A stretch of DNA of 64,000 bases from Subsaxibacter sp. CAU 1640. Its GTDB lineage: Bacteria > Bacteroidota > Bacteroidia > Flavobacteriales > Flavobacteriaceae. The position numbers and the translations under genes are program-made. The first letter of the stretch is position 1; the number at the start of each line of letters is the position of its first letter. Positions 1 to 64,000 of this stretch are shown here, piece after piece. Location: assembly GCF_023156585.1 (NCBI RefSeq), contig NZ_JALNMI010000003.1:248001-312000 (forward strand), read 5' to 3'. The notes below the pieces were generated by a model, which made no database searches, was not told the origin of the DNA, and worked only from the letters and a program-made list of their open reading frames with translations.

Positions 1-859
1 CTTCATTGCTAAAGGCTCCTCTTCTTATGCCAAGCAAAATCAAACCGCCTAAGGTTCCCCCTAAAAAGGCATCCCCTTTGAAAAAATTTGCCGAGAAAGC
101 ATCCGTAAACATTAATTTCAAATAATATGGAACCTCTTCGATATAAATCCCGAGAATTATCAAGACCAAAATAAAATAAAGGATGACCATTGCAGGCACC
201 AGTTTTTCAGCCGTTTTGCTGATACGATTTAGACCTCCCAAGATAACAATGGACGTGAGAACTATCAATACAATACCAATGGCGAGATTTGTCCAATCAT
301 TGACTTCGACACCATTAGGTTCAAGTAAAATGAAATTAATGGCTTGTTTCAATTGATTCACATTAAAAACAGGTAAAGCGCCAATCAAACCAGCAATGCT
401 AAAGAAAATTGCCAACGGTTTCCAATGTTTCCCTAAACCTTCCATAATGAAATACATCGGACCACCTTGAATTTTGCCATCGCTATCTTTTCCTCTATAA
501 AGTACTGCCAAAGTACAGGTGAAAAACTTCGTTGACATTCCAATAATTCCACTCACCCACATCCAAAACATAGCTCCGGGTCCACCAATATGAATTGCGA
601 CGGCTACGCCAGCAATATTACCCATCCCGATGGTGGACGACAATGCCGTCATCAGTGCCTGAAAATGACTGATTTCTCCTGGATCGTTAGGATCATTGTA
701 CTTTCCTCTTAAAACTTGAATGGCGTGAGCAATGAATCGGAAAGGTAAAAAACGGCTCAATAAAAGTAAATACAAGCCACCTCCAATCAATAAAATCAAT
801 AAGGGCAAACCCCAAGCATAATCGGAATAGAGTTTTAGTATGTCATCAAGAGTTTTCAA
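1..859 (-). CDS. Sodium:alanine symporter (AGCS family), 3' part cut by window edge
   Basis: The reverse strand reads open from position 859 to the left edge (about 286 codons). It encodes a hydrophobic, multi-spanning inner-membrane protein of the alanine/glycine:cation symporter family, which imports small amino acids with Na+. Family hallmarks visible are the stretch GNIAGVAVAIHIGGPGAMFW, a downstream GGPMYF and the C-terminal-side SANFFKGDAF. The N-terminal LDDILKLYSDYAWGLPLL leads into the first membrane helix. No ATG is in frame upstream, so a TTG at 857-859 is the most likely start; the start is uncertain. The gene is divergent from the next gene. The C-terminus lies outside the window. 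Confidence 0.85.
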   Translation of the reverse strand, partial: MKTLDDILKLYSDYAWGLPLLILLIGGGLYLLLLSRFLPFRFIAHAIQVLRGKYNDPNDPGEISHFQALMTALSSTIGMGNIAGVAVAIHIGGPGAMFWMWVSGIIGMSTKFFTCTLAVLYRGKDSDGKIQGGPMYFIMEGLGKHWKPLAIFFSIAGLIGALPVFNVNQLKQAINFILLEPNGVEVNDWTNLAIGIVLIVLTSIVILGGLNRISKTAEKLVPAMVILYFILVLIILGIYIEEVPYYLKLMFTDAFSANFFKGDAFLGGTLGGLILLGIRRGAFSNE

Positions 860-997
860 GAAATTGGTGTTCCAAAGGATTAAAGATATTGTTTTCCATT
901 TATAAACTTTAAGATTGAAACTCAAAAAATAAGTAATGATTGCAAAAGTTATTAATTTTGAATTTTAACATTATATTTACAATTACAACTACTGTCA

Positions 998-2143
998 TTG
1001 AAACCTAAATCTACAAGATTATACTTTCTGGACGCCGTTAGGGCCTTTGCCATCTTGATGATGTTACAAGGTCATTTTGTAGATACATTGCTTAATCCGC
1101 TTTACAGGGACAATTCTTATACTGCATATACAGTTTGGGCTTATTTTAGAGGAATTACTGCTCCCACATTCTTTACCATTTCCGGTTTGGTTGTACTATA
1201 TCTGATGCTTAAAGCCAATGAAAAAGGTGATGATAGCATACGGGTCAAAAAAGGATTGACGAGAGGTTTGATGTTAATTGGCATTGGTTATTTGTTGCGT
1301 ATTCCATTCTTTTCGTGGTTTAAAGGTCAATTTGACACTTATTTTTTGGTGATTGATGTGCTTCAATGTATAGGGCTCTCATTATTAATGTTGATAGGGC
1401 TATATTTTTTGGCACAAAAAAACAGTAAAGTTTTATCCATTTTACTGCTTGTGACGAGTTTTATTATTTTTCTATGTGAGCCGTTGTATCGAGATTTATC
1501 CTTACCGAATGTACCATTAGTTTTTTCCAACTATTTGTCCAAAGCAAATGGTTCTGTATTCACCATTATTCCTTGGTTTGGATATGTGGCTTTTGGTGGA
1601 TTTCTGGCTACAATGTTTTTTCGATATTCACAAAAAAAGAACTTCCGAAAAATTATGATTGGATTGTTTTTTGGTTTGGGGATTCTGCTTCTCACCTATT
1701 CAACTGAAGCTTTACATATAATATATCATATAACTCATATTGAACTATTTGAACGTTCAGCAAACTATAACTATTTATTTTTAAGACTTGGAAATGTATT
1801 CTTGTATTTTGGTTTTTTCTATTTGCTGGAAAATTATCTAAAACAATCCATCATTACCAAAATTGGTGAAAAAACACTCAATATATATGTAGTGCATTTT
1901 ATTATCATCTACGGAAGTTTTACAGGTATTGGCTTGAAGCATTTTTGGTACAAGTCTTTGGAGCCCTGGGAAGCCGTTTTCGGCGCCATTGCATTTATGA
2001 TCGTTGTCTGCTTGATTGTGTTTTATATGGGAAAAACAAATGCTTTCATATATACGCATTTAAGACGTCTTTTACATTTGGTTATTAAACCCAAGAAATC
2101 CGGAACAGATTACGACAATCTTTCAGAAGACGATTTTACCTAA
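998..2143 (+). CDS. Multi-pass membrane acyltransferase-like protein (DUF1624/HGSNAT-like)
   Basis: This 381-residue inner-membrane protein opens with [20 protein letters not shown], the N-terminal pattern of the DUF1624/heparan-alpha-glucosaminide acetyltransferase-like group. In that pattern an Asp/Arg pair begins helix 1 and a His ends it. About ten hydrophobic helices follow, with a hydrophilic tail rich in Lys then Asp/Glu. By family, it may transfer acyl groups across the membrane to a sugar or envelope molecule; the substrate cannot be told. Translation appears to start at TTG 998, because no in-frame ATG precedes the conserved N-terminus. Its stop codon overlaps the stop of convergent purC by 4 bp. 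Confidence 0.72.
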
Positions 2144-3090
2144 TAAGAAGCCAGAAAATGCTCGACATTGCTTTTAATACGTTCTTCTATATTTGAGACA
2201 TCTGCTTTAACAAACTTCTCTCCCATTATATTCTCATAGAGCTCTATGTAACGCTCGCTAACAGTTTCAATATAATCATCTGACATTTCTGGCACTGTTT
2301 GACCTTCCAGACCTTGAAAATTATTGGCTATCAACCATTGACGCACAAATTCTTTTGACAGTTGCTTTTGCGCCTCTCCTTTGTTTTGTCTTTCCTGATA
2401 TCCTTTTTCATAGAAATATCGTGACGAATCTGGTGTGTGGATTTCATCAATCAAGACAATCTTTCCATCTTTTGTTTTGCCAAATTCATATTTTGTATCG
2501 ACTAATATAAGTCCTCTGCTAGCTGCAATTTCAGTTCCTCTTTGAAATAACTTATGAGTATAATCTTCCAAAATTTCATAATCCTCTTTGGAAACAATGC
2601 CTCTCTTCAGAATATCTTCTTTAGAAATATCCTCATCGTGATCGCCTTTTTCAGCTTTGGTTGCAGGAGTAATTATTGGTGAAGGAAACTTGTCATTTTC
2701 CTTCATTCCTTCTGGCATACTGACACCGCACAATGTTCGTTTACCAGCTTTATACTCTCGCGCTGCGTGCCCTGACAAATAACCTCTTATGACCATTTCC
2801 ACCTTAAAAGGTTCGCACAAATGACCGACCGCCACATTAGGATCTGGAGTGGCTATCAACCAGTTCGGTACCAAATCTTCTGTTTGTGACATAAATTTTG
2901 TAGCAATCTGATTAAGAATTTGACCTTTGTACGGAATACCTTTAGGCATCACTACATCAAAAGCACTCAAACGATCCGTAGCAACCATCACCAATAAGTC
3001 ATCATTGATGTTATAGACTTCCCTCACTTTTCCTTTGTAAAGATGTTTTTGACCTGGAAAATTGAAATTGGTGTCTATGATGGTTTTCAT
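2140..3090 (-). CDS. purC: Phosphoribosylaminoimidazole-succinocarboxamide synthase (SAICAR synthetase)
   Basis: This 316-residue cytoplasmic enzyme of de novo purine synthesis joins CAIR and aspartate with ATP to give SAICAR. Visible signatures are GKVREVY (residues 20-26, ATP-binding loop), [13 protein letters not shown] (37-49), the substrate-binding region [12 protein letters not shown], and [11 protein letters not shown] with [11 protein letters not shown] near the C-terminus. An upstream in-frame ATG at 3144 exists, but the extra 18 residues are hydrophobic and unlike the family. The ATG at 3090 places the usual [10 protein letters not shown]-terminus correctly. The gene appears monocistronic and converges on the acyltransferase-like gene with overlapping stop codons. 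Confidence 0.95.
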
Positions 3091-3150
3091 TGTTAAAAAG
3101 AATTGAAGTTGTTTTAAGAATACAAAAATAAGGTTAGTTGGCAATAGTTT

Positions 3151-3184
3151 AAAATAAAAAAGAGCAGTAATTACCGCTCTTTTC
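3151..3184 (-). terminator. Rho-independent terminator after the outer-membrane barrel gene
   Basis: The inverted repeat AGAGCAGTAA / TTACCGCTCT (3161-3180) forms a 10-bp stem with one G-U pair when read on the minus strand. It is followed there by a T-rich run (the A-rich 3151-3160 on the plus strand). It lies just past the stop of the barrel gene at 3199 and before the purC start. Confidence 0.75.
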
Positions 3185-3198
3185 GTGTTTTTTAGTTT

Positions 3199-3714
3199 TT
3201 AGAATCTGATGTTATAAGTAACCCCAACACCTAATACTTGGATTGTTATGTCGTTATCTGCAAACGTGTTTTGGTAATACGCATAGAAATTCCAATCATC
3301 GTTGTGGTAACCCAGTTGAGGATTCAGATAAAGACCTCCATCAAGATTGTCCACGCCAGTTAAGAAGCCATAACCAAAATCTGCTCCTACAAACAAACCT
3401 TTTGGCTGAAAATAGTATCTCGCAAAGGCTGCAGCAGGCACGACACCAAAATCATCCACTCCATCTTTACCAAAGAAATTGCTGTATCCTGTAGTAAGAC
3501 CAATACCAAAGTTAGGCGTTACAAGGTGCTGCCCTTTCAATTCTAATCCGAAAGAGAATGATGATGCATCATCCACATCTCCCATGGGAACTCCAGCATT
3601 CAAGCCGAGTTTCAACCAAGAATTTTCCGAAGTTACGTTATCATTTACTTTAACTTCCTGTGCAAATGTTACACCTGCAACCAGCAAAGCAATCATTAAA
3701 ACTAGTTTTTTCAT
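3199..3714 (-). CDS. Small outer-membrane beta-barrel protein with signal peptide
   Basis: This 171-residue protein has a clear signal peptide (MKKLVLMIALLVAGVTFAQ, cleavage after Ala-Gln). The mature part is rich in alternating hydrophobic/aromatic strands (GLNAGVPMGDVDDASSFSFG, FARYYFQPKGLFVGADFGYG) and ends in the barrel-like VGVTYNIRF with a terminal Phe. This fits the OmpA/OmpX-like small porin superfamily common in Bacteroidota, probably with eight strands. The function is unknown. The ATG at 3714 is chosen over one at 3774 because it starts exactly at the signal peptide. A terminator follows the gene. Confidence 0.82.
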   Translation of the reverse strand: MKKLVLMIALLVAGVTFAQEVKVNDNVTSENSWLKLGLNAGVPMGDVDDASSFSFGLELKGQHLVTPNFGIGLTTGYSNFFGKDGVDDFGVVPAAAFARYYFQPKGLFVGADFGYGFLTGVDNLDGGLYLNPQLGYHNDDWNFYAYYQNTFADNDITIQVLGVGVTYNIRF

Positions 3715-3832
3715 TTTTTTTATGTTTAAAATTATTAAGCTGTCAGCTGACAAAATGTATACCAATTGAAACACATTTTTTAAGAATTTGCGAGCTCAAT
3801 TTTCAACTAGTTGATTTTAAAAATGATAGTTT

Positions 3833-3877
3833 ATAATGTCATACTAGTTCTCAATGTCAGTAAGAATATGACATTAT
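3833..3877. repeat. 11-bp perfect inverted repeat between phoH and the barrel gene
   Basis: ATAATGTCATA (3833-3843) and TATGACATTAT (3867-3877) are exact reverse complements separated by 23 bp, and the spacer contains a further AATGTCA. No T-run follows on either side, so it is not a standard terminator. It lies about 120-160 bp upstream of the barrel gene start and just past the phoH stop. It could be an operator for the barrel gene or an mRNA 3' structure for phoH. Confidence 0.5.
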
Positions 3878-3892
3878 CGACTATTGGCAAAA

Positions 3893-4846
3893 TTATTCTC
3901 TATTCTCAATACCTTTATACGCTTCAATGATCTTTCTGACCAATTTATGACGAATGACATCTTTTTCGTCTAACATAATGATGCCTACTCCTTCTACATT
4001 CTTCAGAATCAACAAAGCTTCTTTAAGACCCGAAATGGTGCGACGAGGCAAATCTACCTGTCCAGGATCGCCTGTCAGTAAAAACTTGGCATTTCTACCC
4101 ATACGTGTCAAGAACATTTTCATCTGATTGTGAGTGGTATTCTGACCTTCATCCAAGATCACAAAGGCGTTGTCCAAAGTTCGCCCACGCATAAATGCCA
4201 ATGGTGCAATCTGAATTGTTCCATTTTCAATAAATGTTGCCAATTTTTCAGCAGGAATCATATCGCGCAGCGCATCATATAGTGGTTGCATATACGGATC
4301 TAGTTTTTCCTTTAAATCTCCTGGTAAGAAACCTAAATTTTCTCCGGCTTCAACAGCAGGACGCGTTAAAATGATACGCTTAACTTCTTTGTTTTTCAAG
4401 GCCTGTACTGCCAAGGCGACACCTGTATAAGTTTTCCCTGTTCCTGCAGGACCTATGGCAAACACCATATCATTTTTGCGCATACTTTCCACCAATCGTC
4501 GTTGATTGAGCGTTTGAGCCTTGATGAGCTTACCACCTACACCGTGCACAATGACTTCTCCACTTTGATCGGACGTTGTATAATCTTCAGTGCTGTCACT
4601 TGTAAGGACACGTTCAATCATATTTTCATCAAGTTTGTTGTATTTGCCGTAGTGCGCTGTGAGCATTTCCATACGACGGTCAAATTCTTCGAGAAGATCT
4701 TCATCGCCATAAGCTTTAATCTTGTTACCTCTGGCGACAATTTTTAGTTTGGGAAAGTACTTTTTTAGGAGTTCGATATTTGCATTTTGCTCACCGAAAA
4801 ATTCTTTTGGAGCTATTTCTTCCAGTTCAATTATAAGTTCATTCAA
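3893..4846 (-). CDS. phoH: PhoH-like ATPase
   Basis: This 317-residue cytoplasmic P-loop protein has a KH-like N-terminal region (about 1-100). A PhoH domain follows, with Walker A GPAGTGKT (132-139) and Walker B FVILDEGQN (228-236), then an LTGDPGQVDLP sensor segment. This is the standard PhoH/YbeZ layout; family members bind RNA and hydrolyse ATP, and YbeZ works with the rRNA maturase YbeY. The length is normal. The ATG at 4846 gives the expected MNELIIELE N-terminus. A TAGATTTG element on the minus strand (4931-4938) might be the promoter -7 box, but no good -33 box is seen. Confidence 0.93.
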   Translation of the reverse strand: MNELIIELEEIAPKEFFGEQNANIELLKKYFPKLKIVARGNKIKAYGDEDLLEEFDRRMEMLTAHYGKYNKLDENMIERVLTSDSTEDYTTSDQSGEVIVHGVGGKLIKAQTLNQRRLVESMRKNDMVFAIGPAGTGKTYTGVALAVQALKNKEVKRIILTRPAVEAGENLGFLPGDLKEKLDPYMQPLYDALRDMIPAEKLATFIENGTIQIAPLAFMRGRTLDNAFVILDEGQNTTHNQMKMFLTRMGRNAKFLLTGDPGQVDLPRRTISGLKEALLILKNVEGVGIIMLDEKDVIRHKLVRKIIEAYKGIENRE

Positions 4847-5053
4847 AAGCTGTCCGATTTATTAAATTATCTGTTTTGTTTTATTAGTTTTGTGGTGCTG
4901 ATTCAGCGACCAACTTTTAACCTGTTTATACAAATCTAACGGAAAAAATCAAACGTCGTTGTCTTCTTTTATTTAAAAATCAAATATTTTTCAACAATAG
5001 GAGTTTATAAAATTAACGACCAACAATTCTAAAAAAACCGCATTCATCAATCT

Positions 5054-5887
5054 ATGGCAATCATTACATTAACGACTGATTTTGGTGAAAAAGACCACTA
5101 TGCTGGCGCCATAAAAGGTGCCATTTATAGTGAATCAGAAGATTTTAAAATTGTTGATATCTCGCACTCCGTTCAGCCATTCAATATTCTTGAAGCGGCT
5201 TACATCATACAAAATGCTTACAATAGTTTTCCGAAAGGAACCATTCATATTATTGGTATTGATTCTGAACTCAATCCGGAAAACAAACACATTGCCGTAA
5301 AACTTGATGACCATTACTTTATTTGTGCCAATAACGGCATTATGAGTATGATATGTGCCGAAATCGCTGCCGAAAAGATTGTGGAAATCAATATACACGA
5401 CAAAGTAGCAACGAATTTTCCCGTCTTAGATATTTTTGCGAAAGTGGCCTGTCATATCGCTCGTGGTGGTACTCTCGAAGTGGTTGGCAAAGTGATAGAC
5501 CACATTAAACCCATAAGGAATATGCATCCTTTTGTGAATGATGAGAAAAATCAAATCATAGGAAATGTGATTTATATTGATAATTATGGTAATGTCATCA
5601 CCAATATCAGTCGGAAGTTTTTTGAATCGATTCAGAAAGGACGCTCTTATGAAATTTTCGCAAGAAGCTATAAATTTAAGGAGATTTTTAAAAAATATAG
5701 TGATATTGTTAATTTTGACACGCCTATTGAAAACCGGAATGACGAAGGCAAGGCATTGGTATTGTTCAATTCCTCTGACTATCTTGAGATTGCCATTTAC
5801 AAAAGTGATAATTCAACGGTAGGAAGTGCTTCTACGTTGATGGGCTTGCAATTAAGAGATACTGTAACGGTAAATTTCAGCAAATAG
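5054..5887 (+). CDS. SAM hydrolase / SAM hydroxide adenosyltransferase family protein (DUF62)
   Basis: This 277-residue protein begins AIITLTTDFGEKDHYAGAIK, the DUF62/SAM_HAT signature in which TDFG and the following Asp bind S-adenosylmethionine. The centre carries GIDSELNPENKH and FICANNGIMS, and the C-terminal barrel region contains YIDNYGNVITNI. Characterised relatives hydrolyse SAM to adenosine and methionine; the halogenating members (fluorinase, chlorinase) are a minority with different active sites. It is transcribed away from phoH, and a small monooxygenase-like gene follows 44 bp downstream. It is probably a SAM-cleaving enzyme. Confidence 0.88.
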   Translation: MAIITLTTDFGEKDHYAGAIKGAIYSESEDFKIVDISHSVQPFNILEAAYIIQNAYNSFPKGTIHIIGIDSELNPENKHIAVKLDDHYFICANNGIMSMICAEIAAEKIVEINIHDKVATNFPVLDIFAKVACHIARGGTLEVVGKVIDHIKPIRNMHPFVNDEKNQIIGNVIYIDNYGNVITNISRKFFESIQKGRSYEIFARSYKFKEIFKKYSDIVNFDTPIENRNDEGKALVLFNSSDYLEIAIYKSDNSTVGSASTLMGLQLRDTVTVNFSK

Positions 5888-5931
5888 GAAGTGCGCAGTA
5901 AGCATTTTTTAGACGGAAAAGTAAAAAAAAT

Positions 5932-6228
5932 ATGTTAGTAAGAATTGTAAAAATGAGTTTTGAACCTTCTAAAATAGAGAAGTTTCTTGCTAATTTTGAC
6001 GCCAAGAAAAACCATATCAGAAATTTTGAAGGTTGCGAGTTTTTGGAACTGTATAGAGACCAACAACAAACCAATATCTTTTTTACCTATAGCTATTGGG
6101 ACGACGCAACTGATTTGGAAAATTATAGGCAATCTGATTTGTTCAAAGATGTTTGGGCAGAGACCAAAATCTTGTTCAATGACAAACCAGAAGCTTGGAG
6201 TGTGGATAAGGTGGTCAGTTTAAAGTAA
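5932..6228 (+). CDS. Antibiotic biosynthesis monooxygenase-like (ABM) small protein
   Basis: This 98-residue protein fits the dimeric alpha/beta ABM fold: an initial beta strand MLVRIVKMSF, a helix PSKIEKFLANF, then NFEGCEFLELYRD and FFTYSYWDDATDLENYRQSD. The Trp-Asp-Asp...Leu-Tyr pattern is typical of the helix after strand 3. Relatives include quinol monooxygenases and heme-degrading enzymes, but many have no known role. It follows the DUF62 gene closely and may share its transcript. Its last codons contain GGTCAGT, the same 7-mer that is then amplified in the tandem array just after its stop. Confidence 0.7.
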   Translation: MLVRIVKMSFEPSKIEKFLANFDAKKNHIRNFEGCEFLELYRDQQQTNIFFTYSYWDDATDLENYRQSDLFKDVWAETKILFNDKPEAWSVDKVVSLK

Positions 6229-6233
6229 ACTGT

Positions 6234-6296
6234 GGTCAGTGGTCAGTGGTCAGTGGTCAGTGGTCAGTGGTCAGTGGTCAGTGGTCAGTGGTCAGT
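6234..6296. repeat. Nine perfect tandem copies of the 7-mer GGTCAGT
   Basis: Nine uninterrupted copies of GGTCAGT occupy 63 bp between the ABM-like gene stop (6228) and the gldF start (6362). A tenth, isolated copy lies inside the last codons of the upstream gene (6213-6219), which may be the seed. The copies are identical, so the array is young or actively slipping. It lies about 65 bp before gldF, so copy number changes would alter the distance to any upstream promoter. Confidence 0.97.
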
Positions 6297-6361
6297 TAAA
6301 AATAAAAAGCATTCGTGTATTTGTGGCAAAATGCACAATCGAAAATCGTAAATAAAGATAA

Positions 6362-7084
6362 ATGCTCGCCATTTTAAAAAAAGAAATCAATACATTTTTC
6401 GCCTCACCAATTGGCTATTTGGTGATTGCCGTATTCTTATTGCTGAATGGCTTGTTTCTTTGGATGTTCAAAGGCGAATTCAATATCTTGGACAATGGTT
6501 TTGCTGATTTGTCGGCCTTCTTTTTATTATCGCCTTGGATTTTGATTTTCTTGATTCCTGCTGTAACGATGCGCAGTTTTTCCGACGAAAAAAAGCAAGG
6601 CACATTGGAACTGTTGCTTACCAAGCCTATTTCAACCTTAAAAATTGTTCTGGGTAAATACTTTGGCGCGTTTATTCTTATCATCATTGCATTGCTTCCT
6701 ACATTGCTTTATGTTCTTACCATTTCAAAACTGGGAGCTACTGAAGGTAGTTTTGATATAGGAAGCGTGTTGGGCTCCTATTTTGGACTCTTATTTCTGG
6801 TGGCAGCCTACACAGCAATTGGAGTTTTCTCATCAACATTGTCCGACAATCAGATTGTGGCATTTATTATTGCTGTGTTCATTTGCTTTTTCTTCTACTT
6901 TGGTTTTGAAGGGCTTTCCAATTATAAAATCTTTGGAGATGCTCTATATCTTGAAAAACTAGGTATGGAGTATCATTTCAAAAGTATGAGTAGAGGTGTT
7001 TTGGACACGCGCGATTTATTGTATTTCATCAGTATCAGTATATTTTTTATTCTTTTAACCAAACTAAATATCCAAAAGAAGTAA
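6362..7084 (+). CDS. gldF: Gliding motility ABC transporter permease GldF
   Basis: This 240-residue ABC-2 type permease has about six membrane helices. It has the N-terminal MLAILKKEINTFFASPIGYL typical of GldF and the loop MRSFSDEKKQGTLELLLTKP that contacts the ATPase. In Flavobacterium johnsoniae GldF works with GldG and the ATPase GldA and is needed for gliding in that organism. Here gldG lies downstream with one small gene between; gldA is not in the window. The 7-bp tandem array sits just upstream. Confidence 0.92.
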   Translation: MLAILKKEINTFFASPIGYLVIAVFLLLNGLFLWMFKGEFNILDNGFADLSAFFLLSPWILIFLIPAVTMRSFSDEKKQGTLELLLTKPISTLKIVLGKYFGAFILIIIALLPTLLYVLTISKLGATEGSFDIGSVLGSYFGLLFLVAAYTAIGVFSSTLSDNQIVAFIIAVFICFFFYFGFEGLSNYKIFGDALYLEKLGMEYHFKSMSRGVLDTRDLLYFISISIFFILLTKLNIQKK

Positions 7085-7085
7085 A

Positions 7086-7610
7086 ATGATTCCATCAGTA
7101 ACGCTTATCGTTTTTTTATTGATTGTTTTTATACTTGTGTTTCTTTTTGTCAACACCATTGACAAACGAAAGTGGCTGACCTTCATCATCAGCGTCATTG
7201 CGACTCCTTTTGTTTATTTCTACGGATTTTATCCCATGGTGAACATTTTCAGCAGCTATCACCACGAAAAGTATTTTGATTCCAGCAGCTGGAAAGACAA
7301 TCCATCTTTGCGTTATGAAATGAGCGATGATTTGGTGGAATCCAAGGAATTGATTGGTCGCTCAAAGGGAGATGTCAAGTTTTTGTTGGGCAATTACGAA
7401 TGGTTAAGCTGGAATGATTCCATCCACGGAAAAGATGCCAATTATTGGAATTATGGTTTAGGCATTGAGCCAGGAGCTATGAACGACCAGAAGGATAATA
7501 TGCTTATCGTGTTCAAAAATAATAAAGTTGTGGACGTTGAACTTTACCAAGCGCCAATTTTAGAATTAGAGCCAACTGGTTCTGAACAAAACGAGGATGC
7601 TGAAGAATAA
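7086..7610 (+). CDS. Small membrane protein with BamE/SmpA-like C-terminal region, between gldF and gldG
   Basis: This 174-residue protein has two N-terminal membrane helices (about 4-24 and 30-50) followed by a soluble domain. That domain contains LIGRSKGDVKFLLG, then NYWNYGLG, then MLIVFKNNKVVDVEL. This order (an 'Ig-x-dV-xxLLG' helix followed by a Tyr strand and an 'F-nnkV' strand) resembles the BamE/SmpA/OmlA fold. That assignment is inference from pattern only. It starts 1 bp after gldF and overlaps gldG by 14 bp, so it is translationally tied to both. I do not know a standard gld gene at this place. Confidence 0.75.
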   Translation: MIPSVTLIVFLLIVFILVFLFVNTIDKRKWLTFIISVIATPFVYFYGFYPMVNIFSSYHHEKYFDSSSWKDNPSLRYEMSDDLVESKELIGRSKGDVKFLLGNYEWLSWNDSIHGKDANYWNYGLGIEPGAMNDQKDNMLIVFKNNKVVDVELYQAPILELEPTGSEQNEDAEE

Positions 7611-9267
7611 ATCAAATATAAAGCATATTATTATCCTTCTTATCATTCTCATTGTTGTGAATGTTATCGGAAGTAAGGTTTACAAGCGTTTTGACCTCAC
7701 ACAAGATAAACGGTATACCTTATCAGAATCAGCGCTCAATACGGTTAAAGATGTTGATTCACCATTGATTATTGATGTATTTCTTGAGGGTGAATTTCCT
7801 TCGGAATACAGACGTTTGCAGACAGAAACACGTCAATTGCTTGAAGAGTTCTCAATCTATAATCCAGAAGTAATATTCAGTTTTATCGACCCATTGGAAG
7901 ATGAAAAAACAAGAGATTCCAACATTCAACAATTGATTGAACGTGGTTTGGAACCTTTGCAATTATCCGTCAAGGAAAGTGGCAAATCATCGCAAGCTCT
8001 TGTGTTTCCCTGGGCTTTGGCAAGTTACCACGACCAAACCGTTAAAATTCCTTTGATTAAAAATTTGATTGGCGCCACAGCTGATGAAACAGTGACCAAT
8101 TCCATACAAAATCTGGAATATGCTTTTGCCGAAGGATTCAAGAAATTGGTGACACCAAAAGATAAAAAGATTGCCATTCTTAAAGGAAATGGCGAACTCG
8201 GTGATGGTTATATCTATAATTTTGTTACCAGCATTCGCGAGCATTATTATCTGGCACCTTTTACGTTGGATAGCGTTGCGAACAATCCTCAAGCCACTTT
8301 AAAGGCGATCAATGATTTTGACCTCATCATTGTAGCAAAACCAACAGTTCCTTTTTCTGAAGAAGAAAAAATGGTATTGGATCAATATACGATGAATGGT
8401 GGCAAAAGTTTATGGCTGACAGAATCTGTAATTATAGACAAAGACAGCCTGTATAACGATGCAGGACGTGCCGTGGCTGTGATGAGAGATTTGAATTTGA
8501 ATGATGTATTCTTCAAATATGGCGTCAGAATCAATCCTGTGATGGTGAATGACCTCTACTCTGCTCCTATTTGGTTGGCAATGGGTGAAGGCAGTCAGGC
8601 ACAATTTCAACCTTTGCAATGGCAATATTCTCCGTTGGCTTCTGCAAATCCAAACCATCCGGTTACGAACAACATCAATTTAGTAAAATTTGATTTTGCA
8701 AGTCAGATAGACACTTTGAAGAATTCTGTCAATAAAACCATTTTACTTCGAAGCTCCGATTTGACCAAACTTGAAGGTGTTCCAAAAGAAATTAGTTTGG
8801 ATATGGTAACACAAGAACCGAATCCTGAAACATACAACAAAGGTCCGCAACCACTTGCTGTGCTATTGGAAGGTGAATTTACGTCCGCTTATAACAATCG
8901 AATTAAGCCTTTTGAACTTAAAGATGTAAAAAACACAAGTGTTCCTACCAAAATGATCGTAATCGCTGATGGTGACGTTATCAAAAATGATTTGGTAAAA
9001 GGCGTGCCGCAGGAATTGGGCTTCGACCGTTGGTCTGGTAGGAAGTTTGGCAATAAGGAATTCTTGGAAAATGCCGTCAATTATCTTTTGAACGATGATG
9101 GACTTATAAACATTCGAAACAAGGAAGTGGTCATTCCATTTTTGGACAACCAAAAAGTTGAGGGTGAAAAAACCAAATGGCAAATCATCAACATTGGATT
9201 GCCATTGGTGTTTTTGGCACTATTCGGACTCGTATTTAACTATTTCCGCAAGAAGCGATATACCTAA
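7597..9267 (+). CDS. gldG: Gliding motility-associated ABC transporter substrate-binding protein GldG
   Basis: This 556-residue protein has an N-terminal anchor helix (residues about 8-25), then YKRFDLTQDKRYTLSESALN, a motif typical of GldG and related 'ABC_transp_aux' proteins. The large periplasmic region includes KIAILKGNGELGDGYIYNF and DLIIVAKPTVPFSEEEKMVL, and a C-terminal helix WQIINIGLPLVFLALFGLVF precedes a basic tail. GldG acts with GldF in the gliding/T9SS-linked ABC complex. The start ATG lies inside the upstream small gene, giving tight coupling. Confidence 0.93.
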   Translation: MLKNKSNIKHIIILLIILIVVNVIGSKVYKRFDLTQDKRYTLSESALNTVKDVDSPLIIDVFLEGEFPSEYRRLQTETRQLLEEFSIYNPEVIFSFIDPLEDEKTRDSNIQQLIERGLEPLQLSVKESGKSSQALVFPWALASYHDQTVKIPLIKNLIGATADETVTNSIQNLEYAFAEGFKKLVTPKDKKIAILKGNGELGDGYIYNFVTSIREHYYLAPFTLDSVANNPQATLKAINDFDLIIVAKPTVPFSEEEKMVLDQYTMNGGKSLWLTESVIIDKDSLYNDAGRAVAVMRDLNLNDVFFKYGVRINPVMVNDLYSAPIWLAMGEGSQAQFQPLQWQYSPLASANPNHPVTNNINLVKFDFASQIDTLKNSVNKTILLRSSDLTKLEGVPKEISLDMVTQEPNPETYNKGPQPLAVLLEGEFTSAYNNRIKPFELKDVKNTSVPTKMIVIADGDVIKNDLVKGVPQELGFDRWSGRKFGNKEFLENAVNYLLNDDGLINIRNKEVVIPFLDNQKVEGEKTKWQIINIGLPLVFLALFGLVFNYFRKKRYT

Positions 9268-9281
9268 CAGTTGTTAATAAG

Positions 9282-9318
9282 TTTTGTTTTAGAAAACAAG
9301 CTGTTTGGGATATATTTG
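9282..9318 (+). promoter_or_regulatory. Candidate sigma-A promoter for dnaN
   Basis: TATATTTG (9311-9318) matches the Bacteroidota -7 consensus TAnnTTTG. TTTTG at 9282-9286 could be the -33 box, though the 24-bp spacer is slightly long. Transcription would begin about 30 bp before the dnaN ATG (9356), in the gap after gldG. Confidence 0.5.
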
Positions 9319-9355
9319 TAATACTAATTAATCAGAGCAAATTAAACGCATATAG

Positions 9356-10474
9356 ATGAAATTTATAGTATCAAGTACGTATTTATTAAAGCAATTACAA
9401 GTTCTTGGTGGTGTCATCAACAATTCTAACACACTACCTATTTTAGATAATTTTTTGTTTGAATTAAAAGATTCAAAATTAACTGTGTCTGCAAGCGATT
9501 TGGAAACTACTATGTCTTCAGTTGTAGATGTAGAGAGCGATACAGAAGGAAGCATTGCTTTGCCAGCACGTTTGTTGCTCGATACCCTAAAAACATTTCC
9601 GGAGCAACCCTTGACGTTTGTGGTTGAAGACAACCATACTGTTGAAATCAGCTCCAATCACGGAAAATATGCGTTGGCTTATGCAGATGCCAATGAGTTT
9701 CCTAAAGCTGTATCATTGGAAGACCCTAGCACAACTACTATTGCTGGTGATATTTTGGCAACTGCTATCAGTAAAACTATTTTTGCTGCAGGCAATGATG
9801 ATTTACGTCCTGTGATGAGTGGTGTCTATTTTCAATTTTCTACAGAAGGATTGATTTTTGTTGCAACTGATGCTCACAAATTAGTGAAATATGCACGAGA
9901 AGATGTGAAAGCCAATCAAACAGCGCAATTCATTATGCCTAAAAAGCCTTTGAATCTTTTAAAAGGGATCTTGGCTGGAAGCGATGAGCCTGTAACTATT
10001 GAATACAATGACAACAATGCCAAATTCACTTTTGAGAATTCTGTGTTGGTTTGCCGATTGATTGATGGGAAGTATCCTAATTATGAAGCTGTTATTCCGA
10101 AAGAGAATCCGAATAAATTGGTTATCGACAGAACACAGTTTTTAAACTCTGTACGTCGTGTGAGCATTTTCTCCAATAAAACAACGCATCAAATACGTTT
10201 GAAAATTGCTGGAGCAGAATTGAATATTTCTGCTGAAGATATTGACTACTCAAACAAAGCTGAAGAGCGTTTGACCTGCGATTATCAAGGTGATGATATG
10301 CAGATAGGTTTCAACTCGCGTTTCTTGACAGAAATGCTTACCAATCTTAATGCTGACGACGTGCAGCTTGAAATGAGCTTGCCCAACAGAGCTGGTATTT
10401 TGACACCAACCGACGGATTGGACGAAGGTGAGAAAGTCACGATGTTGGTAATGCCTGTGATGCTCAACAACTAA
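9356..10474 (+). CDS. dnaN: DNA polymerase III beta sliding clamp
   Basis: At 372 residues this is the normal length for the three-domain sliding clamp that encircles DNA and tethers polymerase III. Visible family segments are GGVINNSNTLPILDNFLFEL (N-terminal domain), RPVMSGVYFQFSTEGLIFVATDAHKLVKY (domain 2; D-A-H-K/R-L signature), DGKYPNYEAVIP, and the C-terminal MLVMPVMLNN, which matches the M-P-M-R/L end that forms part of the protein-binding pocket. It is alone between gldG and a strong terminator; dnaA and oriC are not seen nearby. Confidence 0.97.
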   Translation: MKFIVSSTYLLKQLQVLGGVINNSNTLPILDNFLFELKDSKLTVSASDLETTMSSVVDVESDTEGSIALPARLLLDTLKTFPEQPLTFVVEDNHTVEISSNHGKYALAYADANEFPKAVSLEDPSTTTIAGDILATAISKTIFAAGNDDLRPVMSGVYFQFSTEGLIFVATDAHKLVKYAREDVKANQTAQFIMPKKPLNLLKGILAGSDEPVTIEYNDNNAKFTFENSVLVCRLIDGKYPNYEAVIPKENPNKLVIDRTQFLNSVRRVSIFSNKTTHQIRLKIAGAELNISAEDIDYSNKAEERLTCDYQGDDMQIGFNSRFLTEMLTNLNADDVQLEMSLPNRAGILTPTDGLDEGEKVTMLVMPVMLNN

Positions 10475-10500
10475 AAAATTTAAAAATCAATTGAATATAA

Positions 10501-10532
10501 AAACGCCCGCAAATACTTGCGGGCGTTTTTCC
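10501..10532 (+). terminator. Strong rho-independent terminator after dnaN
   Basis: A perfect 12-bp stem, AAACGCCCGCAA / TTGCGGGCGTTT, has a 4-nt loop and is followed by Ts. Being flanked by A-rich and T-rich runs, it can also stop leftward transcription of the DUF4870 gene ending at 10558. Confidence 0.92.
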
Positions 10533-10557
10533 TTTATCCTATTTAAAACTAAAACCA

Positions 10558-10896
10558 CTAACTAATAAAACTAAAAGATAAAGGATATGTTGGTGTTTCG
10601 CCATTGCTCGCTTTAACGGCATTGATGATAGGCCATACAACGGCTACAATGCCTAATATGATGAATCCTAATATGCCGAGTCCAAAAAGTAAAATCAATG
10701 GAAAGCAAATGATGAAATATACGATAAGACTCAACTGAAAATTGATAATGTTCTTACCGTGTGTATCCATTTGGTACACTCGCTCCTTTTGGGTAGCCCA
10801 AATAATAAGCGGTACCAATAAACTTCCAAAGCCTGTAACCAAAGTTATTAATTGGCTTAAGTGCGTAATAACGATTAATTGTCTGTCTTCTCTCAT
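10558..10896 (-). CDS. DUF4870 small membrane protein
   Basis: This 112-residue inner-membrane protein has three hydrophobic segments. The features fit DUF4870: an N-terminal helix HLSQLITLVTGFGSLLVPLI, the loop WATQKERVYQMDTHGKNIINFQLS, and a final GIVAVVWPIINAVKASNGE. The central 'H/D-x-x-G-K-x-x-x-N-F/W-Q' loop is diagnostic. The function of the family is unknown. It is convergent with dnaN and shares the bidirectional terminator. Confidence 0.87.
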   Translation of the reverse strand: MREDRQLIVITHLSQLITLVTGFGSLLVPLIIWATQKERVYQMDTHGKNIINFQLSLIVYFIICFPLILLFGLGILGFIILGIVAVVWPIINAVKASNGETPTYPLSFSFIS

Positions 10897-10983
10897 GATC
10901 TTGATGGTTTAATTGATTGATGTACTTATAGGACGTTGATTTTCCTAAAATGTTACAACCTACCAGCAAGTTAGTATTACAAT

Positions 10984-11991
10984 TTATTTCGTTGTATTCC
11001 TAAAGACAAGATTAGTCTTAATCGTTTTAACTTTTGATTTGTTTGCAGACTTACTCTTAATGCGCTCCAAGAGAAGATCGACAGAAGCCTTTCCAATATC
11101 CATAGCGTGCTGTGAAATGGTGGAGAGTTTTGGCTCTGTGAATGGCAATACATTTTCATCTGAAAAACCGATGATGGACAAATCCTTTGGTACATCGATA
11201 CCTTTCTTCAATGCTTTGTGAAGTGCGACTACCCCTGTAGTGTTATCAATGGAGAGAATGCCATCTACCTTTGGGTGTTTCTTGAACATCTCTTCTATGG
11301 GATGTTCAATATCATCGTCTTTGCCAATGTTAATGACAATGGGCTTGCTTTTATATTTTGGAGCTTCCTCCAAGGCTTTTAAGTAGCCATTGACACGAAG
11401 TTTTCCGACGCTTAATTCTTCAATATTGCTCAATAGGACTATTTGTTTTCTGCCTTCGTCCAACAGATGTTCTGTGGCTTCATAGGCTGCACCAAAATCA
11501 TCAATGATGACCTTATCGCAATCTACATTATCGGCTACCCTATCGAACATAACCACTGGAATGCCTTGCTGCACCACACTTTCTATATGCTGTGACTGAT
11601 TTTTGATTTGTGTTTCTTCAGCAATTGATAAAATGAAACCATCTACACTACCGTTGCCCAAGACTTCTAAACTCTGAAGCTCCTTTGCATAGGATTCGTG
11701 GCTAATGCAGATGATGATGTCATAGCCTTTTTTTGTGGCCTCCTCCTCTATGCCATACAACACCTTTGCAAAGAAGTGGTTGAGGATGTTTGGGATGATG
11801 ACACCCAAGGTCTTGGTCTTGTTACTCTTAAGGCTCAACGCCACCTTATTTGGCTGATAGTTGAGCTGCTTCGCCAATACCTTAACACGCTCTATGGTTT
11901 CTTTGCTAATCTCTTCGCTTTCGTGGAGTGCCTTTGACACTGTAGATACAGAGACGTTGAGTTGTTCGGCTAGTTGTTTGAGTGTGACCAT
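10984..11991 (-). CDS. LacI/GalR-family transcriptional regulator
   Basis: This 335-residue DNA-binding repressor has the N-terminal HTH VTLKQLAEQLNVSVSTVSKA and hinge helix LNYQPNKVALSLKS. The periplasmic-binding-protein-like effector domain includes TLGVIIPNILNHFFA, DGFILSIAEETQ, VVMFDRVAD and LSIIGFSDENVLPFTEPKLS. Family members bind a small sugar or nucleoside ligand. No sugar catabolic gene is adjacent, so its targets are probably elsewhere. Upstream of its start lies the gene-free repeat region 12001-13216. Confidence 0.93.
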   Translation of the reverse strand: MVTLKQLAEQLNVSVSTVSKALHESEEISKETIERVKVLAKQLNYQPNKVALSLKSNKTKTLGVIIPNILNHFFAKVLYGIEEEATKKGYDIIICISHESYAKELQSLEVLGNGSVDGFILSIAEETQIKNQSQHIESVVQQGIPVVMFDRVADNVDCDKVIIDDFGAAYEATEHLLDEGRKQIVLLSNIEELSVGKLRVNGYLKALEEAPKYKSKPIVINIGKDDDIEHPIEEMFKKHPKVDGILSIDNTTGVVALHKALKKGIDVPKDLSIIGFSDENVLPFTEPKLSTISQHAMDIGKASVDLLLERIKSKSANKSKVKTIKTNLVFRNTTK

Positions 11992-12169
11992 AGTGATTAG
12001 CGTAGCTTAAAGCGCCATATAAAAATACATTGTTTATTTATAATACAAAATGGTTGTGTGAAATTTTTATAAGGTTTTTAGTGAAACGTATGGCTGTTAG
12101 AACGTGGAACATTATAGTTTGCAGCAGAATTAGACTGGTTAGCGTATAGTTAGATTATTGAGGAATGGA

Positions 12170-12252
12170 TTTCTAATCTGCTAGATCTGATTTCCACTTT
12201 GATGGAACGCCTTTCCACTGGATTGGAAGAGGCTTCCACTGGATGGAAATGG
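12170..12252. repeat. 21-bp-period array A, units carrying a TTCCA...TGGAA dyad
   Basis: Four consecutive units begin at 12170, 12191, 12212 and 12233. Each has two short inverted arms around a 5-6 nt centre: TTCTA...TAGAT in the first and TTCCA...TGGAA in the other three. The C-to-T change in one arm is matched by G-to-A in the other in the first unit, so the dyad itself seems conserved. Unit length is 21 bp, except the last (20). Confidence 0.75.
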
Positions 12253-12272
12253 AGTTAAATTAGAGGGAGGCA

Positions 12273-12287
12273 CGGATTGCAAATCCG
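12273..12287. repeat. Palindrome CGGATTGCAAATCCG in the gene-free region
   Basis: CGGATT and AATCCG are perfect inverted arms around GCA. It is followed by CCCCATCGGGTTTTT, which adds a small CCCCATCGGG hairpin and a T-run at about 12288-12302. It may be an isolated REP-like element or a terminator remnant. It lies upstream of the LacI gene and no neighbouring gene explains it. Confidence 0.45.
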
Positions 12288-12354
12288 CCCCATCGGGTTT
12301 TTGATTAAATCACCATATATTATTAAGTATCAAACCATTAAAAAATTCGCAGGT

Positions 12355-12648
12355 GCTCCAGAGTAAACCGTAGAAGCCCCAGAGTAAATCGTAGCACCCC
12401 CAGAGTAACCCGTAGAAGCCCTATCACAACAAGTAGGACCCCCAGAGCAATCCGTACACAGTCCATTGTAACTCCCAGACCATAGATTGTAACCCGTAGA
12501 AGCCCCATCGTCATGCCCAGTCGCGTCAGAGTAAAAGGTTCGATTCACAGAGTAACCATCATCTCTCCCAGAGCAACACTATGATAGGCCATAGCAAGCA
12601 TAAGTTCATAAATCGTAAAAGGCAGCAGACGTAGAGTGAATTTAAGAA
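12355..12648. repeat. 21-bp-period array B, about 14 degenerate units
   Basis: Fourteen successive 21-bp blocks from 12355 share the core CCAGAGTAACCCGTAGAAG, with best copies at 12355, 12376, 12397, 12439 and 12481. Later copies diverge strongly (ACAGAGTAACC at 12547, CCAGAGCAACA at 12568), yet the spacing never shifts over 294 bp. On the minus strand part of it reads as a heptad-repeat peptide (STGYSGG-type), but there is no convincing gene context. I treat it as non-coding repeat DNA. Confidence 0.85.
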
Positions 12649-12685
12649 AAACTCATTTCGTCTTTGTCGGCATTCCCAATGCAAA

Positions 12686-12729
12686 GTCTAACGAGTCTAA
12701 CAAATCTAACATTCTAACACGTCTAACAA
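12686..12729. repeat. Short 9-bp-period TCTAAC array
   Basis: Five copies of TCTAAC occur at 9-bp spacing (one step is 8): GTCTAACGA, GTCTAACAA, ATCTAACAT, TCTAACAC, GTCTAACAA. It lies between arrays B and C, with no gene on either strand. Confidence 0.8.
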
Positions 12730-12829
12730 TTCCGATAATTCTCAATCATCTCAACATTAAGAAAAAAACAAAAAGGGATAAAGAAGAATGCTGATGATGA
12801 GGCTTTTGGGGGGATTTTTTTTGGAGTTG

Positions 12830-13060
12830 GTTACGGAGCCTCTGCGTAATATTACGGAGGCTCTGCGTAAGGTTACGGACGCTCTGCGTAACGTTACGGA
12901 GCTTGTGCGTACGGTTACGACGCGAGTGCGTAAGGCTACGAAGGTTCTGCGTACGATTACGATGCGAGTGCGTAAGATGACGGAGGGATTGCGTAGAGTT
13001 ATGGGGCTTGTGCGTAAGGATAAGGAGGTAGTGCGTAAGAATGGGGAGGGTTTGGGTGGA
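12830..13060. repeat. 21-bp-period array C with nested TTACG/CGTAA palindromes
   Basis: Eleven 21-bp units begin at 12830 and run to 13060. The best units read TTACGGAGCCTCTGCGTAA, an imperfect dyad (TTACGnAG / CTnCGTAA). The junction between units forms a second dyad, CGTAAnnTTACG, perfect as CGTAACGTTACG at 12886-12897. Divergence grows toward the right end but no indel is seen. Both strands are open through it as a direct result of the 7-codon period, giving predicted heptad peptides of 107 aa (plus) and 120 aa (minus). Neither has supporting context. Confidence 0.9.
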
Positions 13061-13143
13061 ATTTACTGTTGTGGGCACATGATACAATCGTGCGCCAGCA
13101 GGGGGCAATGACGGTTAACTAGATCCTCCACTTTCGTGGCGAT

Positions 13144-13183
13144 AAAAAAACCCCAACTCTTTTCCAAGAGCTGGGTTTTTTAA
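13144..13183 (-). terminator. Rho-independent terminator of the B12 uptake operon
   Basis: ACCCCAACTCTT and AAGAGCTGGGTT form a stem closed by TTCC. On the minus strand it ends in a run of seven Ts. It lies 34 bp past the stop of the BtuG-like gene and marks the right edge of the gene-free region. Confidence 0.88.
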
Positions 13184-13216
13184 TTTAACTTACTTTAGAA
13201 TCAAACTACAGATGCC

Positions 13217-14299
13217 TTAAAGGTTATCAACATAAAATCCGTTAGGAATAAGCTGCGTTCCGAACTGACGGATAAAATCGCCAGTGGTACTATAGATAAA
13301 AGCTGCACCATTAGAGACATAGTCTTTGGCATCGGCTAGGTAAATGGTGCCATCGTGTACCTTAAACCCGTATAGCGTGACAAGTCCGTCAGCACCTGGC
13401 TGAATGAACGCTGTGGTTGGCAAGGTCGTGTCGGTAATGCCCATGGCATACACATTGCCATTCAATGTATAATAGAGTGTACCATTATCGATTTCCAGAT
13501 TGCCAGGATGTTCACCAGCTGCGAAGTCGGTAGTAGTGGTCACCGCGTTTGTATTAAGGTTAATGGTTTGCAGTTTGCCAAGCGTTTCATCGCCTGTCCA
13601 ATCTGGTTTTCCAGAACTAATGACATAGAGTGTGCCATTGTGCGCTACCATGCCATCAGGTACATCACCCACGGGAATCGTGGTGGTAAGGCTGGATGTC
13701 GCTGTATTGATGACGCTTACGGTATTGCCGTGACCGTAACCACCCTTGTGCGCCACGTAAAGTGTACCGTTATGTATCAGTAGTTTTTCTGGACCTTCCG
13801 CAACGGCGATGGTGCTCTCTACTGTATGGTTGGCAAGGTTCAACACCGCAATATAATCATCAGCCGTGTCGAACGGGTCGCCCCAGTTGGATATAAACGC
13901 CTTGTCTCCGTTAAAGACCATATATCTTGGGTTCAAGATTTGATTAGTGATTGTCGTGATATGTTCGAACGAATAACGGTCTACCACCTCAATACTGCTG
14001 GAGTTGCTCACAACAATGTAAGCTTCCTCATCGTGAAATGCCATACTCTGTGCCACATCGCCAAGGCCTGAACCATTGACCGCAAAGAATATGTTATGAT
14101 AAGATTCTTCATCACTATCTACAAAAGATACCGAGGCATTATTGCCGTTAAAACTGCCTTCATTGAGAATAAATAGCCCTTGGTCATAGGTTCCTAAAGG
14201 TTCTTGAGGTGCATCATCCCTATCGTCACTGGTACAGGACTGGAATAGTGTTGCAATGGCTATTGCCACAAGGGTTGCGTAATGGGTGTGTTTCATCAT
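13217..14299 (-). CDS. Surface beta-propeller lipoprotein, BtuG-like/DUF5074 (YncE-like repeats)
   Basis: This 360-residue lipoprotein has its lipobox ending FQSC (Cys22), followed at once by TSDDRDD. Such an acidic stretch is a Bacteroidota surface-export signal, so it likely sits on the cell surface. The rest is a repeated beta-propeller: units like DVAQSMAFHDEEAYIVVSNS, PEKLLIHNGTLYVAHKGGYG, VPDGMVAHNGTLYVISSGK and HPGNLEIDNGTLYYTLNG recur about every 45 residues. It lies 3 bp after a riboswitch-controlled BtuB-type receptor. In Bacteroides, BtuG is a surface propeller that captures cobalamin and hands it to BtuB; the same role is inferred here, not proven. Confidence 0.8.
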   Translation of the reverse strand: MMKHTHYATLVAIAIATLFQSCTSDDRDDAPQEPLGTYDQGLFILNEGSFNGNNASVSFVDSDEESYHNIFFAVNGSGLGDVAQSMAFHDEEAYIVVSNSSSIEVVDRYSFEHITTITNQILNPRYMVFNGDKAFISNWGDPFDTADDYIAVLNLANHTVESTIAVAEGPEKLLIHNGTLYVAHKGGYGHGNTVSVINTATSSLTTTIPVGDVPDGMVAHNGTLYVISSGKPDWTGDETLGKLQTINLNTNAVTTTTDFAAGEHPGNLEIDNGTLYYTLNGNVYAMGITDTTLPTTAFIQPGADGLVTLYGFKVHDGTIYLADAKDYVSNGAAFIYSTTGDFIRQFGTQLIPNGFYVDNL

Positions 14300-14302
14300 T
14301 GT

Positions 14303-16138
14303 TTAAAATTTAAGTTGCATATAGATATTAAAATTTCTTCCGGGCATCGGTCTGTTGAGAACGCTTTCATACGATTCGTCCCAAAGATTCAGCACCTGTG
14401 CGCCGAGTTTATAGGTATTGTCTTTTCCAAGATTGTATTCAGCCCCAAGATTGGCCACCATATAACTATCGAGAATGTGCTCTGTGGCGTGGTCTGTGGT
14501 GGTAAACACTTCGTCTGTATTCAGATATTGATAATAAGCCGTGAGTTTTTTAAACTGATAACCCACAGATGCGGTCCATTTATAAAACGGCACGTAGATG
14601 AGTTGGCGGCCCGTGTCCTTGTTTTCAGAAACCGTATAGACAAAGGTTGCCGCACCTGTAACCGTATGTTTTCCGAAAGATTTCTGAACATTAAGGATGG
14701 ACTCCACACCATAAATCTCGACGTTGTTTGTATTCTGCGGACGTGAGATACCTGAAGCGTCAGGTACCCATTGTAGCAAATTGGTCACACTGTTATAATA
14801 GCCAGTAACCGTCAAGCGATTCTGTTGCCATTGGAAAACATTTGTGAGCTCCGCTTGGTAGGAGTCTTCCGGTTGTAAGTTTGGATTGCCGAGTCCTTGC
14901 CAATACAAATCATTATAGGTAGGAATGCGAAAATTCTTTGAAGCGTTCAGTTTGAGTTGGTACCACGAATTCAATGTAGCACTCATCCCAATGGAATACA
15001 ACAACGGATTTCCGAATCGGTCATTTGTTTCTTGTCGTAGACCGATTTCATACAAGAATTTTTCCGAAAGGATATGTTTGAAATTGACAATGCCAGCCGT
15101 GAGATTCCGTGTTTCCGAAGCGATGTCAGAGCCTTTACCATCATTATGTGTATAGTTGGCACCAACCGACAACAACATTTTGTTGGTCAAAGCGTAATCC
15201 AAAGCATACTTAAGAAAAAAGCTTTCGACCTTCCCAAAGGAATAGCGTTCGCTGGCAATATTTCCGTAGAAACGATACTCCTCTGTAGTGCTTGCCACCT
15301 TTAGATTTGTATTGAATTTTTTATAGCGACCATCCCATTCCAAAAGTGCACGTGTGTTAAAATCGGTGTATTTGGTTTTGAGGGCATTTGGTGTTGGCAC
15401 CGAGAAGTTGCGACGACCATCGTAGACATTTGCCAAGACTTTAAGCGTGTCCTTCTTATTCAGTTTCGTAGCCGCACCAAAACTGACGTTTGTATTGTGA
15501 AATTGGCCGTTGACGTTATGACGGTCGGTGTCAGGGTACGGATAATCATTATCTGACGCATTTCTGGCAATGCCGATGAAACTACTGAACGTTTTTGTCG
15601 CAAACTGCGTTTGGTAATCGAGTCCGTAGGTATTGTATTCGCCATAATTTGCGAACAAGGCATTCTGCCAACCCGTTCCAAAGGAGAAATCGTTCACCAA
15701 GTTAATAGTGCCACCGATGGCACCGCTGCCGTCTGCAATGCTCGAACCGCCAGTTTGTACCTCAATGCGGTTGTAACCTCGTGTGTTGATGGTGTTAAAA
15801 TCTGTTTGTCCGGTGGTTTGCGAATTGATATTGATACCGTTCCAAAGTACAGCGGTTTGTGCAGCCGTTGTACCTCTGAAGGATGGCGACGACACCATAC
15901 CGAGGCCATTTTCCTTAAAATACACAGGACTGTTGAAGTTGAGGAAATTGGTGAGCGAAGCTTGATTTTGTTTCAAGACGCTGTCTTTGAGCACCACCAC
16001 ATTTTTAGTATAGGTGGAATCTTTAAGCTGGTATGCCACGATGTGCACTTCGCCCAAGACCGTCAAAGAATCCGTCTGTGCGTAGCTGGTAACAATGATG
16101 CCAAAGCATCCCAAAATGAAAGCACTAATCTGTCTCAT
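14303..16138 (-). CDS. btuB: BtuB-type TonB-dependent cobalamin receptor
   Basis: This 611-residue outer-membrane receptor has a signal peptide (MRQISAFILGCFGIIVTSYAQ). The plug region (about 50-150) includes PSFRGTTAAQTAVLWNGI and GSSIADGSGAIGGTINL. A 22-strand-type barrel follows, with NFRIPTYNDLYWQGLGNPNL and the C-terminal NIYMQLKF. There is no N-terminal CarboxypepD_reg domain, which fits a vitamin/siderophore receptor rather than a SusC. The cobalamin riboswitch in its leader identifies the likely ligand as B12. The ATG at 16138 is preferred over an in-frame TTG at 16168, which adds ten residues before the signal peptide. Confidence 0.88.
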   Translation of the reverse strand: MRQISAFILGCFGIIVTSYAQTDSLTVLGEVHIVAYQLKDSTYTKNVVVLKDSVLKQNQASLTNFLNFNSPVYFKENGLGMVSSPSFRGTTAAQTAVLWNGININSQTTGQTDFNTINTRGYNRIEVQTGGSSIADGSGAIGGTINLVNDFSFGTGWQNALFANYGEYNTYGLDYQTQFATKTFSSFIGIARNASDNDYPYPDTDRHNVNGQFHNTNVSFGAATKLNKKDTLKVLANVYDGRRNFSVPTPNALKTKYTDFNTRALLEWDGRYKKFNTNLKVASTTEEYRFYGNIASERYSFGKVESFFLKYALDYALTNKMLLSVGANYTHNDGKGSDIASETRNLTAGIVNFKHILSEKFLYEIGLRQETNDRFGNPLLYSIGMSATLNSWYQLKLNASKNFRIPTYNDLYWQGLGNPNLQPEDSYQAELTNVFQWQQNRLTVTGYYNSVTNLLQWVPDASGISRPQNTNNVEIYGVESILNVQKSFGKHTVTGAATFVYTVSENKDTGRQLIYVPFYKWTASVGYQFKKLTAYYQYLNTDEVFTTTDHATEHILDSYMVANLGAEYNLGKDNTYKLGAQVLNLWDESYESVLNRPMPGRNFNIYMQLKF

Positions 16139-16187
16139 AACTCCAGAGCCTTTTACCCGAAAGCCCAAATGTGTTTGTTATGCTTTT

Positions 16188-16410
16188 GGCAGGTCTCCTG
16201 GCTTGTTTAATGTTATCATACCTTCCCAGTAAAAAACCAGTGGTCATTGCAGTGGATAACATCTCAAATGAGGTGCCCAAATGTGTTGGGCATAAACTTA
16301 CAGTTGCGGGAACAGCTCAAGATTTGTGAATAAAACGAACATTAAAGTGATACTGTTTACTGACCACTGCGACTGTTCACTGAATACACGCACTTGATTC
16401 CCTTTTAATT
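16188..16410 (-). promoter_or_regulatory. Cobalamin (B12) riboswitch
   Basis: Read on the minus strand, the leader contains the ordered elements of the cobalamin riboswitch: AAAGGGAATCAAGTGCG at the 5' side (about 16389-16405), CCCGCAACTGTAAG, an internal CCACTG, ACTGGGAAGG, and the B12 box AAGCCAGGAGACCTGCC (16188-16204). It ends about 50 nt before the btuB ATG. Since the B12 box is far from the start codon and no clear T-run hairpin follows, control is probably at translation or by a weak terminator. Binding of B12 should shut off the receptor and the propeller lipoprotein. The 5' boundary is approximate. Confidence 0.92.
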
Positions 16411-16446
16411 GTTCTGATTGACATCAGATACAAACCAAATGCGGGG

Positions 16447-16454
16447 CAAAGGTA
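16447..16454 (-). promoter_or_regulatory. Candidate -7 promoter element upstream of the B12 riboswitch
   Basis: TACCTTTG on the minus strand matches TAnnTTTG. It lies about 40 bp upstream of the riboswitch 5' side, where a start site would be expected. No clear -33 TTG is seen at the usual distance. Confidence 0.45.
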
Positions 16455-16525
16455 GGGAATTTTTGGTGAAGGAAAATGAATGTTTAATGTTTCAGTAATT
16501 AGAAGTAAAAAAAATCAATGTGTCA

Positions 16526-17941
16526 CTAATTACCATCCGAAATTCCCAAGGTATTGAAAAGACTGGCGATGGCTTGTAATTGTTTCGTTTGAATATCAAT
16601 TGCTTTAAGACTCGCCTCAATCAAGCTTTGCTCTCGTGATGCAACAAGGAAAAGCGAACTTTCTCCCAATTGAAACTTTCGTTCTTCAGCAGATACCAAA
16701 GTTCGGTAATCTTCTACAACGTTGGTTGCCAGTAGTGTTTGACTTTCTAGAGACGCAATCTCGGCATCAATCTGCTCAAGTTTATTTCTTAAACTCAATC
16801 TTGTGGTCGCCAAATCCCAATTGGCATCCTGAAGTTTGATGTTTGCCAACTTAAGATCGCCACGTTCTTTCCTCAAAAACAGTGGAATATAGATATTTAA
16901 TGAGGATTTATAATTGGCCGTGTTGAAGGTATCCAATTGGTCTACATCTTGAGAGAGAAAATTATACTGCAAATCAATTTTAGGCAACAGCTTGTTTTTA
17001 TACAGAAACCTATCGACTTCCAAACTTTGGATTTTGGCATCAAGGCTGTTCAGTTTTGGGTGATTTTCCAAATTGCTTTCTACCATTTCGAGTGTTTCGA
17101 TAGACAATGAATTCTGCAAAGACAGACTACTCGGAAGTTCTGGCACGATATTGTCTTCTAGTATAAGCGGAACGTCATTCAACCACAAATAATTACTAAC
17201 ATTCAAAGCCGTTTTTCTTCTTTTTAAGGTTGCAGCCTCTAGGCTTAACTGTCTATTTTGATAGGTGATTCTTGCCTCTATACTATCTATTGCAGCTTTT
17301 TCACCTTCCTCAACACTACGTTTTGTACCCTCAAAACGAACCAACGCATTTTCTAAAAACTGTTTATATAGTTGCTCTTGATTATAGGCTTCGACCCATT
17401 GAAAATAAGCCAAACTCGCTTGATACAGCACATCATTCACCAGCAAATTACGTTCTGCCTGTGTTTGATTTACGAAAAAACGTGCTTTCTTTAAAGTTGC
17501 CATACGCTCATTCATAAAGAGTCCTTGCGCCAAAGATAATGACACACCAGCGCTGTAAAGTCCATCGGGCGGCACAGTTAGGCTAGGGTCTAGATAAGCA
17601 CCAGTATTTTCTTCAAAGGTTCCCTTAAACTCAATACCATACCAAGTAGGTATCTTAAAAGTGGTGTTTAAGAGGTCATAATATTCCGTGTTTTTGAATT
17701 TTTTACGACTGTAATCAACCTCAACTTTAGGGTCAAAACCACCTCTAGCCCTTAACAGAGTAGCTTCACCTTCAGAAAGACGCAGGTTTGCCTGTTTCAC
17801 CAGCGGATGGTGCTGCTTTACATAGCCCAGATACTCCTCAAAGGTCATAATGCTATCCTGTAAGCTATTGGTTTGACCTTTGACGCAATGTGCATAGGTC
17901 AAAAACAACCATATAATGATATTTGTATAGAATCTTACCAT
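16526..17941 (-). CDS. TolC-family outer-membrane efflux channel
   Basis: This 471-residue protein has a signal peptide (ending HCVKGQ) and the long amphipathic helices of outer-membrane factor proteins. Two OEP repeats are seen: HPLVKQANLRLSEGEATLLRARGGFDPKV, broken by barrel strands, and a second starting near ENHPKLNSLDAKIQSLEVDRFLYKN. It should form the trimeric outer-membrane duct for the export system encoded just upstream. Its start abuts the stop of the HlyD gene, and it is the last gene of the tetR-ABC-HlyD-TolC operon. Confidence 0.9.
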   Translation of the reverse strand: MVRFYTNIIIWLFLTYAHCVKGQTNSLQDSIMTFEEYLGYVKQHHPLVKQANLRLSEGEATLLRARGGFDPKVEVDYSRKKFKNTEYYDLLNTTFKIPTWYGIEFKGTFEENTGAYLDPSLTVPPDGLYSAGVSLSLAQGLFMNERMATLKKARFFVNQTQAERNLLVNDVLYQASLAYFQWVEAYNQEQLYKQFLENALVRFEGTKRSVEEGEKAAIDSIEARITYQNRQLSLEAATLKRRKTALNVSNYLWLNDVPLILEDNIVPELPSSLSLQNSLSIETLEMVESNLENHPKLNSLDAKIQSLEVDRFLYKNKLLPKIDLQYNFLSQDVDQLDTFNTANYKSSLNIYIPLFLRKERGDLKLANIKLQDANWDLATTRLSLRNKLEQIDAEIASLESQTLLATNVVEDYRTLVSAEERKFQLGESSLFLVASREQSLIEASLKAIDIQTKQLQAIASLFNTLGISDGN

Positions 17942-19297
17942 TTATTTCTTCTCTGTTGTAGTGGTACCCGTATTCTCCGGTGCATAATAATTAGGCGGAA
18001 ACCCGTTAAGTTGTCGCCATATCTCATAAAAAATAGGCACATCGTTGAGCAATGCCATTGTGAAGGCACCACCACCTACCCTCACGTTCTGCGGCCAAGG
18101 CTCGGCTTCTGGGTCTGGAGCAATCAAGACCCTAAACTTTCCGTTATTGCTGATAAAGGTCTCAACGGCCACAATTTTTCCTCCAAACGTTCCAAATGAA
18201 GAGTTGGGCCAACCGCTGAACACGACAGATGGCCAACCATCAAACTGAATACGCACTTTTTCGCCAACGTGCATCAATGGCAAGTCTATAGGTGACACGT
18301 ATGTCTCTACCGCCAATTCATAGTCAGACGGCATAATATTCACCAAACGCTCCCCTTCCTTAATGGTTTCACCGATACCAGCTTTGATGGCCTTATTGAT
18401 ATAACCATTTTGTGGGGCCAAAATATAATTCATACTACTACGCATTTTGTAGTTTGTAGACTGATTTTCCAATTTTTGAACTTGTGCCATTGCTTCAAAC
18501 TGACTTGATTCCGCCGTATATCTATCACTACTTGCCTTGGCAATTTTATCGGCATATTCGGCACTCAACCTGCTTATTTCAACCTGTGCATTAATGACAT
18601 CGTTCTGACTGGCCAAATATTTGTTTTCTTGCGAAATGAGTTTGGCTTCGGTTTCTTGAAGTTTAAGTCGTTTCTCCTCAACGTCGGTCACCGCTTTAAG
18701 ACCTTCTTCTTGAAGCGTTTGTGTTCTATTAAATTGACGTTCTGCAATCGCTTTATTGGTTTTTGCAGCTTCCAAATCGATACTGTCGCTCTTCGTTTTT
18801 AAGCGAGCTTGCCTCAATTTATTTTCTGCCTGTTGAAGTTTCAATACACGTTCTCTATCCAAGGCTGCAATTTGACTATTCAGCGCATTTATTTTACCAG
18901 AATATGATTCTACTGAACGAGTTTTTGCATCACGTTGTGCCACTGTACGGTCAACCAATAACGGGTCTTGGTACTCGGTTTTGATTTCAGAAATGTACAG
19001 GATGGTATCACCTTTTTTAACATAATCGCCTTCCCTCACGTACCATTTTTCAACTCGACCAGGAATTTGCGATTGTATAGTTTGCGGTCTTTGGTCTAAA
19101 GATAACGTAGTTACATAACCACGACCAGACACGTTTTGCGTCCAAGGCAAGATTAGAATTATAAGCACCAGAATACCGAAACCGAAGATAAATCGGTTAA
19201 ATATCTTATAATGTTTGTTCTTAAAAGCCTTTGGAAATGATTTAAAATCACCCAAAGAGACTTTTTTGTTAAGTTGATTATGGGAAATATTAAGCAT
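17942..19297 (-). CDS. HlyD-family membrane fusion (periplasmic adaptor) protein
   Basis: This 451-residue adaptor has one N-terminal membrane helix (FIFGFGILVLIILILPW), a lipoyl-like half motif IPGRVEKWYVREGDYVKKGD, and a long coiled coil (about 130-280, e.g. LKLQQAENKLRQARLKTKSD). A second lipoyl half (ILAPQNGYINKAIKAGIGET) and a beta-barrel part follow. This is the type I secretion/MFP layout linking an inner-membrane ABC protein to TolC. It overlaps the ABC gene by 8 bp. The cargo is unknown. Confidence 0.92.
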   Translation of the reverse strand: MLNISHNQLNKKVSLGDFKSFPKAFKNKHYKIFNRFIFGFGILVLIILILPWTQNVSGRGYVTTLSLDQRPQTIQSQIPGRVEKWYVREGDYVKKGDTILYISEIKTEYQDPLLVDRTVAQRDAKTRSVESYSGKINALNSQIAALDRERVLKLQQAENKLRQARLKTKSDSIDLEAAKTNKAIAERQFNRTQTLQEEGLKAVTDVEEKRLKLQETEAKLISQENKYLASQNDVINAQVEISRLSAEYADKIAKASSDRYTAESSQFEAMAQVQKLENQSTNYKMRSSMNYILAPQNGYINKAIKAGIGETIKEGERLVNIMPSDYELAVETYVSPIDLPLMHVGEKVRIQFDGWPSVVFSGWPNSSFGTFGGKIVAVETFISNNGKFRVLIAPDPEAEPWPQNVRVGGGAFTMALLNDVPIFYEIWRQLNGFPPNYYAPENTGTTTTEKK

Positions 19298-20957
19298 TTG
19301 GCATATTTGTTAAATATCCGTTATTCAATTTCAATATTTTGCTGCATCGCTGTTTCCACAAATGATTTCTCGACGCCACAATAATGGTCCACGGATGCTT
19401 TGAATCTGTAAGATAAGCCACAATTTTCTCGGCATCTTGAGTTTCAAAATTTTCTAAAGGATCTTTCAACAGCAACAATCGAGGTCTATGCACAATGGCA
19501 CGCGCAATAACAATACGCTTTGAAACTGTATATGGTATTTTCTGTCCTTCGGAATGAAGAATGGTGTTGAGCCCATTGGGTTGTTTTTTTATAAAAGGTA
19601 ATAAGCCAAGACTCTCTACCGTTTCATTGATAACATCCTGCGAAATCGATGTGTCACCCAAAGTGATGTTCTCTAGAATACTACCTTCAAATGGCGATTG
19701 TTCTGGCAATACTTGCCCTACGTGACAGCGATATTTGTTAGGCCAAATACCTTTTATGGAATTATTGTTGATATAAAGCGAGCCTCCACTTGGAGATTCA
19801 AGTCCAGAAAGCAATTTTAGTAATGTTGTTTTGCCAGAGCCAGAAGGACCATCCAGGAGTACACATTCTTTTTTATCAATAGAAAAACTGATGTCTTTTA
19901 AAATTGCAAAACCATCTCTAGTGGTAAACTCGATGTTCTCCAATTCAATCTTCAAAATATCTTTAGTTTCAAAAGGATTGATGCCCTCTTGTGCTTCCAA
20001 TTCCTTGTCAACAACCTGACCCAATTTTTCTAACGAGGTGAGTACATCATACACTGTTTCCAAACCAGTAATCAATTTTTCAACGGAATTGATAATCAAT
20101 AGAATGATGATTTCTGCGGCGACAAATTGTCCAATATTCATTTGCTGATTCAATACCAACAAACCACCAATAACCAAAAGTCCAGCAGTTACAAGCACTT
20201 TGAAGCCTATCATTTGAATAAACTGAAGCAACAGCACCCTAAAGTGTCCCTCGCGAGCATCGAGATAATCGGCAGTTAGCTCATCATTTTTATGCATAGC
20301 CAATTGGGTTTTGCCAGATAATTTGAAACTTTCCAGTGATCGCGCCACTTCCTGTAGCCAATGTGCCACTTTATATTTCTTCTGTGATTCCTCGAGACTT
20401 GTATTCAAACCTTTTTTGGCAGTGAAGCGGTAAACTATATATATCAACAGCACCAATAGCATTCCGTAAAGGATGAAAAAGGGATGGTAAAAGGATAGCA
20501 GCACTAGACCAAATACAATCTGTAAAATGGCCGCAGGAAAATCAATCAGGATTTTTGACAACCCTTTTTGGACCGTTAAGGTATCAAAAAAACGATTTGC
20601 CAATTCTGGAGGATAATAATCGTAAAGTTCACTCGATTTGATTTTAGGAAATCGATAAGCAAACTCGAATGAGGAACGTGTGAAAATCTTCTGCTGTACA
20701 TTCTCAAGAATACGCACTTGCATAATCTGAAGACCACCCTGAAACACCACACCTAGCGTCACTAAAATTACCAATACAATCCATGATGTTGACACTTCAG
20801 CACCTTGCAAAAGATTGATAATGGCCTGAATACCTAAAGGAAGTGATAATGCCACAAGTCCTGCGAAAATCGCATAATAAATAATTTGTCTAATATCTCG
20901 CTTGTCGAGTTGCAATAACCCGATGAAGCGTTGTACTGGTGTCATTTTTTCCTTCAT
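19290..20957 (-). CDS. HlyB-like ABC exporter with degenerate nucleotide-binding domain
   Basis: This 555-residue fused permease-ATPase has a transmembrane domain (about 25-300) and an ATPase domain (about 335-555), with no C39 peptidase domain. Walker A is intact (GPSGSGKT, 370-377). The other ATPase motifs are changed: the LSGGQ position reads IPYTV (474-478), Walker B reads LLLLKDP (494-500) instead of LLLLDEP, the switch histidine is Ser529 (VASR), and the Q-loop Gln appears replaced (VLPEQSPF). The following RIVIARAI is normal, so the frame is right and this is not a sequencing slip. It may bind ATP but hydrolyse it poorly, or use another partner. It is preceded by tetR with a 4-bp overlap. 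Confidence 0.88.
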   Translation of the reverse strand: MKEKMTPVQRFIGLLQLDKRDIRQIIYYAIFAGLVALSLPLGIQAIINLLQGAEVSTSWIVLVILVTLGVVFQGGLQIMQVRILENVQQKIFTRSSFEFAYRFPKIKSSELYDYYPPELANRFFDTLTVQKGLSKILIDFPAAILQIVFGLVLLSFYHPFFILYGMLLVLLIYIVYRFTAKKGLNTSLEESQKKYKVAHWLQEVARSLESFKLSGKTQLAMHKNDELTADYLDAREGHFRVLLLQFIQMIGFKVLVTAGLLVIGGLLVLNQQMNIGQFVAAEIIILLIINSVEKLITGLETVYDVLTSLEKLGQVVDKELEAQEGINPFETKDILKIELENIEFTTRDGFAILKDISFSIDKKECVLLDGPSGSGKTTLLKLLSGLESPSGGSLYINNNSIKGIWPNKYRCHVGQVLPEQSPFEGSILENITLGDTSISQDVINETVESLGLLPFIKKQPNGLNTILHSEGQKIPYTVSKRIVIARAIVHRPRLLLLKDPLENFETQDAEKIVAYLTDSKHPWTIIVASRNHLWKQRCSKILKLNNGYLTNMPNA

Positions 20958-21637
20958 TGGCTAGTGACATTAAGGGTTTGAAGCACCAAATTTTTACAGA
21001 ATTCACTCGGTTCAACTGACTCATTACAATCAGTGATGGTATGGAAATGTTTTTTAAGAAAATGCTGGTGCAATGCACTTTCAACAACAGTGCTTGCCAG
21101 AGAAGCAGGAAATGGATATTCTGGTCTTACGGCTAGGATTGCTTCTTTTAATCTGGTGATTACCCTTTTATAGATTGCGAAAAAGCCATCCTTGTTATCA
21201 TCGTCGACCTCCTTGGTAAGAAATGATTTTGAATATTCATTTATCATAATGTTAAACAGTCTACCTTCATCGATATGGGTAAAGCTGTCGTCGGCCTGAA
21301 TAGTCTGGGATACAATAGAAATGATGGTTTCCAGTTTTTTTTCAGCATTAGAAATGCTGTAAGTATGCAGTACCACTTGGTAATCTATCCAGGCCCAATA
21401 CCACGATGTCAAATAAATCAAAAGTTTGTGCTTATTTTCAAAATATCGATATACTGACGCTTCGGTAGAGTTTATTTTATCACTTAATTTTTTGAAGGTG
21501 AAAGATTCAAATCCTATTTCATCCATTAAAAGGATACTGTTTTCCACTATACGTTTTCCCAGTTCTGAAGATTCAGGATCCTTTATATAGAGCTTGTCAT
21601 TGACTCTAATCTGAAAATTTTGAAATAATTCTTGCAT
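20954..21637 (-). CDS. TetR/AcrR-family regulator of the export operon
   Basis: This 227-residue regulator has an N-terminal HTH (GFESFTFKKLSDKINSTEAS followed by VYRYFENKHKLLIYL), the standard TetR DNA-binding pattern, and a helical ligand domain. The ATG at 21637 is chosen; the longer reading from TTG 21658 would begin inside the promoter -7 box. It is the first gene of the operon with the ABC, HlyD and TolC genes, which suggests autoregulation and control of export. The C-terminal domain has no recognisable ligand family. Confidence 0.88.
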   Translation of the reverse strand: MQELFQNFQIRVNDKLYIKDPESSELGKRIVENSILLMDEIGFESFTFKKLSDKINSTEASVYRYFENKHKLLIYLTSWYWAWIDYQVVLHTYSISNAEKKLETIISIVSQTIQADDSFTHIDEGRLFNIMINEYSKSFLTKEVDDDNKDGFFAIYKRVITRLKEAILAVRPEYPFPASLASTVVESALHQHFLKKHFHTITDCNESVEPSEFCKNLVLQTLNVTSQ

Positions 21638-21655
21638 CGAACATACATTTGCACA

Positions 21656-21676
21656 CAAATATAATAGTAATACTAT
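21656..21676 (-). promoter_or_regulatory. Promoter -7 element with adjacent palindromic operator of the tetR operon
   Basis: TATATTTG on the minus strand (21656-21663) is a TAnnTTTG element. Directly upstream of it lies the palindrome ATAGTAATACTAT (21664-21676), in the spacer where a TetR dimer would block RNA polymerase. The start codon at 21637 is about 20 bp downstream. Confidence 0.6.
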
Positions 21677-21781
21677 CTTAAATAAATAGTTATAACATTA
21701 CTTTAACGAATGAAGGAGAAGAAAATCATTCATTTGCATGTCATCCATTTCTCAATAACCACCAAAAATCAACAAGTTTGA

Positions 21782-22726
21782 TTATTGAACCGTCTTTCTC
21801 TTTTTAGCCAAAGACGCTAATATACCACCAGCCAATGCAGCTGCGATAAAGCCAAGAGACAACCATTCCGGAAATTTGTAATGATGCACCAAAATCAGTT
21901 TGACACCCACAAAGGTTAATATGGCAACCAAGCTATACTTAAGGTAACTGAAACGATCTAACATATTGGCAAGGAAGAAGTACATAGAGCGCAAACCCAA
22001 AATGGCAAAGATGTTTGAACTGAACACCAAAAACGGATCGGAAGTGATGGCAAGGATGGCTGGTACACTATCCAAGGCAAAGAGAATATCAGTAAACTCA
22101 ATAACAATCAATGCTATGAACAACGGCGTGGCCGCCTTGATGTGTTTTAATCTCACGAAAAACTTTTGACCATCCATATGTGTGGTGACTGGCATCACTT
22201 TACGAAGACTTCTATATACAAAGGATTTCTTCGGATTAAAAGCTTCTTCCTTTGAAAACAACATTTTAAGTGCTGTGTAAATCAAAAATGTACCAAATAT
22301 ATAGGTAGTGAAAGTGAACTTCTTGATCAGAATTACTCCGAAGAAAATCATCAATGCCCTGAAGACGATGGCACCGAGAATGCCCCAAAACAAGACCCGG
22401 TGCTGGTATTTTTGAGGAATTTGGAAGGACGCAAAAATCACAGCAATGACGAAAATATTGTCGATACTCAACGACAATTCTATTAAGTAACCTGTGATGT
22501 ATTTGAGGGTTGCCTCACGAGGAGTTAGCTCATCGAGGTTGTCAATAAGTCCGTTGCTGTAAAGCCAATAAATGACACCAGAGAATATAAAGGACATCCC
22601 TACCCAAACGCTCGTCCAGATGCTGGCTTCCTTGACACTGATGACGTGTGGGTTTTTATTGAAAACTCCCAAATCGAGAGCCAAAAACAAAACAATTGCC
22701 AAGAGAAAAACTGCCCAAACCACCAT
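21782..22726 (-). CDS. TerC/Alx-family integral membrane protein
   Basis: This 314-residue protein has about nine membrane helices. TerC-family motifs are the acidic helix pairs ELSLSIDNIFVIAVIF and IEFTDILFALDSVPAILAIT, whose Asp residues lie within membrane segments, and FSSNIFAILGLRSMYFFLANML. Family members are linked to metal (Mn2+) export in the membrane and to tellurite resistance. No ter or metal genes are adjacent. It appears monocistronic. Confidence 0.92.
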   Translation of the reverse strand: MVVWAVFLLAIVLFLALDLGVFNKNPHVISVKEASIWTSVWVGMSFIFSGVIYWLYSNGLIDNLDELTPREATLKYITGYLIELSLSIDNIFVIAVIFASFQIPQKYQHRVLFWGILGAIVFRALMIFFGVILIKKFTFTTYIFGTFLIYTALKMLFSKEEAFNPKKSFVYRSLRKVMPVTTHMDGQKFFVRLKHIKAATPLFIALIVIEFTDILFALDSVPAILAITSDPFLVFSSNIFAILGLRSMYFFLANMLDRFSYLKYSLVAILTFVGVKLILVHHYKFPEWLSLGFIAAALAGGILASLAKKRKTVQ

Positions 22727-22825
22727 ACAAATTGCTGCTTATAATTTGGTATCGAAATTACGGCATCAGGAGGGATAAAAAAAATAAATTAACAGAGCAA
22801 CTGCACAATTAGCATCCAATAGAAA

Positions 22826-23269
22826 TCAAAGTTCTTCCGCCAATCCGACCAACAGTCCATCAGCAGAACGGATATAACATAAACGATACACATTTTCATA
22901 ATTGACCACTTCATCAACAACACGAGCGCCAAGTTTTTCAAGCTTGCCAAGCATATGATCCAGATTTTCGACCGTAAACATCAATCGCAGATAGCCGAGC
23001 GCATTTACTGGTGCAAGACGATGATCGGACACCACTTTTGGTTTCAAAAATTGGGACAGTTCTAGCCTACTATGACCATCAGGAGTTACCATCATTGCGA
23101 TTTCCACCTTTTGACCTTTTAATCCCGTGACACGACCAGCCCACTCCCCTTCAATCATTTGTCGATCTTCAAGGGATAGACCAATTTCTTTGAAAAATGC
23201 TATGGCATCGTCGAGAGATTCAACAACGATGCCCATATTGTGCATAATGACTCCTTTTTTTGTTGTCAT
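22826..23269 (-). CDS. VOC-family (glyoxalase/bleomycin resistance-like) protein
   Basis: This 147-residue protein has two beta-alpha-beta-beta-beta halves: MHNMGIVVESLDDAIAFFKEIG, then EIAMMVTPDGHSRLELSQF, then LRLMFTVENLDHMLGKLEKLG and YIRSADGLLVGLAEEL. The His in the first strand and the Glu residues in the beta strands (LELSQF, ending GLAEEL) fit the metal-binding vicinal oxygen chelate fold. The substrate is unknown. It follows the SRPBCC gene by 33 bp and probably shares its transcript. Confidence 0.85.
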   Translation of the reverse strand: MTTKKGVIMHNMGIVVESLDDAIAFFKEIGLSLEDRQMIEGEWAGRVTGLKGQKVEIAMMVTPDGHSRLELSQFLKPKVVSDHRLAPVNALGYLRLMFTVENLDHMLGKLEKLGARVVDEVVNYENVYRLCYIRSADGLLVGLAEEL

Positions 23270-23302
23270 ATTTATTACGATTTTAAATAGTATAGTAATG
23301 GA

Positions 23303-23752
23303 TTATGCATCCGGAATTTCAGGCTCTACCAATCTTTTTAGTTTCTCCAATGATTCTTGCCAGCCCAGATAACACATCTCGGTAGGAATGGCTTCAGGGA
23401 TCCCTTCTTGAACAATGTTAAGTTCTGTACCGCATGAAACTTTTTTTAGTCGGACTGTAGTGGTCATTGTTCCAGGAAGGTTTGGGTCATCGAATTTATC
23501 GGTATAACGAATCAATTCGGCATTTTTGATGTCTACAAACTCACCTCCAAAGGAATGGCTATTGCCTGTGGAAAAATTAGTGAAAGACATCTTGAAAGCA
23601 CCTTTTTCCTTAAAATCAAAATGGTGCACGGTGCAAAGGAAGCCAAATGGAGGCAACCAAGAAGCATATGCCGTAGCATCAGAAAATGCCCTAAACACCT
23701 TTTCTGGTGTGGCCGTAAGGACGCGGTGTAATGTGACTGTGTTGTTTGCCAT
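23303..23752 (-). CDS. SRPBCC/AHSA1-domain protein
   Basis: This 149-residue protein opens with VTLHRVLTATPEKVFRAFSDATAYASWLPP, the standard start of the AHSA1/START-like hydrophobic-cavity fold. It continues with FEFVDIKNAELIRYTDKFDD-like strands and a long C-terminal helix (MCYLGWQESLEKLKRLVEPE). Members bind small hydrophobic ligands or assist other proteins; no specific role can be given. It is the first gene of a two-gene unit with the VOC protein. Confidence 0.85.
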   Translation of the reverse strand: MANNTVTLHRVLTATPEKVFRAFSDATAYASWLPPFGFLCTVHHFDFKEKGAFKMSFTNFSTGNSHSFGGEFVDIKNAELIRYTDKFDDPNLPGTMTTTVRLKKVSCGTELNIVQEGIPEAIPTEMCYLGWQESLEKLKRLVEPEIPDA

Positions 23753-23889
23753 AATTTCTAAATTTTAATTCTGTTCTGTTCTAACTTATAATAGTTTTTG
23801 AACTATTGTTCTTTCACAAAGTTCGGGAGAAAAGAATTAACTATTAGGGTGTTAATACGGCTATATGAGGGGGTGATTATGCCAGTTTT

Positions 23890-24363
23890 TCATTCCAGTT
23901 TGAAGATGAACTCCTCTACCTCTGCCCCTCTTGCATGGGCAAAGCCCTTATCGCTACCTACTTTCACAAAACCGCACTTTTCCAACACTTTTTGGGAACC
24001 ATAATTGTCAAACACCGTACGTCCATATAAGGGTCTTATTGTTTCTTGAAGCAAAAATTGTTGCAGTGCTCCTGTAGCAATGCCCTGACCCCAAAAAGTG
24101 CGGTCGATCCAATAGGTCACTTCAGCATCACCGAACATCACAAATTTGGCAATACTACCCACAATGGTATCTCCAAGAAAAATGGTTTGGTTGTTGACTG
24201 TTTTATCAGTTAATAATGCAGTGTATTTGGTGATGTATGCTTGTTTATCCGTTGGATCTTTAGGCATAAATGCTGCGAGATAACCAGCTTCCTTATCTGC
24301 CTGAAACTCAAAAAGAATATCTAAATGTTGTAGTTTGGTTGGTTTTAGGTGGATGGTGGGCAT
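23890..24363 (-). CDS. GNAT-family N-acetyltransferase
   Basis: This 157-residue protein has the GNAT order: an acceptor-side N-terminus (KLQHLDILFEFQADKEAG), strand 4 (DAEVTYWIDRTFWGQGIATG) leading into the pyrophosphate loop (G-Q-G-I-A-T-G), and FDNYGSQKVLEKCGFVKVG, the S/N-x-K-V-L-E-K-x-G-F pattern of RimJ-type enzymes. It would transfer acetyl from acetyl-CoA to an amine; the acceptor is unknown. It sits 10 bp after the PhyH-like gene. Confidence 0.88.
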   Translation of the reverse strand: MPTIHLKPTKLQHLDILFEFQADKEAGYLAAFMPKDPTDKQAYITKYTALLTDKTVNNQTIFLGDTIVGSIAKFVMFGDAEVTYWIDRTFWGQGIATGALQQFLLQETIRPLYGRTVFDNYGSQKVLEKCGFVKVGSDKGFAHARGAEVEEFIFKLE

Positions 24364-24373
24364 ATTTGAAAAT

Positions 24374-25126
24374 TTAAATAATAGTAGATTTTCTTTCGAC
24401 CCTATAAAACTCTAGCCACTGTAAAGGTTCTGATAACAGATGTCTGTTAAATTCTAAATGGATTACTCTTCTTCTTTTTCCGTTAGATGTTCTGCTAGAA
24501 GCGTGTAATGTCAATGGTTTCATCAACATAACCCCGCCTCTTTCTACCTTACATACTACGTCATTTTCAATGTTCCAATCTCTGGAATCCGAACGAATTA
24601 TCCCTTTTAAATGAGATTTTGGAATTACCTTTAAGGCTCCGTTATTCTTATCAGTGTTATCTAAATGAATCCGCATAGTGACGGTATCTTCCAAAATTTC
24701 AATAGGCGGTTGTACTCCATATTGACCTTTCTTGTATGTCCAATTTGAATACCCATTAATTTCGGCTTTTTTATCAACAGAAATACTCAAATCTTGATGA
24801 TATGCCACAAACCAATTCGAATGATTTGGCTTGTCAAAATAGATGGCTTTTGTTAAAAAATAGTCAGATTCAAAAAGTTCATTAAGTAGATAAATTAAGT
24901 TTTTATTAAACAGTAGACTTGTTAATTCGGGTATGTTGTTAATTAATTGCCTTATTGCAAACAAATCTTTTGTACTGACAAGACCATCGCCATTGATTTC
25001 AGCGTTTTCAAGACATGCTGAAATTTGGGTTATTTCTTCATCGGAATATAAGTAGGGAATCAGCACATAACCCTGTTCATTAAGTTCATTTTTATAATTG
25101 CTATAGCGCATAGTAAATCTAAACAT
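24374..25126 (-). CDS. Phytanoyl-CoA dioxygenase-like Fe(II)/2-oxoglutarate oxygenase
   Basis: This 250-residue protein is a PhyH-type double-stranded beta-helix oxygenase. The first metal ligands are in AYHQDLSISV (His-x-Asp). MRIHLDNTDKNNGALKVIPKSHLKG is the family's L-D-x-x-x-x-x-N-G-x-L core. The distal His is in MKPLTLHASSRT, and the 2-oxoglutarate Arg is probably in RRVIHLEF. The start could be ATG 25126 or ATG 25111; the sequence does not decide. The hydroxylated substrate is unknown. It shares a short gap with the GNAT gene downstream. Confidence 0.85.
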   Translation of the reverse strand: MFRFTMRYSNYKNELNEQGYVLIPYLYSDEEITQISACLENAEINGDGLVSTKDLFAIRQLINNIPELTSLLFNKNLIYLLNELFESDYFLTKAIYFDKPNHSNWFVAYHQDLSISVDKKAEINGYSNWTYKKGQYGVQPPIEILEDTVTMRIHLDNTDKNNGALKVIPKSHLKGIIRSDSRDWNIENDVVCKVERGGVMLMKPLTLHASSRTSNGKRRRVIHLEFNRHLLSEPLQWLEFYRVERKSTII

Positions 25127-25216
25127 TGTTTTCTACACACTAAAATACCTATTAATCCTAATTCCAATTGCTTTTAATGATATTTTTTGAGGAAGAGTTA
25201 TAGGTGAAACTGCATC

Positions 25217-25363
25217 ATCTCTTATGCCAAACAAATCCACTCGTACGCCTTAAGCAACCACTCGGACGCAAAGAGCATACGCAAGCACCCAGAACCTAAA
25301 CGCACGGACGCCAAACTCAACCGCACGGAAGCAAAGAGCATACGCACGCATGTAAAACAATAA
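25217..25363. repeat. 21-bp-period array D at the end of the polysaccharide locus
   Basis: Seven 21-bp units start at 25217, 25238, 25259, 25280, 25301, 25322 and 25343. The core is CGCACGGACGCAAAGAGCAT, with the second and fifth units nearly the same (CGGACGCAAAGAGCATA and CGGAAGCAAAGAGCATA). No indel is seen. It sits between the PhyH-like gene and the terminator of the large locus. Confidence 0.85.
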
Positions 25364-25388
25364 AGGGCACCATAGTTAATGATACCCT
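25364..25388 (-). terminator. Terminator of the polysaccharide utilisation operon
   Basis: On the minus strand GGGTATCAT and ATGGTGCCC pair over 9 bp (two G-U pairs) around a 5-nt loop, followed by TTTATTGTTTTA. It lies 24 bp past the stop of the last gene of the locus. Confidence 0.7.
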
Positions 25389-25411
25389 CTATTTCTAACA
25401 CGAAAGGCTGG

Positions 25412-26317
25412 TTAGTTTTTGACTAATCTGATACTTTGGCTTCCGGTTACGGTAGAAATTTTTGCGATATAAACACCTTTAGGAAACGCTTTTGAATCTA
25501 TTGATGCGTCTAGAGAATTTGGAATCAGTGTGGCCACTTGTTTACCCAACACATCATAAACCGTAATACTTTCAATCAGGTTGCTATTGGATACAATGTT
25601 CCAATGATTGTTAGTTGGGTTCGGATAAATTTTGAATTTTGATTCTGACGCCTCATCAACTGACAAGTTCATATTAGGTCCTACCACAATGCTTCCAAGA
25701 GCGTCATACGCAGCATCAAATGACGGGTCAGAATTGATATTAACGCCCACAACTTCAAATCCATACTGAATGTGCTGACCTGCCGTAGATTGCGAAGCAT
25801 CCAAAGCAATGGTAAAGTCTCCTACGCTCATGTCATACGTATAGGCCGTAAATGAGCTATAGTCGGCTGCAAATACTTTGATAAATGCCGTAGAAACAAA
25901 AGGAACAGATAAACCTGTACTATTTAAAGTATTGCTGATGACTTCACCGTTAAATGTAAAGGATGTTGCTGCCAAGTTATCATCTTGAATGTAAAAAGTA
26001 GCATCCATCACTTTATTTCCTTCAAGAACTCCTGAAGTCTGCCAATATGGATCGGTATCTCCAATTCTATTGGGTTTTAAAGTTAACGTGTTGGCACCCG
26101 TATCGACAATCGCAATCAAATCTGCAACGCCCCAAGCACTACCAAACTGGTAAGCACCGCCGTCTACAGGTTTATTGGATACGTTCATAAACCCTCCCCA
26201 ACCAGGCGGAGTGGTTGTTCCAGCAGTACTGGAAGCGTCAAAATTAATTACAGTTTGAGCTGTAATCAATTGCAATCCCATCATAAAAATGGCCATTAAA
26301 AAGTAATTTTTCTTCAT
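25412..26317 (-). CDS. Secreted protein with T9SS type A sorting domain, last gene of the laminarin-type block
   Basis: This 301-residue protein has a signal peptide (ending QLITAQ) and an N-terminal beta-rich region of about 200 residues without a family I recognise (TPPGWGGFMNVSNKPVDGGA, DATFYIQDDNLAATSFTFNG). The C-terminal type IX sorting domain (about 225-301) includes KFKIYPNPTNNHWNI, ESITVYDVLGKQV and PKGVYIAKIST. It is exported by T9SS and anchored or released at the cell surface. Lying directly after a GH16 gene, it is likely a glycan-binding or accessory protein for the same substrate. Confidence 0.85.
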   Translation of the reverse strand: MKKNYFLMAIFMMGLQLITAQTVINFDASSTAGTTTPPGWGGFMNVSNKPVDGGAYQFGSAWGVADLIAIVDTGANTLTLKPNRIGDTDPYWQTSGVLEGNKVMDATFYIQDDNLAATSFTFNGEVISNTLNSTGLSVPFVSTAFIKVFAADYSSFTAYTYDMSVGDFTIALDASQSTAGQHIQYGFEVVGVNINSDPSFDAAYDALGSIVVGPNMNLSVDEASESKFKIYPNPTNNHWNIVSNSNLIESITVYDVLGKQVATLIPNSLDASIDSKAFPKGVYIAKISTVTGSQSIRLVKN

Positions 26318-26344
26318 ACAGAACTATTAAAAGGTTAATACTAC

Positions 26345-27100
26345 TTAATCTTTGAACACTTTGACGTAATCCACCACAAATTTTTGTGGAAAAATGTTGT
26401 CATCTACCTCTGGCCCACCAAAATTGCCGCCTACAGCCATATTTAGTATGACATAAAATGGTTGGTCAAACGGCCAGGTGTTTTCGTTTTTTTCTTTTGG
26501 TGAAAAGGTATAGACTAAAGTATTATCTATATAAAAGGCTATGGCATCTTTGGTCCATCGACATTTGTACAGATGAAAGCCATCTTCTATATCCTTAACG
26601 GTGGTGATTTTTGTATTGACAGACTTACCGTGACTGTCTTGTGTATGTAATGTGGTATGGATTTCGTGCGGTGCCTTCCCTACATACTCCATAATGTCGA
26701 TTTCACCACTTTTTGGCCATCCAACTTCAGAAATATTACTACCCAGCATCCAGATGGCGGGCCAAATGCCTTGACCTGTGGATAGCTTGGCACGCACTTC
26801 AATAGTTCCATATTGAAATTCAAATTTTCCTTTTGTGGTAATACGCCCAGATTCATACAATGAGTCTTTAGTGGCTGTGATGACTAAATGACCATCTTTG
26901 ACCGCTACATTCTTCTTTGTGTAATGTTGGCGTTCGTTATTGCCCCATCCACAAATGTGAGGACAACCATTACCGAGTTCGTAATTCCAGTTTTCTTCAT
27001 TCAATTCAGAACCGTTGAACTGTTCCTCAAAAATGAGTTGCTGCGCATTGGACATCCAACCACACAACATCAATATAAAAAATACTCTTGCCTTTATCAT
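26345..27100 (-). CDS. Secreted GH16 endo-beta-glucanase (laminarinase-like)
   Basis: This 251-residue enzyme has a signal peptide (ending WMSNAQ) and a single GH16 domain. The catalytic motif is GEIDIMEYVG: nucleophile Glu133, Asp135 and acid/base Glu138. The E-x-D-x-M-E spacing (beta-bulge form) is that of laminarinases rather than lichenases. Other family landmarks are EVRAKLSTGQGIWPAIWMLG and NMAVGGNFGG. It is predicted to cut beta-1,3-glucan. Its start overlaps the stop of the GH3 gene by 4 bp. Confidence 0.92.
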   Translation of the reverse strand: MIKARVFFILMLCGWMSNAQQLIFEEQFNGSELNEENWNYELGNGCPHICGWGNNERQHYTKKNVAVKDGHLVITATKDSLYESGRITTKGKFEFQYGTIEVRAKLSTGQGIWPAIWMLGSNISEVGWPKSGEIDIMEYVGKAPHEIHTTLHTQDSHGKSVNTKITTVKDIEDGFHLYKCRWTKDAIAFYIDNTLVYTFSPKEKNENTWPFDQPFYVILNMAVGGNFGGPEVDDNIFPQKFVVDYVKVFKD

Positions 27101-29397
27101 TTTAAAGTGAATTGAGACGTTAAACTTGCAGTAGAATCACCACCGACAAATACAGTAAAATCTCCAGGCTCTACCACAAACTTACCATCATTGTCATAAA
27201 AACCTAATTCTTTATCAGTGAGCATCAACGTGATGTTCTTTGTTTCATTTGGATTGAGTTCTACCAATTCAAATCCTTTTAATTCTCTTACAGGACGTGT
27301 GATGCTTGCAAACTCGTCGCGCAAATACAATTGCGCCACTTCCTTACCTTTTACCTTACCTGTATTCTTCAAATCAAAAGACACCTTCACTTGATGGTCT
27401 GCTATTTTTTCAACCTTAAGATTAGTATATGCAAATGTAGTGTAGCTCAATCCATAACCGAACGGATACAATGGCTCATTGCTCACATCTGTATAGTGCG
27501 ACCAAAATACCTCGCCTGGCGAAGGCAAGTTAGGTCTGCCAGTACTTTTGTGGTTGTAATAAATAGGCACTTGCCCTACGTTTTTAGGAAAGGTCATTGG
27601 CAATTTTCCACTCGGATTATAATCACCGTACAACACTTGTGCAATGGCATTACCACTTTGGGTACCCAAATGCCACGCTTCCACTATCGCAGGAACGTGT
27701 TCATCTGCCCAGTTGATGGTCAACGGACGACCATTATTGAGTACCAACACGATGTTTTTGTTTGCTTTATAAACCTCTTCCAATAACTCCTGTTGTACAC
27801 CTGTAAGATTTAAATCGGTTCGGCTACGTCCTTCACCAGTATGCAGACCGTGTTCGCCAAGCACCATCACTACCACATCAGCATTTTTTGCTGTGGCAAT
27901 GGCTTTAGGAAATCCGCTTTTATCGGTAGCGTTGATGGTCAACTCTTTCGGAAACAACGTTTCACCTGTTACCACATCAGCACCTTTGGCATAGGTAATA
28001 GTATTGCCAGTATAGGCTTTCAAACCTTCGAGTAGTGATACTGCTGTGTTGTCATCTGCCCCGATACGCCAGCTACCCAACGGACTGGTTTTATCATTTG
28101 CCAAAGCACCTATAACGGCAATTTTTTGTCCTTTTTTCTTCAACGGTAAAACATTGTTGTCATTCTTCAACAATACAATCGATTTTTTAGCCATATCAAG
28201 CACCGCATCATTGATACGCCTGCTGCCAGTCACTTGTTTTTCTGTTTCTTCGTTGCAATATTTGTATGGGTCGTCAAACAATCCCAATTCAAACTTTACT
28301 TTTAGAATACGCTTAACGGCATCATCAATCAAAGATTCCTTGACTTTACCTGATTTTACCAAATTGACCAATTCATTGACATAAGCATACGATTCCATAT
28401 CCATATCAGACCCAGCCAGTACAGCCAATTCAGCTGCTTGGTTTCGGTTTTTGGCTTGTCTGTGAGCAATCATTTCATTGATGGAACCCCAATCTGACAC
28501 GACAAATCCATCAAAATCCCATTGTTTTTTTAGAACGTCTCTTTGAAGATAAGCATTACCCGTTGCCGGAAGACCATTCAATTCGTTGAAAGAGTTCATA
28601 AACGTTCTTGCACCAGCCTCAACAGAAGCTTTAAATGGAGGAAAAATGATATTGTTTAATGTTGATGTTCCTACATCGACTGTATTATAATCTCTACCAG
28701 CTTCAGAAAAACCATAGCCAGCAAAATGCTTTGCACAAGCCGCAATGGTATTGGCTGCTGATAAATCATCGCCTTGAAAACCTTCTACTCTAGCTACAGC
28801 AATTCTGGAACCCAAATAAGGGTCCTCGCCCGCTCCTTCCATAATACGTCCCCAACGTGCATCGCGAGAAATATCGACCATAGGTGCAAATGTCCAATTG
28901 ATTCCGGCCGCAGCAGCTTCTTCAGCAGCTACTTGCGCTGATAATTTAATAGCTTCTAAATCCCAACTTGCAGCTTCTGCAAGAGGAATCGGGCTAACTG
29001 TTTTATAACCGTGAACTACGTCAAACCCGATTATCAAAGGAATTCCTAAACGTGTTTCTTCAACGGCGATTTTCTGTACTGCTTTGACATCCTTTACACC
29101 TCGAACATTGAGCATAGAGCCTACCAATCCTTTTTTGAGGTGATCATATTTTTTCGCAGCATCTCCATTGGATGGTACAGGACCAGTTAGGTCCCAGAAA
29201 CCATTGTATTGATTCATCTGTCCAATCTTCTCCTCCAGAGTCATTTTACTCAACAAATCATTGACTTTGGCATCAATATCATCAATTTTCTCAACCCTTG
29301 GATCTTCTTGCAATTGAATAGTTGCATTGGCATCCTGACAGGACACCAATGCAATATTCAGACTAAAAAAAATAAATATGAATATGAGTTTTTTCAT
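27097..29397 (-). CDS. Lipoprotein GH3 beta-glucosidase (BglX-like)
   Basis: This 766-residue enzyme has lipobox Cys20 (ALVSC) and the full GH3 layout: a TIM-barrel domain with WTFAPMVDISRDARWGR and the nucleophile Asp302 in FVVSDWGS, an alpha/beta sandwich with GEHGLHTGEGRSR, and a C-terminal fibronectin-III-like domain (PFGYGLSYTTFAYTNL to the end). It should release glucose from the non-reducing ends of laminari-oligosaccharides in the periplasm or at the surface. It lies between two GH16 genes. Confidence 0.93.
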   Translation of the reverse strand: MKKLIFIFIFFSLNIALVSCQDANATIQLQEDPRVEKIDDIDAKVNDLLSKMTLEEKIGQMNQYNGFWDLTGPVPSNGDAAKKYDHLKKGLVGSMLNVRGVKDVKAVQKIAVEETRLGIPLIIGFDVVHGYKTVSPIPLAEAASWDLEAIKLSAQVAAEEAAAAGINWTFAPMVDISRDARWGRIMEGAGEDPYLGSRIAVARVEGFQGDDLSAANTIAACAKHFAGYGFSEAGRDYNTVDVGTSTLNNIIFPPFKASVEAGARTFMNSFNELNGLPATGNAYLQRDVLKKQWDFDGFVVSDWGSINEMIAHRQAKNRNQAAELAVLAGSDMDMESYAYVNELVNLVKSGKVKESLIDDAVKRILKVKFELGLFDDPYKYCNEETEKQVTGSRRINDAVLDMAKKSIVLLKNDNNVLPLKKKGQKIAVIGALANDKTSPLGSWRIGADDNTAVSLLEGLKAYTGNTITYAKGADVVTGETLFPKELTINATDKSGFPKAIATAKNADVVVMVLGEHGLHTGEGRSRTDLNLTGVQQELLEEVYKANKNIVLVLNNGRPLTINWADEHVPAIVEAWHLGTQSGNAIAQVLYGDYNPSGKLPMTFPKNVGQVPIYYNHKSTGRPNLPSPGEVFWSHYTDVSNEPLYPFGYGLSYTTFAYTNLKVEKIADHQVKVSFDLKNTGKVKGKEVAQLYLRDEFASITRPVRELKGFELVELNPNETKNITLMLTDKELGFYDNDGKFVVEPGDFTVFVGGDSTASLTSQFTLK

Positions 29398-31026
29398 CTA
29401 TTGATATACTCTTACATAATCAATTTCCATTGTAGACTCTGTGAAAGCAGGATCAACAGTTCCACCAAGGCTTCCACCCATAGCAATATTCAATATCAAA
29501 AAGAAATCATTGTTGAAAGGAGTTGTTGCATTATTAGGAACCGTATGGAACACCGTATCATCAACAAGCAACGTTATCATATCTGGAGTCCATTCTACAG
29601 TATAAAGATGAAATTCAGTTGTAGCTGTTGGATTCGGTGTTGTGTTTGCATTACCACCACCAGGTGATACACCAGGATAATGTAAAGCACCCAAAGTAGT
29701 TTGCTTATCTTGTCCTGTTTGCTCCATTATATCAATTTCACCACAACCAGGCCAAGGGTTGACATCATAATCTGCTCCCAACATCCATATAGCTGGCCAT
29801 GTACCGATACCTGCAGGAAGTTTAGCCCTAGCTTCTACTCGACCATAGGTGAACTCATACAGATTTTCAGATTTCAATCTTGCAGAGGTATAGCCACTAC
29901 CTTCAGCTTTTGCAGTAATTTTGAGATGACCGTCTTCAACTATTACATTATTTGCGCTGTTCGTGTAAGTCTGTAATTCACCATTGCCCCAACCGCCTGC
30001 ACCTAAATCATAGGTCCAATTATTAGAATCTGGAGCTCCGGCTGTATCAAATTCATCTGACCAAACCAAGTTATTGTAGATAGATGTAAATTCCTCATCA
30101 GCTGGCTCTTCAGAAGTAATAATGAACCACCAGTTGAATTCCGCATTCCCATCAGTAGTAGTTAACAACAACTCGTTAGGAACCGATCTATTAAATATTT
30201 GATACTGATGATTACCGCCTGTATAATATCCCATGAACGCAGTGCCAGACAAAACAATTGTTTCAACACCTCCTGGAGCTGTAATTTGCCAGTTGGCATT
30301 ATAGTCATTTAAAGGATAATTTAAAACATCAGCTCCTTGCAACTCGCAAGCTGGGCAAGCACCATTCAACTGTTGAATCAAACCATCGCGACCAAATACT
30401 GTTCCTGCAGGATTATTTGTTGGGTCGTCATTCGTATTATCTGTTATATGCGTAAATGTCCTGTCGATATTAAAGACATAACGATCATCATACATACCTG
30501 TACCAGCCTTTTCTTCAGGACCAGCACCATACCATTCTACAGGAATGGTTCCAGCTACTGGACCAAGCCCGAAGTGACCTTGTGCTTCAGATTTAATGCG
30601 CCATGTTCTACTTCCATCTCCTACCAACTTATCTAATAAATCTTGAGGTGGAGAATAGTTAACCTGCACCTCTACTTCGACAGTAGTAGATGAAGATACA
30701 CCACCCGTACCAAAAGCCAATACAGTTACTTGATAAGTGTTCACTCCTTGGTCAGAAAATAAGATTGTTGCTTGTCCATTCGTCGCATCCTCTTGAAATC
30801 CAGTTGCTATGAATCGGAAGGAAGAAGCATTGTCTGCATTAGCCTGAAAATTCACTGTTCCGCTGCCATCACCAAAAGGATTATCAGCATCTTGGCCAAC
30901 AATATCATATGTGACAACTATATTAGTAGGTGCCACGACATTCCCGAATGACGGATCATCTTCTTGACAACTTCCGAAAGCTACCAATAATAGTAATAAG
31001 GCTATATAATTATTTAATTTTTTCAT
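29398..31026 (-). CDS. Surface lipoprotein GH16 with PKD-like and unassigned N-terminal modules
   Basis: This 542-residue protein has lipobox Cys20 followed by QEDD, suggesting surface display. A PKD-like domain spans about 30-125. An unassigned module (about 135-305) contains GLGPVAGTIPVEWYG and YDDRYVFNIDRTF and resembles the duplicated module of the next upstream gene. GH16 spans about 318-542, with catalytic GEIDIMEQTG (Glu430, Glu435). It is a predicted outer-surface laminarinase that makes oligosaccharides for SusCD import. The neighbouring genes are GH3 (0-bp gap) and the glycan-binding lipoprotein. Confidence 0.92.
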   Translation of the reverse strand: MKKLNNYIALLLLLVAFGSCQEDDPSFGNVVAPTNIVVTYDIVGQDADNPFGDGSGTVNFQANADNASSFRFIATGFQEDATNGQATILFSDQGVNTYQVTVLAFGTGGVSSSTTVEVEVQVNYSPPQDLLDKLVGDGSRTWRIKSEAQGHFGLGPVAGTIPVEWYGAGPEEKAGTGMYDDRYVFNIDRTFTHITDNTNDDPTNNPAGTVFGRDGLIQQLNGACPACELQGADVLNYPLNDYNANWQITAPGGVETIVLSGTAFMGYYTGGNHQYQIFNRSVPNELLLTTTDGNAEFNWWFIITSEEPADEEFTSIYNNLVWSDEFDTAGAPDSNNWTYDLGAGGWGNGELQTYTNSANNVIVEDGHLKITAKAEGSGYTSARLKSENLYEFTYGRVEARAKLPAGIGTWPAIWMLGADYDVNPWPGCGEIDIMEQTGQDKQTTLGALHYPGVSPGGGNANTTPNPTATTEFHLYTVEWTPDMITLLVDDTVFHTVPNNATTPFNNDFFLILNIAMGGSLGGTVDPAFTESTMEIDYVRVYQ

Positions 31027-31042
31027 AATCTCTCTTTTTCAA

Positions 31043-33115
31043 TTATAATTTCACCAATTTAAACTGCCAGAATACACCGGCTCCTGCTTCAATGTATACA
31101 TCCATATTATTAGTATCTACCAAAGTAACATTATAGGTGATGCTTAATGGTACAGCTACATTTGGCAGTTCTCCTTGATTATTTGCTTTAGGAATTCCTA
31201 TAAAAGCACCTGTACCGTTTAATGTTACCGTACCTGCTCCTGCATCATATGTGTATGTGGCAGCATTGGAACCATCATGTGGTGCTACTGGAGCACCACA
31301 GGCGTCGCTGCCACCTTGCCATGGTTCTATCCAAGAAGCGGTCCCTAAATCGTTCATAAAACTACCATCAGCACCAAAAATGTATAAATCATCATAATAA
31401 CAATCTCTCAATGCCACACAAGCAGTATCGCAATTCCACCAGCCTATATCACCAACAGCAGGACCAACACCCAACGATCCAGCTATTTCCGCCATTTTCC
31501 AAGTTCCGGTAATTGGTGAAGAAGGAGCACTGGTTCGAATCATTCTATACTGCCAGAACACACCTGCTCCTGCCTCTATATAGACACTAATGGTATTATC
31601 ATCAATAACAGTTACATTGTAAGTAATTGAACTAGGAACTGCTACGTTTGGCAATTCGCCTTGGTTATTTGCTTTAGGTAATCCTAAAAAGGCTCCCGTA
31701 CCATTTAAGGTAACAGTATTAGCACCAGCATTATAAGTGTAAGTTGCAGATGCTGAACCGTCATACGGAGGCGCTGGAGGTCCGCAAGCATCGCTTCCAC
31801 CTTGCCATGGCTCAATCCAAGAGTCTGCACCTAAATCATTGGTAAAGCTTCCATCAGAACCAAAAATATACAAGTCATCATAATAACATGCCCTTGTAGT
31901 GACGCATCCTGCATCACAATTCCACCAACTCGTATCACCAACTGCTGGACCAACACCTAAAGCACCTGCTTCTGGAGCCATTTGCCATGTTCCCACTAAA
32001 CTAAACGCAGTCGAAGGTGCTCGGTAGAAATATAAATTATCGACAAAAATTGTTCCACCAGCGGGATCCCCATCAAATTTAAATTGAATGATATCAGCAA
32101 AGTTTACCAATGGATTTTGATCTGTAAAAAACGATAAAGGAATGTCAAAAGACGTCCATTGTTGTGCAGTTAAATCTAAATCGTAAGCCGTTTCGTTCGG
32201 TCCAGAACTGATAGGAGAAATTTTGGCATCATTGTCATCTGCAGTCCAGATATCAACATGTAGATATTCCATAGCGGAAACATCTGTTGAGCTACCCAAT
32301 TGAATTCCTTGATAATTTAAATTACCATATTGAATAATTTGACTAGTACCAACCGTTATTTCATTGAAAGTAGTGCTTTGTCCCCAATTTGGGTAGAAAT
32401 CTGTGCCCGTCAAGTTATCATAAGCATTACTATAAACTGAAATAACATTTTCAGCTGCCCTTGATGGTGGTGTTGGTGCAGCTGCCAACGGTTGCAAAAT
32501 AGCGGTGACTTCAAAATCTTCGGTATATGAAAGCGTTTCAATGGCACCACTGAAAGCCGTTACTGTAATAGTATAAATGCCAGCTTCTTGATAGACAAAT
32601 GAAACTGTTTCTTCATTATTACCTTGAACGACTTCACTTCCAGCCTCTCCAAAATCAACTTCATAATAAATAGCCAAATCAGCAGAAGCAGTCACATTTA
32701 CTTGTTTTGATATGGTTGGGTCGTTCTCAATTGTAACCATCAAATTTTGTGGTGGCTCAAAGGAAACAACCAAAGGCTGTGTAACTGTTGTAGATAATCC
32801 ATTTAACCCATATGCCGTGATTGTGATATCATAGCTTCCCTCTGCGTAAGTATGGGTTACACTCGATCCTGGATTGATATCTTCGGCGCCTTCAGATCCA
32901 TCACCAAACATCAAGTCAAATTTCGTGACACCTTCACCTAGAGGAGTCAGTGTAACCAACCCAGTATTGTCACTAGTAATACGTGCAGCAGCAGACACAT
33001 TCGTAGGTGCTGCTATACCATCGACATCTAGCGTATTGTCGTCTTCGGAACAAGCAATTACCATGAAGACCATGATAATTGCGCTCATTAAGTACTTAAT
33101 TTTTTTCATATGCAT
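31043..33115 (-). CDS. Surface glycan-binding lipoprotein: two PKD domains, a CBM-like domain and a duplicated C-terminal module
   Basis: This 690-residue protein has lipobox Cys22 followed by SEDD, so it is probably surface-exposed. Two PKD-like domains (about 33-205) include LMFGDGSEG and VDFGEAGSE turns. A beta-sandwich segment (about 215-370) has LHVDIWTADDND and FVDNLYFYRAP, like carbohydrate-binding modules. Two near-identical modules follow (about 375-535 and 537-690), each with LGVGPAVGD, WWNCD, CYYDDLYIFG, WIEPWQGGSDACG, NNQGELPNVAVP and YIEAGAGVFWQ. There are no catalytic motifs. Its position after susD matches the surface glycan-binding protein (SusE/F-like) role. Confidence 0.88.
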   Translation of the reverse strand: MHMKKIKYLMSAIIMVFMVIACSEDDNTLDVDGIAAPTNVSAAARITSDNTGLVTLTPLGEGVTKFDLMFGDGSEGAEDINPGSSVTHTYAEGSYDITITAYGLNGLSTTVTQPLVVSFEPPQNLMVTIENDPTISKQVNVTASADLAIYYEVDFGEAGSEVVQGNNEETVSFVYQEAGIYTITVTAFSGAIETLSYTEDFEVTAILQPLAAAPTPPSRAAENVISVYSNAYDNLTGTDFYPNWGQSTTFNEITVGTSQIIQYGNLNYQGIQLGSSTDVSAMEYLHVDIWTADDNDAKISPISSGPNETAYDLDLTAQQWTSFDIPLSFFTDQNPLVNFADIIQFKFDGDPAGGTIFVDNLYFYRAPSTAFSLVGTWQMAPEAGALGVGPAVGDTSWWNCDAGCVTTRACYYDDLYIFGSDGSFTNDLGADSWIEPWQGGSDACGPPAPPYDGSASATYTYNAGANTVTLNGTGAFLGLPKANNQGELPNVAVPSSITYNVTVIDDNTISVYIEAGAGVFWQYRMIRTSAPSSPITGTWKMAEIAGSLGVGPAVGDIGWWNCDTACVALRDCYYDDLYIFGADGSFMNDLGTASWIEPWQGGSDACGAPVAPHDGSNAATYTYDAGAGTVTLNGTGAFIGIPKANNQGELPNVAVPLSITYNVTLVDTNNMDVYIEAGAGVFWQFKLVKL

Positions 33116-33120
33116 TTTTT

Positions 33121-34590
33121 TTAATATCCATCATTTTGTGGCCAACGATTACCGGCCAATTCAATTTCTATTCTAGGTATTGGGAAGAGCACATTTCTAC
33201 CAGTAAAACCTGGTATTGAACTCGTTTGACCTGTTCTAACTTGATCGAAGAAGCGATGTCCCTCGCCTGCCAATTCCAGGCGTCTCTCATTCCATATATC
33301 TTGTGTTAAGGCGGAACCAGAAGATGTGATATCATGATTCGTATCTCCAAAAGCACGACGTCTCACCCTATTCAAATACGCTTGAGCTGTGCCATCTCCC
33401 AACCCACCTCGACTGTAGGCTTCGGCAGCCATCAATAGTACGTCTGAAAAACGTATGGCTCTGTAATTATTACTATGGTTGATGTTTTGATCTGGCAATA
33501 CGGCTTCCGCATAAGGCAAGTATTTGTGATTGAAATACCCAGTATGCTCATTTCCTTCGGTAATGGTAACATCAGGTCTTGAAGCCATAAAAGCATTAAC
33601 ATCAAAAATGGTAGGCTCTCTTCTTGTATCTCCATCTTCATAAGCATCATAAAGCTCCTGAACCGGTACATTAAAGCTGAAACCATAGGCATAAGGTGAA
33701 TAATTACCGCCTAGCCATCTCACTCCCATAAAACCTGCGGCTACATTTCCTTCAACGCATTGAAAACAACCAAAGCTTGCTCCTTCCTGTCCTCCCGAAT
33801 ATTGTACTTCAAAAACCGACTCTATATTGTTTTCATTTGAATTCAAGAAAATTGTTGAATAATCGCTAACGAGATCATATGGTCCTTCATTAATCACTCT
33901 ATCAAGCACTGTTACCGCCTCTGGAAATTTGTCTTGATATAAATAAATTTTTCCAAGCAATGCTAGGGCAGCACCTTTTGTTACTCGACCATTTTGGTCT
34001 TGTTGCCAAGGCAAATCATCAATGATGCTGTTCAAGTCTTGTTCCAATTGAGCATAAACTTGTGCTTTTGGGGTTCTATCTATTGATTGCGATTCTTCAA
34101 TAGAAATACGACCATCCAAATACATTGGCACATCTCCAAAGAATTTTACCAATTCAAAATAATAGTATGAACGCAAGAAAAGGTTCTCGGCAAGCAATTG
34201 ATCTTTACCACTAAAATCAGTTTTATCCTTAAATTCAATAATGTAATTTGCTCTACTAATTCCAGCATACATCCATTGAAATACGCTACGCAATGCGCCA
34301 TTATCCGCGGTATGCGTCATATCATCAATTTGTTGCCAATCCAAAACGTCTGTAGCATCTCCACCACCGCAGAGCGTATTATCTGATGCGATTTCGCCAA
34401 GAACATTGCTCAAATAAGTGGTCGAAAGTAAATCATATACCCCAACCAACGCGTTCTGGTAATCTGATTCTGAATTAAAATAGTTCTCACTGTTTTCTTG
34501 GCCCTCTGGCAATATTTCCAAGTAATCGTCGCATGCATAGCAAATCATGAGTACCATTACTATTGTTATTTGTTTCAAAGTTATTTTCAT
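33121..34590 (-). CDS. susD: SusD-like starch/laminarin-binding outer-membrane lipoprotein
   Basis: This 489-residue lipoprotein has lipobox Cys19 (ICYAC) and then DDYLEILPEGQ, typical of SusD/RagB. The TPR-rich body includes ENYFNSESDYQNALVGVYD, RSYYYFELVKFFGDVPMYLD and AALALLGKIYLYQDKFPEAV. The C-terminal part has RFSDVLLMAAEAYSRG and DIWNERRLELAGEGHRFFD. It forms the lid over the SusC channel and binds oligosaccharide. The ATG at 34590 is preferred over 34662 because it begins the signal peptide and leaves 10 bp after susC. The symbol marks family membership only. Confidence 0.93.
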   Translation of the reverse strand: MKITLKQITIVMVLMICYACDDYLEILPEGQENSENYFNSESDYQNALVGVYDLLSTTYLSNVLGEIASDNTLCGGGDATDVLDWQQIDDMTHTADNGALRSVFQWMYAGISRANYIIEFKDKTDFSGKDQLLAENLFLRSYYYFELVKFFGDVPMYLDGRISIEESQSIDRTPKAQVYAQLEQDLNSIIDDLPWQQDQNGRVTKGAALALLGKIYLYQDKFPEAVTVLDRVINEGPYDLVSDYSTIFLNSNENNIESVFEVQYSGGQEGASFGCFQCVEGNVAAGFMGVRWLGGNYSPYAYGFSFNVPVQELYDAYEDGDTRREPTIFDVNAFMASRPDVTITEGNEHTGYFNHKYLPYAEAVLPDQNINHSNNYRAIRFSDVLLMAAEAYSRGGLGDGTAQAYLNRVRRRAFGDTNHDITSSGSALTQDIWNERRLELAGEGHRFFDQVRTGQTSSIPGFTGRNVLFPIPRIEIELAGNRWPQNDGY

Positions 34591-34600
34591 GTTTATATTA

Positions 34601-37600
34601 TTAGAATGAAACATTGATTCCTGTTGTAAATGTTCTTGTGTTTGGATACTGACCCAAATCAACTCCTGATGCTACAGGATTCGCATTTGATACATCTGGA
34701 TTGTAACCTCTATACTTGGTAAATGTGTAAAGATTGTTTACAGCCGCATAGATTCTAAATTGATCTAATCCAATACGTTCCAAAAATTTCTCTGGAATTG
34801 AATACCCTAACTGAACATTCTGTATTCTTAAATAAGAACCATCCTCTACATAAAAAGATGACCATAATTGATTATTAGACGCTAAACTTGATGCTCGAGG
34901 CACTTCATTCGAAGTACCTTCACCAGTCCATCTATTTAAGTAGAAATCAGGTTTATTACTGTAAGTCAAAAAACGCTCATAACTTCTAGCAACATCATTA
35001 CCTATAGAGGCGTATAATGATGTTCCAAAATCAAACTGATAGAAATTCAGATTGAGGTTAAAGCCCATTGTCACATCTGGTATTGGATTTCCAATAACTG
35101 TTAGATCGTCACTGCTTCCATATTCAATGACACCATCTCCATCAACATCGACATATCTCAAATCACCTGGTTGTGCATTTGGCTGCACCGCGTGGGCATC
35201 AATCTCTGCTTGGTTCTGGAAAACTCCATTAGTTTGTAGACCATAGAATACACCTATCGGTAATCCAGTCTGGAATCTTGAAGTTGCTTGATTTAAATTA
35301 AACAACCCTCCTGAAATAAATCCAGCTGCATTATTAACGCTTAATGCCTTATTTTTTACGGTTGTCAGGTTGTATCCTAAATTTATACTAAAATTATCAG
35401 TAAACTGATGGTCAAAATTCAAACTGAAATCAAACCCCTTATTTTCTATGGTACCGGCATTAACAAATGGTGGTGAACTTCCACCTGCCGATGCTCCCAA
35501 AAGAGCCGACACATCTGGAACCAATAGTAAATCTTCTGTTTTCTTACGATAATAATCCAAAGTCAAACTCAACTTTCGATCAAATAGCGATATGTCAAAA
35601 CCAACATTGGTTTGATAATTTGTCTCCCATTTTAAATCTGGATTGGCTAAAGCTCCAATGGCATTTCCATTAACAATTAAGTCATCAAAAGGGTAGGTTG
35701 CCTCACCTGTAGTTCCTTGCAGCAATCCTAACCATCTGTAATCTCCAATCTTATCATTTCCTGTTATACCCCAACTACCTCTAATTTTCAAAGAATTGAT
35801 TAGATCGACATTAAAGAAATCTTCATTGGAAATTACCCAACCTCCTGAAAATGAAGGAAAATTACCAATACGATTATTTGGGCCAAACTTGGTTGAAGCA
35901 TCTCTTCTTATCATTGCAGAGAATAGATACTTACTTTTATAATCGTATTGTAACCTACCAAAAAGTGAATACCATCTGTTTTCATTTCTACCATCACTTA
36001 CATTTACTAAACTTGAAGTGACAACACCGTCAACAATTTGAATGATGGAGTTGGAATTACCTAAATATGCATTGTCCCAAGTCTCTGGACCGCTGTTTAA
36101 GGGACCTGAACCAAAGAATCCTTTGTAAGTTTCACTTCTGATTGAAGTTCCCAATAAAACGTTGAAATTGTGATCACCAAAGGACTTTTTGTAATCTAGA
36201 AAGTTCTCAAATATGAAATCAAATGTATGTTGTCTATTTTCTGAAACTGTCCCATATACATCTCTTGTACCATCGTCATTTCTGTCCAAATCGAACATTG
36301 TTGGATCATTAGTATCCAAACTTACATTGTTGTTAACCTTACCAGGACCATAATATGAAAGAGGCGAAAAAGATCTTCCGCCATAATCTGAATAATTGAA
36401 GTTAAATCTACTGGTAAATTTCAAATCATTGATTACATCATATTCTAATTCCACTTTTCCAGTAAAACGATCAGCAAAACCTTCGTTATAAGTATTATTG
36501 ATTAAGGCAAAAGGATTAATAATTTCACTGCCTTGCTCTACCCCAATGTACTCAAATCCCCTTGAGACACCCGTTCCATCCGTACCATCATAAATAGCCG
36601 TAAGAGGAGAAGCATTTAATGCATAATAAAGAACAGACCCTCTATTTCCTTCAGGGATTCCTTGACTTCTAATATTGGTATATAACAAGAATGTATTCAA
36701 CTTCAATTTTTCAGTCAAATTGATCCCCAAATTATTTTTAACTGTCCATCTTTGGTAATTTGATTTATCACTAGCTATAATACCATCTTGTGTAAAATAA
36801 CTAGCGCTAATGCCATACGTCACTTTTTCAGATCCTCCTGTCGCACTCAAACTATGACTTACCAAGGGAGCACGTTCAAACAACTCATCTTGCCAATCTG
36901 TATTAGTGTCCAAAAGTTGGAGGTTTGGATAAGGTATAGCATTTCCATCTGCGGCTTGTATTTCATTAACATAAGCCGCATATTCATAATTGTCCATAAG
37001 ATCTATGGTGTTTTCAGCTTCCTGAAAGGAAAAAAAGGAATTATAAGAGAATTTAGTTTTTCTATCTTTCCTACCACTTTTAGTGGTAATGAGAATAACT
37101 CCATTAGCACCTTGCACACCATATATAGCTGTACTAGCATCTTTTATGATGTCCATCTTCTCAATGTCATTAGGGTCGATGATACTTAAATCAGTCCCGA
37201 TATTTACACCATCTACAATAACCAAAGGTGAATTATCGCCATTGGTAGTAATACCCCTAATTCTAATGTTTAAGGAGGCACCGGGTGAACCAGAATTTGA
37301 TGTCACCTGCACACCCGAAGCATTTCCTCGAAGAGCATCTTCGATTCGCCCTGGGTTTGTTTGGGTAATTCGTTCTGCTTCGATACTAGAAAAAGCACCT
37401 GAAACTAACTCCTTTCTTTGAGTACCATAACCGATTACGACAACTTCATCGAGTGCTTCGGAATCTTCCACCAAGACTACGTTAATAGGATTACCATTCT
37501 TTACGGTAACCTCTTGATCAACATAACCTAAATACGAATACACCAAAACAGAATTGATGGGAACATCTGTTATAGTATAATTACCGTCAAAATCGGTGGT

Positions 37601-37753
37601 AACACCTCGATTGGTGCCCTTAATTAAAATGTTTACTCCAAGCAGTGGTTGGTCAGAGACATTTTCTTTTACAGTACCGCTCACTGTCACATTCTGTCCG
37701 AAAGTAACACAAGAAATAAGCAATACTAGTACGCGTAAAATTTTTGCTGTCAT
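34601..37753 (-). CDS. susC: SusC-like TonB-dependent oligosaccharide transporter
   Basis: This 1050-residue outer-membrane transporter has a signal peptide (ending SCVTFGQ) and a CarboxypepD_reg-like domain (about 23-100, VSGTVKENVSDQPLLGVNIL). The plug has VVIGYGTQRKELVSGAFSS and IYGVQGANGVILITTKSG, and a large barrel ends FTTGINVSF. Together with SusD it imports oligosaccharides across the outer membrane using TonB energy. It is the first gene of the downstream block and has its own upstream promoter region. It is the only SusC in the window. Confidence 0.95.
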   Translation of the reverse strand: MTAKILRVLVLLISCVTFGQNVTVSGTVKENVSDQPLLGVNILIKGTNRGVTTDFDGNYTITDVPINSVLVYSYLGYVDQEVTVKNGNPINVVLVEDSEALDEVVVIGYGTQRKELVSGAFSSIEAERITQTNPGRIEDALRGNASGVQVTSNSGSPGASLNIRIRGITTNGDNSPLVIVDGVNIGTDLSIIDPNDIEKMDIIKDASTAIYGVQGANGVILITTKSGRKDRKTKFSYNSFFSFQEAENTIDLMDNYEYAAYVNEIQAADGNAIPYPNLQLLDTNTDWQDELFERAPLVSHSLSATGGSEKVTYGISASYFTQDGIIASDKSNYQRWTVKNNLGINLTEKLKLNTFLLYTNIRSQGIPEGNRGSVLYYALNASPLTAIYDGTDGTGVSRGFEYIGVEQGSEIINPFALINNTYNEGFADRFTGKVELEYDVINDLKFTSRFNFNYSDYGGRSFSPLSYYGPGKVNNNVSLDTNDPTMFDLDRNDDGTRDVYGTVSENRQHTFDFIFENFLDYKKSFGDHNFNVLLGTSIRSETYKGFFGSGPLNSGPETWDNAYLGNSNSIIQIVDGVVTSSLVNVSDGRNENRWYSLFGRLQYDYKSKYLFSAMIRRDASTKFGPNNRIGNFPSFSGGWVISNEDFFNVDLINSLKIRGSWGITGNDKIGDYRWLGLLQGTTGEATYPFDDLIVNGNAIGALANPDLKWETNYQTNVGFDISLFDRKLSLTLDYYRKKTEDLLLVPDVSALLGASAGGSSPPFVNAGTIENKGFDFSLNFDHQFTDNFSINLGYNLTTVKNKALSVNNAAGFISGGLFNLNQATSRFQTGLPIGVFYGLQTNGVFQNQAEIDAHAVQPNAQPGDLRYVDVDGDGVIEYGSSDDLTVIGNPIPDVTMGFNLNLNFYQFDFGTSLYASIGNDVARSYERFLTYSNKPDFYLNRWTGEGTSNEVPRASSLASNNQLWSSFYVEDGSYLRIQNVQLGYSIPEKFLERIGLDQFRIYAAVNNLYTFTKYRGYNPDVSNANPVASGVDLGQYPNTRTFTTGINVSF

Positions 37754-37774
37754 ATTTAATTGAATCTGTTTTTA

Positions 37775-37809
37775 CAAACATATGAGATTACATTACGATA
37801 TGCACAAAA
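37775..37809 (-). promoter_or_regulatory. Candidate promoter of the susC block
   Basis: On the minus strand TATGTTTG (37775-37782) matches the TAnnTTTG -7 element, with TTTTG (37805-37809) 22 bp upstream as -33. It lies in the 237-bp gap between the regulator gene stop and the susC start. This suggests the regulator controls transcription beginning here. The remaining part of the gap is AT-rich with no clear dyad. Confidence 0.5.
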
Positions 37810-37990
37810 TGCGACACTACAAAAAATATACATCATAAAAAAGATAACGAATTTTTGAGATTTTATCAATTAATTAGCGAAAACACTGCTTTAACAAAGT
37901 ATTAAGAATTTTGTTACTACATCGAAATAGTATTGAAGTTTTTCGCGTTGTAGTGGTAATGTATGGGTAAAAACACAGAATGTAGTGTGG

Positions 37991-40795
37991 CTACATTTCC
38001 AAGATGTAATTTGTTAAGCTATAATCGTGAGGTAAATCCATCTTTTTTCGCAAACGATATCGTTTTACTTCGACACTTTTAGGAGAAATATTCAACAGTG
38101 GTGCTATCTCTTTGGATGACAGATTTAATCGAAGATAAGCACATAATTTCAAGTCATTTGGAGTGAGTAAAGGATGTTTGGACTTGATCTTTTTCAAGAA
38201 ATCTTTATCAGCATTATTGAAAGCCTCTTGAAAGAACTTCCAGTCGTCTGTATTGTTGAGGTTTTTGTCAATAATCTTGATAACTGGCTTAAGGGTTTTG
38301 GATTCGTTAGTATTTTTAAGTTCTTCCTTAAGCGTATTTAAGAATTCATTCTTTTTAATCAAGCTCATTGTTGAGATGGCCAACTCCCGGTTTTTATTGT
38401 CAATATCCTGCTGAAGTTTTTCGTTTTCGACTTGCATCAATTGCTGTTCGCTTTCCAATTGTTTTAACTCCAATTCACGCTTATTCTTTTGGAGTAGCTT
38501 CTCTTTCTGTTTTTTATAATAATTTCTATACAGATTATGCATAAAAATTGAAAAGAGAATGACGCCCAAAACATAAATAAACACCATCAAATTAGTGATA
38601 TACCAAGGTTTTTCAATCTTAAATTGATACGAAGACATATTTGAAGTCATCGTGTTCCCAACACGTGCTCTAACATTGAAGGTGTAGTCACCATACGGAA
38701 GATTTTTGAACAAGACGGAAGAATTGGTTGTCCAATCACTCCACTGGTCATAATAGCCTTTCAATTGATACTGATATTCAGCCACTAGATATTTATCGTA
38801 TTCTGGTACGCTAAAAAAGAACTCGAAATTGTTCTGTTCGTTTTCAAACTCAATCGATTTTTCTTTATCAATCAACTTACTATTTCCATCTATGGCATAA
38901 TTGGAGATTTGGTTGATACTGATATCATATGATTTTTGATTGAGTTTGTCCAAATCCATAATTACATAACCAGATGATGTTCCAAACAAATATTTATTCG
39001 CTTCCAGATAAGAAACAGTTTCATAACCCACCATTTCTTTTCTCAATGACTGCGGGAATGCAATTGATGTGATATTTGGCACATTACTCAATTTTCCAGG
39101 GGATAGATAATTCAAGTTTTTATCTGTAAATCCCCAAAGTTTGCTATGATGTGGGTCTGGAATCAATTTCCCTGAAGTGTATCCGTTAGGCTGAAACATT
39201 TTACTCAAAATAGAATCTTTTGAAAATGAATGTTTCACGCTATCATATACAAATACACCTTGCTCATAGGCGTACAAAATGTCGCCATTATATTTTATCA
39301 AACTAGAATTGAAGCCTTTTTGTTGCTCATCGTCTTTTTTTACGGAACGTACCTCTTTCAATTCATCATTAACATCTAACTCAAAGACACCTTTATATTC
39401 GTGGCTAAATAAAATCGTATTTTTGTTAAGCACCTCAAAATACTTGGTAGAGATATCAAATCCTTCCAGTTTATTTTTAAAAGTCCAAGACCCATTCTCT
39501 CTTTTCAACACATTGATTCCAATATAGTTACCTTGCAATAGAATATCAGGATTATTGGGATATGTTTTGATGTTCCAAGTACCTGGAGTGTTTGCAATCA
39601 ATTTGGCATTGCCGTTTTCAACAATGAATGTTCCTATATTATGTCCGCAGAAAAGTGTATCATCAATTTCCACCAGGCACCACACCTGCCCTTTTGTACC
39701 TTCAACAAATGTAAATTCATCTTCCGATAGTTGTTTATAGAACAATCCTTGATTGGTACCCAAAAACAACTGATTTCTATAAATAATCGATGTGTAAACC
39801 GTTCCCAATTTTCCTTCTTCATCATTGTAAATACTGAATGGTGAAGATGTATTGATTACGTTTATCCCATTATCTAGACCCAGCCAAATATTGTTTTCTT
39901 TATCCTCAAAAAGAGATAAAACGGTATTGTTGCCCAAACCTTTGGTCTGATCTATGGAATACTTTAATTCTCCATTTTTATTTAAGTAAACCATACCGTT
40001 GGAAATGGTGCCAAGGATGAAGTCTCCATTTTTAAGTTGAATACTATTATAAACACTCAAACTGGATATGAACTCCGATGCAGGCACTTGCCATTTTGAC
40101 AAGGTATTTGATTTCCAAATGAAGAAACCCTTCTCTTGGGTCTCCAGAAGTAAATTTCCATCGCGATTGAAAATGTTAACGAGAATATTCTGTCTAATAA
40201 TTTCATCATCACAAATAAGTTTCGGCGTGCCATTTTCAACCTTAAAAACACCCTCATCAACACTTTGATAATAAATGCTCCCATTAACCTTGAACATTTT
40301 TGTGATTGTATGTTTAGAATTGATGGTTTTATAAGTATCATTCTTTGAATCGAAAACGTAAATTCTGTTTAATGACTGAAAAAGAATAAAACGGTCCACA
40401 GAAATGATGTTCCAAAATTGTTCATCTTCGATAAGGTCGATTTTCAACTTTTGAGTCAGCGAAGCATATTTTAAATTCCCAAACTCATCGCGTTGCCAAT
40501 AACCAAAATCCATATAGCAACCAGTGTATATCTTATCACCTACAACATTAACTGAACGTAAAATAGATTCATTTTCAGAAGGATATAACTGCCATTTAGC
40601 ACCATTAAATTCCAACAGGCCTTTATTATTGGCTACATAAATGTATTTGTTACTTGCTTGCGAAATGGACCAATTTTGATTTTCACCTCCGTACTCCTTT
40701 GAAACAAATAAGTCAATAGGAGGCAATTCTTGCGCCAAAACAAGTTTGGTTAACAAGAAAAAAACAAATAGAAAATGATACTTCTTTAAAGTCAA
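37991..40795 (-). CDS. Membrane-spanning one-component regulator: beta-propeller sensor, Y_Y_Y domain, LuxR-type HTH
   Basis: This 934-residue protein has a signal peptide (ending KLVLAQ) and a long periplasmic beta-propeller region (about 25-640) with Reg_prop-like repeats such as VLSLFEDKENNIWLGLDNGI. A Y_Y_Y domain (about 650-735; YQYQLKGYYDQWSDWTTNS, YGDYTFNVRARVG) and one membrane helix (NLMVFIYVLGVILFSIFMH) follow. A coiled coil (about 765-820) leads to a LuxR-type HTH at the C-terminus (LTPNDLKLCAYLRLNLSSKE, then ISPKSVEVKRYRLRKK). No histidine kinase, receiver or AraC domain is present. It likely senses an oligosaccharide and directly activates susC. It starts with TTG right after the symporter stop (TAA|TTG). 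Confidence 0.88.
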   Translation of the reverse strand: MTLKKYHFLFVFFLLTKLVLAQELPPIDLFVSKEYGGENQNWSISQASNKYIYVANNKGLLEFNGAKWQLYPSENESILRSVNVVGDKIYTGCYMDFGYWQRDEFGNLKYASLTQKLKIDLIEDEQFWNIISVDRFILFQSLNRIYVFDSKNDTYKTINSKHTITKMFKVNGSIYYQSVDEGVFKVENGTPKLICDDEIIRQNILVNIFNRDGNLLLETQEKGFFIWKSNTLSKWQVPASEFISSLSVYNSIQLKNGDFILGTISNGMVYLNKNGELKYSIDQTKGLGNNTVLSLFEDKENNIWLGLDNGINVINTSSPFSIYNDEEGKLGTVYTSIIYRNQLFLGTNQGLFYKQLSEDEFTFVEGTKGQVWCLVEIDDTLFCGHNIGTFIVENGNAKLIANTPGTWNIKTYPNNPDILLQGNYIGINVLKRENGSWTFKNKLEGFDISTKYFEVLNKNTILFSHEYKGVFELDVNDELKEVRSVKKDDEQQKGFNSSLIKYNGDILYAYEQGVFVYDSVKHSFSKDSILSKMFQPNGYTSGKLIPDPHHSKLWGFTDKNLNYLSPGKLSNVPNITSIAFPQSLRKEMVGYETVSYLEANKYLFGTSSGYVIMDLDKLNQKSYDISINQISNYAIDGNSKLIDKEKSIEFENEQNNFEFFFSVPEYDKYLVAEYQYQLKGYYDQWSDWTTNSSVLFKNLPYGDYTFNVRARVGNTMTSNMSSYQFKIEKPWYITNLMVFIYVLGVILFSIFMHNLYRNYYKKQKEKLLQKNKRELELKQLESEQQLMQVENEKLQQDIDNKNRELAISTMSLIKKNEFLNTLKEELKNTNESKTLKPVIKIIDKNLNNTDDWKFFQEAFNNADKDFLKKIKSKHPLLTPNDLKLCAYLRLNLSSKEIAPLLNISPKSVEVKRYRLRKKMDLPHDYSLTNYILEM

Positions 40796-42445
40796 TTAAG
40801 CAAAATAAATATAAATACTAATTACGATTGCACATATGACCAAGCCAACTGGTTTGACGAACTTCCACGGGGAAATATCCACCTGTTTAGTATATTCCAA
40901 CTCAAACGCCTCTTTACGTGGTCTGATCGCTCCAATAATCAACATAATGATAATATTAAGTACAAAAAGAATTGCCATCACGTGCAAAAAGTGAGGATAA
41001 GCTTCTGCCTCGACTAATTTTAAAGCAGCCGCATCAGTAATACCTGAAGCTTTGGCTTCTTCAACTGCCTTACCTACAAAATGTGGTTTTAAGAAGAATT
41101 GGCTCAAAATATACAATAAAGAGCCTGAAAGTACTCCAATTTTTGCGGCAATTGCAGGAACTCTTTTGGTGGCATATCCTACTACTATAATTGTAAATAT
41201 TGGAATACTGTAGATACCATTTACTTCCTGAAGATATGCAAATAAACTTCCCGCATTGGCAATCAAAGGCGCGATGAACATTGCTGAAAATGCCAACACA
41301 ATTCCGAAAATCTTTCCATAGCGTACAACTGTTTTTTCATCAGCATTTTTATTGATGTGCTGTTTGTAAATATCCAGTCCAAACAAAGTTACAGAGCTAT
41401 TTAGAACACTATTAAATGAGCTCAAAATAGCACCGAATAATACGGCAGCGAAGAAACCAACCAAATATTTCGGCAATACAGCTCTTACCAATTCTGGGTA
41501 TGCCATATCGCTTGATGCCAGACCGCCTTCAAAATAGTGATAGGCAATAATTCCTGGCAATACCAAAATCAATGGTCCTAATATTTTGAGAAATGACGCC
41601 AGCAATAATCCTTTTTGCCCTTCTGCTAAATTCTTTGCGCCTAATGCTCTCTGGATAATTTGTTGATTGGTTCCCCAATAGAACAACTGTACAAGCATCA
41701 TTCCTGTAAAAATGGTACTGAAAGGAACTTCTTGCCCTGTCTCACCCATCGATTTAAACTTCTCCGGATTGGAACTCATCAAAATATCAATTCCATTTCC
41801 TAAACTTCCATCTCCTATTGCAATCAACCCAAAAACAGGTATCAACAATCCTCCTATAATTAATCCGATAGCGTTGATACTATCCGAAACCGCAACCGCT
41901 TTCAATCCACCGAATACGGCATATATAGAACCAATGATTCCAATTCCCCAAATACATATCCACAAAGCTTGTGTGCTAGACACATTAAGTAGTTCAGGCA
42001 CGTTGAACATACCACTTATTGCCACCGAACCAGAATATAAAATTACTGGTAGCAACACGACCACATATCCTGTCAAAAACAATCCTGACGTAATGGTTTT
42101 GGTTGTGACATCAAATCGTTTTGATAAAAATTGAGGTACAGTCGTCAAACCTCCTTTGAGGTAACGTGGCAACAGAAATATTGCCGTAACCACCATTGCG
42201 ATTGCCGCCAAGGTTTCCCAAGCCATCACAGACAAACCATCTGTATAGGCACTACCATTTAAACCAACAATCTGTTCCGTTGATAGGTTCGTTAGAAGTA
42301 AGGAACCTGCGATAACGCCTGCTGTTAGGCTCCTTCCGCCAAGAAAATAACCGTCTGAAGATGTTTCATCAGTGCTACGTGTCGCAAAATAAGATATGAC
42401 TGCCACCAAGAGTGTAAATCCGACAAAAGAAATGATACCAAGCAT
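40796..42445 (-). CDS. Sodium/solute symporter (SSS/SGLT family)
   Basis: This 549-residue inner-membrane transporter has about 13-14 helices. Family landmarks are YFLGGRSLTAGVIAGSLLLTNLSTEQIVG near the N-terminus, GLKAVAVSDSINAIGLIIGG, FYWGTNQQIIQRALGAKN (the SSS signature region) and AVLFGAILSSFNSVLNSSVTLF, which lines the Na+ site. It probably imports the monosaccharide released in the periplasm. It is followed directly by the regulator and preceded by the EEP gene (13 bp). Confidence 0.92.
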   Translation of the reverse strand: MLGIISFVGFTLLVAVISYFATRSTDETSSDGYFLGGRSLTAGVIAGSLLLTNLSTEQIVGLNGSAYTDGLSVMAWETLAAIAMVVTAIFLLPRYLKGGLTTVPQFLSKRFDVTTKTITSGLFLTGYVVVLLPVILYSGSVAISGMFNVPELLNVSSTQALWICIWGIGIIGSIYAVFGGLKAVAVSDSINAIGLIIGGLLIPVFGLIAIGDGSLGNGIDILMSSNPEKFKSMGETGQEVPFSTIFTGMMLVQLFYWGTNQQIIQRALGAKNLAEGQKGLLLASFLKILGPLILVLPGIIAYHYFEGGLASSDMAYPELVRAVLPKYLVGFFAAVLFGAILSSFNSVLNSSVTLFGLDIYKQHINKNADEKTVVRYGKIFGIVLAFSAMFIAPLIANAGSLFAYLQEVNGIYSIPIFTIIVVGYATKRVPAIAAKIGVLSGSLLYILSQFFLKPHFVGKAVEEAKASGITDAAALKLVEAEAYPHFLHVMAILFVLNIIIMLIIGAIRPRKEAFELEYTKQVDISPWKFVKPVGLVICAIVISIYIYFA

Positions 42446-42458
42446 AATATGGAATGTT

Positions 42459-43298
42459 TTAGTTAGTGTTTAGTTGTGCTTCAATATATACAGGCAAATG
42501 ATCTGATGGATATTTTAAATTTTCATTATCACTTAAAACTGCATATTTATTGACTTTAATATTTTTTTTACTGACGAAAATGTAATCGATACGTCGTGTT
42601 ACAGCCTCATCAAATTTGAATCCATTGAACGTGCCGGAAGGTCCAAAAGGTTGCATCTGGCTAACATCTTTTGAATCCTCTAATGTAGCTTTAATTAGTT
42701 GAATGTTCTCTGTTTCTGGTTCCAAATTGAAATCACCCATTAAAAATACAGGTAATTTTCCATTAGCAAATTCCTTAATTTTACTTAAGATTAAACACGT
42801 ACTGTTTGCTCTGGCAGTCACTCCAACGTGATCAAAATGAGTGTTGAACACCCAAAACCGTTCCTTGTTTTTTATATTTTCAAACAATGCATAGGTACAA
42901 ACCCTATTGCACACAGCGTCCCAACCCATTGACACCTTATCTGGTGTTTCAGAAAGCCAAAATGTAGAGCTCTTAATTACTTTAAACTTCGTTTTGTTAT
43001 AAAATATGGCGGAGTATTCTCCAGAATCCTTACCATCATCACGTCCTACACCAACAAAACTGTAATCATTCAACAAACTATCCATATCTTTCATTTGATT
43101 TGGCATTGCTTCTTGAACTCCTAAAATATCTGGCGAGTAGAATTTCAATTGGCCTATAAAAAATGGTTTTCTGTTTTCCCAGCTATTTTCTCCTTCCTTC
43201 GGATAATCAAGCTTGATATTATAGCTCATCAATGAAAGTTCTTGAGCATTTGAATTCAAAAGAAAAAGAAAAGCAACAATTTGAAATAGATGTCTCAT
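42459..43298 (-). CDS. Secreted endonuclease/exonuclease/phosphatase (EEP) fold protein
   Basis: This 279-residue protein has a signal peptide (ending LLNSNA). EEP motifs are present in order: LMSYNIKLDYPKEG, ILGVQEAMPNQM (metal-binding Glu), YSAIFYNKTKF, VFNTHFDHVGV (Thr-His), LMGDFNLEPETE (Gly-Asp-Phe-Asn) and YPSDHLPVYIEA (Ser-Asp-His). All catalytic residues look intact, so it should be a metal-dependent phosphodiesterase or phosphatase. Such proteins are frequent in polysaccharide loci; the substrate is unknown. Confidence 0.9.
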   Translation of the reverse strand: MRHLFQIVAFLFLLNSNAQELSLMSYNIKLDYPKEGENSWENRKPFFIGQLKFYSPDILGVQEAMPNQMKDMDSLLNDYSFVGVGRDDGKDSGEYSAIFYNKTKFKVIKSSTFWLSETPDKVSMGWDAVCNRVCTYALFENIKNKERFWVFNTHFDHVGVTARANSTCLILSKIKEFANGKLPVFLMGDFNLEPETENIQLIKATLEDSKDVSQMQPFGPSGTFNGFKFDEAVTRRIDYIFVSKKNIKVNKYAVLSDNENLKYPSDHLPVYIEAQLNTN

Positions 43299-43304
43299 AA
43301 CTTG

Positions 43305-45140
43305 TTATTCGATGTATAAAATTTCGCTTTTTTCTGAAATTCCGTTCTCATTAAAAGCCTCAACTTGCAGATAATAAGATTGGTCTGTATTCAAGGCTCT
43401 CAACTCGTAATTTGGCGTATCGTACATCATTGCCGAAAGGTTCAACTTGTCTTTTGAAATTCCCCAATAAATCACATATCCTGTAGCATCTTTGACCTTC
43501 TCCCAAGTGAGATTGACATTGCGACGGTCGGCTTGACGCACAGCCTTAAAGTTGGGAGGCGTGATTGGTTTAGATTCCAAACCTTTTCCAAACACCCGAA
43601 ATTCAGAAATAGACAGATAGTTATTGGTACAATACACGTGATTGTATCGGATATATCGTACCTTCTCTGATTTTTCCAATTCGATATACGCGTGAGGCAT
43701 ATCTTTTTTGTTCTTTGAATAATCTGCAATAGTTTTCCAGTTTTGTCTATCAATGGATGACTGCAATACAAATTGTTGCCTCAAAGTGTCAGGACGTCCA
43801 TAAATATCACTGTTAAAGTCTTGAAAATTGATTTGTATAGCACTGACGTTCATCGGTTTTTCCAAATCAATTTCAACATAAATGGAGTCATTATTACTTT
43901 CAGAAACCCAATAACTTCTTATTTCCTCGTCATTTATTCTATTGATGTTGAAATCAGTAATTTGTTCCTGCATATAGCCTTTGTCACTTTCGTCAACCAC
44001 ATTTATTTCTTTGGTTACTAACGGAGAATTGGTCTTAACAGGTTTATTATAAGACAATAACATCCACCCTGTAAAACGTTCTTTGTGATTATCCACTTTT
44101 GTATTTGGCAGGTAATGCGGATAGTCACCATAAGCAGTATTGACGTACATTTGTCCATTGTCTTCAAAACCTGCTGGATACATTCCAAGACGTCTTTCAA
44201 ACTTAAAATTGACGGAAATAGCCATGGTTGAAAAATGCCAATAGTTGCCATTGTTATCCTTAACTGTACTGCCATGACCTGACCCTTTTAAAAATCCTCC
44301 AGGTTTGTACGAAATGGGATTATAAGGCGCATACTCAAATGGTCCAAATGGACTTTTACTTGTATACACACCATCGGCATAGACATTCCACTGTGTGCCA
44401 GGTGCACCATATTCAAGATAATAAGTGCCGTTATGCTTCATCATCCAAGGACCTTCAATAAAAGGTTTTAAATCTGATGTGTGGTCTTGTCCAAATCGTT
44501 CCCAACCATGTTTTTCGGGATCCAAATTAAACAAATCTTTTTCTTCGCCTATTGGCACAAAATAATTATCTGGGTCTAACTCCACAACTCGAAGTGGCCA
44601 TTTATTTGAAGATTCTTCATATAAATAAACTTTGCCATCATCGTCTACAAATAAATTAGGGTCTTGAATTTGACCAGGCACATTGATGATTGCAAAATTC
44701 GTTTTCCAATCTCCAAGTTCGGGATTATCAGTTTCAATAACTGGTCCATAACCAACAGGGTCGCCATAAACAATAATTTTATCCTTATAAACCGCAGCTG
44801 CTGGTGCGTTGCTACCGTGAAAATACCAGCTTTGTGGTCTAATGAATTTCCAATTGCTCATATCATCAGAGACCCAATATCCGTGAGAGCGCGTGACAAA
44901 CATATAGTATTTCCCTTTAAAATTGACAACAGCTGGGTCTGCACCTGAACGATACGAGACCTTGTTTTTCGCTCGATAGTGAGACATATAAGAATAGTCG
45001 ATATCGATGGGGTTGCAATAGGTTTTATAATTTTTATCTTGAGCGGATTTCTCTTCAGATGAAACATCTCCCTTTTCCTTTTCAGAATTACAGGAAAAAC
45101 AAAAAATGAATAAGGTTAAAAAAAGAAATCGCTGTATCAT
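43305..45140 (-). CDS. Lipoprotein GH43-like enzyme with discoidin and fibronectin-III-like domains
   Basis: This 611-residue protein has lipobox Cys17 (FCFSC). A five-bladed GH43-like catalytic part runs about 40-350, with Asp68 in RSGADPAVVNFKGKYYMF, QIQDPNLFVDDDGKVYLYE and the likely acid Glu in FIEGPWMMKHNGTYYLEYG. A discoidin-like domain (about 395-510, RQQFVLQSSIDRQNWKTI) and a fibronectin-III-like end (LTWEKVKDATGYVIYWG) follow. It is paralogous to the gene at 55380. GH43 enzymes often act on arabinosides, xylosides or galactosides; the sugar here cannot be read from the sequence. Confidence 0.86.
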   Translation of the reverse strand: MIQRFLFLTLFIFCFSCNSEKEKGDVSSEEKSAQDKNYKTYCNPIDIDYSYMSHYRAKNKVSYRSGADPAVVNFKGKYYMFVTRSHGYWVSDDMSNWKFIRPQSWYFHGSNAPAAAVYKDKIIVYGDPVGYGPVIETDNPELGDWKTNFAIINVPGQIQDPNLFVDDDGKVYLYEESSNKWPLRVVELDPDNYFVPIGEEKDLFNLDPEKHGWERFGQDHTSDLKPFIEGPWMMKHNGTYYLEYGAPGTQWNVYADGVYTSKSPFGPFEYAPYNPISYKPGGFLKGSGHGSTVKDNNGNYWHFSTMAISVNFKFERRLGMYPAGFEDNGQMYVNTAYGDYPHYLPNTKVDNHKERFTGWMLLSYNKPVKTNSPLVTKEINVVDESDKGYMQEQITDFNINRINDEEIRSYWVSESNNDSIYVEIDLEKPMNVSAIQINFQDFNSDIYGRPDTLRQQFVLQSSIDRQNWKTIADYSKNKKDMPHAYIELEKSEKVRYIRYNHVYCTNNYLSISEFRVFGKGLESKPITPPNFKAVRQADRRNVNLTWEKVKDATGYVIYWGISKDKLNLSAMMYDTPNYELRALNTDQSYYLQVEAFNENGISEKSEILYIE

Positions 45141-46837
45141 AATTTTTTATTTGTGTCCGATATCGGGTCGTAAGAAGTGCCTGTTTTTCCTCGCAGACGC
45201 TCAAAGTTCTTATAGTTTCTATCAACCGATTCTTTACTTGATTGCTCAAATTCTTTGTTGGTGACTTCATATTGCTTTTGCAATTCCCCCAATCGAACTC
45301 TTAATTTGGATTCGATGGTATCATAATTCTTATCATCAATTAGATTTTTAAGCTCCTTCGGGTCTGCTTTTAAATCGTACAATTCCCATTGGTCAATATC
45401 GTCATAAACGTGAATCAATTTGTAACGTTCGGTACGAACTCCATACATCCGCTTGACCATATGAAACGCAGGAAAATCATAGTAGTGATAATAAATAGCA
45501 TCTCTAAATTCATCATTATCCGAATTTTTCGTCAGCAATGGTCTTAACGATTTTCCCTGCATATCATTCGGAATTTCCACTCCTGCAAAATCCAAAAATG
45601 TTTCGGCAAAATCCAAATTCTGGGTGAGTGCATTCACTTCAGTACCTTTTTTAATAACTCCTGGATATCTTGCTACCATTGGCATCGCCAGTGATTCTTC
45701 ATACATAAATCGTTTGTCGAACCATCCTTTTTCACCTAGATAAAACCCTTGGTCTGTCGTATAAATAATCAATGTGTTCTCTGAAAGTCCATTGGCATCG
45801 AGATAGTCCAAAATCTTTCCTACACCTTCATCTACAGCTTTAATCGTTGCCAGGTATTCGTGAAGATAGCGCTGGCCTTTCCAGATTGCCAATTCCTTCG
45901 GACTCATATTGGCATCGTGCATCGCATCATTCTTGGCTTGATAGGCTTTGTCCCAAGTAGCTCTTTGCTCTGGTGTCATTCGTTCAAAATCGGTAGTCCA
46001 AGGGTTGTGAGCCAACTCATTACTACCTTTTTCCTTGGTCATCTTCAAATCGTGACCTTCGTACATATCTTTGTAGATGGTCTGTTGTTGTTCTTTTGAT
46101 GCGATGGAACCTTCGTGGTCTGTAAAATAAGTATCTGGCAACGGAAATTCGACGTCATCATAAACATTCAAATGGCGCAACGCTGGCATCCAATTGCGAT
46201 GTGGCGCTTTGTGGTGTACCATCATCATAAATGGTTGATTAGTTCCTTTTACCGAATTCAGATATGAAATTGCATCTTCGGTGATAATATCCGTAGCATA
46301 ACCAGTGATGCGTGTCGTATCGACTCGCTTTTTCTGTTCATTATATGCAATAAAATCCGGGTTATAATAATTGCCCTGGTCTGTCAATATTTTCCAATGG
46401 TCAAAACCTTGAGGAAGTCCGTGTAGATGCCACTTCCCTATCATCGCAGTATTGTAACCTGCCTTTTGAAGCATTTTTGGAAACGTAGGTTGACTGCCGT
46501 CAAATTGGTCACCATTCATTCGGAAACCATTCACGTGGCTGTGTTTTCCTGTAAGCACTACTGCCCTACTCGGACCGCAAATGGAGTTTGTACAGAAATT
46601 ATTCTTGAAAATGGCACCATCATTGGCTATTCTATCTATGTTGGGCGTCGGTGCCAATTTACTAATTGGGTGGCCATAAGCGCTGATGGCCTGCGTTGCG
46701 TGGTCATCGGCCATTATGAAAATGATATTCGGGCGGGTTTGCTCTGAAACGGATGAAGGTTGGGTGCTGCTTTCCTGCATTTTGGTCTTGCAGGTAAACA
46801 ATGTTAGAGCCACAAATAACACAACTAATCGCTTCAT
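45137..46837 (-). CDS. Formylglycine-dependent sulfatase (S1 family)
   Basis: This 566-residue exported enzyme has a hydrophobic leader ending at a likely lipobox (LTLFTC, Cys16). It has metal-binding IIFIMADDHA (Asp44, Asp45), the formylglycine motif CGPSR (87-91, Cys type), TGKHSHVNG, MIGKWHLHG and TTDQGFYLGEKGWFDK. These are the complete S1 sulfatase set. It removes sulfate esters from a glycan, and its presence implies a sulfated (typically marine algal) substrate. No formylglycine-generating enzyme is in the window. It overlaps both neighbours by 4 bp. Confidence 0.93.
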   Translation of the reverse strand: MKRLVVLFVALTLFTCKTKMQESSTQPSSVSEQTRPNIIFIMADDHATQAISAYGHPISKLAPTPNIDRIANDGAIFKNNFCTNSICGPSRAVVLTGKHSHVNGFRMNGDQFDGSQPTFPKMLQKAGYNTAMIGKWHLHGLPQGFDHWKILTDQGNYYNPDFIAYNEQKKRVDTTRITGYATDIITEDAISYLNSVKGTNQPFMMMVHHKAPHRNWMPALRHLNVYDDVEFPLPDTYFTDHEGSIASKEQQQTIYKDMYEGHDLKMTKEKGSNELAHNPWTTDFERMTPEQRATWDKAYQAKNDAMHDANMSPKELAIWKGQRYLHEYLATIKAVDEGVGKILDYLDANGLSENTLIIYTTDQGFYLGEKGWFDKRFMYEESLAMPMVARYPGVIKKGTEVNALTQNLDFAETFLDFAGVEIPNDMQGKSLRPLLTKNSDNDEFRDAIYYHYYDFPAFHMVKRMYGVRTERYKLIHVYDDIDQWELYDLKADPKELKNLIDDKNYDTIESKLRVRLGELQKQYEVTNKEFEQSSKESVDRNYKNFERLRGKTGTSYDPISDTNKKL

Positions 46838-47733
46838 ATCTTCGTTACTATTTTGGTTGTTTGAATCACTTCTCTATTGAAAACCGTTTGGTTGAAAAAT
46901 GTAAATACATCATCCAAATGATCAAAAGGAATCGAAGACAACTCGTGCTTTCCTCCTAAAACCTTATAGAAATAAAACGGCTTTTCAAGTTTCTTCAATC
47001 GTTCTACAATAGTTGCCGAACCATCGAGCATCAAATAACCAACTCTCGAAGGCGCACACAAATGATGCGGTGCACTTCCGAAAGGCACCAAATTATCTTC
47101 CGTTCCGTGGAAAAAAGCCGAAGGCAAAGCATTCGTCATTGTGATGTAATCTGCATTTACCATCGCTCCTGCCAATGAAAATACACCTGCAAATTTGATA
47201 TTTTGATAAGGCTTTAAATCGTCCACAAAATATTCACGCATATAAACAGCGTTCAGCATACCTTCTGCACCAGCGCTACTGCCACCAGCAATGATTCTTG
47301 TGGTATCAGCGCCAAGCATCACACGGTTTTGATGAATGAATTTTGCAGCATCCAAAAAGTCAATTGCTGCATTTTTAAAGGTCAATAATTTTTCAGATTT
47401 TGGACAATCGCAACCAAAACCAGTTACTTGACCTTTTCGAGTCAATCGATATGAAATAAAAACACCTAAATAGCCGTTTTCTGCGGATAATTGAGCTAAT
47501 TTCACCTCACTCGGATAGGTTCGGTCGCCTCCAACGAAACCACCTCCGTGCATCCAAAGCATCACAGGCAACGAATCTGTTTTTTTATAGTTTTTAGGTG
47601 TATAGACATCCATTTTGAGCGTGTCTTTCCCTTTGATGGCATAAGTGTACGTCGTCACTTTCGCCTGTGAAAACGCTGTGCAAGAGATTAGAAGCAGTAG
47701 GTAAAATGCAATCTTCTTCATCATTTCAATCAT
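46834..47733 (-). CDS. Secreted alpha/beta-hydrolase esterase
   Basis: This 299-residue protein has a signal peptide (ending SCTAFSQ). Its motifs are those of the hormone-sensitive lipase/carboxylesterase group: oxyanion MLWMHGGGFVGGD, nucleophile elbow GGSSAGAEG, an acid in AFFHGTEDNLVPFG and His in GGKHELSS. It probably removes acetyl or similar esters from the glycan. The ATG at 47733 overlaps the GH2 stop as ATGA; ATGs four and five codons further in are also possible. Confidence 0.85.
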   Translation of the reverse strand: MIEMMKKIAFYLLLLISCTAFSQAKVTTYTYAIKGKDTLKMDVYTPKNYKKTDSLPVMLWMHGGGFVGGDRTYPSEVKLAQLSAENGYLGVFISYRLTRKGQVTGFGCDCPKSEKLLTFKNAAIDFLDAAKFIHQNRVMLGADTTRIIAGGSSAGAEGMLNAVYMREYFVDDLKPYQNIKFAGVFSLAGAMVNADYITMTNALPSAFFHGTEDNLVPFGSAPHHLCAPSRVGYLMLDGSATIVERLKKLEKPFYFYKVLGGKHELSSIPFDHLDDVFTFFNQTVFNREVIQTTKIVTKI

Positions 47734-50348
47734 AATTTTTCTATTAACAAACCGCTGATGACGGTTTTTCCTTCTATTGGTTTCAAATTTATCGTTAATC
47801 CTTCAGAATTTTTAATCTTTAACAAACCTGAAACAGTAATTCCATATTTGTCTGAATATTGTTGCGACATATTAAAGTTTAAAGCAAGTGTTTCATCATT
47901 CACAATCACATCAAAAACACGCTTTGAATCTTTATCAGCTGAAGTCGTCTTTGATTTCAAATTGTAAATAATATCAACTTCACTTTTCAATTGCGGCTCT
48001 ACAAAATACAAGGTTATTCTGTAATTTCCATCTGGAACGTCAACTTTATAAGTCGAGCAACCTTCAAGCATCGTTTGATACAATGGGTCGGCATTCGTGT
48101 TTTTGATGTTCTGCGGAATGCCTTGATGGTTTTCTTTATTGATATTGAATACTTCACCATCTATATGACCAAACAAGCCTTTGCTATATAGTCTATCAGC
48201 AACAAATGTGATGCCATTTTCCGAATCTTTGACGTTGAAATGCGAACCGATATTAATGCCCAATCGTTCTGGCAAGTCAGTTGATAAATCTTGAATCAAC
48301 GCAACATCAAGGTTTTCAGTTATTTCAAATGAATTTGAAACCATTCTCAAAGTATTTTTTCCTTGTGTGAAAGGAATTTCAGCTTCCGCAATACCTTCTA
48401 CAAACTTTAATGTTTTTAGCAAGTTTCCTTTCAGAAATAATTCAACTTCTTTTTGGTTGGAGAAGAAGGTTACTTTCTGGTCATTCTTTCCAACAATGTT
48501 CAACGTAGCATCTGTATGCAGTGACATATGAACAAAAGGCTCATTTTTATCCAAAACCGATTTATACCAATAATAAATATCCTTCGGCTCGCGATTATAC
48601 TGAACCAATCCTTTTTGATTGACGTGCGGAATGGCATCACCACGGAACTCGGAGCCAAAATCGGCAAAATTCCAAGCTGTCATTCCTGTCACAAAATCGC
48701 GCTCCTTCACTTGACGATAATAACCTGAATGTAATTTTAGTTGATATTCCTGTGAAAAATCATATTTCTTTGGTGTGTCGGTTGAAATGCGTGCATCAGT
48801 TCCAGGACCATATTCTGATACCATTATAGAACGATTGGGATAACGACGATGCTGTTTATCCAGAAACACACCTAAATCCTCAATTGTGTCGTGATACCAA
48901 CCGAAATACAGATTCCAACCAATCAGCATTGACAAATCGGCAATTTTTGTTTCGTTGTACAATTCATTAAAATGAAGCGCCATCACCGTTAAACGATTTG
49001 GAGCCAATTTTCGTGTCAAATCTTCCAGTTGTTTCGCCAATTCATACGTATAAACCTTGGCATCTTCTTTTTCCTCTTCGGTATTTCTATCGAACGCCAA
49101 ACGCAGGAAAATCTCGTTCATATAACCGAACATCACCACAGATGGGTAATTATAATATTGTTTGATATGCTCCTTTTGCATATCGATACTTGTCTGAAAA
49201 AATTCCTTTGTATTGGTCACTTTATTTACGATAGGAATTTCAGTCCAAACCAAGATACCAAGTTCATCGCACAACTTATAAAGTTCACGTCTATGAGGAT
49301 AATGTGCAAAGCGAATGACATTTGCACCCATATTTTTTATCAGATGAATGTCTTTTTCCTGAAGGTGCAAAGGAACGGCGTTTCCAAAACTCTCATAATC
49401 TTGATGACGATTGACACCGATGAGTTTATATGGTTTTCCATTGAGCGAAAAACCAGTATTTGGGTCTACAGAACACCATCTGAATGCGATGGATTGTTCT
49501 CTAAAATCAATTGGATTTTTATTTGAATCCGATAGTTTTATCTGAAGTTTGTAGAGACTTGGAGATTCTGGACTCCAGAGTTTTGGGTCTTGAATTTTTG
49601 GGAATTTTATATGGACTTCTGTGGAAGCATTTGCATTCAACTTCACTGTTTCACTTTTCGTCAGAAGTACTTTGCCTTCATAAGAAATTGAAAGCTCTAA
49701 CTGTGTTGTAGATTTTGAATTATCGAAGTTATCAACCAAAACGGTCACGTCAACTTCAGCACTTTCATTAGAAACGTTAGAATAATTGACGTAAAAGCCA
49801 TCAGAAGCAAAATCGTTAAGGGAAATGTGTTGTTTTGGAACCGAAATGAGTTCGACATCGCGATAAATGCCTCCATAAAACGTAAAGTCGGCATTTAACG
49901 GAGGAATATTGTCATCGTGCGAATTATCGACTGTCACTTCAATCAAATTGAAATCGTCATAATTCAGCCACTTTGTAATGTTGTAATTAAAGGCCGTGTA
50001 GCCACCTTTATGCGTCCCGACCTCTTGACCATTTACAAAAACCTTTGCATCCTGATTGACGGCGTTGAATTTTAAATAATGGATGTTGTCAGACTGTGAT
50101 TTTGAAAGAAAAAGTTGTTTTTTATAATACCCTTTGCCGCGACGATAACCAGGCTCGTCATCAAAAGCATCCTTGTCATTCCAAGTATGCGGAATGTTTA
50201 TCGTTTCCCAGTTGGTCTTATCTTCTGAAAACTGCCAACCTGAATTAATGATTTGTTGTTGTGAAAATGATGTAAACGAAAAAACCATCCACAATGCCAT
50301 CAAACAAATGATGTTTAACTGAAACATTGTGAACGGTTTAAATTTCAT
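47730..50348 (-). CDS. GH2 family glycoside hydrolase with C-terminal malectin-like domain
   Basis: This 872-residue exported enzyme has the GH2 order: an N-terminal jelly-roll sugar-binding domain (WETINIPHTWNDKDAF, GYYKKQLFL), an immunoglobulin-like domain (about 175-290), and a TIM barrel. GVNRHQDYESFG, acid/base Glu412 in FGYMNEIF and nucleophile Glu512 in MVSEYGPG mark the active site. A malectin-like segment (about 720-870; FVADRLYSKGLFGHIDGEV) probably binds carbohydrate. Likely activities are beta-galactosidase or beta-glucuronidase; the sequence does not separate these. Confidence 0.9.
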   Translation of the reverse strand: MKFKPFTMFQLNIICLMALWMVFSFTSFSQQQIINSGWQFSEDKTNWETINIPHTWNDKDAFDDEPGYRRGKGYYKKQLFLSKSQSDNIHYLKFNAVNQDAKVFVNGQEVGTHKGGYTAFNYNITKWLNYDDFNLIEVTVDNSHDDNIPPLNADFTFYGGIYRDVELISVPKQHISLNDFASDGFYVNYSNVSNESAEVDVTVLVDNFDNSKSTTQLELSISYEGKVLLTKSETVKLNANASTEVHIKFPKIQDPKLWSPESPSLYKLQIKLSDSNKNPIDFREQSIAFRWCSVDPNTGFSLNGKPYKLIGVNRHQDYESFGNAVPLHLQEKDIHLIKNMGANVIRFAHYPHRRELYKLCDELGILVWTEIPIVNKVTNTKEFFQTSIDMQKEHIKQYYNYPSVVMFGYMNEIFLRLAFDRNTEEEKEDAKVYTYELAKQLEDLTRKLAPNRLTVMALHFNELYNETKIADLSMLIGWNLYFGWYHDTIEDLGVFLDKQHRRYPNRSIMVSEYGPGTDARISTDTPKKYDFSQEYQLKLHSGYYRQVKERDFVTGMTAWNFADFGSEFRGDAIPHVNQKGLVQYNREPKDIYYWYKSVLDKNEPFVHMSLHTDATLNIVGKNDQKVTFFSNQKEVELFLKGNLLKTLKFVEGIAEAEIPFTQGKNTLRMVSNSFEITENLDVALIQDLSTDLPERLGINIGSHFNVKDSENGITFVADRLYSKGLFGHIDGEVFNINKENHQGIPQNIKNTNADPLYQTMLEGCSTYKVDVPDGNYRITLYFVEPQLKSEVDIIYNLKSKTTSADKDSKRVFDVIVNDETLALNFNMSQQYSDKYGITVSGLLKIKNSEGLTINLKPIEGKTVISGLLIEKL

Positions 50349-50359
50349 AAGTTAATCAA

Positions 50360-51283
50360 TTACTTAATAATTAATTTAGAAGTCGTTTTCTTGTTGTTTG
50401 CTGTCACTTCCAGAATGTAGGTACCAGCAGATAATTGTGTATTTTTACTAGAATTTCTTTCCCAAACATAAGAGAAGTCTCCAGCTGGTTGTTCTTCATT
50501 CAAAAGAGATTGAACCAATCTTCCATTGATATCGAACATCTCTATTTTCAAGTTAGATGCTTCATTCAAGAACAATTTCACTTCAAATCTGTCTGAAACA
50601 GGATTTGGGAACACATTCAATTTTGAAATCAAATTAACTGACTCAACAGAAAGTGGTGCATCACTTGTAATCATTTCGATGGCTCCTAAATAGTAGAAAC
50701 CACTGCCATTGTCGTTATTAGGACCTGGTGCTGCCGTGAAAACAATCGCATTGCTACCGTTTGGTTGAATATTCATAACAGTTGCAGTATTCATTGTATT
50801 GTTCGAAGCATTTAAATAACCAACAGATGCTGATGAGCCAGCTACAGTATATATAGCTTCTCTATTGTCACTTACATTGTTCCTTGATGCAAAAATTGAG
50901 AACGAATAGTATTTAGTAGGATCAAGACCTGTCAGAGTAAAACCTCCTGTAGGCTCGGTCGCCCCTTGAAATACTGCAGTGTTACCAAAAAAACTATCTG
51001 CAGCAGCAGAACTTGGAAAAGGTAGTGATGCATCTGGTGTAGGATTTCCTGCTGTATTAACTGTATTGAATGCGTCGTCAACAGTCAACGTTACACCTGT
51101 ACTAGCCCCAGAATCATCAACTAAAGCTAAAGTGATGCCTGAAGCACTTGCTGCATTAGCCACAGCAACGTTATTCCAATTTCCAGTTGTAGTATTGGTT
51201 GTAATACCAAAGTCAACGTATGTATATTGCTGTGCAAAAGACGCATACGAGATTAAAACGAAAATAAAAGTAATTTTTTTCAT
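50360..51283 (-). CDS. T9SS-exported protein with an unassigned beta-rich module
   Basis: This 307-residue protein has a signal peptide (ending ASFAQQ). A module of about 200 residues (about 20-205; YTYVDFGITTNTTTGNWNNV, GGFTLTGLDPTKYYSFSIFAS, NNDNGSGFYYLGAIEMI) also opens the next upstream gene at about 60% visible identity. A C-terminal T9SS sorting domain (about 225-307; LNVFPNPVSDRF, MFDINGRLVQS, LSAGTYILEV) follows. No catalytic residues are apparent. It probably binds carbohydrate at the cell surface. Confidence 0.82.
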   Translation of the reverse strand: MKKITFIFVLISYASFAQQYTYVDFGITTNTTTGNWNNVAVANAASASGITLALVDDSGASTGVTLTVDDAFNTVNTAGNPTPDASLPFPSSAAADSFFGNTAVFQGATEPTGGFTLTGLDPTKYYSFSIFASRNNVSDNREAIYTVAGSSASVGYLNASNNTMNTATVMNIQPNGSNAIVFTAAPGPNNDNGSGFYYLGAIEMITSDAPLSVESVNLISKLNVFPNPVSDRFEVKLFLNEASNLKIEMFDINGRLVQSLLNEEQPAGDFSYVWERNSSKNTQLSAGTYILEVTANNKKTTSKLIIK

Positions 51284-51295
51284 GAGTTTTTGTTT

Positions 51296-53128
51296 TTAGT
51301 TAATAATGATTTTGCTTGTTACCGATTTATTGTTGTAATTTATAGACATAATGTAGATACCAGATTTCAAAGTACCTCTTGTCACTTGAATTTGATTGTT
51401 ACTTACTGTTTGATTACTGGAAAATACATTTTTACCAAGCATATCAGTCATCGTGACGTTCACATTTCCGAAAACAGCTTCAGAAAACTGAATTGTGCAA
51501 TTTTGGATCATCGGATTAGGAAATATCTTTGTGGTTGCCACTTGAAAATCTTCAACAGATAAGGCTGCATTCATGACAGCTGTGTGAATTCCTTTTCCTA
51601 AAATTCTTTGGAACAATATCAAATGCGCAGCGTCATTCATGTGTATGCCGTCTCCTGAATCATATTGTGGCAAAATGCCATTGTTATCGGCAACTGGAAA
51701 TCCAGTCCAGAAATCAACAGTATTATCGTTACCAAATAGATTATAGGTCTCGGTAATCATCTGTAATTGAATATTTAAGTTGGTTGTATTGGCACCAAAA
51801 TTTCTTGGTTGTGGTGTTGTCACCCATAAAGGAACATTGGCACTTGCGGCATCAGCACTAATCAAATTATAATTTGCAATTTGGTCAGCCACAGGATAAC
51901 CACTTGCCGCATCGTTGGATGGCATATTGATAATTATACCACCAGGATTCAAAGACAAAGCTTTCGTAATGTTGCGTTCCGTATCAATGGTTCTATTAAC
52001 ACCAGCAGGAATGGTTGAACCTGTAGGCAGAATGTTATAGGTTGCAAATCCACCAAGAGCCAAATTGATAACTTCATATCGCGTATCGCCTTCCACCAAA
52101 TACGTTCTGTAACGGTTTACCCAAGCATTATTTCCATCAGAAGGGCCTGTTCCTGCAGCGGTTGAAGAACCCAAAACAACAATTCTAAAAACATCACCTT
52201 CATTCGGAATAATTTCGAATGTACCATCACTTGTATCTGCCAAGCCTTCTCCCGAAATACGAATCAAGCAGTCTGTAGAAATTTGGTTTGGCACCACATA
52301 ATCATAATACTGCAAAGAACCTGGTGCTGTTGCAACAACATTCCAATTGGCTCCATTATCTGAAGAAAATTCAATTTGCATATCAGTAATAGAAATGCTT
52401 TCCCACTTGATCCTAACAGTTTTTCCAACTTCCCATAAATGACCACCATTTGGATAGGTCAAAGCCAATTCTGGGTCTGGAGTGGTATCACCAATTGGCG
52501 TATCACTTTTAATCAATTGCAATGCTCCCAAGTAATAAAATCCAAAACCATTGTTATTGTTCGGACCAGGTTGCGCGGTCAATGTAATTTCTCCGCTTGC
52601 ATTCGGCTGAATATTCAAGATATCCGCAGTATTGCTAGTATTATTGGAAGGGTTCAAAGCTTGTGAAGCAGTGGTTGAACCAACAACGGTATACAGCGTT
52701 TCACGATTATCGCTTACACCGGTTCTAGAACTGAATACTGAAAAGGAGTAGTATTTGGTGGGGTCAAGACCAGAAAGCGTAAAACCACCTGTTGGATTGA
52801 CATTTCCATTGAAACCTGCATCTGTAGCTCCAAAAAAACTATCACGAGTAGCAGATGAAGGAAATGGCAGAGCACCATTCGGGCTTGTGGTTCCGTTAGC
52901 GTTAATATGGTCAAAAGAATCTGTCAACGTCAACACAGCACCAGTTGTATTTCCGTTGCTGTCAATAAGGTTCAAAGTCAAACCATCCTGATTTTGGGTC
53001 GAAACCACCAGATTATTCCAGTTGCCCGAAGTGACCGTTCCGGAGTTTCCAAAATCGATATAGGAATACTCTTGAGAGTAGCCTATAAAGCTGGTTATCA
53101 ATAAAAGGGAGAGTAAAATTTTTTTCAT
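51296..53128 (-). CDS. T9SS-exported SGNH/GDSL hydrolase with shared N-terminal module
   Basis: This 610-residue protein has a signal peptide, then the same ~200-residue module as its downstream neighbour. A short Ig-like strand region (about 225-305; TYPNGGHLWEVGKTVRIKWE) is followed by an SGNH hydrolase (about 308-520) with block I VVLGSSTAAGTG (Ser nucleophile), GGFATYNIL, NMPSNDAASG and block V DGIHMNDAAH (Asp-x-x-His). A T9SS sorting domain follows (KIFPNPMIQN). It is probably a carbohydrate esterase that removes acyl groups from the target glycan. Confidence 0.87.
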   Translation of the reverse strand: MKKILLSLLLITSFIGYSQEYSYIDFGNSGTVTSGNWNNLVVSTQNQDGLTLNLIDSNGNTTGAVLTLTDSFDHINANGTTSPNGALPFPSSATRDSFFGATDAGFNGNVNPTGGFTLSGLDPTKYYSFSVFSSRTGVSDNRETLYTVVGSTTASQALNPSNNTSNTADILNIQPNASGEITLTAQPGPNNNNGFGFYYLGALQLIKSDTPIGDTTPDPELALTYPNGGHLWEVGKTVRIKWESISITDMQIEFSSDNGANWNVVATAPGSLQYYDYVVPNQISTDCLIRISGEGLADTSDGTFEIIPNEGDVFRIVVLGSSTAAGTGPSDGNNAWVNRYRTYLVEGDTRYEVINLALGGFATYNILPTGSTIPAGVNRTIDTERNITKALSLNPGGIIINMPSNDAASGYPVADQIANYNLISADAASANVPLWVTTPQPRNFGANTTNLNIQLQMITETYNLFGNDNTVDFWTGFPVADNNGILPQYDSGDGIHMNDAAHLILFQRILGKGIHTAVMNAALSVEDFQVATTKIFPNPMIQNCTIQFSEAVFGNVNVTMTDMLGKNVFSSNQTVSNNQIQVTRGTLKSGIYIMSINYNNKSVTSKIIIN

Positions 53129-53146
53129 ATAATTATTGTTTAAGTT

Positions 53147-55369
53147 TTATTTAAGTGTGAATGTATGCTTGAATTTAAAATCTGAACTTGGTGCGATGGC
53201 GATCTCAAATTCGCCAGATTCAACCCCAAAGATGTTTTCATTGTTATAATATTTCAAATCTTCTACCGAAATGGTAAAGGATACTGTTTTGCTTTCTCCT
53301 TTTTTCAGGAATATTTTTTGGAAACCTTTCAACTCCTTTACAGGTCTTGTGATGCTTCCGAATCTATCGTGAACGTACAATTGTACAATTTCATAGCCAT
53401 CAACAGTTCCAGTATTCGTGATGGTTGCTGTTGCAGTCAATTTGTCGTTCATACCGATTTCATTGGAAGATAATTTCAAATCTGAATATTGAAACGTTGT
53501 GTAGCTTAATCCAAAACCGAAAGGAAACAATGGCGTGTTTGGCACATCGATATAGTTTGACTTATAATCTTGTGTCGGATTGTTATCAGGAATCGGACGA
53601 CCTGTGTTTTTCATACTATAATAAATTGGAACTTGACCAACATTCCTTGGGAATGTGATGGTCAATTTTGCCGAAGGATTGTAGGTACCAAAAAGCACAT
53701 CGCAAACGCCGCTTCCTCCCATCGTTCCAGGAAACCAAGCTTCTAAAATAGCATCCACTTGGCTGATTTCTTCGGAAAGATTCAGCGGTCGACCATTCAT
53801 CAACACCAAAACTATTTTTTTGTTCGGAACCGCTTCACGTATTTTTTTGATAAGTTTTGGCTGAATTCCAGGAATTTTCAAATTGGTTCTTGAAGCTGCT
53901 TCGCCACTCATTCCGTGGTCTTCGCCCATCACAAGCAACACAACATCTGCTTTTTTCGCTGCATCGATTGCTTCCTGAAAGCCTTTTTCATCATCTTTTA
54001 CAATGTCACATCCTTTCGCATAAATGATTTGGTTGTCTTTCAGAAATTCTTGCAAACCTTCAAAAACACTTACGGATTTACCTTTTCTATCGCCTGCGCC
54101 TCCCCAATTTCCATTGATGTGATACTCATCTTTTGCCAAAGGACCAATCAACGCGATGGTTTTGGTTTTATCCAATGGCAAGGCGTTATTATTATTTTGA
54201 AGCAAAACAGACGATGCAGCAGCAGCTTCACGAGCTGCTTTCAAAAATTCGGGTTTGTAGATGGTTTCCTGTTGTCTTTTTTCATCTGAATAATGGTAAG
54301 GGTCATCAAACAATCCCAACTTAAACTTGGTCAGTAAAATACGTCTGCAAGCATCATTTATGGTCGCTTCATCAACTTTACCTTCCGCTACCAAATCCTT
54401 CAAGAATTTTCGATAGAGATGTCCCATCATATCCATATCGACTCCAGCGTTCATCCCTATTCGAGCGGCATCAATACTATCTTTTGCAAATCCGTGTGGA
54501 ATCATTTCATTTACAGAGGTATAATCCGACACGACAAAACCGTCGAATTTCCATTCATCGTGCAAAATATCACGAAGTGTGAATTTATTTCCAGAGGTTG
54601 GAACGCCATTCAATTCGTTAAAAGCCGACATAAAGGTTTCGACACCTACGTCAACCGTCGCCTTAAATGGAGGCAAATACACATTTCGCAACTCGTCTTC
54701 ACTCATATTGACCGTGTGATAATCACGTCCAGCTTGGGCTGCGCCATAAGCGACATAATGTTTTGAACAGGCCAAAATCGTATTGTTTTTTGATAAATCA
54801 TCACCTTGATAACCTTTCACATAAGCTTTTGCGATTTCACTTCCCAGATATACATCTTCGCCAGCACCTTCTGAAATTCGTCCCCAGCGAGGGTCACGAG
54901 CAATGTCAACCATAGGTGAAAATGTCCAATGCAATCCTTCCGCAGAAGCTTCTTCCGCAGCAATCCGTGAATAATTTTCAACCATATTCATATCCCAACT
55001 CGCAGCCATTCCAAGGTTTATTGGGAAAATGGTGCGGTGTCCGTGAATGACATCGTAGCCAAATAATATCGGAATGCCAAGACGTGATTCTTCCACGGCA
55101 ATTTTCTGCAAATCACGCGTTGCTTTTGCTGTGTAAACATTCAGCATCGCTCCCATATTGCCTTCCTTGATGAATTTGACATTATCTGTACTGACGGTAG
55201 GACCTGTTTTGTCCCATCCACCACCATACATCACGGTTTGGCCAATTTTTTCTTCCAAAGTCATCAATTTCATCAGTGAATCGACCTTGGCTTCGTAATT
55301 AGGTTGCTGCGCAAAAACTCCCAATGTGAGAAATGCTGCGGTAAATTGTATGGTGACTTTAAGGTTCAT
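53147..55369 (-). CDS. Periplasmic GH3 beta-glucosidase (BglX-like)
   Basis: This 740-residue enzyme has a cleavable signal peptide (LGVFAQ) rather than a lipobox, so it should be periplasmic. GH3 motifs are HWTFSPMVDIARDPRWGRIS, nucleophile Asp282 in FVVSDYTSVNEM, GEDHGMSGEAASR in the second domain, and PFGFGLSYTTFQYSDL starting the fibronectin-III-like end. It is one of three GH3 genes in this locus. By family it is an exo-beta-glucosidase or xylosidase. Confidence 0.92.
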   Translation of the reverse strand: MNLKVTIQFTAAFLTLGVFAQQPNYEAKVDSLMKLMTLEEKIGQTVMYGGGWDKTGPTVSTDNVKFIKEGNMGAMLNVYTAKATRDLQKIAVEESRLGIPILFGYDVIHGHRTIFPINLGMAASWDMNMVENYSRIAAEEASAEGLHWTFSPMVDIARDPRWGRISEGAGEDVYLGSEIAKAYVKGYQGDDLSKNNTILACSKHYVAYGAAQAGRDYHTVNMSEDELRNVYLPPFKATVDVGVETFMSAFNELNGVPTSGNKFTLRDILHDEWKFDGFVVSDYTSVNEMIPHGFAKDSIDAARIGMNAGVDMDMMGHLYRKFLKDLVAEGKVDEATINDACRRILLTKFKLGLFDDPYHYSDEKRQQETIYKPEFLKAAREAAAASSVLLQNNNNALPLDKTKTIALIGPLAKDEYHINGNWGGAGDRKGKSVSVFEGLQEFLKDNQIIYAKGCDIVKDDEKGFQEAIDAAKKADVVLLVMGEDHGMSGEAASRTNLKIPGIQPKLIKKIREAVPNKKIVLVLMNGRPLNLSEEISQVDAILEAWFPGTMGGSGVCDVLFGTYNPSAKLTITFPRNVGQVPIYYSMKNTGRPIPDNNPTQDYKSNYIDVPNTPLFPFGFGLSYTTFQYSDLKLSSNEIGMNDKLTATATITNTGTVDGYEIVQLYVHDRFGSITRPVKELKGFQKIFLKKGESKTVSFTISVEDLKYYNNENIFGVESGEFEIAIAPSSDFKFKHTFTLK

Positions 55370-55379
55370 CTCTTAAATT

Positions 55380-57146
55380 TTATTCTGATTTGACAATTTC
55401 TGTGCGTTCCGAAATTCCATTGGCATTAAACGCCTCTATCTGAAAATAATAAGCATCCGTTCTATCGGCTCCAGTAAAAAAATATTCATTTTTACCATAA
55501 ACCATAATACTTCCGTACATTTTATCAGGTGATTTTCCCCAATAAATTACATAACCATCTGCCAACGGATTCTGTTGCCATTTGAACCAAATGCTGCGAC
55601 GCTCGCCATATTTTTGAGGACTGGAACGCAACACCGTAAAGTTTTGGACTTTTTCAGGCTTTGCTCCTACTCCTTTACCGAATACTCGAAAGCCACTCAA
55701 TGCAAATTTTCCTGTTGGCATATGCAGATTTTCAAGCTTTAGATAACGTGCTTTTGCAGGCGTTTGAAGTTCTATATAATCGTGAGGCACATCGGTTTTA
55801 TTCTTGCTTTTATCAACAATAACTGACCATTTTTTTCCATCATTTGACCCATATATTTTATATTGATGAAATTTATCCAATGTTTTACCCATAAATTCCA
55901 CATCTTGGTCAGCATAATTGATTTGAATGGCGTTGATGGTCGACACTTCGCCTAAATCTGTTTGAAACCATTCACCTTTGTCACCAGTTTTGGCACTCCA
56001 ATAAGTTTTAATGTCTTCATCCACAGCGAAATTGGCGTGATAACCTCCTAGGGTAGATGAAACTTGAACAGGTTTTTGATAATTGAGCAACATCCAACCT
56101 GCAAACATATCTTTAGTAAAATCCTTTCCTTTCGAAAATTCTGGAAGAAACGTTGGATAATCACCATAAGAGGTGTTGCAATACATCACATCGTCCTTGT
56201 CAAATCCAGAAGGCCAAATGCCGATGCGTCGTTCAAAATTATTTTTGGTTGAAATAAATATGGTCGAAACGTGCCAATAATTATCAAAATTGTCCTCAAA
56301 CGTTGCGCCGTGACCAGCACCACGAGCAAAACCTCCTGGTTTATACGAAAATGGGTTGTGTTGCTGATACTCGAATCTATCCAACGGGCCCTTGCTTACA
56401 TACACGCCATCGGCATAACCACTAAATTCAGTAGCTGGCGCGCCATATTGCATATAGTATTTTCCATTGTGCTTCGTCATCCAAGCACCTTCAATAAAAG
56501 GTTGCAAAAACACATTGTCGTTGTATTCCCCAAAACGCTCCCAACCGTGGTCTTCCGGAAACAATCGAACAATTGGAACGGTGTAACCTTCCGATTGCAT
56601 TGTTTTTGTATTGATTTCCGTCCCCAAAATTGGCCACACGTTACTCGAACCCCAATAGAGAAAGAGTTTATCCTTTTCCTCTTCATAATGAAATGCTGGG
56701 TCCCAAGCACCAACCATTAAGGTATCGACTGCAATTTCCCAATCATCTTCTGTGGGATTTGTGCTCTTCCAAATAGGGAAATCAGACTTCCAGGTCGAGC
56801 CATACACATAGAGCGTATCTTTCATAGCCCAAGCCGCAGGTGCATTCAAATCGTGTGTATAGGTATCATCTAATAGGAATTTTCGATATACAAATTTCCA
56901 GTTGAGCATATCATCACTGTACCAATAGCCTTCTTGATTCGTAGAAAACAAATACAGTTTTCCTTTGAAATTGACAATTACTGGGTCGGCCGTGGCGCGA
57001 TGTTTTCCTTGTTTTGAAAACACTTCGAAAGGCGTATAACCATAATCAATATTCACAGGATTGCAATAGGTTTTCTGTTGGCCTTGCATCGACAACGACA
57101 CAGCCAAAAGCAAACAACTCAATCCTATTATTTTTTTGATACTCAT
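55380..57146 (-). CDS. GH43-like enzyme with discoidin-like and fibronectin-III-like domains
   Basis: This 588-residue protein has a signal peptide (SMQGQ). Its GH43-like catalytic part has Asp54 in ATADPVIVNFKGKLYLFS, GAWDPAFHYEEEKDKLFLYW and the acid Glu in PFIEGAWMTKHNGKYYMQYG. A discoidin-like region (about 385-490; FHQYKIYGSNDGKKWSVI) and a C-terminal FN3-like region (PLADGYVIYWGKSPDKMYG) follow. It is a clear paralogue of the gene at 43305 but is not lipid-anchored, so the pair may work at different places (surface and periplasm). Confidence 0.86.
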   Translation of the reverse strand: MSIKKIIGLSCLLLAVSLSMQGQQKTYCNPVNIDYGYTPFEVFSKQGKHRATADPVIVNFKGKLYLFSTNQEGYWYSDDMLNWKFVYRKFLLDDTYTHDLNAPAAWAMKDTLYVYGSTWKSDFPIWKSTNPTEDDWEIAVDTLMVGAWDPAFHYEEEKDKLFLYWGSSNVWPILGTEINTKTMQSEGYTVPIVRLFPEDHGWERFGEYNDNVFLQPFIEGAWMTKHNGKYYMQYGAPATEFSGYADGVYVSKGPLDRFEYQQHNPFSYKPGGFARGAGHGATFEDNFDNYWHVSTIFISTKNNFERRIGIWPSGFDKDDVMYCNTSYGDYPTFLPEFSKGKDFTKDMFAGWMLLNYQKPVQVSSTLGGYHANFAVDEDIKTYWSAKTGDKGEWFQTDLGEVSTINAIQINYADQDVEFMGKTLDKFHQYKIYGSNDGKKWSVIVDKSKNKTDVPHDYIELQTPAKARYLKLENLHMPTGKFALSGFRVFGKGVGAKPEKVQNFTVLRSSPQKYGERRSIWFKWQQNPLADGYVIYWGKSPDKMYGSIMVYGKNEYFFTGADRTDAYYFQIEAFNANGISERTEIVKSE

Positions 57147-57157
57147 AGTTTCCTTTT

Positions 57158-59257
57158 TTAATCCAAAAGTTCAAAACTCACCGCTGCTCCACCGCCTTTT
57201 GCAAGGTTCAATTTCAATTTTGACTTGCTTGTGACCGTTTGCGTTTTGATGTCGTAACTTTTTGGATTGTTTTTCCAATCGGCATCTTTTCCATCTTGAT
57301 AAATGGTGGCCTTGTATTTTTTTCCTGATGTGAGGAAATCCAATTTGATTTCGGTGGTTCTGGCATTTTCATCAGTAATCGCTCCCAAATACCAATTTTC
57401 AGAGTTTTTATCTTTTCTGACAACCGTTAAATAATCACCTGGTTCTGCTTCCAAATAATTGGACGTTTGCCAATCTGCTGGAACGTCTTTGATGAATTGA
57501 AAGGCGTCCAAATGCTTTTCGTAATTCTCTGGCAAATCTGCAGCCATCTGCAATGGCGAGTACATTGTGACGTACAAAGCCAATTGTTTTGCCAAAGTTG
57601 TATGAACTTGCTGTGTTTTACTTGGGTCGTAAATGTCCATCTTGATTTCGAAAATCCCTGGCGTATAATCCATTGGTCCGCCCAACAATCGTGTAAAAGG
57701 TAACACGGTTTCGTGATACGGCAGATTTCCATCGCTCCAAGCATTGAATTCGTTGCCACGAGCTGCTTCCGCAGCAATGTAATTTGGATACGTTCTATGA
57801 TAACCTGTTGGCCGTGTGCTTTCGTGAGAGTTGACCATCAACTGATTATCAGCCATTCGCTGTGCGACAAAATTGAAATGGTTGACCATCGTTTGGCCAT
57901 CGTGATATTCGCCACGAGGAATAATTCGTCCAACATAACCTGACTTTACAGCTGGATAACCATATTTTCTCATTACATCCATCGCTCTATCCAAGTGGCG
58001 TTCATAATTTGCCGCCGAACCAGACGTCTCGTGGTGCATAATCATTTTGACGCCTTTCGATTTCGCATAATCTGAAACTTCTTCAATATCAAAATCCGGA
58101 TAAGGCGTTGTAAAATCGAAAACATCTTCTTTCCAATTGCCGAACCAATCTTCCCACCCGACATTCCATCCTTCGACCAAAACACCGTCAAAGCCGTGTT
58201 TTGCAGCAAAATCAATGTATCGTTTGGTGTTTTCGGTAGTTGCGCCGTGTTTGCCTGTTGGAATCATATTGCCAGTTCCTGCATTTTGAGCATTTTGGCT
58301 ACCTGCATAATCCCAAGTGGATTTTCCAACGTGCATTTCCCACCAAATTCCTACATATTTCATTGGTTTAATCCAAGAAGTGTCTTCAATTTTGCTGGGT
58401 TCATTCAAATTCAAAATCATTTTAGAAGCCACAATGTCTCGAGCGTCATCACTCACCATAATGGTTCTCCAAGGTGTCACGGAAGGTGTTCTCAAATAAG
58501 CTTTATCACCAATGGCGTTCGGAGGTAAATTGGCAGTCAGTTTGAAGGCCGCTTTATCCAAATCCAAATGCATCACTGGATAATTGTTTACAGCAGCTTC
58601 AAAGATGTTGATGTACAGTCCATCTGAAGATTTCATCATCAATGGCGATTGTACACGATACTGACTTTCAATGGTTTTCAAGGCGATGCCATTATTTAAA
58701 TCTAATCTTGAATTGTCAACCTCCGAAAGTTTTGTTTCGTTGTAATTGTATTCCTGACTATCATAATCTCCTGGAATCCAAAAGGTTTTATGGTCACCTG
58801 TCAAATCAAATTCTGTGTGTTCTTCCGAAACGATAAAGTATTCCACGTTTTTTTCAAAAGGAAATTCATATCGAAATGCCACGCCTTCATCAAATACCTT
58901 GAACACGATGTCCATTTTTTTCTTTGAATCCTTCTGTTGCAAATGAACGGTCAACTTATTATGATGGTCGCGAATTGTTGATTCTTCACCAAGAACCGGC
59001 TTCCAAGTGGAATCTTCGGATGTTTGTTCAGTATCAATCACAGAAAAACCTTTGGATAAAGAGGTGCCATCTTTAGGGGAAATTCCCATTTTACTGGTTT
59101 CAACGACTGATTTTCCTTTATACGAAACTTTGTAAGTCGGTTCACCAGCAGCATTCAAGGCAAAATCAAGTGTGATGTCCTTGGATGGTGATTGAACTTG
59201 TTGTGCCATCGAGATATAGGCAACAGATAAGATGAGCGGAACGATTAATTTTTTCAT
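57158..59257 (-). CDS. GH97 glycoside hydrolase, inverting alpha-glucosidase type (SusB-like)
   Basis: This 699-residue periplasmic enzyme has a signal peptide (YISMAQ), an N-terminal beta-super-sandwich (about 25-290), a TIM barrel (about 290-590; DGVLVEGWNVGWEDW) and a C-terminal beta domain. Glu410 (MIMHHETSG), Glu479 (VNSHESTRPTG) and Glu503 (AARGNEFNAW) have the same mutual spacing (69 and 24) as the catalytic Glu439/Glu508/Glu532 of Bacteroides SusB. This marks the inverting alpha-glucosidase subgroup rather than the retaining alpha-galactosidase one. An alpha-glucosidase is unexpected in a pure beta-glucan locus. Confidence 0.92.
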   Translation of the reverse strand: MKKLIVPLILSVAYISMAQQVQSPSKDITLDFALNAAGEPTYKVSYKGKSVVETSKMGISPKDGTSLSKGFSVIDTEQTSEDSTWKPVLGEESTIRDHHNKLTVHLQQKDSKKKMDIVFKVFDEGVAFRYEFPFEKNVEYFIVSEEHTEFDLTGDHKTFWIPGDYDSQEYNYNETKLSEVDNSRLDLNNGIALKTIESQYRVQSPLMMKSSDGLYINIFEAAVNNYPVMHLDLDKAAFKLTANLPPNAIGDKAYLRTPSVTPWRTIMVSDDARDIVASKMILNLNEPSKIEDTSWIKPMKYVGIWWEMHVGKSTWDYAGSQNAQNAGTGNMIPTGKHGATTENTKRYIDFAAKHGFDGVLVEGWNVGWEDWFGNWKEDVFDFTTPYPDFDIEEVSDYAKSKGVKMIMHHETSGSAANYERHLDRAMDVMRKYGYPAVKSGYVGRIIPRGEYHDGQTMVNHFNFVAQRMADNQLMVNSHESTRPTGYHRTYPNYIAAEAARGNEFNAWSDGNLPYHETVLPFTRLLGGPMDYTPGIFEIKMDIYDPSKTQQVHTTLAKQLALYVTMYSPLQMAADLPENYEKHLDAFQFIKDVPADWQTSNYLEAEPGDYLTVVRKDKNSENWYLGAITDENARTTEIKLDFLTSGKKYKATIYQDGKDADWKNNPKSYDIKTQTVTSKSKLKLNLAKGGGAAVSFELLD

Positions 59258-61593
59258 TTGGATTCGTTTTTAGTCAATTCGAATTTAGAGGATAAACTTG
59301 CATTGGAATCAGTGCCCACAAAGACTTCGAAGGTTCCTGGTTCCGCAACGAAATCTAAATCGTAATTGTAGAATTTCAAGTCTTCAACAGTCAGTTTAAA
59401 CGTAACTGTTTTCGTTTCTCCTTTTTTGATGTCTACTTTTTGGAAACCTTTCAACTCACGAACAGGACGTGTAACAGAACCAACAACATCCCGTAAGTAC
59501 AACTGCACCACTTCCTTACCATCATACTTTCCAGAATTTGTGACATCTACAGAAACATCTATTGTACCATCAAAATTGATAGAGGTTGCGCTCAATCGTA
59601 AGTTACTGTAATTGAATTTTGTATAACTCAAACCATAACCAAAAGGATACAAAGGTTCATTACGGACATCCAAATAGTTGCTTCGGAATTTTTCAAACTT
59701 TCCTTCTGTGTTACCCAAAGGTCTTCCAGTGTTTTTGTGATTATAGAAAATTGGCACCTGACCAACATTTCTTGGCCACGTCGCGGTTAACTTTCCTGAA
59801 GGATTGACGTTTCCAAACAATACATCAGAAATTGCCAAACCTGCTTCGCTACCAGGGAACCACACATTCAAAATAGTTGGGAATTTGGCATCTTCTTCAG
59901 TCAACACCAACGGTCTTCCCGTAAATAGCACTACGACAACAGGTTTTCCGGTTTTCATCAAGGCATTTAATAAATCTTTTTGTGCCTGTGGAATTTCAAG
60001 ATTTGTTCGGCTACTACTTTCACCACTCATTTCAGCAGATTCACCAATGGCCGCAATAATGACGTCCGATTTTCTGGCGATTGAAAGCGCTTCGTCCAAT
60101 AGTTGTTTGTCTGTTCTTTTATCGCGAGGAATGTCTTTTCCGAACATTGTAGCTCTTTTTTCGAACTCTAAATCATAATCTAAATTGCTTCCTTTTTCGT
60201 AGAGAACATTTACGGAGTCACCAACAACAGTTTTCAAACCATCCAACAACGGATTGGACAATTCTTGTTTTGTCGCCACACTCCAAGTTCCAGCCATATT
60301 CACAGCCGAATTTGCCAAAGGACCTACCAAAGCGATAGTTCCCGATTTTTTCAATGGAAGCACGCTATCCGAATTTTTCAATAAAACCATTGATTCAGCT
60401 GAAACTTTTCTGGCAAAACTTCTATGTTCATCTGTAAACACATCTGATTTTGGACGATTGACATCACAATATTTGTAAGGGTCGTCAAAAAGTCCCAATT
60501 CATATTTGGCAGTGAGTATGCGTCTAACAGCATTATCAATATCAGTCATTGAAATTTTTTCCTCTTCCAAGGATTTCTTCAAAGTAGTCAAAAGCCCTTC
60601 ACCCACCATATCCATATCCACGCCAGCTTTCAAAGCCAAGGCAGACACCGACTGCAAATCGCCTACGCCGTGTTCCACCATTTCATTGATACCTGTATAA
60701 TCCGTCACGACAAAACCGTCAAATCCCCAGTCATCACGTAATAAGTCGGTCAACAACCATCGGTTACCTGTTGCAGGAACACCATCGATTTCGTTGAATG
60801 CCGCCATTACCGAGCCAACGCCTGCGTCCACTGCAGCTTTGTATGGTGGAAAATACTCATTGTACATTCGAATACGGCTCATATCGACCGTATTGTAATC
60901 TCTACCAGCTTCTGGCGCACCGTATAACGCGAAATGTTTTACACAGGATAGAATGGTGTTATTTGAAGTTAAATCATCACCTTGATAACCAGTAACCATC
61001 GCTTTTGCTATCTCACTTCCGAGGTAGGCATCTTCACCAGAACCTTCGGAAACACGCCCCCAACGTGGGTCGCGGGAAATATCAACCATTGGCGAGAATG
61101 TCCAGTTGATACCATCAGCACTGGCTTCTTTTGCCGCTATTTGCGCTGTTTTTTTAATCATTTCCTTATCCCAAGAAGCCGACAATCCCAATGGAATAGG
61201 AAATGTTGTTTCGTAACCGTGAATCACGTCCATTCCAAAAATCAACGGGATTTTCAAACGGCTTTTTTCCATGGCTACTTTTTGTACCTCGCGAATCTTT
61301 TCAACAGATTTGATGTTGAAGAGCCCTCCTACCTTTCCCTCGGCTATTTTAGAAGCGATATCAGAGCTTTGTGCTTGTCCCGTCGTAATATCACCTGAAG
61401 AAGGTAAGTTGAGTTGACCAAGTTTTTCATCCAACGTCATTAAATCCAAGATTGAATCGACCTTCGATGCAAACGGATTATCTGAAGTATTGGATGTATT
61501 GGTTTTTTTATACTTATCATTATCGCAGGAAATTATCATTAGTCCTGAAACCGCAACAAGCAATAGTTTTTTAGTTAGTTTGATTGTGTTCAT
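59254..61593 (-). CDS. Lipoprotein GH3 beta-glucosidase (BglX-like)
   Basis: This 779-residue enzyme has lipobox Cys23 (IISC) followed by DNDKYKK. It shows the full GH3 layout: WTFSPMVDISRDPRWGRVSE, nucleophile Asp298 in FVVTDYTGINEM, GESAEMSGESSSR, and PFGYGLSYTKFNYSNL at the start of the fibronectin-III-like end. It overlaps GH97 by 4 bp and the esterase by 1 bp. With the other two GH3 genes it gives three exo-acting beta-glycosidases of different localisation. Confidence 0.92.
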   Translation of the reverse strand: MNTIKLTKKLLLVAVSGLMIISCDNDKYKKTNTSNTSDNPFASKVDSILDLMTLDEKLGQLNLPSSGDITTGQAQSSDIASKIAEGKVGGLFNIKSVEKIREVQKVAMEKSRLKIPLIFGMDVIHGYETTFPIPLGLSASWDKEMIKKTAQIAAKEASADGINWTFSPMVDISRDPRWGRVSEGSGEDAYLGSEIAKAMVTGYQGDDLTSNNTILSCVKHFALYGAPEAGRDYNTVDMSRIRMYNEYFPPYKAAVDAGVGSVMAAFNEIDGVPATGNRWLLTDLLRDDWGFDGFVVTDYTGINEMVEHGVGDLQSVSALALKAGVDMDMVGEGLLTTLKKSLEEEKISMTDIDNAVRRILTAKYELGLFDDPYKYCDVNRPKSDVFTDEHRSFARKVSAESMVLLKNSDSVLPLKKSGTIALVGPLANSAVNMAGTWSVATKQELSNPLLDGLKTVVGDSVNVLYEKGSNLDYDLEFEKRATMFGKDIPRDKRTDKQLLDEALSIARKSDVIIAAIGESAEMSGESSSRTNLEIPQAQKDLLNALMKTGKPVVVVLFTGRPLVLTEEDAKFPTILNVWFPGSEAGLAISDVLFGNVNPSGKLTATWPRNVGQVPIFYNHKNTGRPLGNTEGKFEKFRSNYLDVRNEPLYPFGYGLSYTKFNYSNLRLSATSINFDGTIDVSVDVTNSGKYDGKEVVQLYLRDVVGSVTRPVRELKGFQKVDIKKGETKTVTFKLTVEDLKFYNYDLDFVAEPGTFEVFVGTDSNASLSSKFELTKNESK

Positions 61594-62387
61594 TAGTTTG
61601 TTTTAATATTTGAAAAAAGCCACGGTAACAATTCAGGCTCTGCGAAAGCAGAATCCCAACTGTTGTGATTATCTTTTGCGATAAGTGAAAAATTTGGTTT
61701 TCCACCATATTTAAGGATGCCACTGACCATATCTACAGATGCTTGCGGGTTCACAACATCATCATTGGCACCGTGAAAAAGCCACATTGGTACTTTTTTG
61801 GCATAAGCTTCAGTAGATTCTGGATTTCCCGCCCCGCAAATAGCGAAAGCAGCTGCAAATACATCTGGTTTTCTATATAAAATTTCGAAAGTTCCCATAC
61901 CTCCCATTGACAGACCACCAACATACACTTGATCTTTTTTGACATAGTTTTTGGCAAGTGTTTCATCCAATAATTCCATCGCCAATTTCATAGATTTAGT
62001 TGGTGGTAAATCCTTTGGAAAAGTTAAAGAAATAGGTTTTGTGCTTCTATCTACTTTGGCATTTGCCCAATAATCTTCCTGCGGACATTGAGGAAAAATG
62101 ACGATAGCTGGAAATGTTTCACTATTCTCGATGAATAATTTACTGCCATGAGTAAGTTGTTTTTCATTATCACTCCCACGTTCGCCAGCACCGTGAAAAA
62201 AGAATATCAACGGATAGGTTTTAGATTCAGAAAAATCCTTTGGGAGAAGCATACGATATTTCAAAGTATCTCCATTTTTGATGTAAAGTTCTTTTGAAAA
62301 TAGACTTTCCTGCGCAGAAAGATGACTGAAACTTGCAAAGATTGCGAGGCCAAATAAAAATTTCAAAAAGTGTCTGTAAATATTCAT
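61593..62387 (-). CDS. Secreted alpha/beta-hydrolase (feruloyl/acetyl esterase-like, prolyl oligopeptidase fold)
   Basis: This 264-residue protein has a signal peptide (ending SHLSAQ). Motifs are LIFFFHGAGERGSDNEKQLT, VGGLSMGGMGTFEILY (Ser elbow), the acid in WLFHGANDDVVNP and His in NHNSWD. This pattern is shared by predicted feruloyl/acetylxylan esterases and phospholipase-like enzymes in polysaccharide loci. The ATG at 62387 is chosen over 62417; it begins the signal peptide and leaves a 4-bp gap after the phosphoesterase gene. Confidence 0.86.
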   Translation of the reverse strand: MNIYRHFLKFLFGLAIFASFSHLSAQESLFSKELYIKNGDTLKYRMLLPKDFSESKTYPLIFFFHGAGERGSDNEKQLTHGSKLFIENSETFPAIVIFPQCPQEDYWANAKVDRSTKPISLTFPKDLPPTKSMKLAMELLDETLAKNYVKKDQVYVGGLSMGGMGTFEILYRKPDVFAAAFAICGAGNPESTEAYAKKVPMWLFHGANDDVVNPQASVDMVSGILKYGGKPNFSLIAKDNHNSWDSAFAEPELLPWLFSNIKTN

Positions 62388-62391
62388 ACGG

Positions 62392-63366
62392 TTAAAATTC
62401 AACGTCTTTAAATTCAAATTGATGTGATGGCTCTGTTCTGAACCTATCCAACCAGGGCGAATAGGTTTTAACAGAGATAGATTTATTTTTGGTATCTACT
62501 TTTATAATCCGAAGATATCCCGAATCACCTTTTTCAACCCCTTTAATCTGTTTCTGGTAGTTGGCAAGCATTTGGTACACAAGATTCCCATGGTCGCCTT
62601 TGTTTATCAACTGCCCTACACCACTTCCTGTGATGTGACCTGTAAAGACCATGATGATGTTTTTATGTTTTTTTACCAAACTTTCCCACAACCCCGCACC
62701 ATCATTTACGCGATCATCACCAGTCAGTTTTCCAACACCATAATTTTGAGGTAACGCCCAATCATTTCCATCCAATAAGGTATTATCATGAAAAAGATAG
62801 GCGTGCGTATTGATGATAATTTTATGGCTTTGATGTTTCATAATTATGTCATTTGCCCAAGCCACCGTTTTGTTTCGAGGTCCAAATTCAAGAGAAAAGA
62901 CCAACCACTTTTGGCCATTTATGTCAAATTCACTACAGGTATTATCAATGGTTTCTTCTGGAAATGTCGCTATAGCATTTGATTGGCTGGCATAATCCAT
63001 GTAAGGAAAAAAATGGTTTGCCCAGTAAGTATTTCTAGTATCTGCAAATTTTCCGGGAGCACTTCCCATATCATGATTACCGAGTGCGAGACTGTAAGGA
63101 ATCTTTCCTTCTAAAAGCTTAAAACCATTTTTGGCAATTTGCCATTCTTTTTCTGAATTGTTCTGTGTGATATCTCCCTCATGAAGAACGAATGAAAATC
63201 TTTCAGAATGTTCTGAAATCCATTGCATTTGTTTCAGAAATACTTCTGGAAACTCTTCAACATATGTTTGTGTATCAGGAAGTACTACAAATTCAATGCT
63301 GTTTTGAGCCTTGACTGAAAAGCCAAACCACAAAATAGTGACGAATATGTAGCTAAATAATTTCAT
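62392..63366 (-). CDS. Secreted metallophosphoesterase (calcineurin-like)
   Basis: This 324-residue protein has a signal peptide (FSVKAQ). Metal-ligand motifs are VVLPDTQTY (Asp-x-x; Gln in place of the usual His), LHEGDITQNN (Gly-Asp), LALGNHDMG (Gly-Asn-His-Asp), INTHAYLF and VFTGHITGSGVG (Gly-His). The PDTQ variant is usual for exported calcineurin-like members. The substrate is unknown. It sits 1 bp before the esterase-side neighbour and 2 bp after the GH144-like gene, so it belongs to the same transcript. Confidence 0.87.
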   Translation of the reverse strand: MKLFSYIFVTILWFGFSVKAQNSIEFVVLPDTQTYVEEFPEVFLKQMQWISEHSERFSFVLHEGDITQNNSEKEWQIAKNGFKLLEGKIPYSLALGNHDMGSAPGKFADTRNTYWANHFFPYMDYASQSNAIATFPEETIDNTCSEFDINGQKWLVFSLEFGPRNKTVAWANDIIMKHQSHKIIINTHAYLFHDNTLLDGNDWALPQNYGVGKLTGDDRVNDGAGLWESLVKKHKNIIMVFTGHITGSGVGQLINKGDHGNLVYQMLANYQKQIKGVEKGDSGYLRIIKVDTKNKSISVKTYSPWLDRFRTEPSHQFEFKDVEF

Positions 63367-63367
63367 A

Positions 63368-64000
63368 TTAATATGTAAAACCTAGTGCGTCCAATCCATT
63401 TTGAACATCTTCATTCTGCATAAAGAGATTCCAAAGTAGTCTTGTTCTATGATTTTCAATCATTATAATTTGCGGTCCTTGGTCAATAGCCAAATAGGCA
63501 TTAGCTACCCAATAGCTATATCTTGGGCTGAAAGCGTCGTAAAAACCCGCAGGTCCCATTAAATTCTTTTGATAGAAAAAATGCATAGCAGCTAAAGATT
63601 CTTGTGGCGTGTAAGGAATAGAACTAACGGCCGCTGTTGGTGAAATCACGCCAGTATCGTTTGAAGGGCTATGTGCTGTGTATCCTAAAGACCCGTCAGC
63701 ATTTCTAGTATAACTTGCCGTCAAACCCCAGCAATTTTGTCCATAATCGGTGTGATTTTGTGGATTTTGAACACAATATTGATAATTGATTCTTGAATGA
63801 TTTCTAGCTGCATTCATGTAATTTCCATACTGATCACTCAAAGTTGTTGGATCCAAGCCGAGAAATGAATAGTGGCTAAAAAATAAAGGACCACCATATG
63901 TTGGATTACCTGAATGTCTCAAAACAATCGGAATTCCATAAGGATTGGCACCAGAAACAATGCCACCATTACTAGCCCAACCTTCGTGATAGGCTTCCGA
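63368..64000 (-). CDS. Glycoamylase-domain (PF10091) protein, GH144-like, N-terminal part outside the window
   Basis: The minus strand is open from the right edge to the stop at 63368; 210 codons are seen. The edge reads SEAYHEGWASNGGI then PYGIPIVLRHSGNP, FFSHYSFLGLDP, NCWGLTASYT, SPTAAVSSIPYTP and AIDQGPQIIMIENHR. These are landmarks of the Glycoamylase family that includes GH144 endo-beta-1,2-glucanases. Acidic residues needed for catalysis may lie in the missing N-terminal part. Relatives in marine loci include uncharacterised members, so the specificity is open. Confidence 0.85.
   Translation of the reverse strand, partial: SEAYHEGWASNGGIVSGANPYGIPIVLRHSGNPTYGGPLFFSHYSFLGLDPTTLSDQYGNYMNAARNHSRINYQYCVQNPQNHTDYGQNCWGLTASYTRNADGSLGYTAHSPSNDTGVISPTAAVSSIPYTPQESLAAMHFFYQKNLMGPAGFYDAFSPRYSYWVANAYLAIDQGPQIIMIENHRTRLLWNLFMQNEDVQNGLDALGFTY

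Follow-up and report, generated by a model that had tools for sequence, protein, structure and literature searches.

An exporter family of ABC ancestry in the Bacteroidota with decaying ATPase motifs and, in two lineages, no ATPase domain

Loss of catalytic residues with retention of nucleotide-binding motifs has been described for several ABC exporters, among them TM287/288, TmrAB, TAP and CFTR (PMC7756269). A more drastic reduction has been engineered in LmrA and MsbA, whose membrane domains without the nucleotide-binding domain (NBD), LmrA-MD and MsbA-MD, are reported to transport on ion gradients, Glu314 in transmembrane helix 6 (TM6) of LmrA being needed for dependence on the proton gradient (PMC2704374, PMC6155054 and PMC4979069). 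The family described here resembles both groups in part and, in its fold and partner genes, the type I secretion and bacteriocin exporters as well. In TM287/288, TmrAB, TAP and CFTR one site of the heterodimer or full transporter stays competent, and, to our knowledge, transport by an ABC exporter membrane domain devoid of an ATPase is known only from engineered truncations. No description of this exporter family was found in the open full text, a body of literature that leaves most subscription papers and bioRxiv preprints outside its scope.

The protein from which the analysis began is encoded in a 64,000-nucleotide stretch of the genome of Subsaxibacter sp. CAU 1640 (the window), within a four-gene operon in which neighbouring genes overlap or abut (Table 1). 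A complete operon with an unbroken ABC gene had been proposed from an initial, sequence-only reading, and both points were confirmed: all four genes were located on the same strand, and the ABC gene is one intact ORF. Its product matches Pfam ABC_tran (70.8 bits) and ABC_membrane (41 bits) and shows the exporter fold (type I, or type IV, fold) of ABC exporters, the top Foldseek matches in the PDB including PCAT1 at rank 1 and HlyB/D at rank 7; the operon also carries the ABC, HlyD and TolC gene set of a type I secretion system. None of the curated NCBIfam models for type I secretion or bacteriocin export scored above cut-off with the window protein, the best of them (NHLP, LssB and HlyB exporters) falling far below it (best 169 versus 853.3 bits; HlyB 149.4 versus 725.55). 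The fold and the HlyD and TolC operon genes are thus shared with HlyB/HlyD/TolC and PCAT1, but the window protein differs from these in its lost ATPase motifs and in having no peptidase domain reported by Pfam.

Table 1. Features of the exporter operon and of its ABC-like protein (window positions; residue numbers refer to the ABC-like protein)
Feature	Positions	Strand	Remarks
Four-gene operon		-	Order TetR, ABC, HlyD, OEP/TolC
TetR-family regulator	20954..21658	-	Operon gene 1; Pfam TetR_N
ABC-exporter-like half transporter	19290..20957	-	555 aa; degenerate catalytic motifs
HlyD-type periplasmic adaptor	17942..19297	-	8-nt overlap with ABC gene
TolC-type outer membrane efflux protein (OEP)	16526..17941	-	Pfam OEP
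Transmembrane domain, residues 1-325	19983..20957	-	Conserved across the whole family
Pseudo-ATPase (NBD), residues 336-551	19305..19952	-	Pfam ABC_tran
First cytoplasmic loop PPELANRFFD, residues 116-125	20583..20612	-	Kept in membrane-only members, partly in HlyD fusions
Helix 208-215	20313..20336	-	Coupling helix 2 region by position; model helix 208-214
Glu282, near TM6 start	20112..20114	-	199/201 family rows, 0/14 canonical exporters
Walker A GPSGSGKT, residues 370-377	19827..19850	-	Intact
Q-loop position, Pro418	19704..19706	-	Gln in 14/14 canonical
C-loop (signature, LSGGQ) position, IPYTV, residues 474-478	19524..19538	-
Walker B position, LLLLKD, residues 494-499	19461..19478	-
Switch (H-loop) position, Arg530	19368..19370	-	His in 14/14 canonical

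Catalytic motifs were assessed against 14 canonical exporters encoded in related genomes, a set that includes two from the window's own genome. This comparison upheld the earlier view that Walker A is intact while the signature, Walker B and Q-loop are altered; the Walker B Asp (14/14 canonical) is replaced by Lys498, and the residue that follows, Glu in 13/14, is Asp499. Loss of the switch His was also correctly recognized, but its site is Arg530 rather than Ser529, which aligns one residue earlier. The LSGGQ signature, Walker B Asp, Q-loop Gln and switch His expected of an ABC exporter are therefore all absent from the window protein. Its NBD is predicted with pLDDT values of 79-94 in ten-residue blocks up to residue 550.

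These changes are not local. A search of 60 related genomes yielded 28 orthologues, the window's own included, which are separated from other ABC proteins, among the matches listed, by a drop in identity from 38% to at most 32% and in score from 412 to 118 bits. Another 80, at 60-76% identity, came from named genomes, in which 555 stretches were confirmed and the best 80 retained; their genera include Marinirhabdus, Dokdonia, Aquimarina, Olleya, Maribacter, Zobellia, Kordia and Psychroserpens. The resulting 108 proteins (the window clade) form 107 groups at 98.5% identity, and the other 107 share 38-77% identity with the window protein. The alignment of homologues called for by the sequence-only reading showed the altered motifs to be common to all 108, the Q-loop Gln, C-loop S..G, Walker B Asp and switch His each being found in 0/108. 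Canonical motifs in close relatives, which would have pointed to recent decay in one strain, were seen in none of the 107 other orthologues; with the same losses in each, that explanation is ruled out, and chance or local decay is likewise excluded because identical positions are affected in every aligned protein. The P-loop of Walker A is kept in 104/108 (its Lys in 105), and the A-loop is aromatic in 102/107. Tallied by protein, 92 hold Walker A alone, 12 hold Walker A with Glu499, one holds Glu499 alone and three hold nothing. Another conserved pattern occupies the former C-loop, with Pro (69), Ser (37) or Ala (2) at residue 475 and Thr at residue 477 in 81/108, and the former Walker B Asp site is mostly Lys (77), otherwise Glu (24), Asn (5), Ile (1) or Arg (1). 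The partner genes recur as well: at the 80 loci from the named genomes, a HlyD homologue was present at 77, OEP at 76 and TetR at 73, and none of seven other window neighbours recurs beside the operon at these 80 loci.

On wider sampling, a family member (E 1e-60 or better) was found in 76/296 phylum genomes and 196/395 class genomes, two samples that overlap. The family alignment comprised 201 family rows and the 14 canonical rows, with group labels assigned by eye first and then counted. Omitted from it were L030 (partial); L111, L114, L133 and L137 (the same genes as L001, L005, L027 and L028); L227, L245 and L246 (duplicates of L182, L190 and L186); L181, L184, L187, L188, L195, L196, L200, L204 and L209 (partial, edge or broken); and L244 (a fragment). 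L189, L192, L197, L199, L201-L203, L205, L207, L208 and L210 were taken from longer loci instead, and L097 and L117 were both kept although identical over the compared part. Eighteen distant members retain Walker A (18), the Walker B DE pair (18) and usually the switch His (16); eight of them also have the C-loop S..G, and none has the Q-loop Gln. Four more rows have lost further residues. The bulk of the family, 152 rows, stands at the P-loop stage, with Walker A alone in 122, and is followed by 10 rows with no P-loop, 9 membrane-only proteins with no NBD, and 8 with no NBD that are fused to HlyD. As judged from its motifs, the family forms a decay series, from near-complete motifs through the P-loop only and no motif to no ATPase domain, in which the window protein represents the P-loop-only stage. 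Read from living members, the series suggests that Q-loop and C-loop were lost first, then His and Walker B, then the P-loop and finally the domain. The 16 distant members with Walker A, Walker B and His may still hydrolyse ATP.

The two NBD-less forms are distinct in architecture. The nine membrane-only ORFs (L141-L144 and L219-L223; family codes f17, f23 and f24) encode 332-339 residues by the chosen starts and all have HlyD and OEP genes downstream. The HlyD start overlaps their stop by 8 nt in 7/9 cases and follows it after 34 and 66 nt in the other two, so that no room is left for an NBD. The window operon, whose ABC gene does encode an NBD, shows the same 8-nt overlap with HlyD. In the eight fusions (L211-L218; f66, f74, f88, f91, f99 and f100), of 749-781 residues, the membrane domain runs straight into HlyD; an OEP gene comes next in 8/8 and a TetR gene is adjacent in 6/8. 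Pfam reported ABC_tran at E 0.01 in 0/8 fusions and in 0/5 scanned membrane-only proteins (five of the nine), and HlyD_3 above cut-off in 8/8 fusions. ABC_membrane reached its cut-off in 5/5 scanned membrane-only proteins and only 2/8 fusions, with no report for L211; the fusions' membrane domain was for this reason assigned by the family profile, with which it scores 216.9-267.6 bits. A membrane domain kept without its NBD, in the manner of LmrA-MD, therefore occurs in relatives only and not in the window protein itself. Chance or frameshift as the source of these forms is ruled out by their occurrence in 17 genomes and nine family codes, with clean ends adjoining or fused with HlyD. Three further candidates, L181, L184 and L187, were left uncounted owing to contig ends or an internal stop. 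The figure of 17 NBD-less genomes among 196 is a lower bound, 38 genomes having been re-searched and eight similar weak-scoring g226 genomes left out. A search of the phylum with the membrane-only alignment matched 83/395 genomes at E 1e-70, with six membrane-only genomes among the matches listed, each of them already in the set. In a membrane-domain tree of 100 of the 215 rows, built by a quick method and having long branches and a distant root, each NBD-less form is one clade (SH-aLRT 99 each) and the two lie in different parts of the tree (L145, partial, was excluded from the tree and from the basal identity count). Two changes are needed for NBD loss, and six when P-loop loss is treated as a third state. 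A single clade of both forms was rejected (p-AU 0.010), and tree and AU test together favour two separate losses of the NBD.

The membrane domain has followed a different course. In the 107-protein set (which leaves out L024, a protein that has lost its P-loop), the NBD is less conserved than the membrane domain in 5671/5671 pairs, with mean identities of 0.481 and 0.755, respectively. The corresponding ratio of NBD to membrane divergence is 2.12. Canonical controls gave 1.06 (6 pairs) and 0.98 (28 pairs), with membrane and NBD means of 0.721 and 0.704, and 0.642 and 0.650; an additional canonical pair gave 0.193 and 0.460. Across all 152 P-loop-stage rows NBD identity is lower in 11381/11476 pairs (ratio 1.67), and in the distant group in 97/136 (ratio 1.14), the NBD there evolving hardly faster than the membrane domain. 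Better conservation of the membrane domain than of the ATPase domain is thus a trait of this family and not of the controls. The dead NBD is not free to drift, however: of 34 close pairs, 13 gave usable synonymous distances in both domains, many of them near or beyond saturation, and median dN/dS was 0.025 for the membrane domain and 0.068 for the NBD, which was the higher in 13/13. The NBD remains under purifying selection, and hence still does something in the window clade. The proposal that the gene is kept for use is backed by this median together with family-wide conservation and the recurring operon.

Residues K131, S191, K194, G264, G276 and K311 are found in all 201 family rows, K131, S191, K194 and K311 in 0/14 canonical rows. 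Glu282 is similarly family-specific (its exceptions being Asp in L155 and Gln in L172), as is Lys/Arg253 (194/201 family rows, 0/14 canonical). Glu282 lies at the TM6 edge, within a low-confidence stretch of the model (272-282). Like LmrA Glu314 it belongs to TM6, yet it sits closer to the start of that helix by about 20 residues, and the spacing to the Walker A Lys (94 versus 74 residues) would rule out a direct counterpart. Glu282 could serve HlyD binding instead of ion coupling. On the cytoplasmic side, Phe211 is present in 152/152 P-loop-stage rows and an aromatic residue in 6/9 membrane-only rows, and Lys at position 212 has become Arg in 9/9 membrane-only proteins; of the HlyD fusions, 4/8 lack positions 211 and 212, and 7/8 lack position 215. 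The idea that coupling helix 2 disappears wherever the NBD does holds for the fusions; given Arg212 and the aromatic position 211, contact on this face is not clearly lost in the membrane-only proteins.

How such a system is powered can be judged against several alternatives. That the degenerate domain hydrolyses ATP slowly through replaced residues, Asp499 serving as base, for example, so that this is an unusual but ordinary ABC exporter, would accord with the acidic residue at position 499 in 102/107 window-clade members, with Lys498 in 77/108 and with purifying selection on the NBD. We nonetheless regard it as highly improbable, as the C-loop, Q-loop Gln, Walker B Asp and switch His are missing in 108/108 and relatives dispense with the entire domain. 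An ATPase encoded elsewhere might instead dock on the membrane domain in trans and power transport in place of the degenerate domain. The first cytoplasmic loop, still conserved in membrane-only members, and the basic residue at position 212 in all nine of them would suit such docking, and at one of the 17 NBD-less loci (L220) a separate ABC ATPase gene lies about 1.3 kb beyond the OEP gene. The helix at 208-215 is mostly deleted in the fusions, however, and no second ATPase is encoded in the window operon. A profile of the family NBD, moreover, detected no family-type NBD elsewhere in the 17 NBD-less genomes among the matches listed: best scores there (155.7-177.8 bits, in frames of at least 464 residues) were much like those in nine family-negative genomes (151.4-173.8) and far below two positive-control genomes with close members (294.6 and 305.3). 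A divergent orphan NBD could escape this profile, since the divergent member G040 scores only 158 bits for its own NBD. The earlier suggestion of dimerisation with another ATPase accordingly found no support in these searches, and such a partner, if it exists, would be generic or divergent; we consider the in-trans arrangement improbable.

A passive, gated conduit is somewhat less improbable, though still unlikely. Here the membrane domain would be a channel or platform holding HlyD and TolC, through which substrate runs down its gradient, and in the window clade ATP binding to the pseudo-NBD would act as the gate, as in CFTR or SUR. Walker A and an aromatic A-loop kept there after the hydrolysis residues have gone would accord with this, and the HlyD fusion of one lineage suits a structural platform. 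Elsewhere, however, the P-loop and the whole domain have been lost with the same partners retained, and CFTR and SUR retain one competent site. The original conjecture of ATP binding without normal turnover fits the window clade, but it cannot be what defines the system, given relatives in which the P-loop or the entire domain is gone. The window clade shares with exporters that have one degenerate site the loss of catalytic residues and the retention of nucleotide-binding motifs, but the window protein, which we assume from its fold to work as a homodimer, would have both sites degenerate, with no partner in the operon.

On balance we favour, as the probable explanation, a tripartite exporter of type-I-secretion-like ABC ancestry, usually accompanied by a TetR gene, that is no longer run by ATP hydrolysis in its own subunit. 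Sequence comparison shows that the family has retained the membrane domain and its partners through the loss of ATPase motifs, that two lineages have no ATPase domain, and that one of these two has HlyD joined to the membrane domain. A source of power other than its own ATPase, or a different use, is therefore probable for the pump. By analogy with LmrA-MD and MsbA-MD, the likeliest power source would be a gradient of ions or protons that acts on the membrane domain; it could drive transport, and conserved residues, Glu282 and Lys253 for example, might provide the coupling. An ion-driven exporter is our first choice, ahead of the gated passive conduit and, third, a partner ATPase. In the window clade, the NBD would persist under selection as a pseudo-ATPase with a structural or regulatory role, probably one that binds nucleotide. 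The NBD-less members share with LmrA-MD and MsbA-MD a type-I exporter membrane domain devoid of an NBD; those, however, were made in the laboratory by truncating working ABC pumps and are not tripartite, whereas in the family members, known here as sequences, the NBD-less state is natural, has been conserved and goes together with HlyD and TolC.

More tentatively, and as a possibility to which we give somewhat less than even weight, this natural and widespread Bacteroidota family may, on the same analogy, have switched its power source, from an ABC pump to an ion-driven tripartite exporter, with the window NBD as a living intermediate and the HlyD fusion as the end state. A practical corollary is that a Pfam ABC_tran match alone is no proof of an ATPase, since the window protein obtains one despite its lost motifs. 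From the standpoint of the family, nature appears to have lost the NBD twice, with living intermediates, in a group represented in 196 of the 395 sampled class genomes, and these natural proteins make the question of transport by ABC membrane domains without an ATPase a testable one.

Different forms of these ABC-exporter-like proteins occur within a single genus (code g224): an ATPase domain (NBD) lacking the P-loop is found in three genomes (loci L182, L183 and L185) and a form fused to HlyD in another (L214). Likewise, full-length and membrane-only forms are both present in each of three further genera (g73, g75 and g77). One genome, G107, carries two full-length copies (L152 and L153), each with an N-terminal extension. 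Such extensions, of approximately 135-255 residues, precede the membrane domain in L150-L154, L161-L162, L164-L179 and L182; no Pfam match was obtained when those of L150, L164 and L227 (a duplicate of L182) were scanned. Judged by resemblance, the extension may represent what is left of a peptidase-like domain such as type I secretion ABC proteins carry.

A distinct pattern of motif retention characterizes the group with family code f101, represented by L190, L191, L194 and L198, in which the P-loop is intact, Walker B reads V-D-D, and both the Q-loop Gln and the switch His are absent; a partial LSG, shifted by one column, occurs in two of these four when compared. The only members placed in the tree, L190 and L191, branch apart from the remaining rows.

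Near the membrane-only locus L220, approximately 1.3 kb past its OEP gene, lies a separate ABC ATPase gene (L220:10019-10867; 282 aa) with a strong match to Pfam ABC_tran (76.8 bits). No separate gene of this type was seen in the few kb of flank scanned at each of the other 16 NBD-less loci.

Features beside the exporter operon in the Subsaxibacter window
Feature	Position	Strand	Remarks
Cobalamin riboswitch	16171-16454	minus	Rfam RF00174, 83.2 bits
TonB-dependent receptor gene	14303-16168		immediately downstream of the riboswitch
ORF	13217-14299		grouped with the receptor gene behind the riboswitch

Together, these three features likely constitute a vitamin B12 uptake operon, adjoining that of the exporter.
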